Origin: Chloroflexota bacterium
GTDB lineage: Bacteria > Chloroflexota > Dehalococcoidia > Dehalococcoidales > JACPPQ01
Assembly (NCBI GenBank): GCA_016190925.1
Contig: JACPPQ010000158.1
Location: 1-39,606 of the forward strand
Length of the DNA: 39,606 nt
Reading direction: 5' to 3'
Part shown: in pieces, positions 1 through 39,606 of the stretch
How the letters are laid out: each line of letters begins with the position of its first letter
Position numbering within the stretch: the stretch's first letter is position 1
The notes under the pieces: generated by a model
Told to the model about the DNA's origin: nothing
The model's database searches: none
What the model saw: only the letters and a program-made list of their open reading frames with translations
Translations under genes and position numbers: made by a program

Positions 1-52
1 ATTGAAATTAAGCCATAAGCGCGTTTCGCGGGAGGCTTCACAATTCGAGGCA

Positions 53-103
53 TTGACAGCCGTGCTATAATGAGACATTGACAGCCATGCTATAATATTG
101 ACT
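53..103 (+). repeat. Tandem promoter-like repeat: two 25-bp-spaced copies of TTGACAGCC(G/A)TGCTATAAT upstream of dctP
   Basis: attgacagccgtgctataat at 52-71 and attgacagccatgctataat at 77-96. The TTGACA-TATAAT spacing is only 7 bp within each copy. Confidence 0.6.
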
Positions 104-216
104 GGTATTCATCCGATACCCCAAAAGACCCCAATTGACTGGCAAAGGCAACAATATCCGCCTGTTTGCCGAAAAGTAAATCCAAAAATGGAAATTTTTT
201 GTACGGAGGAGAAAAA

Positions 217-1314
217 ATGAAAAAGGGTAGACTACTTATTCTATTGATACTGGCGGGACTTCTCTTGGCAATCGGAGCTTGTACCAGGACAGCAACCCCA
301 CCCGCCGCAAAACCGGCACCTGCCCCCAGCCCGACCACTGCCCCTAAACCAGCTGCGCCCGCTATAACCCTCAAGGTACAGACCTTTTTTAACGATGTCC
401 ATCCGGTTACAAAAGGCTACACCTTCTTTATCAACGAACTTGAGAAGAGGGCTGCCGGCAAAGTCAAGATAGACTACGTTCTTGGAGACCCATACGGAAA
501 GCACGCCAACGTGTTTGACCTGGTTTCCGGAGGAGTGGTTGACTTCGCGCATATTCTGCCGGGTTACACGCCGGGGCGACTGCCCTTGATGGAGTTCTCC
601 GGGACATTCCCGTTTGACTGGAAGAACGCCGAAGAAGTGTCTTACGTCCATTACAAGCTGGCTGCCAAGGGGTATTTCGACAAGGAACTTGGAGCTGCCA
701 ACTTCCAGTACCTGTTTGGCATGCAAGGCGCCCCTTACGATTTATTTTCACGAAGCCTTGTCAAGGTGCCCGCAGATTTGAAGGGTATGAAAATCAGAGG
801 TGCAGGCGGTGTGATGAGCAGGTGGGTGGAGGCGGAGGGCGCCATCGCGGTGAGCATGGCCTCCGCGGAACAGGTCGTTGCCCTGCAGAAAGGCGTGATT
901 GACGGCACCATGATTCAGGCCGCCAGCGTGGCTGCCATGAAGCTATACGAGGTCACGAAATTTCAGAACGTAATTCACCTTTCCACCTGGTACGGCCCCA
1001 TGGCAACGACCACCGCTACCTGGAACAAATTGCCGGCCGATGTTCAGAAAATCGTCAAGGACATAGCCCAGGCAGCTTCAGAGAACATAGGGCGCGTTTA
1101 CGATGAGCAAGGTGCTGTGGCAATGAAGGAATTCCCCAAGCTCGGCGTTCAGATTTACAATCCCACGGCGGACGATATGGCAAAATGGCTGGCACCAATT
1201 AAAGCCTTGCTTGATTCGGAAGTAGCCAAGCTCAAGGCCGCGGGGTATCCCATGGACAATTTCATGAAGGACTTTGAGCAGTTCCGTTCCGAATGGCGGG
1301 CCAGTCACAAGTAA
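217..1314 (+). CDS. dctP: TRAP transporter substrate-binding lipoprotein (DctP family)
   Basis: Lipobox-like LLLAIGAC after a hydrophobic leader, DctP-like body (LKGMKIRGAGG, GVIDGTMI), SD ggaggag before ATG 217, followed by DctQ and DctM. Confidence 0.88.
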   Translation: MKKGRLLILLILAGLLLAIGACTRTATPPAAKPAPAPSPTTAPKPAAPAITLKVQTFFNDVHPVTKGYTFFINELEKRAAGKVKIDYVLGDPYGKHANVFDLVSGGVVDFAHILPGYTPGRLPLMEFSGTFPFDWKNAEEVSYVHYKLAAKGYFDKELGAANFQYLFGMQGAPYDLFSRSLVKVPADLKGMKIRGAGGVMSRWVEAEGAIAVSMASAEQVVALQKGVIDGTMIQAASVAAMKLYEVTKFQNVIHLSTWYGPMATTTATWNKLPADVQKIVKDIAQAASENIGRVYDEQGAVAMKEFPKLGVQIYNPTADDMAKWLAPIKALLDSEVAKLKAAGYPMDNFMKDFEQFRSEWRASHK

Positions 1315-1340
1315 AAGGTTTTTGTTCATGAGTTAAAGAG

Positions 1341-1394
1341 CGGCTGCCCACTCACGCTTACCGGTTCACCACGAACCAGCCTCCGGGGCAGCCG
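1341..1394 (+). promoter_or_regulatory. Intercistronic stem-loop between dctP and dctQ
   Basis: CGGCTGCCC (1341-1349) pairs with GGGCAGCCG (1386-1394); internal ggttc/gaacc stem. Confidence 0.7.
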
Positions 1395-1426
1395 TCTCAA
1401 GTTATTTTCGCAGTTAGAGGTGGGCA

Positions 1427-1915
1427 TTGGCAAAATTCAGAAGAGCGGAGGCCATTCTTTGCAACATATCAGGCATCTTCCTTTTCCTTCTGGCTGCGCT
1501 AGTAACATTTGACGTCATTGGCAGGCGCTTTGGGGTGCCGGTAAAAGGGACACCCGAAATTAGCAAGCTCCTCCTCGCCGTTACGGTTTGGGCTGGAGTG
1601 GCATTCGTTACGATGGTCCGCGGTCATATTGCAATCGACCTGTTTGTTTCACATATGTCCCCCCGCGCACAGAAACTGACGGATGTCATTGCCTGCCTTT
1701 TTGGGTTATTCGGTTTTTTCATTATTTTTTTGGGAAATACTCGAACCGCAATGGCCGCCTTCCGGTTCAACGAAGTAACAGACATTTTTCAACTTCCCAT
1801 CTACCCCCTCAGATTCATGATTCCCCTCGGAGCCGCCATAGTCCTCATCGAGCTAAGTATTCAGCTTGTTGAGAATCTTGCCTCACTGATAAGGGAGAAG
1901 GGACAAACAGCCTGA
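1427..1915 (+). CDS. dctQ: TRAP transporter small permease (DctQ)
   Basis: 162 aa, four-helix membrane protein with DVIGRRFGVPVKGTPEISKLLLAV, between dctP and dctM. Confidence 0.85.
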   Translation: MAKFRRAEAILCNISGIFLFLLAALVTFDVIGRRFGVPVKGTPEISKLLLAVTVWAGVAFVTMVRGHIAIDLFVSHMSPRAQKLTDVIACLFGLFGFFIIFLGNTRTAMAAFRFNEVTDIFQLPIYPLRFMIPLGAAIVLIELSIQLVENLASLIREKGQTA

Positions 1916-1916
1916 C

Positions 1917-3218
1917 ATGGAAACTTACGTCTGGGGCATCGTGGGGTTCCTGGTCCTGTTTCTCATGTTGGCATTGAAAGTCCCTATCGCTTTCAGCTTT
2001 ATCGCCGTCGGCTTCGTCGGGCTTACCTTCATGAGGGGAGCAACCGCCGGGTTTCAGAACCTGGCAATCAACGCCTGGTACTTCAGCACAGATGAAAGCA
2101 TCGCAGCCATTCCCTTGTTCACGCTTATGGGATTATTTCTGTTTGAAGCCGGCATCACTCACGACCTGTTTGACACGGCGCACAAATGGATAGGAAGCCT
2201 GAGAGGTGGGCTGGCATTAGCCACCGTAGCCACCTGCACCGTTTTTGCCGCCACCAGCGGCTCCAGCCTGGCCGCCGTGGCAACCATCGGTGTCCTGGCC
2301 TACGGAGAGATGAAGAAATTCGGTTACGAAAAACAACTGTCCATGGGCACCATCCTTTCTGGAGGAACATTAGCTATCCTGATTCCTCCGAGCTCCACCA
2401 TGATAATCTACGGGATACTGGCTGACGAGTCCATAGGCAAGCTCTTTATCGGGGGCATTTTCCCCGGCCTGCTTCTGGCTGGCGGCCTGGCTTTCACCAT
2501 ATTTCTTCGTGTCAAAGCTCATCCCTGGATAGGGCCTGCCGGACCGAGCTTTAGCTGGAAGGAAAAGCTTTCCTCCTTGCGTAAGATACTCCCGGTACTG
2601 ATATTGATTGTTGTTATCCTGGGTGGGCTCTATGGAGGCCTGATGGTCCCCACTGAAGGCGGTGCCGTCGGAGCCTTTGCCGCCTTTCTCATCGCGGTAA
2701 CCGGCAAAAAACTGAGCAGGCAGGGCTTTTTCAAGGCTCTCAGAGAAACGCTGCACGTGTCCTTAATGATTTACGTAATCATCATCGGAGTAAATGCTTT
2801 CCAGACTTTCCTGGTAACCACGGGCCTTACGCCGCTGATTTCAAGGTCAGTGATGAACCTCGCAATCCCCGGGCTGGCAGTCGTGGCAATAATGCTGGCA
2901 ATCTATATACTGCTGGGGTGCATCATGGACATTGTCGGTATGCTGGCTATTACCGTGCCAATTTTCCATCCAATCATAGTGAGCCTGGGGTTCAACCCCA
3001 TCTGGTTTGGCATCCTTGTAGTCATCATGTCTGAATTGGGAATGATAACACCACCTGTAGGACTCAATTGCTTCGTCTTCAAGAACGTGGTTGGAGAAGA
3101 TGCGACTCTCCATGCCATATTTGCTTCGGCCATACCCTTTTATGTCGCGATACTCGTGATTGCGGCAATAGTGTTCTTCTTTCCGCAAATCGCCACCTTC
3201 CTCCCCGCACGAATGTAA
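1917..3218 (+). CDS. dctM: TRAP transporter large permease (DctM)
   Basis: 433 aa polytopic protein; FAATSGSSLAAVATIG, LIPPSSTMIIYGI, ELGMITPPVGLN are DctM-typical. Confidence 0.92.
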   Translation: METYVWGIVGFLVLFLMLALKVPIAFSFIAVGFVGLTFMRGATAGFQNLAINAWYFSTDESIAAIPLFTLMGLFLFEAGITHDLFDTAHKWIGSLRGGLALATVATCTVFAATSGSSLAAVATIGVLAYGEMKKFGYEKQLSMGTILSGGTLAILIPPSSTMIIYGILADESIGKLFIGGIFPGLLLAGGLAFTIFLRVKAHPWIGPAGPSFSWKEKLSSLRKILPVLILIVVILGGLYGGLMVPTEGGAVGAFAAFLIAVTGKKLSRQGFFKALRETLHVSLMIYVIIIGVNAFQTFLVTTGLTPLISRSVMNLAIPGLAVVAIMLAIYILLGCIMDIVGMLAITVPIFHPIIVSLGFNPIWFGILVVIMSELGMITPPVGLNCFVFKNVVGEDATLHAIFASAIPFYVAILVIAAIVFFFPQIATFLPARM

Positions 3219-3326
3219 CGGGGACCACAAGACGCAGCAACAACGCATTTATAAAGCAATTCCGCCCCGCCAGAGGCGGGCAGGGCGTTTACTTACGTAA
3301 AGAAAAACCGATGGAGGTACTATTTA

Positions 3327-4751
3327 ATGCCGTACAAAGACTTGAGGGAGTTCATCAGCCGGCTGGAAAAAGAAGGGGAGCTTGTAAGGGTAAAAGAGGA
3401 GGTCAAACTGGAGCCTGACGTCGGTGCAATGGGCACGGCCATCCTCGACCTCAACGAGCACGGCGTAGAAGCCGCCGGCGCGCTTTGCGAGAACGTTTAC
3501 GGATGCGACCTGCCGCTCTCCATCGGCTTACAGTCTTCTTTCAGACGGACGGCGCTGGCTTACGGACTGCCCAAAACCGCCAGCTTCAAGGAGCTAAAGC
3601 AGGCATGGCTTAAAGGTTACGATAGGTATCCCATCAAGTCCCGCACCATAACCAAAAAGGATGCGCCCTGCAAAGAGAACATCATGCTGGGTGACAAAGT
3701 GAATATCTTCCGCTTCCCCATGCCCAGGATTAATTCCCAGGATGCAGCCCCCTATCTGCTCAAGATGCTTTGTATCACGAAGGACACCGAGTCAGATTGG
3801 GTGAACTTCGGGATGTACCGCATGCAGGTGCTGGACCGCAACCGGACATCGCTGATGACCTCGCACGTGTCTCACTGGGGCGAGCACTACATCAAACATC
3901 GCAAAATGGGTAAACCGATGCCTATGGCGGTTGTCCTGGGCTTTGACCCGATTCTGGGAATGGTCTCCGGGACCAAGGTCCCGGCCAACTGGGATGAGTA
4001 TGATTTCGCCGGCGCTTTACGGGGAGAGCCGGTTGAAATCGTCAAAGGTGAGACCGTGGACCTGCCGGTGCCCGCCACCGCCGAGATAGTGCTCGAGGGC
4101 GAAGTCTCGGTCGAAGCCGACGTCTTCGAGGGACCTTTCGGGGAATGGCATGGCGGTTATTCAGGAATGCTGGTGATGCCCACCTTCCATATAAAATGCA
4201 TCACTTACCGGAACAACGCCATTTTTGATACCGTCACACTCGCCAGGGGACTGGGCGATAATGGTTTCATGACTTTGCCCAGCAAGATTGTATCCATGGA
4301 GCAAGAATTAAAGCATATTCTGCCTAATATGACGGAAGTGGCTTACCTCAGCCCCATAATCTATAACTGCGTGGTGCAGGGGAAGTGGGGCAACAGGACC
4401 GAGCCGCGTAGAGCTATGAATGCCGTCTGGGCATCGCAGGCCGCCCAGGGCATCGCCAAAATAGTTATCGTGGTGGATGAGGATGTCGACCCCTGGGACT
4501 CTAACGAGGTGATGTGGGCCATAGCCACCAGGTGCCAGGCGGACAAAGACATTGTCATGATACCCGGGATACACGCCCGGCTCGACCCCTCGGCAGAGAC
4601 CGACGGCACCAGCTGTTTCCTGGGAATCGACGCCACCAAATCGAGGGAACCGTTCCCGCGTCATGCCGTAGCCCACTGGATAGAGCCTAGAAAAGAGGCG
4701 GAGGTTTGGAAGGAAAAGGTTCTGGCGCTGATGAAAGGAGGTAAAAAGTAA
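3327..4751 (+). CDS. UbiD-family decarboxylase (VdcC/hydroxyarylic acid decarboxylase-like)
   Basis: 474 aa; DLREFISRLEKEGELVRV start, EGPFGEWHGGYSG, TLARGLGDNGFM, VDEDVDPWD are UbiD-type motifs. Confidence 0.9.
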   Translation: MPYKDLREFISRLEKEGELVRVKEEVKLEPDVGAMGTAILDLNEHGVEAAGALCENVYGCDLPLSIGLQSSFRRTALAYGLPKTASFKELKQAWLKGYDRYPIKSRTITKKDAPCKENIMLGDKVNIFRFPMPRINSQDAAPYLLKMLCITKDTESDWVNFGMYRMQVLDRNRTSLMTSHVSHWGEHYIKHRKMGKPMPMAVVLGFDPILGMVSGTKVPANWDEYDFAGALRGEPVEIVKGETVDLPVPATAEIVLEGEVSVEADVFEGPFGEWHGGYSGMLVMPTFHIKCITYRNNAIFDTVTLARGLGDNGFMTLPSKIVSMEQELKHILPNMTEVAYLSPIIYNCVVQGKWGNRTEPRRAMNAVWASQAAQGIAKIVIVVDEDVDPWDSNEVMWAIATRCQADKDIVMIPGIHARLDPSAETDGTSCFLGIDATKSREPFPRHAVAHWIEPRKEAEVWKEKVLALMKGGKK

Positions 4752-4942
4752 TGGCGCTTCCGGCTTGTCCGCGCTGTGATTCCAAAAAGACCCGCAAACT
4801 GGCGGATTCCCCGGTCAAAGGTAAATGGGAAATATACGGGTGCGATGAGTGCAATTATGTGTGGCGTTCCACGGAAGACCTGGGGGGTATAGATAAAAGG
4901 GTGGAGTATTTGAAACAGAAGGCCGTAAGGGTCTGGGACTAG
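4751..4942 (+). CDS. Small zinc-ribbon protein resembling decarboxylase subunit D (VdcD/BsdD)
   Basis: CPRCDSKKTRKLADSPVKGKWEIYGCDECNYVWRSTE; two CxxC pairs; start overlaps the ubiD stop codon. Confidence 0.75.
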   Translation: MALPACPRCDSKKTRKLADSPVKGKWEIYGCDECNYVWRSTEDLGGIDKRVEYLKQKAVRVWD

Positions 4943-4965
4943 CGAGTAATTCAGGAGGTGAAAAA

Positions 4966-5307
4966 ATGCCGGCAAACCGCGTCATATTGATAAACGCGAC
5001 CTCGTGCACTCCCGAAGTGGAGGAAAAGTGGAACAAGTGGTACAATGAAACGCACATCCCGATGATACTCAAATTCAAGGGTGTCAAAAAGGCAACACGC
5101 TACAAGATTGTGGGTGATAATCCGGAGGGTAAGTACCCCACATACCTGGCAATCTACGAGTTTGATAGTCAAAAAGATGTGCAAGATTATGAAGCCAGCC
5201 CGGAACACGCGGCGGCACATAAAGATTTTGTGGAAAGCTGGAAGGATAAAGGCCACCAGCGAAAGTGGCGGGTCTACTACGAAGTCATCAAAACATGGGA
5301 AAAGTAA
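4966..5307 (+). CDS. Small dimeric alpha/beta-barrel (EthD/ABM-like) protein, copy 1
   Basis: 113 aa; KWNKWYNETHIPMILKFKGVKKATRYKI; SD aggaggtg upstream. Confidence 0.55.
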   Translation: MPANRVILINATSCTPEVEEKWNKWYNETHIPMILKFKGVKKATRYKIVGDNPEGKYPTYLAIYEFDSQKDVQDYEASPEHAAAHKDFVESWKDKGHQRKWRVYYEVIKTWEK

Positions 5308-5376
5308 CCATCCAATGGATAAATTCAGGGGCAAGAGCGCCTGATGGCGCTTAAAAATTTTAGCGGAGGAAATACG

Positions 5377-5727
5377 ATGCCAAAAAGTGAGAATGAAGGC
5401 GCCATAATGATTGTAGGCACAGAGGGTGCCATTGGCAAGGAAAAGGAATGGCACAAGTGGTACGACGAAAAGCACATACCAATGATTTTGACTTTCCCCG
5501 GGTGCAAAAGGGTCAAACGGTACAAAAAGACCGTAGATAACGGCAAGACCAGCTACCCGACCTACCTTGCGGTGTACGAGTTCGAAAGCGCAAAAGCCGC
5601 TGAAGCCTACTTCAAGAGCAAGCTGCGTGAAGAGGTGGTGGCAGACAGCGCCAGCACCTGGGGACAGGGTGGCACCAGGCAATCATGGTGGGCCCAATAC
5701 GAATGCTTTAAGACCTTCGAAAAATAG
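5377..5727 (+). CDS. Small dimeric alpha/beta-barrel (EthD/ABM-like) protein, copy 2 (paralogue of the previous gene)
   Basis: EWHKWYDEKHIPMILTFPGCKRVKRYKK aligns with copy 1; start chosen at MPKSENEG behind SD gcggagga. Confidence 0.55.
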   Translation: MPKSENEGAIMIVGTEGAIGKEKEWHKWYDEKHIPMILTFPGCKRVKRYKKTVDNGKTSYPTYLAVYEFESAKAAEAYFKSKLREEVVADSASTWGQGGTRQSWWAQYECFKTFEK

Positions 5728-5812
5728 CTCGCGGCACCGAAGCATTCCAAACATTTACCCTGATAAGACCAGAGAAACCAGGATAAGATGCAAGTGCGAA
5801 TATAGCAGACGA

Positions 5813-5860
5813 GCTCACCTTCCCGAACCCCTCTCGCAGGGGCGAATCGGGAAGGTGAGC
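5813..5860. terminator. Bidirectional terminator-like hairpin between convergent operons
   Basis: gctcaccttcccga ... tcgggaaggtgagc is a perfect 14-bp stem with an inner cccct/agggg stem, between the + strand cluster and the chrA stop on the - strand. Confidence 0.8.
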
Positions 5861-5862
5861 TT

Positions 5863-7047
5863 TCATCCTGCTATTACCTTATATACCATCCCCAGCGCTC
5901 CTCCACCCAAAACCAGCCACACCGAGTTTACCTTGAATCGGAATACCAGGAACAGCGCGCCAAGTGTCAGTAAAACGGTGAAGACGTCCACCAGAACCAC
6001 GCGTCCAAGCTGTATGGTAACTGCTGCCATTAGCCCCAGGGCGGCGGCATTAACCCCGTCCAGAAAGTAACCAGCTGCACAGGACTTGCGCATGGCGGGC
6101 AAAAACCGGCTCAACAAGCCCACCAGAATAAAAGACGGCAGGAATATGCCCAGCGCAGCCAGCAAGGCTGAGGGCCAGCCTCCTAACAGATAGCCAATGA
6201 AGGCCGCGCTGTTGAATACCGGTCCGGGGGTAATCTGTCCCGCAACAGCGATAGCATCGATTACCTGGGCATCGGTAAGCCAGCCCAGTCCAGCTACGAA
6301 ATTAGACCTCAGGAAAGCCAGCAGGACATAACCTGTGCCGAATAAAGTAGCGCCAATCTTGAGAAAGGTCAGAAACAGGGTAGCCTGGTTAAAGATTACG
6401 GCACCGGTGGCAAGTCCGGTCAAGTGAATTTTCAATAGCAAGGCAGGAGCAACTAGCAAGGCTGCCGTCCTTTGTCTCAAAAACCGCCATCCGCTCTGCA
6501 CCAGCAAAACCAGCGTAGCTCCTCCCAAAAGAAGCAATATTTCATCGACACCGAAAAGATATAGAACTAATATTCCCAGCCCAACAATAATCGACAGTGG
6601 CTTTCTGATTCCTGTTCTGGCCAGAGACCAGACTGCCCGGATGATGATGGCAATCACAGCCGGTTTAACCCCGTAAAGGGCCCAGCTTACCTCCGGCAAC
6701 GAACCGTATGTGACGTAAGCCCAGGCGACCACCATAACAGCGGCCGTGCCCGGAAGGATAAAAAGCACGCCTGCCGCAATAAGGCCCGGCCATCCGGCAC
6801 GAATTAACCCGATGTGACTGGCTGTCTCGGTGGCATTGGGGCCCGGGAGGAGCATGGTGGCGCTCATCAGGTCCAGGAATCTCTGGTCGTCTATCCATTT
6901 GCGGCGGACCACTACCTCATGATGCATTAGTCCTATATATGCCGCGGGACCGCCAAAGCTGGTAGCGCCCAACCTCAGAAAAAGTAATGCCACTTCTTTC
7001 AGGCGTTTGGATGCGGTGGCCTCTGCTACTATGGGTTGTTTACTCAT
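5863..7047 (-). CDS. chrA: Chromate transporter ChrA (two-domain)
   Basis: 394 aa; FLRLGATSFGGPAAYIGLMHHEVV, LPGPNATETASHIG, and second-half repeat FLKIGATLFGTGYVLLAFL, ITPGPVFNSAAFIGYL. Confidence 0.9.
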   Translation of the reverse strand: MSKQPIVAEATASKRLKEVALLFLRLGATSFGGPAAYIGLMHHEVVVRRKWIDDQRFLDLMSATMLLPGPNATETASHIGLIRAGWPGLIAAGVLFILPGTAAVMVVAWAYVTYGSLPEVSWALYGVKPAVIAIIIRAVWSLARTGIRKPLSIIVGLGILVLYLFGVDEILLLLGGATLVLLVQSGWRFLRQRTAALLVAPALLLKIHLTGLATGAVIFNQATLFLTFLKIGATLFGTGYVLLAFLRSNFVAGLGWLTDAQVIDAIAVAGQITPGPVFNSAAFIGYLLGGWPSALLAALGIFLPSFILVGLLSRFLPAMRKSCAAGYFLDGVNAAALGLMAAVTIQLGRVVLVDVFTVLLTLGALFLVFRFKVNSVWLVLGGGALGMVYKVIAG

Positions 7048-7922
7048 GGATTGCCTCCAGCCCGTTTACTCCTGAGAGGGCTTGAAACTGCGGTGTTGCC
7101 GGAATGCCGCGCGATAGCGGAGAAGTAGTGCTGCGTCCATTGATTGGCTACCTTGCGGTTAGCGCAGAACACTATGCGAAGCTTCGGGTGAAGCGCGTAA
7201 AGCTCACCGATGGCCTGAGCGCAAAAGGAAGGAGTATAATACTTCACCTTCTTCGGGTTCAGAAAATCGGAGTAGGGAGCCTCTATCACCAGGGCATGAT
7301 ATTGATAAGTGGCAAGCTCGGCAAGGCGCTGGTGAAGCACTGGCATGACCCCGAAATCGGCCATGAGGTTATCAAAAGTCTTCCGCTCGACCACCGCCAG
7401 GATTTTGCTGTCGCTGTTGAGCAGAGCGTAGTCGCCGGTTGGGAGCCGGCCACGCACGGTCTTCGCACCCGCAAAATGCCAGGGGTAACGCTCGTCACTG
7501 GCGATGCGAATCGTGAGTTCATCCACTGAGGCAGGAGCAACGAGCTTGATTGCCGGACGGTGCTGCGCCATGGACGTCTGTGTCAACCAGAAGATTTGCT
7601 CATACTTCTCGCCTGGCCTGCTCTTGTAGGACCTGGTCAGAAAGAGAAAATCGCACCGCTTGTAGCGTTTTCTATCCAGCACCACGGATAGGCGCTTTCC
7701 ACGCTCGTTGAAAGCGATTATGTCGACCCGTTCTAGCTCTTCCAACACCTCGCCGGGGACCGGAGTCTCTTCTTCCCGCAAGCAAAAGATGTTCTTTCCC
7801 GCCGCCGGCCAGTGGTCCTACGTGCGGAAGATAAGCCAGGGCCTGCCCCCCCTCAGAATCTGAAGACGGTAGGGAAAGCGCTCGTTGTCACATCGCTCAA
7901 GAACCCAGGTTCCCTGTGCCAT
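7044..7922 (-). pseudogene. ERCC4/XPF-type nuclease gene with a frameshift and an internal stop in its 5' part (intact 3' ORF 7044-7781)
   Basis: GDYALLNSDSKILAVVERKTFDNLMADF is an ERCC4 nuclease signature. Upstream reading recovers MAQGTWVLERCDNERFPYRLQILRGG, then after a shift at a C/G run RPWLIFRT*DHWPAAGKNIFCLREEETP joining the annotated ORF. Confidence 0.6.
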
Positions 7923-7931
7923 CGAGATGCA

Positions 7932-9005
7932 TTATACACCATTAAAGTACCTTTTTTGAAAGTAGAGCGCTACCCTCACCAGGCTGATGAGCACCGGCAC
8001 TTCCACCAGCGGCCCGATGACCGCGGCGAAGGCCTGCCCGGACCCGATACCGAACACAGCTACAGCCACGGCGATAGCCAGCTCGAAGTTGTTGCTGGCG
8101 GCGGTGAAGGCAATAGTTGCCGTCCGGGAATAATCGGCGCCTATCCTCCTGCCCATGTAGAACGAGACCAGGAACATCACTGTGAAGTAGGCCAGCAGCG
8201 GCACGGCTATGCGGACTACATCCAGCGGCAACTGGATGATTATCTCACCCTTGAGGGAAAACATGACCACAATGGTGAAGAGAAGGGCAGCCAGCGTTAT
8301 GGGGCTGATTTTCGGGATAAATCTGCTCTCGTACCACTCACGTCCCCTGGTCTTCAGAAAAACAAAGCGGGTGAGCATACCGCTGAAGAAGGGGATGCCC
8401 AGGTATATCAGCACACTTTTGGCTATTTCCCCCATGGTGACCTCTACCACCGAGCCCCGAAGGCCGAACCAGCCCGGCATTATGGTGATGAAGAAGTAGG
8501 CATAGACCGAGTAGAAAACTATCTGGAAGACGGAGTTCAAGGCCACCAGTCCGGCCGCATATTCGGCATCTCCGTGCGCCAGCTGGTTCCAGACGATGAC
8601 CATAGCGATGCAGCGCGCCAGGCCTATCATGATAAGCCCGACCATATAGTCGGGGTAGGGCCAGATGAAACCAAGAAATAGAATGGCTATGAAAAACATA
8701 AGCAACGGGCCGATGATATAGTTCTGCGTCAGCGACAGCCCGAGCACCCGCCAGTCGCGGAACACCCGCCCCATATCCTCGTACCTTACCCTGGCAAGTG
8801 GGGGGTACATCATCAGGATAAGGCCGATGGCGATGGGGATAGAGGTGGTGCCACCCAGTACCAGGGAGCGAGAGTAGAGTTCAGCCATCGTCTCAGGATA
8901 AAGATATCCCAGTCCCACGCCAAAAGCCATTGCCAGAAATATCCACAGGGTAAGGAAACGGTCAAGCAACGGGAGTCTGCCGACTGCGGCACGCGATGTG
9001 CACAT
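7932..9005 (-). CDS. acr3: Arsenite efflux permease, ACR3 family
   Basis: [86 protein letters not shown] 9005 behind aaggagag. Confidence 0.93.
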
Positions 9006-9045
9006 GAATACTCTCCTTAATAGTTTAATTTCTGCGGATTTGTTT

Positions 9046-9258
9046 TCAGCGGTTTTCTCTGACAAACCCATCCACGGGGTTGACACTGGTATCCAGGTGG
9101 GATTTCAGCTTACCCTGCTGGGAACGGGACACTTTATCATATACTGCCTTCTTGAGGAATTTAAGCGCTCCTTTTTCATTGCGGTCAATTACGATGCCCT
9201 CAAGCTCCAGCAGTTCTCCTTCATCGAGGGCAATGGCTGTCTTTTTGATTTCAAGCAT
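9046..9258 (-). CDS. Small (70 aa) uncharacterised protein in the ars operon
   Basis: [43 protein letters not shown]; start overlaps the arsC end with SD aggaggctcaag. Confidence 0.6.
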
Positions 9259-9667
9259 CTTGAGCCTCCTGCTGGCGGGTCGTCTCTCCAAGAAGTTTCG
9301 TCACCCTGGCCTTTATTTCGTCCCTTATCTTTCTGACCCGCTCAAGTGATTTCCCGTGTGGGTCTTCCAGCGCCCAATCCTCGGTCTCTACGAAGGTGGC
9401 CGGGCAGACGGCTTCAGCGCCACAGCCCATAGTCACCACTCTGTCTGCCTGTCCAATCATTTCGGGGGTCAGAGCTTTTGGCTTGCTGTGGCTGATGTCG
9501 ATTCCCGCTTCTCGCATTGCCTCAACGACCACCGGATTAACCCTGCCGGCAGGTTGAGTCCCCGCTGATAGGGCAAGAGCCTTTCCTCCAGCGAGATGAT
9601 TAAAGAAAGCCTCCGCCATCTGGCTGCGGCCGGAGTTGTGAACACAGACAAAGAGAACCGTTTTCAA
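9251..9667 (-). CDS. arsC: Arsenate reductase ArsC (low-molecular-weight phosphatase type)
   Basis: MKTVLFVCVHNSGRSQMAEAFFNHLA, VVTMGCGAEAVCP, EDWALEDPHGKSLE. Confidence 0.92.
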   Translation of the reverse strand: MKTVLFVCVHNSGRSQMAEAFFNHLAGGKALALSAGTQPAGRVNPVVVEAMREAGIDISHSKPKALTPEMIGQADRVVTMGCGAEAVCPATFVETEDWALEDPHGKSLERVRKIRDEIKARVTKLLGETTRQQEAQDA

Positions 9668-9733
9668 AGCGCCACCTCTTTTTTCTGCATACCCATAAGA
9701 AGAGAAGACTCAAGCGATTTTCAAGCAGCACCG

Positions 9734-10096
9734 CTAAACAAGACATTGTTTCCCGGCACACCGAGCACCGACGCGCTCTGCCTGCTTCAGTCGCTTTTTA
9801 TCCAGCTTTGCTATTTTACTGCTCTCGAGCACTTTGCCTGCCGCCTTTACCAGGTCAGATAGATAATCAGGCATGCCTTCTTTGTCTAACGAGTATAGCG
9901 ACCAGAGTCCGTCTTTCCGCATCTTGAGGAAACCGGCATCGTAAAGAGCGCTCAGGTGACGCGAGGCCTTGGACTGCGAGATTTCGAGAGCCTGCATTAC
10001 CTCGCAAACGCAGCATTCCCGTTCCAGGACCAGGTTGAGGACCCGCAGCCTGGTCTCATCGGACAGCGCTTTGAAGGCTTTCACCGCCTGCCTCAT
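9734..10096 (-). CDS. arsR: ArsR-family metalloregulator
   Basis: AFKALSDETRLRVLNLVLERECCVCEVMQALEISQSKASRHLSAL; vicinal Cys motif CCVCE. Confidence 0.93.
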   Translation of the reverse strand: MRQAVKAFKALSDETRLRVLNLVLERECCVCEVMQALEISQSKASRHLSALYDAGFLKMRKDGLWSLYSLDKEGMPDYLSDLVKAAGKVLESSKIAKLDKKRLKQAERVGARCAGKQCLV

Positions 10097-10112
10097 AGTT
10101 TACCTCCACTTA

Positions 10113-10166
10113 TATGCATAAATCTGCATACATGAATATTGTACTTGGCATTTTACAGTTTGTCAA
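10113..10166 (-). promoter_or_regulatory. ars operon promoter and candidate ArsR operator
   Basis: On the - strand TTGACA-N17-TACAAT (10166-10138), followed by dyad TATGCA-N6-TGCATA (10113-10130) just upstream of the arsR ATG. Confidence 0.75.
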
Positions 10167-10239
10167 CGTTGCCTTACTAATCGTCTTAAAAACAGAGCCT
10201 TCCGCGAAACGCGCTCCTCGGCGAATTTAAGTTTTATTA

Positions 10240-10309
10240 TGTCATTCTCCGCGCAGGCGGAGAATCCACTTCATGCAACGAGTAGACCCCCGCCTTCGCG
10301 GGGGTGACA
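10240..10309. repeat. Dispersed palindromic intergenic repeat (tgtcattctccgc...gggggtgaca family)
   Basis: Related units at 12816-12909, 19853-19955 and a half unit near 30786-30814. Confidence 0.65.
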
Positions 10310-10433
10310 GTTTCGCGGGAGACCAAAAATAACATGGCCTTGTAATTGGAGAAGGCAAAAATATAACAGTAGGGTGGGTGGAGCGTAGCGAAACCCACCA
10401 ATCACCATTCCTAAAAGTCACGACAAAAGTTCC

Positions 10434-10462
10434 TTGACATAACAGAACATTAGTGCTATTCT
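10434..10462 (+). promoter_or_regulatory. Promoter upstream of the terminase genes
   Basis: TTGACA (10434-10439)-17 bp-TATTCT (10457-10462). Confidence 0.6.
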
Positions 10463-10641
10463 CTGTGAAGAGAAAGCGAACATCGCTATTCGTTTCCTGT
10501 TTTTTAATATTTACGCGTGAGAAACGAATATTAGCCTCGAAAAACCATTCGTTTCTAAGGCAAAACGAAAAACTCAGGCTCGAAAATTATTCGTTTCTAT
10601 CGGCAAATTCGCTAAAAACATGCCTGAAGGAGGAAACAAAC

Positions 10642-11004
10642 ATGCCGAAAGCTAAAAAGAGGGAAAGAGGCGGTCAAAAAAATAACCAGAATGCTCGTAC
10701 TCACGGTTTCTATTCAAAGGTGCTGGATGAGACCGAGAAAGCTTATCTAACACAGGCTGTGGAAGTGGACGGACTGGATTCTGAGATTGCCATTTTGAGG
10801 GTCAAAATAATGTCCCTTCTGGAAAAAGACCCGCACAATACGGAGCTTATTCTCCAGGCAGTTCGCACACTCTCTCGCCTGGTCAGAGACAGGTCTCTTA
10901 TTAAGCGCAATCAGAAAAAGAGCTTGAAGGAGGAAATCGGGGATGTCCTCAAAAATGTTGCCTTGCCCATCGGGGTCGGAGTCGGGCAGGGAATCACCAG
11001 GTGA
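10642..11004 (+). CDS. Terminase small subunit-like protein
   Basis: GGQKNNQNARTHGFYSKVL is typical of small terminases (GxPKGNxNALKHG); SD gaaggagg; overlaps the large subunit gene. Confidence 0.65.
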   Translation: MPKAKKRERGGQKNNQNARTHGFYSKVLDETEKAYLTQAVEVDGLDSEIAILRVKIMSLLEKDPHNTELILQAVRTLSRLVRDRSLIKRNQKKSLKEEIGDVLKNVALPIGVGVGQGITR

Positions 11005-12388
11005 TTCTCGCGTCCCGCCATATTTTTACAACTTACGGCCTTACCAGCTTGAAATTGCTACTGCGGTCATGGACAGTATTCGCAAGAAAAGAGGCCTTAC
11101 TTTTTCGGTCGAGATCTCCCGTCAGGGCGGTAAAAATGAGCTTTCAGCCCGTTTAGAACACTACCTTTTGACTATTAAAATCGGCGGAAAGGATACACTG
11201 GTCAAATGTTCGCCCACCTTCAATCCGCAAACTTTAATCTCGATGCGCCGGTTGATGGACCTCTTAAAGGAAAGTTATAGCCAGCGCTTATCTAAGGAAT
11301 CCGGCCACATCGTCAGGCTCGGTGATGCCCGCGCCGTCTTTCTCTCCGCCGATGAGTCATCGAATGTCGTGGGCAACACCGCATCCCTGCTGCTGGAGAT
11401 AGACGAAGCCCAGGATGTCAGCAAGGAAAAATTCACTCGTGACTTCAAGCCGATGGGTGCGGCTTACAACGTGACCACCGCGCTGTACGGCACAACGTGG
11501 GACGATTTTTCCCTGCTGGAAGAGGTCAAGCAGACCAACCTCGAACTGGAGCGGAAGGACGGCGTCAAGAGGCATTTCCGCTACGACTGGCAGGAGGTCG
11601 CCAGGTATAATCCGCACTACCTGGCCTACGTGGAGGGTGAGAGGCAGCGACTGGGGGAGTGCCACCCGCTTTTCATGACACAGTACCGCTTGCTGCCGGT
11701 ACACGGGGGCGGGGGATTTCTCAGCGTACAGCAGCGTTCCCAGCTACAGGGCGAACATGCGCGGATGCGCCACCGGGAGCAGGGCAAACTATATGTTGCC
11801 GGAATAGATATCGCGGGTGAAGCCGAGGAGGAAGCAAATGCTTTCTTGCAAGTGGCAAAGCCGCGGCAGGACTCCACGGTGATGACCATCGGCGAACTGG
11901 ATTTCTCCGCGTGCGACGAGATTCGGAAGCAGCCCGCGATACGGATAGTGGAGCATTACTGGTGGAACGGCAAGAAGCACACCGAGCTTTATGCGCGGAT
12001 GGTGGACATCCTGAGGAACGTCTGGCACTGCCGGAGCATCGTGGTAGACGCCACCGGGATGGGCCAGCCGGTAAGCTCGTTCCTCAAAGGGGCATTAGGC
12101 TCGAAAGTATCGCCGTTCACTTTCACCGAAAAATCGAAGTCGGAGCTGGGTTTCAACCTGCTGGCGGCGGTGAACTCCGGGCGGCTGAAGATGTATGCCG
12201 GAGACGGCTCTCCCGAATATCAGGAATTCTGGGAAGAGATAGAGAAGGCTAAAAGCCAGTACCGTCCCAGCCAGACGATGAACTTCTATGTCGACCCGTC
12301 CCAGGGGCACGACGATTTCCTGATGAGCCTGGCTCTGGTGGTAGAGACGGCCAGCGGGTATAGTCCGAGGGAGGCGCGGGGGAGGTGA
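10943..12388 (+). CDS. Terminase large subunit (packaging ATPase/nuclease)
   Basis: Walker A-like SRQGGKNELSA, Walker B LLLEIDEAQD, nuclease acidic motifs AGIDIAG, VVDATGMG, GHDDFLMSLAL. Confidence 0.75.
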   Translation: MSSKMLPCPSGSESGRESPGDSRVPPYFYNLRPYQLEIATAVMDSIRKKRGLTFSVEISRQGGKNELSARLEHYLLTIKIGGKDTLVKCSPTFNPQTLISMRRLMDLLKESYSQRLSKESGHIVRLGDARAVFLSADESSNVVGNTASLLLEIDEAQDVSKEKFTRDFKPMGAAYNVTTALYGTTWDDFSLLEEVKQTNLELERKDGVKRHFRYDWQEVARYNPHYLAYVEGERQRLGECHPLFMTQYRLLPVHGGGGFLSVQQRSQLQGEHARMRHREQGKLYVAGIDIAGEAEEEANAFLQVAKPRQDSTVMTIGELDFSACDEIRKQPAIRIVEHYWWNGKKHTELYARMVDILRNVWHCRSIVVDATGMGQPVSSFLKGALGSKVSPFTFTEKSKSELGFNLLAAVNSGRLKMYAGDGSPEYQEFWEEIEKAKSQYRPSQTMNFYVDPSQGHDDFLMSLALVVETASGYSPREARGR

Positions 12389-12404
12389 CCAGCTTAAGCT
12401 GGAA

Positions 12405-12470
12405 TAACCAAGTTCCAAAAACCAAATAACAAACAAATTCCAAGAACCAAACACCAAATTTCAAACAATG
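12405..12470. repeat. Low-complexity ccaaattccaa/accaaatt repeat
   Basis: ccaagttccaaaaaccaaataacaaacaaattccaagaaccaaacaccaaatttcaaac; related tracts at 20516-20536, 30705-30740 and 33030-33092. Confidence 0.6.
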
Positions 12471-12668
12471 GTCATCCTTCAGCCGAAGGACCCGCGAATG
12501 GTGAAAATCCTCTCTCCCCAGCGTGGGAGAGATAAGAGTGAGGGGGTAATTCGTCACCCTCACCCTGGCCCTCTCCCATTGAGGGAGGGGGACTTATTTT
12601 CCAGGTAATGGTCATCCTTCTGCGGAAGGATTCGCAATGACGTTGTGGCAGGATGATGGTTATTCCTC

Positions 12669-12805
12669 TTGACATTTCAGGTAAACGTTGTAAACTGTAG
12701 TCAAGGTTTTTGGGGCTGGGGATGCGGGGGCAAAAGCAGCCCTTTTTTTCCCCGATAAAGCTAGAAACCCGCCAACCGCCATTCTCACGAGAATAGGGTT
12801 CTCGC
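12669..12805 (+). repeat. Promoter-bearing repeat element, copy A
   Basis: TTGACA-N16-TAAACT, GC hairpin plus T7, then gaaacccgccaaccgccattctcacgagaatagggttctcgc; second copy at 12941-13087. Confidence 0.65.
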
Positions 12806-12940
12806 CTCGCCATTGTGTCATTCCAGCGAAGCCTGTCCCGTACCGCGATACGGGAGCGGGGAATCTACTTTATGCGTTATTAGACCCTCCGCCTTCGCGG
12901 AGGGTGACAGTTTCGCGGACGCTAAAGGTGTTTTTTCCCC

Positions 12941-13087
12941 TTGACATTTACGATAGATGGTGTAAACTAGCGAAGTGGTGTTCGGGGGTGCGGACGCGGG
13001 GGGGGGGGCGGAAGCAGCCCCTTTTTTTATTCCCCGGTAAAGCCGGAAACCCGCCAACCGCCATTCTCACGAGAATAGGGTTCTCGC
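12941..13087 (+). repeat. Promoter-bearing repeat element, copy B
   Basis: TTGACA-N16-TAAACT, GGGGC-ggaagca-GCCCC-T7, then gaaacccgccaaccgccattctcacgagaatagggttctcgc. Confidence 0.65.
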
Positions 13088-13146
13088 GCCCCTTGTGGGA
13101 GAGAGCCAGACCTGTCCCGAGTTTATCGAAGGAGTGAGCAACTGTC

Positions 13147-14275
<1,129 letters not shown>

Positions 14276-14416
14276 TTTTTAAAGATACAAGGGGAAAATG
14301 CTCTCACCCTCTCCTTAATCCTCTCCCCTCAAGGGAGAGGAGATTTTCATCGTTCGTGGTCCTTCTTTGAAGGATGACCAATTGATTATTCGTAACTATT
14401 ATCAGGAGGTGGTAAC

Positions 14417-16633
14417 TTGGTTTTCTCAAATTGGAAAAAGTGGAAGAACGTGGTATTTGCGGCGGTGCTGGCGGCGGAACTGCTGCCGGTTACTATGACG
14501 CCACTAAGCAGTTCTGCGGACTGGATGCCGGGGAAGATAACCACCGTGGCAGGAAACGGCACTTTGGGTTTTGGTGGAGACAACGGGCCGGCAACCAGCG
14601 CTCAGCTAACTTATCCCAAAGGGGTAGGGGTAGACGGCAGCGGCAACCTGTTTATCGCCGATTACAGCAATCGCATCCGCAAGGTGAATACATCGGGCAT
14701 AATAACCACCGTGGCCGGAAACGGGACTCCCGGTTATGGCGGAGACGGCGGGCAGGCTACCAGCGCTTCACTTAATTCTCCCGCTGGAATTGCGCTGGAT
14801 AGCAACGGCAATCTGTTCATCGCCGATACAAGCAATGCCCGCATCCGCAAGGTAGCCGGGAACACAATAACCACCGTGGCCGGCGGAAACCAGGAGATCG
14901 ACTTTAGTGGAAACGGGGGAGACGGCGGGCTGGCTACCAGCGCCTGGCTAAATTCGCCCCAAGGAGTAGCGGTAGACAGCAACGGCAATCTGTTCATCAC
15001 CAACATCAATCGCATCCGCAAGGTAACCGCATCTACCGGTATAATAGACACCGTGGTCGGAAACGGTGCTTCCGGTTCTGGCGGAGACGGCGGGCTGGCT
15101 GCCAGCGCCCAGCTAAATTATTCCGTTGGAGTAGCGGTAGACAGCGGCGACAACCTGTTTATCGCCGACTCGGGCAACAATCGCATCCGCAAGGTAACCG
15201 CATCTACCGGCATAATAACCACCGTCGCCGGAAACGGTGCTTCCGGTTCTGGCGGAGACGGCGGGCTGGCTACCAGCGCCCAGCTAAATTTTCCCGTTGG
15301 AGTAGCGCTAGACAGCGCCGGCAACCTCTTCATTGCCGATCGCGACAACCAGCGCGTCCGCAGGGTGGATGCAGCTACCGGGATAATAACCACCGTGGCG
15401 GGAACGGGGACAGGTGGTTACAACGAGGACAACATCACGGCTACCGGCGCCCAACTGTTCAATCCCTACGGTGTGGTTGCAGACAGCGGCGGCAACTACC
15501 TGTTCATCGCCGATACCGAAAATAATCGCATCCGCAAGGTGGTCAAAGCCGTTGACATTGTGCCTCCGGCAACAGCAACGGTCACCGTCAATTTGTTCTA
15601 TCGCGCTTCCACTATGCCTGCCGCGTTTTCAGGGACGGCGGCGGATGATGCTACAGGCATGGGGCTGAATGCCAACAGCGCCACCTTCACTTTACGGCGA
15701 GGTTCGGACTCTCAATACTGGACCGGTTCCGCCTGGCAAGCCGGCGCCGCCTGGCTGGCTACCAGCCACGCAGCTACCGCCGGGGGCGCATCGGTCAACT
15801 GGACCAACTCGGCTGCCATGCCCGCCTGGGCCGACGGCAGCTACACCGTGCAGGCAAGAGCTATCGATAAATACTCAAATACTACCACCGGCGCTGCGGT
15901 CAGCTTTACCTTCGACAGCACCGCGCCGGTAATCACCTTTGCCCCCATGCTGGGATTCACCGGGCCTTTGCAAGCCCAGCAAATCGGCTGGACATCTACC
16001 GACGCTAACATAACGCCTAACTCCGCCATACTCGAAGGTTTTAACGGCACATCCTGGCTTCCTATCGCCACCGGCCAGCCTGCCACGGGGAGCTCCAACT
16101 GGACGGTGCCGGCGGTAAACACCAGCGCAGCCAAAGCGCGCGTTACCGTGACTGACCTGGCAGGAAATACAACCACCACAGAGACATGGACCTTTGTCAT
16201 TGACTCCACCATTCCCACGGCAAGTATCTACGATATTCCGGCAACAGTGAGCTATTTGCAGGCTATTGCAGGTTCCAGCTCAGACCCGGCTCCCGGCCAG
16301 ATGGACAAGGTGCAGGTGGTGGTGAACGATACCACCGGGGGAACATACTGGGATGGCGCTGCCTGGGTGGGAACTGAGACATGGTTGGAGGCGTACAGGA
16401 ACACCGCCGGGACAGGCTGGGCTTTCCCGGTGCCAACGCTGGTAAATGACAATAACTACACTGTGAAAGCAAAGACAACGGACAGGTCCCTGAACGTCTC
16501 CACAATCGCAACGGACAGCTTTACTTTTTCAGCGGCTCAGGCGGGAGGTGTTCCGGGTGACGCGAACGGGGATGGACTGGTGAATGCGCTGGATATAACT
16601 AAAACGGAGAGGATTATTGCGGGTTTGGATTAA
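14417..16633 (+). CDS. Secreted NHL-repeat beta-propeller protein with Ig-like regions and a C-terminal dockerin-like motif
   Basis: Six repeats of ITTVAGNGxxGxGGDGGxATSAxLNxPxGVAVDSxGNLFIADxxNxRIRKV; C-terminal GDANGDGLVNALDITKTERIIAGLD; TTG start behind aggaggtgg. Confidence 0.85.
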   Translation: MVFSNWKKWKNVVFAAVLAAELLPVTMTPLSSSADWMPGKITTVAGNGTLGFGGDNGPATSAQLTYPKGVGVDGSGNLFIADYSNRIRKVNTSGIITTVAGNGTPGYGGDGGQATSASLNSPAGIALDSNGNLFIADTSNARIRKVAGNTITTVAGGNQEIDFSGNGGDGGLATSAWLNSPQGVAVDSNGNLFITNINRIRKVTASTGIIDTVVGNGASGSGGDGGLAASAQLNYSVGVAVDSGDNLFIADSGNNRIRKVTASTGIITTVAGNGASGSGGDGGLATSAQLNFPVGVALDSAGNLFIADRDNQRVRRVDAATGIITTVAGTGTGGYNEDNITATGAQLFNPYGVVADSGGNYLFIADTENNRIRKVVKAVDIVPPATATVTVNLFYRASTMPAAFSGTAADDATGMGLNANSATFTLRRGSDSQYWTGSAWQAGAAWLATSHAATAGGASVNWTNSAAMPAWADGSYTVQARAIDKYSNTTTGAAVSFTFDSTAPVITFAPMLGFTGPLQAQQIGWTSTDANITPNSAILEGFNGTSWLPIATGQPATGSSNWTVPAVNTSAAKARVTVTDLAGNTTTTETWTFVIDSTIPTASIYDIPATVSYLQAIAGSSSDPAPGQMDKVQVVVNDTTGGTYWDGAAWVGTETWLEAYRNTAGTGWAFPVPTLVNDNNYTVKAKTTDRSLNVSTIATDSFTFSAAQAGGVPGDANGDGLVNALDITKTERIIAGLD

Positions 16634-16660
16634 TACAAGCGTAATAAGTTTTGTTGAATA

Positions 16661-16764
16661 TGTCTTTGCGAGACCATCCCGACTTTAGTCGGGAGGCGAA
16701 GCAATCCTGGTGCTACGTTAAGGTAGACCGAGATTGCCACGTCGCTTCGCTCCTCGCAATGACA
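16661..16764. repeat. MITE/REP-like palindromic element
   Basis: Ends tgtctttgcgag ... ctcgcaatgaca (inverted), internal gcgaagcaatc ... gattgccacgtcgcttcgc; related element at 20586-20707. Confidence 0.7.
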
Positions 16765-16987
16765 CGTTATACTAATGCATCATTATTAATTACGTTCGTA
16801 TTAGGACGAGTTTGTTGAGTTACATCACCCGGCTTCATGGTGGAGTTGGGCTTGACAAGTATTTATCAACACTTCTTGACACCGTTGTTTACAAACCATT
16901 AGAATAGCGCAGAAATTACGTAGTATTACGTATTGTATGCGGTTTAATCCACGGCCTAAAATTAATTGGTGACTAAGGTGAGAGGTT

Positions 16988-17302
16988 ATGACAATGAAAA
17001 AAGTTTACGGATACCTCTTTAAGGTCATTGCTGAAAAGGTAGACTCCGGGTACGTTGCTTACGCTCCTGGTGTGGGTGGCGTTTACGAAGAAGGTAAAAC
17101 TCGTAGTGAAGCAATAAGTAATGCCTATGAAGCTGCTTGCGCAATCCTTGAAGTGCGTTTTCAACGCAATGACCTTATTTTAGAAGATAGCGACAATCTG
17201 AAGTTGTTAACAGCTCCACCTCAACGACAGTACATTGCCAGGATACCAAATTTGAAAGATGGATACATTGCTACCCCATGCTGTGCGGTTCCGTCGGTGT
17301 AA
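16988..17302 (+). CDS. hicB: HicB-family antitoxin-like protein
   Basis: YGYLFKVIAEKVDSGYVAYAPGVGGVYEEGKTRSEAISNAYEAACAIL. Confidence 0.7.
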   Translation: MTMKKVYGYLFKVIAEKVDSGYVAYAPGVGGVYEEGKTRSEAISNAYEAACAILEVRFQRNDLILEDSDNLKLLTAPPQRQYIARIPNLKDGYIATPCCAVPSV

Positions 17303-17307
17303 TATAT

Positions 17308-17601
17308 ATGGAACTACCTTTCCCTCGTAAGAAATGGACAGGGCAAGACTGGGACCAGATCAAAAACCTCACAAAAATAGACCTGATTGCGCTCCTCCAG
17401 AAGGACATAAGGTGGAAGCAGGTTGAAAGTAAGGGCGGAAGACACATCTTCTATAATCCTCAGCACAAACCACCACATCAGTATTTAGCCATTCATTTTC
17501 ACAGAGAAGGATTCAGAGACAAAGGCCTCTTGCGTCAAGTTCTTGACCACTGGTGTTGTACGCGGGAGGATTTTGTCCGCTGGAAAGTCATAAAGCGCTA
17601 A
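17308..17601 (+). CDS. hicA: HicA-like toxin
   Basis: LIALLQKDIRWKQVESKGGRHIFYNPQHKPPHQYLAIHFHREGFRDKGLLRQVLDH; GGRH motif; directly follows hicB. Confidence 0.65.
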   Translation: MELPFPRKKWTGQDWDQIKNLTKIDLIALLQKDIRWKQVESKGGRHIFYNPQHKPPHQYLAIHFHREGFRDKGLLRQVLDHWCCTREDFVRWKVIKR

Positions 17602-17706
17602 TCTGTTATCTTGTAGCACAATTTCACCAACAATCCAAACATAATCCACTATCCCTCGCTCCCATCGCTAGCGTTACACAATAGAATCTGCCAGTTAGAG
17701 ACAGGA

Positions 17707-17943
17707 ATGGGCAGTACAAGTAAACCGAGAAAAGAGCGGGACTATTACTCCAGTCTCCCCTACAACATCATCGTTGAGCAGTGGGACGATGGGGAGGGGC
17801 CTTACTGGGTTGCCCGGGTTGTGGAACTTCCCCATTGCCTGATTCATGGTGAAACACCTGAAGAGGCCATCAGGGAGATTGAGGAAGTCAAGCGGGAATG
17901 GATAAAGTCCAACCTGGAGAGAGGACTAGAGATACCGGAATGA
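17707..17943 (+). CDS. HicB-like antitoxin, no adjacent hicA of its own
   Basis: LPYNIIVEQWDDGEGPYWVARVVELPHCLIHGETPEEAIREIEEVKREWI. Confidence 0.8.
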   Translation: MGSTSKPRKERDYYSSLPYNIIVEQWDDGEGPYWVARVVELPHCLIHGETPEEAIREIEEVKREWIKSNLERGLEIPE

Positions 17944-18011
17944 CATAAACGCAATACTTTTCAGGCAACGCTCATCGAGGGAGAGGAAATCTGTTATTGG
18001 GGACAATGTGA

Positions 18012-18887
18012 ATGAGCAATGAGGTAGTTCAACAGAGTAAAATCAGAGAAATCCAGGCAATCCAGGTTACACAGGCAATCATTCACCTGTGCCAGCAGGC
18101 AAACTTCTCACTGGGGAAGGATGTGCTGGCGGCCATTCAAAAAGCGCAGGCAGAGGAAAAGTCCCCGCTGGGCAGGGATATCCTGGGCCAGCTACTCGAA
18201 AACGCCGCCCTTGCGGACCGGGAGCAGTTGCCCCTGTGTCAGGACTGCGGGGTAACCGTGGTCTTCCTGGAAATCGGCCAGAATGTTCATATCAACGGTG
18301 GAGACCTGCATTCCGCCGTTCAGGAAGGGGTAAGGCAGGGTTATGCCAAAACCTATCTCCGTAAGTCCATGGTGGCAAAGCCATTCTCCGATAGAATAAA
18401 CACCACGGATAATACCCCTGCAATCATCCACACGGAGATAGTCCCGGGTGACCGCCTGAAAATCACGATAATGTGCAAAGGCGCCGGCTCTGAGAATATG
18501 AGCCGGTTTGCCATTCTCAAACCCTCGGAGGGACGTCAGGGCGTCGTGGACTTCGTGGTCAAAGCGGTCGATGAAGCCGGGGCGAATCCCTGTCCTCCCC
18601 TGGTAGTAGGAGTTGGCATCGGCGGAACGGCGGAAATGGCGATGCTGCTCGCAAAGAAGTCCCTTATTCGTCCCGTTGGAAGCCCCAACCTCGACCCGGA
18701 GGTAGCCGGTCTGGAGCAGGAAATCCTGGAGAGAGTCAATGCCCTGGGCGTCGGCACGCAGGGTCTCGGCGGCAGCATTACCGCGCTGGCAGTCCACGCC
18801 GAAGCCATGCCTGCGCACATCGGAAGCCTGCCGGTGGCGGTAAACCTGCAATGCCATAGCCACCGCCACAGAGAGGCGATAATATGA
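18012..18887 (+). CDS. Fumarate hydratase/tartrate dehydratase alpha subunit
   Basis: LPLCQDCGVTVVFLEIGQ, CKGAGSENMSRFAILKPSEG, GVGIGGTAEMAMLLAKKSL. Confidence 0.92.
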   Translation: MSNEVVQQSKIREIQAIQVTQAIIHLCQQANFSLGKDVLAAIQKAQAEEKSPLGRDILGQLLENAALADREQLPLCQDCGVTVVFLEIGQNVHINGGDLHSAVQEGVRQGYAKTYLRKSMVAKPFSDRINTTDNTPAIIHTEIVPGDRLKITIMCKGAGSENMSRFAILKPSEGRQGVVDFVVKAVDEAGANPCPPLVVGVGIGGTAEMAMLLAKKSLIRPVGSPNLDPEVAGLEQEILERVNALGVGTQGLGGSITALAVHAEAMPAHIGSLPVAVNLQCHSHRHREAII

Positions 18888-19459
18888 CGATTGAAAAGAC
18901 GGAAACCATCAATATTACTTCTCCGCTGGACATCGAGACGGTGGAAAAGCTTCACGCAGGCGACCGTGTACTGCTCAGCGGGGTCATCTATGTCGCCCGC
19001 GATGCCGCTCACAAGAGGCTGGTACACGCCCTGGACCAGGGTGAGGAGCTACCCTTCGACCCGAAAGGGCAAACTCTGTACTACATGGGGCCGTCTCCCG
19101 CTCCGCCCGGACGGAAAATCGGCTCGGTCGGGCCGACCACCAGCACCCGCATGGACAGCTATACCCCTCGCCTGCTTGCCGCCGGGGTAAGAGCGATGAT
19201 AGGCAAGGGCAGCCGTTCCGCGGAAGTCAGAGAGTCCATAAAGGAATATAAAGCGGTGTATTTCGTTGCCACAGGCGGTGCCGGCGCCCTGCTGCACAGG
19301 ACCATCAAAAATGTCGAGCCTGTAGCCTATGAAGACCTGGGTGCGGAGGCCGTCCTGCGTCTTCTAGTAGAGGATTTCCCTCTCATTGTAGCCAATGACA
19401 TCTACGGGGGAGATGTGTTCGAGCAGGGCAGGGCGGAATACCGCAGAGGAGGGAACTAG
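18884..19459 (+). CDS. Fumarate hydratase/tartrate dehydratase beta subunit
   Basis: LYYMGPSPAPPGRKIGSVGPTTSTRMDSYTPRLLAAGVRAMIGKG; overlaps alpha by 4 nt. Confidence 0.92.
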   Translation: MTIEKTETINITSPLDIETVEKLHAGDRVLLSGVIYVARDAAHKRLVHALDQGEELPFDPKGQTLYYMGPSPAPPGRKIGSVGPTTSTRMDSYTPRLLAAGVRAMIGKGSRSAEVRESIKEYKAVYFVATGGAGALLHRTIKNVEPVAYEDLGAEAVLRLLVEDFPLIVANDIYGGDVFEQGRAEYRRGGN

Positions 19460-19462
19460 CGA

Positions 19463-19804
19463 ATGGACTGCATTTTCTGTCAAATCGCTTCCGGCAAGAT
19501 TCCCGGCGAAATCCTCTATCAGGATGAAGAACTGGTTGCCTTCCCGGATAAATTCCCCCAGGCGCCGGTCCACATACTCATCATCCCCAAAAAGCACATC
19601 GCCTCCCTTGCGGAGCTATCCCAGGCTGAGACCCCAATCATAGGGCGCATGGCAGACGTAGCCAACCAGATGGCCAGGAAAAAGGGCGTCTTCGGGAGGG
19701 GCTACCGGCTGGTCATCAACTGCGGCAAAGAAGGGGGGCAAATTGTTCCCCACCTCCACATGCACCTTCTGGGAGGCAAACAGCTCCCCGGCAAGCTGGC
19801 TTAG
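19463..19804 (+). CDS. HIT-family hydrolase
   Basis: CIFCQIASGKIPGEILYQDE, HILIIPKKHIASL, GGQIVPHLHMHLLGG (HxHxH). Confidence 0.95.
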   Translation: MDCIFCQIASGKIPGEILYQDEELVAFPDKFPQAPVHILIIPKKHIASLAELSQAETPIIGRMADVANQMARKKGVFGRGYRLVINCGKEGGQIVPHLHMHLLGGKQLPGKLA

Positions 19805-19852
19805 CTCCCTATCGGATTAATGGATGAACTAATCCGGTTAAGTTGCGGCATT

Positions 19853-19955
19853 TGTCATTCTCCGCGTAGGCGGAGAATCCACGCTACTGGCTATCCATGT
19901 AATGTAGTATTCACCAATCGATTTAATGGATTCCCCTCCTTCGAGGGGAATGACA
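19853..19955. repeat. Dispersed palindromic repeat (tgtcattctccgcgtaggcggagaatcca ... aggggaatgaca)
   Basis: Same family as 10240-10309 and 12816-12909. Confidence 0.65.
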
Positions 19956-19962
19956 TAAGGAA

Positions 19963-20469
19963 CTAGCGGCCTTCCCGGTATCTCAGGTAGAAGAGCAAAC
20001 CGGCGATGCTCTTGGAATCGCAGATAGCGCCGGAGGAGATAAGCTCAGAGAGGCCATGTACGGGTACCTTGACCAGTTTAATGCCTTCCGTATCTTCGGC
20101 GCTGAGGGGGGCGGGGGTAAGCTCGCTGGCCAGGTAAAGATGAAGAAATTCGGTGGCGTAGCCTGGCGCGGAATAGAAGCCGCACAGTCTTTCTAATTTA
20201 TGAGGCAGGAAGCCGGTCTCTTCCCGCATTTCACGGCGCACCGCCTCTTCGGCATCTTCCCCCGGGTCGATTCCGCCGGCAGGTATCTCAAGCATCTGCC
20301 TTTCGGCCGCCTTGCGATACTGGCTGACCAGCAGGATGTTGCCATCACCATCGATGGGTATGACAGCGATGCAGTCTGGGTGCTCCACTATCTCCCGTGT
20401 GGTCTCGCGTCCGTCAGCCCCGATAATGGTGTCAATCCGCAGCTTTATTGCGCGCCCGCTGAAAATCAC
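19963..20469 (-). CDS. NUDIX hydrolase (ADP-ribose pyrophosphatase-like)
   Basis: NUDIX box GGIDPGEDAEEAVRREMREETGF. Confidence 0.9.
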   Translation of the reverse strand: MIFSGRAIKLRIDTIIGADGRETTREIVEHPDCIAVIPIDGDGNILLVSQYRKAAERQMLEIPAGGIDPGEDAEEAVRREMREETGFLPHKLERLCGFYSAPGYATEFLHLYLASELTPAPLSAEDTEGIKLVKVPVHGLSELISSGAICDSKSIAGLLFYLRYREGR

Positions 20470-20585
20470 TTCGCTGGAAATCGTCTTCTCTTTAGCCAGA
20501 TTGACCTCCCCGCGTTAAATTCCAAATCCCAAACAATTTGTCATCGCCTTAGGCGGACCCCGAACGATTAAAATTCAGTATGGGC

Positions 20586-20707
20586 GTCTTTGCGAGCTGC
20601 CGAGGGCCAGCGAAGCAATCCCTATTGTAATCATGTAAAAACCGCTCGGTCTTATTAAGTCAAACACCGAGATTGCTTCATCCGCCAGAGGCGGATTCGC
20701 AACGACA
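20586..20707. repeat. MITE/REP-like palindromic element, second copy
   Basis: gtctttgcgag ... gcgaagcaatcc ... accgagattgcttc ... ttcgcaacgaca, same layout as 16661-16764. Confidence 0.65.
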
Positions 20708-20825
20708 TTTTCATCGAGACTTTATTCCCCGGTCGGAATCCAGACATTGTCTATCCACCCACATGGATTCTGCTTCTGTTGAAGGACGCTGGAGTAACAA
20801 GACTCGCGTTTCTTATATGCAACCA

Positions 20826-21284
20826 CTACTTTGCGTGGTAGACGAGAGCCACCTCTTCGCAGTCGGGGAACTTGGGACAGCGGTAGCATTCCGTCCATAC
20901 CTTGCGCGGCAACTGCATCTTGTCCACCTGGGAAAAACCGCACGATTCGAAAAAGGCGGGCTTGTAGGTCAGGCAGAAAATAGTCGAAAGCCCAAGCCCC
21001 TTCGCCTCCGCCAGGCAGGCTTCCACCAGTTGGGTGCCGGCTTTCTTCCTCTGGCTCTCTTCTGAGACAGCCACAGAGCGGATTTCGGCAAGGTCCGACC
21101 AGTTGATATGCAGGGCGGCGCAGGCAACTACCTGTCCGCCTTCTCTCGACACAAAATAGTCCCTGATATTTTCGTATATCTCGCTGAGGGGACGTGCCAG
21201 CATCTCATCTTTGTTGGCGAAGAAGTTGATTAACTGGTATATCTGGGGAACATCACTTATTCTAGCCTTTTCTACCGAGTCCAA
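20826..21284 (-). CDS. GNAT N-acetyltransferase (ArgA-like)
   Basis: EKARISDVPQIYQLINFFANKDEMLARPLSEIYENIRDYFV, EIRSVAVSEESQRKKAGTQLVEACLAEAKGLG. Confidence 0.88.
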   Translation of the reverse strand: MDSVEKARISDVPQIYQLINFFANKDEMLARPLSEIYENIRDYFVSREGGQVVACAALHINWSDLAEIRSVAVSEESQRKKAGTQLVEACLAEAKGLGLSTIFCLTYKPAFFESCGFSQVDKMQLPRKVWTECYRCPKFPDCEEVALVYHAK

Positions 21285-21285
21285 G

Positions 21286-22116
21286 TTATTGCTTTCCTTT
21301 CAATCTCTGTTCCAGGGTGCTGTAGAATGACCGGGGGTGAATCCTCAAGAAGCGAATTATCTCAGGGCTGCGCTTCACCTTAATCATAGCATTATTCGCT
21401 AACGGAATGTTAATATGGCCGTCGATGCTCATGGCAGCCTCGTGAGTGGTGCAAAGACGCAGCTCGACTTCGGTTGTGGATGGCAGCACCAGTTTATACG
21501 ATGAGCCCAGATGCGGCAGGATGGGCAGGAGGAGGAACTCCTTTGCCTGGGGGTGAAGTATGGGGCCGCCGCTTGCGAGGGAATAGGCTGTGCTGCCGGT
21601 GGCAGTAGCCACAATTACGCCATCGGCCCTGTAGGTAGTCAGAAGTTCACCATCGATAGTGGCCGCGACGTTTATCATCCTGGCTATCGTGCCGTGAGCG
21701 ATAACAAGGTCGTTCAGAGCGTGATAGATGCCGGGCGAGGTCTGCCCCGGTTGCAACAGCCCGACCTCGAGCATCGCCCGTTCGTCAATCCATCCTCTGC
21801 CATCGAGCAGGGCCGGCAGCTTCTCCTTGACTTCGCCGGTGCTCAGTTCGGTCATGAAACCGAGCTTGCCCAGGTTTATGCCAGCCACAGGGATTCCGGA
21901 GGGGTATGCCACCTGCGCCGCCCTCAATATTGTGCCATCGCCGCCTGTAGTGAGGAGCATCTCCGTGCCGTTCAGCAGAGAGCTGGCCTTCTCCACTTCC
22001 CATGCAGAGCTTACCCATGAAGCGACACCGTGCGCATGCAGGAAGTCCGCCACTTCCCGGGCTACACCGCTGGCAGCTTCAATGAAGGGATGGTACAGAA
22101 TGCCGACCTTTTTCAC
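21286..22116 (-). CDS. nadK: NAD kinase
   Basis: LLTTGGDGTILRAAQ, GINLGKLGFMTEL, TYRADGVIVATATGSTAYSLASGGPI. Confidence 0.95.
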   Translation of the reverse strand: MKKVGILYHPFIEAASGVAREVADFLHAHGVASWVSSAWEVEKASSLLNGTEMLLTTGGDGTILRAAQVAYPSGIPVAGINLGKLGFMTELSTGEVKEKLPALLDGRGWIDERAMLEVGLLQPGQTSPGIYHALNDLVIAHGTIARMINVAATIDGELLTTYRADGVIVATATGSTAYSLASGGPILHPQAKEFLLLPILPHLGSSYKLVLPSTTEVELRLCTTHEAAMSIDGHINIPLANNAMIKVKRSPEIIRFLRIHPRSFYSTLEQRLKGKQ

Positions 22117-22300
22117 AGCCCTGCCCTGCCTCTCGATTCCAGGCGCAAAAATCAGGGGAACAATGGAAGTCTAGCATCGTGCGCTTTCAAGTGTCAAGAA
22201 AGGGGACATCCGCAACAATCCAGTCTCCCCTTCTCAAGACCTCACCACTTGACATCCTGCCCCACATTTAGTAATGTGCCAGATAGAGCAAAGGAGGTAA

Positions 22301-22972
22301 ATGATGGACGCCATAGAAGCTATCCGCAGCCGCAGAAGCATCCGGGTGTTCAAACCCGAGCCAGTTCCCCGCAAGGTGTTACAAGAGGTACTGGATGCCA
22401 GCCGATGGGCGCCGTCATGGGCCAACAGCCAGCCGTGGGAGTTCGCAGTGGTAGGCGGCAAGGTGCTGGACCAGCTCAAGGACCGTCTCGAGGAGAGGGT
22501 CAAAGCAAAATCGCCGGAGTCCCCGGAAATCCCAAAGCCGGGCTTTACCGGCCAATATCTCGCCCGGATAGAACGCACGCGGGACATCCTGGATAGTTTC
22601 CGGTATCCGCCGGGAGTTGAAATTACACCAGAAAGAAGAGCCGAGTACGTGGCTAAGGCATCACGCTTCCTGGGCGCGCCAAACGGCATCATCGTCTACA
22701 TAGAAAGGTCGCTGGGGCCTTACGCCATCTTCGATGCGGGCATGATGGCGCAGACCATCTGCCTTACCGCCCACGCCATGGGGCTGGGCACATGTCTTAT
22801 GGCGAGGGTGACTTATTTCCCGGATATTCTGAGAGAGGTACTCAAGATACCGGAATCGAAGCTCATTGTTATCGGTATAGCTATCGGCTACCCGGACCCG
22901 AAGGCCAACTACAATAACTACGTGCGCTCCCGCGAGCCGCTGGACACGATGGTGAACTGGCACGGGATATAA
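22301..22972 (+). CDS. Nitroreductase-family protein
   Basis: MDAIEAIRSRRSIRVFKPEPVPRKVLQEVLDASRWAPSWANSQPWEF; TTGACA promoter-like sequence at 22250. Confidence 0.92.
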   Translation: MMDAIEAIRSRRSIRVFKPEPVPRKVLQEVLDASRWAPSWANSQPWEFAVVGGKVLDQLKDRLEERVKAKSPESPEIPKPGFTGQYLARIERTRDILDSFRYPPGVEITPERRAEYVAKASRFLGAPNGIIVYIERSLGPYAIFDAGMMAQTICLTAHAMGLGTCLMARVTYFPDILREVLKIPESKLIVIGIAIGYPDPKANYNNYVRSREPLDTMVNWHGI

Positions 22973-23024
22973 CGTAACCAAACAAGCCCAATGTACGCAA
23001 CAAACTTAATAAACCGGAGTTAAA

Positions 23025-23648
23025 ATGGCAGCAGCAATAGTCGGTATCATCATTTTCCTGATTGCCGCACCAAGAATAGTCAAGAAGTGGTATCACCGCC
23101 CCGCCCCGGCACACATCGGGCCGTTCCTTAGCAGTCCTTTAAGATTCTTGATGCAACCGCCCGATAAGATAATCGAGCGTAGCGGCATCAAGCCGGGGAT
23201 GACGGTGCTCGACCTCGGCTGCGGGAGCGGGGCCTTCACCATTCCTGTCGCCAGGGCAGTCGGAGAGCAGGGCAAAGTGATTGCCGTGGACATACAAAGG
23301 GCAATGCTGCGGCAGTTGAAGCGCAAGCTGGCAAAAGCCAAGAACCACGATATAAAGAACATCGAAGTAAGGCATGACAGCGCGTATAACCTGCCGATGG
23401 CGGACGGGACGGTGGACCTGGCGCTGATGGTGACCAGCCTGCCGGAGATGGCGGAAAGGGAAAGGGCGCTGCGGGAGGTAAGGCGGGTATTGAAACCCGG
23501 AGGAATCCTGGCGGTGAGCGAGATGATTATCGACCCGGACTTTCCCTGGCGCTCTACCACCATCAAGCTCTGCGAGGGTGAGGGATTTGTGGTGGAGGAG
23601 AGCCTCGGAAAGTGGTGGAGCTACACGGTGAGGTTTCGGCGAAAATAG
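23025..23648 (+). CDS. Class I SAM-dependent methyltransferase
   Basis: KPGMTVLDLGCGSGAFTIPVARAVGEQGKVIAVDIQ; RVLKPGGILAVSE. Confidence 0.9.
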   Translation: MAAAIVGIIIFLIAAPRIVKKWYHRPAPAHIGPFLSSPLRFLMQPPDKIIERSGIKPGMTVLDLGCGSGAFTIPVARAVGEQGKVIAVDIQRAMLRQLKRKLAKAKNHDIKNIEVRHDSAYNLPMADGTVDLALMVTSLPEMAERERALREVRRVLKPGGILAVSEMIIDPDFPWRSTTIKLCEGEGFVVEESLGKWWSYTVRFRRK

Positions 23649-23709
23649 CTATCAGCTTCGAGTTTTCCCTATTATATATAAAACGAGAGGGAGTTACCAC
23701 TGGCCAGAC
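23640..23709 (+). repeat. Direct repeat DR1 flanking the hicA-hicB cassette
   Basis: cgaaaatagctatcagcttcgagttttccctattatatataaaacgagagggagtta; partner at 24530-24599, offset 890 bp. Confidence 0.85.
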
Positions 23710-23858
23710 AGGGGGATGGCTGGCCACATGGTAATTAATTTCCATCCGTTCTGTGTATGGCTACAGAGAAGATTCTACCACATAACAAGCGAGAGGTACC
23801 ATCTACTTTGGGGTGACTGAAATGTATTCATTGACTGGGTGCTACCATATATGCTAGC

Positions 23859-24101
23859 ATTAAATCGAAGAAATGGGTAAGGCTAGTAAGCGGGAACAAA
23901 AGAATCCGGCAGAATGTCAAGAACGTTAGCCTGGAAGATTTTGAATGGCTTATCTGCCAGTACGGTACCATGGAGTTTGGCGGCAACCACGCCCTAGCAA
24001 GCATCGGGAATGTACGCTATCCTTATAGGAGGCAAAATCCGGTCAATTTCCATTACGTAGCCGAGTTATTAAAGATTATCGACAGTCAACAGACGGAGTA
24101 G
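23859..24101 (+). CDS. HicA-like toxin lacking a conventional start codon (possible fragment)
   Basis: Manual translation: IKSKKWVRLVSGNKRIRQNVKNVSLEDFEWLICQYGTMEFGGNHALASIGNVRYPYRRQNPVNFHYVAELLKIIDSQQTE*; GGNH motif; 14 nt upstream of hicB. Not in the ORF track. Confidence 0.55.
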   Translation: MKSKKWVRLVSGNKRIRQNVKNVSLEDFEWLICQYGTMEFGGNHALASIGNVRYPYRRQNPVNFHYVAELLKIIDSQQTE

Positions 24102-24115
24102 GTCAGGAGGGGAAG

Positions 24116-24538
24116 ATGGAAAAGAGCATCGAGTATTATATGGATTTGCCCTATACCATCGTGGTGAAAAAAGAGAAGGACAATAAGGGTGAGGATTGCT
24201 ATATATCTCGTTTGCTGGAGATACCGCATGTTCTGGGTGACGGGAAAACACCGCAGGAAGCCATGGAGTGCCTGAATATGCATATGAGGATGGCAATCAA
24301 AGCATATTTAAGGGACGGGATACCGATAGCCGAACCGCAGACGGAGTACAGCGGTAATATCAACATCCGGGTGGACCCGGAACTGCACGCTAATTTAGCC
24401 CGGGAAGCCGCAGTCTATGATATCAGCCTGAACAAATACACGGCGTTGATACTGGAAAGACGAAAGATAGGTATGCAACCGACATCGGCAAACCGCCTGG
24501 TGCGGGGGAAGAGGTCGAGTGCTGGTATGCGAAAATAG
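24116..24538 (+). CDS. hicB: HicB-family antitoxin with C-terminal ribbon-helix-helix-like region
   Basis: LPYTIVVKKEKDNKGEDCYISRLLEIPHVLGDGKTPQEAMECLNMHMRMAI, then INIRVDPELHANLAREAAVYDISLNKYTALIL; SD aggaggggaag. Confidence 0.85.
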   Translation: MEKSIEYYMDLPYTIVVKKEKDNKGEDCYISRLLEIPHVLGDGKTPQEAMECLNMHMRMAIKAYLRDGIPIAEPQTEYSGNINIRVDPELHANLAREAAVYDISLNKYTALILERRKIGMQPTSANRLVRGKRSSAGMRK

Positions 24539-24599
24539 CGGTCAGCTTAGGGTTTTTCCTATTAAATACAAAACGAGAGGGAGTTATTGGAACGGACAG
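24530..24599 (+). repeat. Direct repeat DR2 flanking the hicA-hicB cassette
   Basis: cgaaaatagcggtcagcttagggtttttcctattaaatacaaaacgagagggagtta. Confidence 0.85.
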
Positions 24600-24652
24600 G
24601 GTGAATGATTGGCTTTCCATGAGTACGTTAAAAAATGCTCGCCTGTTCTATG

Positions 24653-25453
24653 TTAAGCCGTAATACTCTGGGAATAGTAGTTACAATTGTCTTTGGCTCC
24701 ACAGAAAAAGCAACCTGGATTTTCTTCCAAGCAGATTCCGCTTTTAAGTCCAAATTCTTTGGACTCCTCTTGTCCGTAGACTGCAAATACAATATCAATG
24801 TATCGAATGGGATATCCTGTTGCCTGGGCAAACTTCCTGCCGTGAATGACAGTCTTTAAGAACTGCTGGTCACTTTCTATGAGTCCCAATCGTTTGAAGA
24901 TGCGACAAACTACACGGTCGGGTTTGACAACAGGCATCCCAATATCGGTGAGAACATGATAAGTCGTTATTCTACCAAGACCGGAGAACTTCAATTCTAA
25001 TTCTTCCTTAAAGAGCATAAGATTCTCGAAAGACGTTTTTGGAGCAAACGAGTCAATGTAGGATTGAAACGAGCCGTAAGTACCAACAATGCTGTTGAAC
25101 ATAAGCGCGTTATTAACACAGGATTCAACCTTACGCCGATTCTTTATCATCTGTGGGTCTGCTAGAATCTCGTTAACCTTGTCACCATCGTAGTTCGCGA
25201 CTGTTTGGTAGTCAGGGAAGTAGGCGCGTATCAAGTCCAGTTTTTCATTGACGGTAGCAGCCCTGAATCCTGAATAGAAAATGACGCTAACTAATATCCA
25301 ATAGTAATCTGCGTCTGAGAAAGTCTTAGTCCCAAGATGCTTGAAGCTGTCAAGTTTGCCTTTTAGCTGGTCTACTGGCATGTTCAAAGAACCGACAATA
25401 ATAAGCGTGGACTCAATCTTGTCGAAAATATCCTTATAGTCTTTCACGGGCAT
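24653..25453 (-). CDS. HhH-GPD DNA glycosylase-like protein with an EndoIII-type Fe-S cysteine motif
   Basis: DADYYWILVSVIFYSGFRAATV and VVKPDRVVCRIFKRLGLI resemble DNA glycosylases; C-terminal C-LEENPG-C-FF-C-GAKDN-C = C-x6-C-x2-C-x5-C. Confidence 0.6.
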   Translation of the reverse strand: MPVKDYKDIFDKIESTLIIVGSLNMPVDQLKGKLDSFKHLGTKTFSDADYYWILVSVIFYSGFRAATVNEKLDLIRAYFPDYQTVANYDGDKVNEILADPQMIKNRRKVESCVNNALMFNSIVGTYGSFQSYIDSFAPKTSFENLMLFKEELELKFSGLGRITTYHVLTDIGMPVVKPDRVVCRIFKRLGLIESDQQFLKTVIHGRKFAQATGYPIRYIDIVFAVYGQEESKEFGLKSGICLEENPGCFFCGAKDNCNYYSQSITA

Positions 25454-25456
25454 CTA

Positions 25457-25534
25457 TCTGACCCCTGCCAGTTTCGCGTTCTTAATCGTGACTGTGGGAC
25501 TGGTTTACCGGTGCCTGGTCCGCCCTTCCAGCCA
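25457..25534 (-). repeat. Flanking repeat R1 (contains the C-terminal codons of the DUF2442 ORF)
   Basis: ctgacccctgccagtttcgc...gggactggtttaccggtgcctggtccgcccttcca; second copy at 26149-26221. Confidence 0.85.
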
Positions 25535-25810
25535 GCGCTTGAAGGATGCATGGCTCTCACCGGAGTGATGCCCTGCCAGCAAGTTTTTCACACTGATGTC
25601 CTCGTCAAGGTCGTTCCAATGAATACCCTCACCCTTGCCTATAAATCGCCAGTTGCCGCGCTCCTTGGGTGTACCATGCAATAGCCTCGGGTACCAGGCC
25701 AAAGGAACCGAGATAGTCCGGCCATCGCTCAGCTCAACCGTGAGAGTTTCTTCCGTTATCTCTACACCTACGGCATTCGGTATTTCTATCTCAACTCTGG
25801 AAATAGTCAT
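25505..25810 (-). CDS. DUF2442-like protein
   Basis: VGVEITEETLTVELSDGRTISVPLAWYPRLLHGTPKERGNWRFIGKGEGIHWNDLDEDISVKNLLAG. Confidence 0.85.
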   Translation of the reverse strand: MTISRVEIEIPNAVGVEITEETLTVELSDGRTISVPLAWYPRLLHGTPKERGNWRFIGKGEGIHWNDLDEDISVKNLLAGHHSGESHASFKRWLEGRTRHR

Positions 25811-26027
25811 GCCAGGCCTCCAACAACGAGGATTGCTGTTCCTCGACAACTCGCTGAATACGTCTTAACTCTGACCTGCTGAACCCGCCGCTTCTCTCTA
25901 GCCTAACAGGGTCCAACCAAAATTTCGCCACGTTCTCATCTCGCTCAACGTGGACGTGTGCCGGCTCGTCGCCATCACCTGCATAGAAGAAAAGTCGATA
26001 TGCCCCTATACATCGGATGGTCGGCAT
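25791..26027 (-). CDS. DUF4160-like protein
   Basis: MPTIRCIGAYRLFFYAGDGDEPAHVHVERDENVAKFWLDPVRLERSGGFSRSELRRIQRVVEEQQSSLLEAWHDYF; overlaps DUF2442. Confidence 0.88.
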   Translation of the reverse strand: MPTIRCIGAYRLFFYAGDGDEPAHVHVERDENVAKFWLDPVRLERSGGFSRSELRRIQRVVEEQQSSLLEAWHDYFQS

Positions 26028-26078
26028 CTATTACTTTGTTTTATCCTTCCCAACTTAGCAAAAAATACCCTTAGCTAT

Positions 26079-26114
26079 CACTGCAAAAACCTCGGAATGT
26101 TTGCCCTTTCATGC
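26079..26114 (-). repeat. Leader repeat P upstream of DUF4160-DUF2442
   Basis: cactgcaaaaacctcggaatgtttgccctttcatgc; second copy at 26919-26954 (32/36 identical). Confidence 0.85.
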
Positions 26115-26148
26115 AAGCTATTCACCGTGTCAAGATGCAGCAAGCTTA

Positions 26149-26221
26149 CCTGACTCCTGCCAGTTTCGCATTCTCGTGATGGGGGACTGGTTTACCGGTG
26201 CCTGGTTCGTCCTTCCAAGCA
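26149..26221 (-). repeat. Flanking repeat R1' downstream of the MNT gene
   Basis: ctgactcctgccagtttcgcattctcgtgatgggggactggtttaccggtgcctggttcgtccttcca; its minus strand still encodes WCLEGRTRHR*, matching the DUF2442 C-terminus WLEGRTRHR*. Confidence 0.85.
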
Positions 26222-26233
26222 CCACATGCGAAA

Positions 26234-26560
26234 CTATACGGCTATCGCCTCGTGTTCCAGCACTTCCTTCAAAAACGGAGGCAACGCGCCGCTTTCAATT
26301 TCTTCCGGTGTGAAGCCATATGCCTGAATAGGTTCTTTGAGCCTGCCCGCTGCCAGACCCAGAAGCTCCATCCGCTCCAGCAGGCCCAGCTGACTGAAAT
26401 CTTCAGATATCACAACCAGGTCCAGGTCGCTACCTTCATGCTGGTTGCCCTGTGCGTAAGAGCCAAAGAGAAACACGGCGCGCGCCCGTATGCCCCTGCT
26501 TCCTAACTCTTTGCGGTAGCGGTCAATTATTCTTTCAGTTTTGGATGCGATTTTAGCCAC
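26234..26560 (-). CDS. Nucleotidyltransferase (MNT/MntA-like)
   Basis: RARAVFLFGSYAQGNQHEGSDLDLVVIS (GSxxxG...SDxDL). Confidence 0.92.
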   Translation of the reverse strand: MAKIASKTERIIDRYRKELGSRGIRARAVFLFGSYAQGNQHEGSDLDLVVISEDFSQLGLLERMELLGLAAGRLKEPIQAYGFTPEEIESGALPPFLKEVLEHEAIAV

Positions 26561-26592
26561 TTTAATACTCTCTCTGTTTGTGCGAGGTAGGT

Positions 26593-26921
26593 TCAGGCTA
26601 CTTTCTCAGTGTATTCCAATATTACTCTTTCAATGTCCGCGGGATAGCGTGTCGGGATGCTGGCATTATTCAACTTGCTTATAAACTCGTACAGGTCCGG
26701 CTCCAAATTTACGCACTGCTGGCTAAAAAGATAAGGTCATGACTTCTGGGCGCTGGCTTGTCGTTGACTTCAGTTACCAGCGCCTTCAGTAATTTTTCGA
26801 TTACCAGGTGCGAGAAAAACACAACATAAATATATCTGCCAGTAACGAGCATATGCCGGGCAGTCTCAAAATCATACTCAGCTGACCTTAGCCAGTTAGC
26901 CGGGAAACCCGGACTCACCAC
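26593..26921 (-). pseudogene. HEPN-domain protein with a frameshift
   Basis: ORF LRSAEYDFETARHMLVTGRYIYVVFFSHLVIEKLLKALV...SHDLIFLASSA* (26709-26921) resumes in another frame as LFSQQCVNLEPDLYEFISKLNNASIPTRYPADIERVILEYTEKVA* to 26593. Confidence 0.75.
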
Positions 26922-26954
26922 TGCAAAAACACTGGAATGTTTGCCTTTTCATGC
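26919..26954 (-). repeat. Leader repeat P' upstream of HEPN-MNT
   Basis: cactgcaaaaacactggaatgtttgccttttcatgc. Confidence 0.85.
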
Positions 26955-27085
26955 GTACTATATAAGCCGATACCGTGATTATAACACAGTTTCAAGAATA
27001 GCATTGCCACGTAAAATACCCCAGGGCAGGGGCAAGGGAAAGCAAAAGAGAGGCCATCAGAGGACAAAAGGGTGAATCTCTGTCC

Positions 27086-27118
27086 CCGCTCATGGTTCGA
27101 CAGGCTCACCACGAGCGG
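27086..27118. repeat. 33-bp hairpin repeat, copy 1
   Basis: ccgctcatggttcgacaggctcaccacgagcgg, identical to 28713-28745; 10/11 bp stem. Confidence 0.8.
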
Positions 27119-27132
27119 ACAACGACTGAGTG

Positions 27133-28593
27133 CTAGAACTTGAAGATATCGGTAGCCAATTGCGCCAGCCTGATTCCCAGGCCGGGAGCAATGCCGAACA
27201 CCAGCACGCCGATGCAGGAAATTCCGAGGGCCACCTTGAGCGCAGGTGAGGAGGGTACAGTCTCCAGCGAGGCGGGTTCGCCGACCCACATGGTCTTGAC
27301 CACCCGCATATAGTAGTAAGCGGAGGCTACGCTGTTTACCACGGCGATGATGACCAGCCAAAGAAGGCCGTGGTTGACCGCAGAGCTGAAGATATAGAAC
27401 TTGGCCATGAAGCCCGCCGCCGGCGGCATCCCGATGAGAGAAATGAGTCCGAGGCTCAGAGCCAGGCTCAGTCCCGGAGAGCGCTTTATCATCCCTGAGA
27501 AATCGGCGATGTCGTCGCTGTTGATTTTGTTGGAAATAGCGATGATGGCGATGAATACCGCCAGGTTAGCCAGAGAATAGGCCGCCAGGAAGAAGAGAAT
27601 GCCGCTCCGGCCCAGGATATCCGCCGGGGGAGCTACTCCGACCGTAGCCAGTCCCACCATGAGGTAGCCGGCCTGGGCGATGCTTGAGTACCCCAGCATG
27701 CGCTTGATATTGGTCTGAGGAATTGCGAGTATGTTCCCAAGTGTCATGCTGATGGCGGCAAGGACAGCGAAAATTATACCCCACTCCATGCCCAGCCACT
27801 GCGGCATTCCGAAAGCGGAATAGAAGACCCTTAATATCACGGCAAATCCGGCCGCCTTGCTTCCCACCGAGAGGAACGCGGTGATGGTGGTCGGCGCGCC
27901 TTCATAGACGTCAGGCACCCACATCTGGAAGGGGACGGCGGCAATCTTGAAGCCGAAACCGGCTATTATCAATATCATGCCGAAGATAAGCCCCGGCCCG
28001 GCGGACGCCATCGGCAGAGAGGCCGACTGGATAGCCGAAGCAATCTGGGACAGGTGAGTCTTGCCGGTAAAACCGAAGACGAAGGCCATGCCAAAAAGCA
28101 GAACGGAGGAGGCCACCGCGCCCAGGAGCAAATACTTGAGCGAAGACTCGCTCGACTTCGGGTCTTTCAGGAAGCCGACCAGGACATAGAGCGGTATGCT
28201 GGTCAGTTCAAGCGCGATATAGACCGAAATCAAGTCGGTGGCGGCGGCCATCAGCATCATGCCCAGAGTAGAGATAAGAAGAAGAGCGTAGTATTCGCCC
28301 CGGAAGCGGGAGAACTTTGAAACGTAATCCGCGGAAGCAAGAATAACCAGGCCGGTGATACTCAGGAACAGCAGCTTGAAGAAAAGGGCAAAGTTATCTA
28401 TGGCGACCAGCCCGCCGAAAATGGTCCCGGGCTGGATTCCCCACAGCGCAACGGTAAAGAAAGCGGCAACCACCAATCCGATGATGCTGACCACTGCCAG
28501 CACAACCTTCTTCTCAATGAAGAGGTCGAGCAAGATTACTATTATGGCAAAAGCCGCCAGACTCAGTTCCGGTATTAAAAGCCCGAAATTCAA
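27133..28593 (-). CDS. nuoN: NADH-quinone oxidoreductase subunit N
   Basis: 486 aa; MLMAAATDLISVYIALELTSIPLYVLVGF, NIKRMLGYSSIAQAGYLMVG, PPAAGFMAKFYIF. Confidence 0.95.
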   Translation of the reverse strand: MNFGLLIPELSLAAFAIIVILLDLFIEKKVVLAVVSIIGLVVAAFFTVALWGIQPGTIFGGLVAIDNFALFFKLLFLSITGLVILASADYVSKFSRFRGEYYALLLISTLGMMLMAAATDLISVYIALELTSIPLYVLVGFLKDPKSSESSLKYLLLGAVASSVLLFGMAFVFGFTGKTHLSQIASAIQSASLPMASAGPGLIFGMILIIAGFGFKIAAVPFQMWVPDVYEGAPTTITAFLSVGSKAAGFAVILRVFYSAFGMPQWLGMEWGIIFAVLAAISMTLGNILAIPQTNIKRMLGYSSIAQAGYLMVGLATVGVAPPADILGRSGILFFLAAYSLANLAVFIAIIAISNKINSDDIADFSGMIKRSPGLSLALSLGLISLIGMPPAAGFMAKFYIFSSAVNHGLLWLVIIAVVNSVASAYYYMRVVKTMWVGEPASLETVPSSPALKVALGISCIGVLVFGIAPGLGIRLAQLATDIFKF

Positions 28594-28712
28594 AGGGTTG
28601 CTCCTTTAGTGCACGAGATTACTTATTAATGTCATCGAGGCTATCAGAAAACCCCTCACCTTAATCCTCTCCCTCAAGGGGCGAGGAAACTGTTAACATC
28701 CTATTCCGCAGG

Positions 28713-28745
28713 CCGCTCATGGTTCGACAGGCTCACCACGAGCGG
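28713..28745. repeat. 33-bp hairpin repeat, copy 2
   Basis: ccgctcatggttcgacaggctcaccacgagcgg. Confidence 0.8.
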
Positions 28746-28759
28746 TTGATAAAAACCCT

Positions 28760-29188
28760 TTACTGCACCACTTTTGCTATCCGCAGAAGCTTCCGGGTGT
28801 CCTCGTGGAGGTCATCCCAAATGTCGGGGATGTGTTCCTTCTCTACCCAGACCGCTTCGTTTATGTCGCTTCCAACCTGAAGCTGCCCTCCGGTAATCCT
28901 CGCCAGATAGCAGATGTAAATTACATGGAGGGTTACGGCACCGCCGGCCTTTACAATTCTATCGAATGGCGCCAGCGGCGAGACCAGTTCTATTTCGAGC
29001 TTGGTCTCCTCGCTAACTTCCCTCCTGATTCCTTCCTCTATGGTCTCTCCCGGTTCGAGCGCCCCGCCGGGGCATATCCACTTGCCCTGCCAGAATCCGC
29101 CCCTCGCCGGGGTATGTTTCACCAGCAGCACTCTGCCAGTGTCATCCTGGATGACCGCTCCCACCCCAAGCATAATAGGGCAGTTCAC
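28760..29188 (-). CDS. NUDIX hydrolase located inside the nuo operon
   Basis: GGALEPGETIEEGIRREVSEETKLEIEL; start 3 nt from the nuoM stop. Confidence 0.9.
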   Translation of the reverse strand: MNCPIMLGVGAVIQDDTGRVLLVKHTPARGGFWQGKWICPGGALEPGETIEEGIRREVSEETKLEIELVSPLAPFDRIVKAGGAVTLHVIYICYLARITGGQLQVGSDINEAVWVEKEHIPDIWDDLHEDTRKLLRIAKVVQ

Positions 29189-29190
29189 GG

Positions 29191-30672
29191 CTACCTCAGT
29201 ATGGGCAAGACAGCCACTTTAATAATATCGGTCAAAATCGCCGGGTAGATGCCAATCAGCAGCATCGCAGCGACCAACAGCACCATGTATATTTTGTCGA
29301 CAGCGTGGGCGTCTTCCGTGCCATCGAATTTCTCCATCACCGGCCCGTAGAATGCCCTCTGAATCATCCACAGCACATAACCCGCGCCGACAACGACACC
29401 CAGCACCGCAAGGATGGTGCCCACCTGAAGCCCGGGAACGGCGTTGCTGCTGAAGCTGCCTATAAAAACCAGGAACTCGGCGGCAAAGCCACTGGTGCCC
29501 GGCAGGCCAAGCCCGCCCAGGCCACCCAGGGTAAAGATGACAGTAATAAATGGTATCTGCCTTGCAAGCCCGCCGAGCTTGCTCAGGTCGCGTTCATGAG
29601 AGTTGTGCATCACCAGCCCGGCAACCGCAAAAAGAAGCCCGGCAATGAAGCCGTGGCTGACCATCTGTAATACGGCTCCGGTTACGCTCACCTGGCTCAG
29701 GGCGAATATGCCAAGCAGGACAAATCCCATGTGACTTACGCTGCTGTAGGCAATGAGTTTTTTAATGTCCGTCTGCCGCAGGGTGACGGCTGCCCCGTAA
29801 AGGATGGTGAATACGGCGAAGATAACCAGCACCGTGCCGTACCTCTGCGCCACATCCGGGAATATGCCCACCACGATGCGGAGCATGCCATAGCCGCCCA
29901 TCTTCAGGAGCGCGCCGGCAAGCATCACGCTAACGGCGGTCGGGGCATCGGTATGGGCGTCAGGCAGCCAGGTATGCACCGGGAAAACCGGCAGCTTGAC
30001 TGCAAATCCGGTCAGCAGCAGGGAAAACATGGCGGCTGCCGGGATGACCGCGCGATAAGGAGCAAGCCCGGTGTTCGCCAGGTCTATCATGCTCAGGCTG
30101 CCGGTGGTGAAGTACAGGCTGAGGATTCCCGCCAGCATCATGGCGCTGCCGAACAGGGTGTAAATCACGTACTTGATAGCGGAGTATTCTCTCCTGCCCG
30201 CTCCCCAGATAGAAATCAGGAAGTACATGGGGATGACCTCAATCTCCCAGAAGAGGAAGAAGAGCAGGAGGTCGAGCGCGGCGAAGACCCCCAGGATGCT
30301 CCCTTCCAGGAGAAGCAACCAGGCGAAATACTCTTTCGGCCTGAGGTCGATGTGCCAGGAGACAAGGATGACCAGGAAACCGAGAAAAGCGGTGAGGACG
30401 ACGAAAGGCAGGTTCAAACCATCGACGCCGAGGTGGTAGAAAGCGTTGATAGCCGGAATCCACGACACTTTTTCCGAGAATTGTATCAGTCCGGCCGCGC
30501 CCGAGGACTTGTTGAAAAGGGCAAAAACGACAAGTGATAGGATAAAGGGTATGATGGTGAAAACGAGGGCCACGCGCTTGATACTCCCGGCAGACTTGCC
30601 CGGCAGCAAAGCGATGACGATGGCCCCTACCATCGGGAGAAAGACTATGGCTGAAAGGTAATTAAAGCTCAA
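29191..30672 (-). CDS. nuoM: NADH-quinone oxidoreductase subunit M
   Basis: LPVFPVHTWLPDAHTDAPTAVSVMLAGALLKMGGYGMLR. Confidence 0.96.
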   Translation of the reverse strand: MSFNYLSAIVFLPMVGAIVIALLPGKSAGSIKRVALVFTIIPFILSLVVFALFNKSSGAAGLIQFSEKVSWIPAINAFYHLGVDGLNLPFVVLTAFLGFLVILVSWHIDLRPKEYFAWLLLLEGSILGVFAALDLLLFFLFWEIEVIPMYFLISIWGAGRREYSAIKYVIYTLFGSAMMLAGILSLYFTTGSLSMIDLANTGLAPYRAVIPAAAMFSLLLTGFAVKLPVFPVHTWLPDAHTDAPTAVSVMLAGALLKMGGYGMLRIVVGIFPDVAQRYGTVLVIFAVFTILYGAAVTLRQTDIKKLIAYSSVSHMGFVLLGIFALSQVSVTGAVLQMVSHGFIAGLLFAVAGLVMHNSHERDLSKLGGLARQIPFITVIFTLGGLGGLGLPGTSGFAAEFLVFIGSFSSNAVPGLQVGTILAVLGVVVGAGYVLWMIQRAFYGPVMEKFDGTEDAHAVDKIYMVLLVAAMLLIGIYPAILTDIIKVAVLPILR

Positions 30673-30831
30673 CTTTTATCCGCTCCTGATGAACACTACA
30701 GTTTCAAATTCCGAGAACTAAAAACCAATATTCAAATGCAAAGGCTAAAAGTTTTTAGCCATCAGCTATTAGTCCCTACCCCCTCCTGGATTCCCCGCCT
30801 TCGCGGGGAATGACAATTTTGGGAGTTAACC

Positions 30832-32832
30832 CTATCCAATCATGAACACGAATATTACTATAGCCAGAATGCCGATGCCGATAAACAGGCCATAAAGCTG
30901 CAACTGCCCCGTTTGCGCCCGTCTGAGAGACCTGCCGCCGGCGATAGCGCCCCGGGCTATTCCATTGACTGCGCCGTCAACACCTTTGCTGTCAATCTTC
31001 TGCAAGAGGGCGAAGAAACCATTTACCAGGGTCTTCTTCACGATGACGCCTTCATAAAGCTCATCCATCCAGTACTTGTGATAGAACAAAGTATAGAAGG
31101 GTTTGAACCTGCTTCCGATTTTCTCTGCCGAGACCCACTTCTTGCTATACATGGCGTAAGCCAGGAAGATGCCGAGCAGAGCCAGCGCCAGCGCGCCCCA
31201 GGGCAGAGGATGAGTCAGGGGTTCGAACAGTCCCTCGATGAAACCGCGCGTCTCGCCGTGCCCGAAGAATGCGCTGAAGCCGCCGGTTACGTTCCAGAAC
31301 CCGGAGACTACCGCCGGTATAGCCAACAGCACCAGCGGCACCACCATCACTTTGCTGGACTCATGAGGTTTTGCCGGACCATGAGCATCATGGCCCGCTC
31401 CGTGAGAGGCATGCGCGGTCGAGCCGTGTTCCGGGACTGCACCGCCGCGGTACTCGCCGCTGAAGGTCAAAAACAAAGCCCGGAAGATGTAAAACGCGGT
31501 CATAAAAACGGTAATTATAGCCAGCACAAACAACGCCGGCCTGGCTTCAAGAGCGGTGAGCAGAATTTCATCTTTGCTCCAGAACCCAGCAAGGGGCCAG
31601 ATGCCTGCCAGGCTCAGCGCGGCGAGGAGAAAAGTGGTATAAGTCCAGGGCATAACTTTCCTCAAACCGCCCATCAGGCGCATGTCAAAGGTGCCGGTGG
31701 CATGGTTTACGCTGCCCGCGCCGAGGAAGAGCAGCGCCTTGAAGAAGGCGTGATTGAACAGGTGGAACATACCTATAGCGGTAGCGGCTTTGGCTACCTC
31801 CAGGGTGACATGGCCTTCATGGGCGACAACAATGCCGGCCGCTCCCAGTCCCAGCATCATATAGCCAAGCTGGCTGATGGTGGAATACGCCACGACGCGC
31901 TTGATGTCATGCATCACCAGGCCCATAGAGGCGGCAAAAATCGCGGTGATGGCGCCCACCGTCGCCACGGTGGTCAGCGCCTCCGGAGAGCCGACGAATA
32001 ACGGGAACATGCGGGCAACCAGGAACACGCCTGCCGCGACCATAGTGGCGGCATGTATGAGGGCGCTGACTGGAGTTGGACCTTCCATGGCATCGGGAAG
32101 CCAGACATGCAGCGGGAACTGCGCCGATTTGCCGGCGGCGCCCGCAAACAGCCCGATAGCCGCCCAGGTGAGAGCCGCTCCGCCCAGGGTACCGGCTATG
32201 GCCATCGCGTGTAGCTGGGAGATGTCAAACGTTCCTGCTGCGCGGTACAAGGCCAGGAGTCCGGCCAGGAAACCGAAATCGCCGAGGCGGGTGACCAGGA
32301 ATGCCTTCTTGGCGGCATTGGCCGCGGATGGCTTATGGAACCAGAAGCCGATAAGGAGGTAGGAACACAGGCCAACCAGCTCCCAGAAGACGAACATGAA
32401 GAGGATGTTGTTGGCCAGCACCAGCCCGAGCATAGACATGGTAAACAGGGACATGGCCGCGTAATACCTGTGATAGCCGGGGTCGCCCTGCATGTAGCCC
32501 TGCGAGTAAATCTGGACCATGGAACTGACGCCGGTAACAACAACCAGCATCACAACTGTCAGGGCGTCCACCATAATCCCCACGTTGATGCGCAGGTCTC
32601 CGATGACCGCCCAGCTGATGGCCGGGACTGCAACCTCATGGCCGGGAGCAGCCAGCACGGTTATCAGTCCCCAGACAGAAAGAGCGAAAGAGGTGAGAAT
32701 GGCAGCAATAGTAATATAGCCGGCTACCTTCGACTCCGGCTTTACGAAGGGCCGGATGAAAAGAGCGATTATTACAAAAGACAGCAGCGGCAGCAGAAAT
32801 ATGCCCCAGAACAACTGATATGGCATCATCAC
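30832..32832 (-). CDS. nuoL: NADH-quinone oxidoreductase subunit L
   Basis: FPLHVWLPDAMEGPTPVSALIHAATMVAAGVFLVARMFPLF. Confidence 0.96.
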   Translation of the reverse strand: MMMPYQLFWGIFLLPLLSFVIIALFIRPFVKPESKVAGYITIAAILTSFALSVWGLITVLAAPGHEVAVPAISWAVIGDLRINVGIMVDALTVVMLVVVTGVSSMVQIYSQGYMQGDPGYHRYYAAMSLFTMSMLGLVLANNILFMFVFWELVGLCSYLLIGFWFHKPSAANAAKKAFLVTRLGDFGFLAGLLALYRAAGTFDISQLHAMAIAGTLGGAALTWAAIGLFAGAAGKSAQFPLHVWLPDAMEGPTPVSALIHAATMVAAGVFLVARMFPLFVGSPEALTTVATVGAITAIFAASMGLVMHDIKRVVAYSTISQLGYMMLGLGAAGIVVAHEGHVTLEVAKAATAIGMFHLFNHAFFKALLFLGAGSVNHATGTFDMRLMGGLRKVMPWTYTTFLLAALSLAGIWPLAGFWSKDEILLTALEARPALFVLAIITVFMTAFYIFRALFLTFSGEYRGGAVPEHGSTAHASHGAGHDAHGPAKPHESSKVMVVPLVLLAIPAVVSGFWNVTGGFSAFFGHGETRGFIEGLFEPLTHPLPWGALALALLGIFLAYAMYSKKWVSAEKIGSRFKPFYTLFYHKYWMDELYEGVIVKKTLVNGFFALLQKIDSKGVDGAVNGIARGAIAGGRSLRRAQTGQLQLYGLFIGIGILAIVIFVFMIG

Positions 32833-33023
32833 AGCTTCCTCAATATCTCATCGACGATGTGTTTCTTGTCTTTGGGCACATAGACGCTATATGGAGTCAA
32901 CTCCCGCACGGGAGATTCGCCCGACGTGGGCTGAATCAGGGTAGGAACATTTTCAGCCTCGAAGAGCTCTTTCCAGGTCTCGGCTATCATCTTGTTGTTG
33001 GCTTTTTTTACTTCAACCCACAT
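32829..33023 (-). CDS. Small DUF2007-like protein in the nuo operon
   Basis: MWVEVKKANNKMIAETWKELFEAENVPTLIQPTSGESPVRELTPYSVYVPKDKKHIVDEILRKL; overlaps the nuoL start. Confidence 0.55.
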   Translation of the reverse strand: MWVEVKKANNKMIAETWKELFEAENVPTLIQPTSGESPVRELTPYSVYVPKDKKHIVDEILRKL

Positions 33024-33299
33024 ACTTCTTAAATCCCAAGTACCAAATTCCAAATCCCAAACAAACATCAAGCACCAAAATTCAAAAACTCAAACGCACC
33101 ACCCAACCGCCAAAAAAGTTTTCCATTTTTGCACAAGAGCTTATTGATAACGGATTAAACAACCTGTCATCCTTCATTTGAAGGACACGAACGATGAAAA
33201 TTCTCTCTCCCCTCAAGGGAGCCTTGCGCAAAAAGTCGCTCATCAATGTCATTCTGAGGCAAAGCCCATCGAGGGAGAGGGATTTGACGAATTTTACTA

Positions 33300-33608
33300 T
33301 TACCATTTCATCAGGTTAATCTTCGATATATCGATAAGCTGGCGGTTGCGGTAGATAGCTATGATGATAGCCAGCCCAACTGCTGCCTCGGCAGCCGCCA
33401 CTACTATGACAAAGATGGCAAAGACCTGCCCGGTCAGCATCGCCGGAACGACGAACCGCGAGAAGGCGATGAGCATGATATTGACCGCATTGAGCATAAT
33501 TTCGATGCACATCAGAATAATAACCGCATTGCGCTTGACCAGAGCGCCATACAGTCCTATTGAGAACAGGAGCGCTGCCAGTATAAGATAGTGTTCCAGG
33601 CCAATCAC
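33300..33608 (-). CDS. nuoK: NADH-quinone oxidoreductase subunit K
   Basis: [32 protein letters not shown]...[19 protein letters not shown]. Confidence 0.95.
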
Positions 33609-33611
33609 CCG

Positions 33612-34100
33612 TTATTTCTCCCTTACCAGAACTATAGCTCCGATGACCGCTGCCAGTAACAGAACTACCGAAATTTCAACCGCCAGCAGGAAGCCACCCC
33701 CTCCGAAAAGCGCCTGCGCCAGCGCCGATGTGGTGGGTGCCACCGGCGGCACAGCGGATACTTTCCAGTTGGTAGCCAGGACAATCCAGACTCCCGCCGC
33801 AAGAAACAACAGCACGACTATGAGGGCGGGAAGCTCCAGATTATTGGAGGGGTTGCCCTGATGAAGTTCCCTGGTCAGCATAACGGCAAGAATAATCAAT
33901 ATCGAGATAGCGCCGACATAGACCAGAATCTGCACCACTGCCAGGAAGTCGGCGCTGAGGGTGATATAGAGGCCGGCTATCGCAAGGAAAGACATGATAA
34001 GGGCGAACGCTGCCCGGAAGACATTGCGCAGGAAGACCACTGCCAGGGCAGCTACCACAGCTACTACAGCCAGAATCCAAAAAGAAATCTGTAGCGCCAT
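33612..34100 (-). CDS. nuoJ: NADH-quinone oxidoreductase subunit J
   Basis: LRNVFRAAFALIMSFLAIAGLYITLSADFLAVVQILVYVGAISILIIL. Confidence 0.95.
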   Translation of the reverse strand: MALQISFWILAVVAVVAALAVVFLRNVFRAAFALIMSFLAIAGLYITLSADFLAVVQILVYVGAISILIILAVMLTRELHQGNPSNNLELPALIVVLLFLAAGVWIVLATNWKVSAVPPVAPTTSALAQALFGGGGFLLAVEISVVLLLAAVIGAIVLVREK

Positions 34101-34597
34101 TACTCTTCTTTCTCCGTAATCTTTTCGAGGAGCAGGGTCTGCTCGGGCAACTGTGCCGCAATCCCGGGCGACATGTACCCGCTGCGTATCCTCGTTTCCG
34201 ATGGCAGCAACATATCATTGGACTGTATTATCTCATTGCGCCGGTACTTTGCTTTCTCGTAACTATAGCCCATATAAATCGCCTCGTAGGGACAGGCCTC
34301 GACGCACAAACCACACTGGATACAGTAACCGGTATCTACGGTAATATCGACGTCGTACTTGTTCTTTTCTTTGTCAATTTTTGTGGCAATCTGTATAGCG
34401 CCGATGGGGCAAGCCTTGGAGCAGGTGGCACAGCCGGTGCACTTAACATTGTCCCAGACAAGCTCATTGCCCCGGATGCGGCGCGAAACATGAAGCTTCT
34501 GCTCCGGGTACTGCACCGTCACCGGGTGCCGGAACAGATGCTTGATAGTCACCCGCAACCCTTTAGCAATGCCTATTCCATAATGTTCAGGCTTCAA
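34100..34597 (-). CDS. nuoI: NADH-quinone oxidoreductase subunit I (2x[4Fe-4S])
   Basis: CTGCATCSKACPIGAI and CIQCGLCVEACPYEAI. Confidence 0.95.
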   Translation of the reverse strand: MKPEHYGIGIAKGLRVTIKHLFRHPVTVQYPEQKLHVSRRIRGNELVWDNVKCTGCATCSKACPIGAIQIATKIDKEKNKYDVDITVDTGYCIQCGLCVEACPYEAIYMGYSYEKAKYRRNEIIQSNDMLLPSETRIRSGYMSPGIAAQLPEQTLLLEKITEKEE

Positions 34598-35717
34598 CTT
34601 TAACTCTACCCCATCCGAATTTGAAAAGCCTCGACCACGAGACTATCAGGACTGCCATTATGCCAATATTGACGAATAGCATGGGCCACGGCACACCGCC
34701 CGGCCATGCGAGGACCTCTATGGCAGTGATAACCAGGTTTATGACAGACAGCGGAAAGAGGAATTTCCATGCCAGCGCCATAAGCTGGTCTATCCTGGCG
34801 CGGGGAAGGGTGGTGCGCACCCAGACCAGCACAAAGAACACTGCAACTACCTTAATCAGGAACCACAGCCACGGTGGCAGTAGCGGGCCTCTCCACCCGC
34901 TGAGGAACAGCGTGGTGATGAGAACGGAGAGGAGCAGGGCTTCAGCGTATTCCACCAGGTAGAACAGGGCGAACTTCATTCCCGAGTACTCGGTGTGAAA
35001 GCCCGCCACAATCTCGGAATCGGCTTCCAGCAGGTCAAAGGGGCTGCGGTTGATTTCCGCCGAGGCGCCGATAAAGAAAATGAGAAAAGCCAGCGGCTGC
35101 ATCAGTATAAAAGGAATGTTCTGCGCCAACACGATATCGTTGAGGGACATCGAGCCAGCCAGAAGCACCACACTGGCGATAGAGAGCACCACGGGAATCT
35201 CATAGCTCACCACTGCCGCCACAGCACGCATGGCGCTGATGAGCGAGTACTTATTGTTGGAGCCCCACCCCGCCATAACAATGCCGAGCGCCGATAGCGA
35301 GCTTATGGCTACCACGAAGAGTATTCCCACGTTGAGGTCGGCGAGCATAGCGCCGTTGCTGAAGGGGACCACTACGAATACGAGAAGCACCGGCACGAAA
35401 GCAACCGCCGGAGCCAGCCAGTGGACTACCTTGTCTGCGTTATAAGGCACGATGTCTTCTTTAGTCAGCGCCTTGATAGCATCCATGATTGGCTGAATGA
35501 CGCCGAAAGGCCCGCACCGGTTGGGACCGAGACGCGCCTGGAGGCGTCCCATGGCCCTGCGCTCGAAGTAGGTGAAGAAGAGCACCATGAGCAGGACGAA
35601 CAGGATGGCAATGATAGTGAAGACCAGCCAGTGCCACCAGAATCCGCCGGGCCAATCGGCTGGCAGGGGTTTCAGCGCACTACCTATCGAGCTAAGAGCA
35701 TAACTCTCTAACATCAT
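34587..35717 (-). CDS. nuoH: NADH-quinone oxidoreductase subunit H
   Basis: RRAMGRLQARLGPNRCGPFGVIQPIMDAIKALTKEDI; EINRSPFDLLEADSEIVAGFHTEYSGMKFALF. Confidence 0.96.
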   Translation of the reverse strand: MMLESYALSSIGSALKPLPADWPGGFWWHWLVFTIIAILFVLLMVLFFTYFERRAMGRLQARLGPNRCGPFGVIQPIMDAIKALTKEDIVPYNADKVVHWLAPAVAFVPVLLVFVVVPFSNGAMLADLNVGILFVVAISSLSALGIVMAGWGSNNKYSLISAMRAVAAVVSYEIPVVLSIASVVLLAGSMSLNDIVLAQNIPFILMQPLAFLIFFIGASAEINRSPFDLLEADSEIVAGFHTEYSGMKFALFYLVEYAEALLLSVLITTLFLSGWRGPLLPPWLWFLIKVVAVFFVLVWVRTTLPRARIDQLMALAWKFLFPLSVINLVITAIEVLAWPGGVPWPMLFVNIGIMAVLIVSWSRLFKFGWGRVKVEA

Positions 35718-36820
35718 TACCTGTCAATCTCACCCATTACGATATCGATGCTGCCGAAGATGAGTATGGCATCGGCTATCTTCCACCCGACGACCATGTC
35801 ACGCAGAGCGGTCAAATTGAGAAAGCTCGGCGCTCGGATGTGGCAGCGGTACGGGGCAATCGAGTTATCCGATACAATGTAAAACCCAAGCTCGCCTCTG
35901 GTGGATTCGATATGTCCGTAGACCTCTCCCACCGGAAGATGAACCGGTTGGACTACCGGAGTCTGGAACTCGCCGCCGGGGAGCTGCTTTCTGGCCTGTC
36001 CCAATATACGCAGGCTCTGGCGCATCTCCTCCACGCGCACCCGGTAGCGGTCATAGCAATCGCCGCAGGCGCCGGTGGGAATATCGAACTCAAAACGGTC
36101 GTAAACGGAGTAGGGGTCTACCTTGCGTATATCCCACTTCACGCCGCTGGCCCGCAGCACCGGGCCGCTGGCCGAGATGTTGATGGCTGTTTCCTTCGGC
36201 AGGATGCCCACGCCCCGGGAGCGGGCAAGGAGGACCTCATTTTGCCGAAGAAGCTGGTCGTATTCGTCAATCCAGCGCGGCATCTGCTCCAGGAACTTGT
36301 CCAGGGCAGGCAGAAACTCTTCGGGTATATCCTGGCTCAGTCCGCCGACCCTCATGTAGTTATAAGTCAGCCGCTGTCCGGAGACCATCTCGAAAAGGTC
36401 GAGTATCTTCTCCCTTTCGCGTATCATGTAGACGATGGGCGTCATGAAAGCGCCGCAATCGTTGAGGAATGCGCCGACCGCTATCAGGTGGCTGGCGATT
36501 CTCTGAAGCTCGGCCATGATAACCCGTATGTATTCGCACCGCTCGGTAACTTTAATTCCGGCAAGCTTCTCCACGGCCATGCAATAGGCGAAGTTGTTGC
36601 TCATGGAAGAAAGATAGTCCAGCCTGTCGGTGAGGGAGACGAAGCCGTTATAGGTGCGCTCTTCCGCCAGCTTTTCTATGCCGCGATGCAGGTAGCCGAA
36701 GACCGGCTCCATATCGACGATGACCTCGCCGTCCATGGTGGCCCTCATGCGGAACACGCCGTGCGTGCTGGGATGCTGAGGCCCGATATTCAAAAGAAAG
36801 GGTTCGGTCTTAATTGCCAT
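35717..36820 (-). CDS. nuoD: NADH-quinone oxidoreductase subunit D
   Basis: [44 protein letters not shown]; start placed at MAIKTEPF. Confidence 0.96.
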
Positions 36821-37262
36821 CCGATAGATAGTCCTTGCGCAAGGGGTGTCCCTTGAAGCCATCCCAGAGGACGATGCGCTTCATATTGGGATGCCCCTCG
36901 AACTTTATTCCGAACAGGTCAAAGGTCTCACGCTCCTGGAAATCGGCGCCTTTCCACAGCTTCACCACCGAAGGAACGACGGGATTTTCCCGGCCATAGC
37001 AGCGGGTCTTGAGCGTCATCGTGTGATTGTGCTTGAGCGAGGCTAACCTGTAGACCAGTTCAAAGTAGTCATAGTAATCGACGGCGGTAAGAAAGGCGAG
37101 ATAGTCGAAGTCCAGCCCGGTGGTATCCTTGAGATACCGGGCTACATCGAGAAGGGACTCGCTCTTGACCAAAACGGCCTGGTCATTGGCTTCGACAACA
37201 GCACCGGGGAAGCGCTCTTTTAGCTGTTTGCCTATTTCCAGTCCCGATAAAGAAACAGTCAT
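36810..37262 (-). CDS. nuoC: NADH-quinone oxidoreductase subunit C
   Basis: [40 protein letters not shown]; start placed at MTVSLSG. Confidence 0.94.
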
Positions 37263-37278
37263 ATTTCTACCCTTAAAG

Positions 37279-37944
37279 TTACGATTCCTCAAGCTCCCTG
37301 CTTTCGGGAATCTTGATATGCCTGTTCATTACCTTGCGGTGTAGCATCTGTATCCCGTAGAGCAGCGCTTCAGGTCGAGGTGGACATCCCGGCACATAAA
37401 CATCGACCGGGACTATTCGATTATACCCGGGGACGACACTATAAGATGAAGCGAAGATTCCACCGCTGATGCCGCAGGCGCCCATGGCAATGACCCACTT
37501 CGGCTCAGCCATCTGCTCATAGATGCGCTTAAGCTGGGGGGCCATTTTCCAGGTCATTGTCCCGGCGGTAATCATCAGGTCGGCCTGGCGCGGGGAGGCG
37601 CGGAAGATTTCCATCCCGAAGCGGGACATATCGAACCGGGAAGCGGCGGTGGCAATCATCTCGAAGGCGCAGCAGGCGGGGGCGAACATGGCCGGCCACA
37701 TGGAATAGCGCCTAGCCAGGTTCAGAATCAGGTCCAGGGAACCGACCAGTATGCCGGGACGCGCCTGAATATCGAGCCACTTATCGGGGTCAGGAATGGG
37801 CTGCTGGCTGGCCGCGCGCAGTCGCTCAATCTCCGCACCCTCTGTTGCATCAAGCTCGGCGGGGGTGTAGATTTTGATTCTCGTCTCTCCGATTGTTTGT
37901 AGCTGGAAGTCTTCTACTTCCACTCCAGGACATTTTTCTTCCAT
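37279..37944 (-). CDS. nuoB: NADH-quinone oxidoreductase subunit B
   Basis: [49 protein letters not shown]; start trimmed to MEEKCPGV. Confidence 0.95.
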
Positions 37945-38288
37945 GCGTACAAAACACCTACAATAACGATGAAAAGCAGGACGACGATAGCAATAAGGGC
38001 GGAAACGCCAAGCTGCCGTACCTGCACCGCCCAGGGGTAGATAAAGACCACCACGACATCCAGGGAGATGAAGACCAGGGCATAGAAATAATAGCGGAAG
38101 TTGAACTGCACCCAGGCTTTGCCCGTGGGCTGCAATCCGCACTCGTAGGTGGCGTTCTTGATGGGATTGGGGCGGTTTTTGGAGATGATTCCCATGCGTC
38201 TGAGCATGGGAGGCATAGCAAGAGTAGAAACGGTAAACAGGACGGCCACTACGAGGAACAGCGCAACTGAACCGTAATCTGCCAGCAA
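37914..38288 (-). CDS. nuoA: NADH-quinone oxidoreductase subunit A
   Basis: [47 protein letters not shown]; proposed TTG start 38288 behind gaggag. Confidence 0.92.
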
Positions 38289-38319
38289 CGAGCACTCCTC
38301 AAGCAAATTGCCGTTGAAT

Positions 38320-38348
38320 ACTATAGCACAACAAAGTTTCCCATGCAA
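38320..38348 (-). promoter_or_regulatory. Promoter of the nuo operon
   Basis: - strand TTGCAT-N17-TATAGT about 30 nt upstream of the proposed nuoA start. Confidence 0.6.
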
Positions 38349-38472
38349 GAGCAGCAAAAGTTGTATAAAACAAGGGGCAAATATCAGTGTTGCCGTAAGT
38401 AAAAACACTGATACGGGTAACAGGTGAAAACACTGTATTTTGCTTGACAAGGGAAGCTGGCGGGCGGATGAC

Positions 38473-39393
38473 TTACGCCCCCACCATCCACCTCAACAGC
38501 CGGCCTTTGATGCGGCTTTTGATGCCGCCGATGCTGGCGGTGAGCGTTATGGCGGCTCCTGCCACCTTCCATAGCTGGGCAGTGTCTGGCAGAAGGGTGT
38601 TCGCAACATTTTCCTCTTCGCTGACCCGGTAGTCGAAGCCTTTGATTACCGCTACCGGGATTCCCTCGCTGGCCTGTCCTATAAGGAGGGCGGCAGCGCC
38701 GGTCAACTCGTAGGCGATGAGGTCCACGCCGCCGTACTTCGGCCTGCCGAACCTGTCTTTCTCGGCAAATTTCCTGGCCACTGTCTCTATGCCTGAAGAG
38801 CCGATGGGAAGGTCGAGGCTGCCAAAGAGGTAAGGCGTGGTATCCGAGATGATGACCGCCACCTCTTTGCCGGTCAGCTTCCTGATGTTCTGCCGTAGCT
38901 CAAGGGCTGCCTTGTCAGGGTCGGGCGGGGGCAGGCTGACAAAGCCCTCAGGATGGTTCGAGCCATCGATGCCGCCGTTGTTCGAGAGCCTTCCTGCCTT
39001 ATCCCTGGTAATGACGATGTTGGGGGCTTCCTCCAGCAGTTTCACGGCCATCTCCGGCTTACTTGAATACCTGCGGATTTGCTCCTTGCCCATCTTCGTC
39101 AGGGGAATAGCGGCGATGAGCTTGTGGCCGTGGTCCATCATAAGCTGAATGACCGCAGGATTCTCCTTCACCTTGTGTGCGATGTCCGAAGCCTTCTTGC
39201 CCGGCTTTACCTGGCGCAAATCGATAACCAGGTTTTCCGCTTTAGATACGACCTTCGCTGTAATTACGATGATGTCTTTTTCTTGTATGCCGCCCGCTTC
39301 GTTTCGAGCGCACTCCACGATAAGCTGCGCCAGATTGTCCCCGGCCTTGATTTCCGGGATAGTGGTCAGACCCACTACCTGTATATTTTTCAT
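38473..39393 (-). CDS. cofE: Coenzyme F420-0:L-glutamate ligase-like protein (CofE family)
   Basis: QEKDIIVITAKVVSKAENLVIDL, LSNNGGIDGSNHPEGFVSLPPPDPDKAALELRQNI, VAVIISDTTPYLF. Confidence 0.88.
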   Translation of the reverse strand: MKNIQVVGLTTIPEIKAGDNLAQLIVECARNEAGGIQEKDIIVITAKVVSKAENLVIDLRQVKPGKKASDIAHKVKENPAVIQLMMDHGHKLIAAIPLTKMGKEQIRRYSSKPEMAVKLLEEAPNIVITRDKAGRLSNNGGIDGSNHPEGFVSLPPPDPDKAALELRQNIRKLTGKEVAVIISDTTPYLFGSLDLPIGSSGIETVARKFAEKDRFGRPKYGGVDLIAYELTGAAALLIGQASEGIPVAVIKGFDYRVSEEENVANTLLPDTAQLWKVAGAAITLTASIGGIKSRIKGRLLRWMVGA

Positions 39394-39606
39394 TTCTTCA
39401 CGCTCGATTAAGTATTCAACTTCAGGCTATATCATTCATTATACTCCAGACAGTCACTTACTAAGAGTCTCATAATAATCTGGACGCAGGTCTCCCTTTG
39501 AAAAAGGGGGGGCTGAAGGGGGATTTGAAAATCCCTCTCATTCTCCCCTTCGACTTCGTTCAGGGCAGGCTCCCCGTATCAGGTACGGGGCAGGCTTTTA
39601 CGAAAG

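Follow-up and report, generated by a model that had tools for sequence, protein, structure and literature searches.

The window, by which we mean the whole stretch of 39,606 nucleotides analysed here, carries on its plus strand a class I SAM-type methyltransferase gene (23025..23648; PF13649, E 2.6e-23, and PF01209, E 2.4e-23) followed by a hicAB toxin-antitoxin (TA) pair, with the 3' end of this resident gene duplicated behind the pair. The intervening DNA, all read on the plus strand, consists of a 176 bp leader from the first repeat copy to the hicA start (23697..23872), which holds a strong inverted repeat (23697-23735, fold z-score -2.0), a hicA-like toxin gene (23873..24101) and a hicB antitoxin gene (24116..24538; PF05534, E 3.7e-13, residues 72-109) whose last codons and stop fall inside the second repeat copy. 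A reading of this DNA made from sequence only had placed a HicA-like ORF and a HicB gene between the repeats; HicB was confirmed by its PF05534 match, whereas the HicA-like ORF turned out not to be one open frame. An ATG at 23873 opens MGKASKREQK.., the frame is interrupted near codon 10, and the remainder (IRQNVKNVSLEDFEWL..) continues in a different frame that closes at 24101. Set beside the uninterrupted HicA of two other loci (L087 and L084), this split over two frames means that the toxin gene is interrupted or that the assembly has a small error there. With respect to the type II HicAB class, a HicB-family antitoxin is present and an intact HicA next to hicB is absent, assembly error aside.

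The two gene ends form a direct, gapless repeat of 58 nt (repeat A; 23639..23696 and 24529..24586, plus strand) with 51/58 identical positions (88%) at a spacing of 890 (BLASTN E 1.6e-15, search within 4.5 kb). The repeat claimed by the sequence-only reading, 60-70 bp at an offset of 890, is thus real and correctly spaced, its length being slightly generous, as likeness fades past 58 bp. That each copy opens with the last codons and stop of the preceding gene was borne out: both start with GCGAAAATAG, which reads ..RK-stop for the methyltransferase and ..RK-stop for hicB, followed in copy 1 by 48 bp. A 17-mer within the repeat, AAAACGAGAGGGAGTTA, occurs exactly twice in the window, against 0.10 occurrences expected with up to three mismatches. 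Because the 58 bp are mostly non-coding and have this conserved 17-mer at their end, we considered whether repeat A could be a widespread intergenic or regulatory sequence that stands behind both genes by chance. We regard this as barely credible: a search of the whole genome for further occurrences, as that first reading had proposed, using copy 2 plus flank as the query, returned two strong matches and no further copy, and a terminator scan did no better than shuffles. The same was true of a promoter scan, and an Rfam search gave nothing above a gathering score.

An insertion block between the methyltransferase gene and nuoN

The methyltransferase stop (23648) is separated by 3.5 kb from the 3' end of a nuoN-like gene (27133..28593, minus strand). 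In three genomes of the same taxonomic order, one from each of three families (G022, G030 and G038), the methyltransferase gene stands directly against nuoN, which represents an empty site; by this comparison, the stretch 23648-27133 is an insertion block. The expectation that relatives would have an empty site was therefore answered in part, since these relatives belong to families other than the window's and an allele with a single copy of repeat A was not seen among them. Comparison of their methyltransferase-nuoN spacers with repeat A was uninformative.

Beyond hicAB the block continues on the minus strand with a DNA glycosylase-like gene (24653..25453; PF03352, E 1.4e-13), a DUF4160 and DUF2442 gene pair (25505..26027; PF13711, E 4.5e-19, and PF10387, E 2.5e-22) and a pair of a short HEPN gene and an MNT nucleotidyltransferase gene (26234..26921; PF05168, E 6.2e-12, and PF01909, E 5.8e-11). 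The latter two pairs are bounded by two further minus-strand repeats, B (25455..25541 and 26147..26228) and C (26079..26121 and 26919..26961). The first copy of repeat B fuses the DUF2442 gene's 3' end with the 3' tail of a different hicB (..PTVTIKNAKLAGV..), and the second copy lies just behind the MNT gene stop. Since that hicB end occurs intact both on contig C16 of this genome and in G011, the block looks like the product of successive insertions from which gene ends remained; related events probably produced the remainder of the 3.5 kb up to nuoN. Between 23648 and 27133 the genes that could be recognised comprise TA-like pairs and the glycosylase, with no integrase or recombinase among them by which to assign the block to integrase-driven elements (ICE, IME, ssrA island).

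Several smaller features accompany the block. The HEPN gene (26709-26921) encodes 70 aa and aligns to roughly half of PF05168, so this HEPN-MNT pair has perhaps decayed. Element C, roughly GTACGCATGRAANGGCAAACATYCC, has seven strong copies in the genome, with a related one in G011, and frequently follows TA or defence genes; beyond the two window copies, whose folding was no better than that of shuffles, positions include L025 1471-1488 and 2437-2454, L101 3408-3425, L100 about 3799, L102 4306-4323 and L015 121-170.

Duplicated gene ends around toxin-antitoxin pairs of the order

We scanned 128 hicA or hicB loci (one DUF2442 locus included), taken from as many as 156 genomes in the order, for direct repeats spanning the pair, with 100 windows as controls. 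Such a repeat was present at 35/128 loci and in 3/100 control windows (Fisher P 2e-7), the controls being unmatched for accessory regions. When the repeats were sorted by eye, 16 of the 35 proved to be duplicated gene ends; as L136 and L178 are one locus, this corresponds to 16/127, with P 8e-5 if none of the controls is counted and 0.014 if all three are. The cases comprise 3' ends (C16, which is L040, and L084, L135, L148, L150, L155, L161 and L182), the 3' end of a tRNA-Ala gene (L177) and 5' ends (L087, L173 and L178, and leuD in L111, L112, L119 and L151), with nrpR (L155), ETF alpha (L182), cutA (L148) and a terminase gene (L161) among the named targets. The remainder of the 35 includes duplicated hicB genes (L143, L145 and L197) and about a dozen repeats that look like dispersed intergenic ones; the repeat of L034 is a terminator-like element and marks no cassette boundary.

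The layout of these cases is compact. The two copies are mostly 0.6-1.05 kb apart, with 1.26 kb at L177, and in eight 3'-end cases, counting that of the window, the start of the stranded copy falls -10 to +31 nt from the TA stop codon. Multi-copy arrays (L084 and L178) would suit a tandem duplication of a gene end, or a neighbouring paralogue, whose middle was later replaced by a TA pair; this is nonetheless very unlikely, as the insertions lie at single-copy genes (cutA, nrpR and tRNA genes, for example) and the stranded copy repeatedly sits right against the TA stop. An improbable reading, though one with more in its favour, is that the cassettes are relics of larger phage- or island-like integrative elements that used gene ends as attachment sites and of which only the TA pair is left, now fixed. 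Two tRNA 3' ends among the targets, a serine recombinase zinc-ribbon gene adjoining the mazEF pair of L270 and the integrase-less ssrA islands of Dehalococcoides (PMC3146451) are in keeping with such an origin, but the spacing leaves room for two small genes only, and among the 16 cases there are no larger intermediates or other cargo save the 1.26 kb of L177.

The footprint extends to a second TA family. At PemK/MazF toxin loci a spanning repeat was found in 12/49, a count in which a few contig-end loci were scanned at approximate positions and from which L253 is to be dropped. At L278 a mazEF pair lies behind a thioesterase gene, with a stranded 3' end 7 bp past the mazF stop, and at L290 a mazEF pair has the same layout with a tRNA-Gln 3' end.

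The earlier proposal of a unit that enters at gene 3' ends while leaving the stop region intact fits the window, given the unique repeat A and the three empty-site relatives, and is strongly supported by parallels in the same genome and across the order; it is too narrow in that 5' ends and tRNA 3' ends are also used, and what it regarded as the restored end may have come in with the unit, the stranded end then being native, as the C16 locus described below indicates. A HicB scan of genome contigs found no relative, a scan with the L150 CoA transferase found only proteins 35-42% identical and too distant for end comparison, viral contigs held no HicB relative and a single C-motif match, around which no TA pair was recognised, and plasmid HicB relatives were distant. 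Neither a circular form nor a close pair of empty and filled strains was seen.

Two loci are of interest in themselves. L084 (1105-2835; G140:C174) is a TA array of hicAB, RHH-MazF and then an AbrB-like antitoxin, the TA pairs being separated by three degenerate copies of a single gene 3' end. The leuD 5' end has received hicA-containing insertions in four genera (L111, L112, L119 and L151), each with a stranded leuD start, and at L151 hicA begins a few bp behind it.

Origin of the two gene-end copies

The main and serious rival to any model of a carried gene end is a classical long target duplication, which we hold possible but less probable than the crossover set out below. Here the TA pair would insert at staggered breaks or by replication repair and 30-130 bp of target would be duplicated in place, giving identical copies of which the outer one decays. 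In the window the insert is missing in relatives (of other families) and is flanked by long direct target repeats, the arrangement that defines this class. Such duplications, on the order of 100 bp, are known for restriction-modification genes (PMC3874152; PMC3031569), the copies at L087 are 98% identical, and the use of 5', 3' and tRNA ends alike would need only selection for an unbroken gene.

Two observations stand against duplication in place. Across 14 coding segments from 13 loci, 113 mismatches fell 29/13/71 at codon positions 1/2/3, along with 2 gaps, a count biased low because local alignments tend to end at gaps. The third-position share of 63% departs from one third (P 1e-10) and also from the roughly estimated 48% expected for in-place duplication with one decaying copy (P 0.001); it falls between the expectations of pure in-place duplication and pure donor divergence.

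The second observation comes from the other hicAB locus of the genome, on contig C16, where the pair sits within a 120 bp, 81% identical duplication of the 3' end of a putative glutaminyl-cyclotransferase-like gene, and the second copy of that end begins at the hicB stop codon. When both ends were compared with 19 orthologues, the stranded end (..GKFWPEVFEIALVPE) was closer than the intact gene's end (..GKYYPKVFEIEVVPE) to 18/19 at the amino acid level, with one tie, and to 15/19 at the nucleotide level, with two ties and two against, in a test of 93-102 nt at a single locus, its orthologues not being independent of one another; several other pairs have too few differences. Duplication in place would make both copies from the same resident allele, yet at C16 it is the intact gene's end that is the outlier, and the stranded copy looks, by these alignments, as a displaced native end would. 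This favours a single crossover with a gene-end copy carried by the TA pair. The related hicAB pairs of C16, C41 and G011 share detectable DNA similarity that begins with the hicA start codon and ends with the hicB stop codon, a limit that faster drift of non-coding DNA could also explain. Near the C16 cassette there is also a gene for a CAP12/Pycsar-type TIR effector (L025 1511-2380; PF10137, E 6.5e-35), indicating that the C16 site also gathers defence genes.

The recurrence of the layout around such pairs in many related genomes suggests that TA pairs are inserted at gene ends and leave the gene unbroken. We consider it an even bet that hicAB is a small non-autonomous insertion unit whose carried gene-end copy crosses over once with the matching chromosomal end. 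The incoming DNA molecule, probably a circle, would join a TA pair to a copy of a gene end, and one recombination between that end and its chromosomal match would leave the resident gene whole but now ending in the incoming copy, with the native end displaced and stranded just behind the TA stop codon. In the window this event would have occurred at the 3' end of the methyltransferase gene, and repeated events at one site would yield arrays of TA pairs parted by gene-end fragments. We infer the circular intermediate and the single crossover, as well as the displacement route at the methyltransferase gene, where repeat A is almost all non-coding. The agent could be the general homologous recombination machinery, or else a site-specific recombinase supplied in trans; the minimal cassettes, like the window block, contain no recombinase, and only L270 has part of one, of the serine type, nearby. 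RecA would make poor use of gene-end copies this short and diverged (28-60 bp, 75-90% identity), which counts against the crossover model. The broader reading, that TA pairs of the order are minimal mobile units whose attachment site is a carried host gene end, swapped for the native end at many unrelated genes and served by no recombinase of their own, we offer only tentatively.

Relation to known insertion units

These findings bear on how chromosomal TA pairs arrive and persist where obvious mobile elements are lacking. We found no description of recurrent gene-end duplications around TA pairs in the open-access literature, subscription journals being mostly outside the search. The footprint of a gene end, a TA pair and a second gene end abutting the TA stop offers a tool by which insertions can be located, dated and compared, and it predicts an intermediate of a TA pair plus a gene end. 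Should it regularly be the native end that is stranded, each cassette entry would give a core gene a foreign end.

The closest precedents each share part of this arrangement. The insertion of restriction-modification genes (Nobusato et al. 2000; Furuta et al. 2010; via PMC3874152 and PMC3031569) likewise involves an addictive unit that has no transposase and is flanked by long target duplications of variable extent, present as direct repeats, whereas here the units are TA pairs, a gene or tRNA end is duplicated, the stranded copy abuts the TA stop and the coding copies look diverged under constraint. The ssrA islands of Dehalococcoides (PMC3146451) also repeat a gene 3' end at their far boundary, accrete in tandem and include members without integration genes that are possibly cis-mobilizable, but they use one target (ssrA), a 20 bp repeat and the serine recombinase DsiB and span several kb, in contrast to the many targets, repeats of about 30-130 bp, units of roughly 1 kb and lack of a recombinase seen here. 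A ParDE-like TA pair of Microcystis is similarly fenced behind a gene by long direct repeats (PMC7935541); these are two identical copies of 152 bp that start 14 bp past the stop codon, within intergenic DNA, in a single case. Integron TA gene cassettes are compact TA units too, sometimes arrayed and with a repeat behind each. An integron reading was dropped since the repeat, a copy of the local gene end, is a different one at each locus; no integron integrase was seen.

Elsewhere in the window, a weak match to hicB at 17761-17952 contains an in-frame TGA and may represent a further decayed TA gene, and 14497-15516 holds tandem repeats of 165-177 bp that look like in-phase coding DNA, perhaps of the beta-propeller type.
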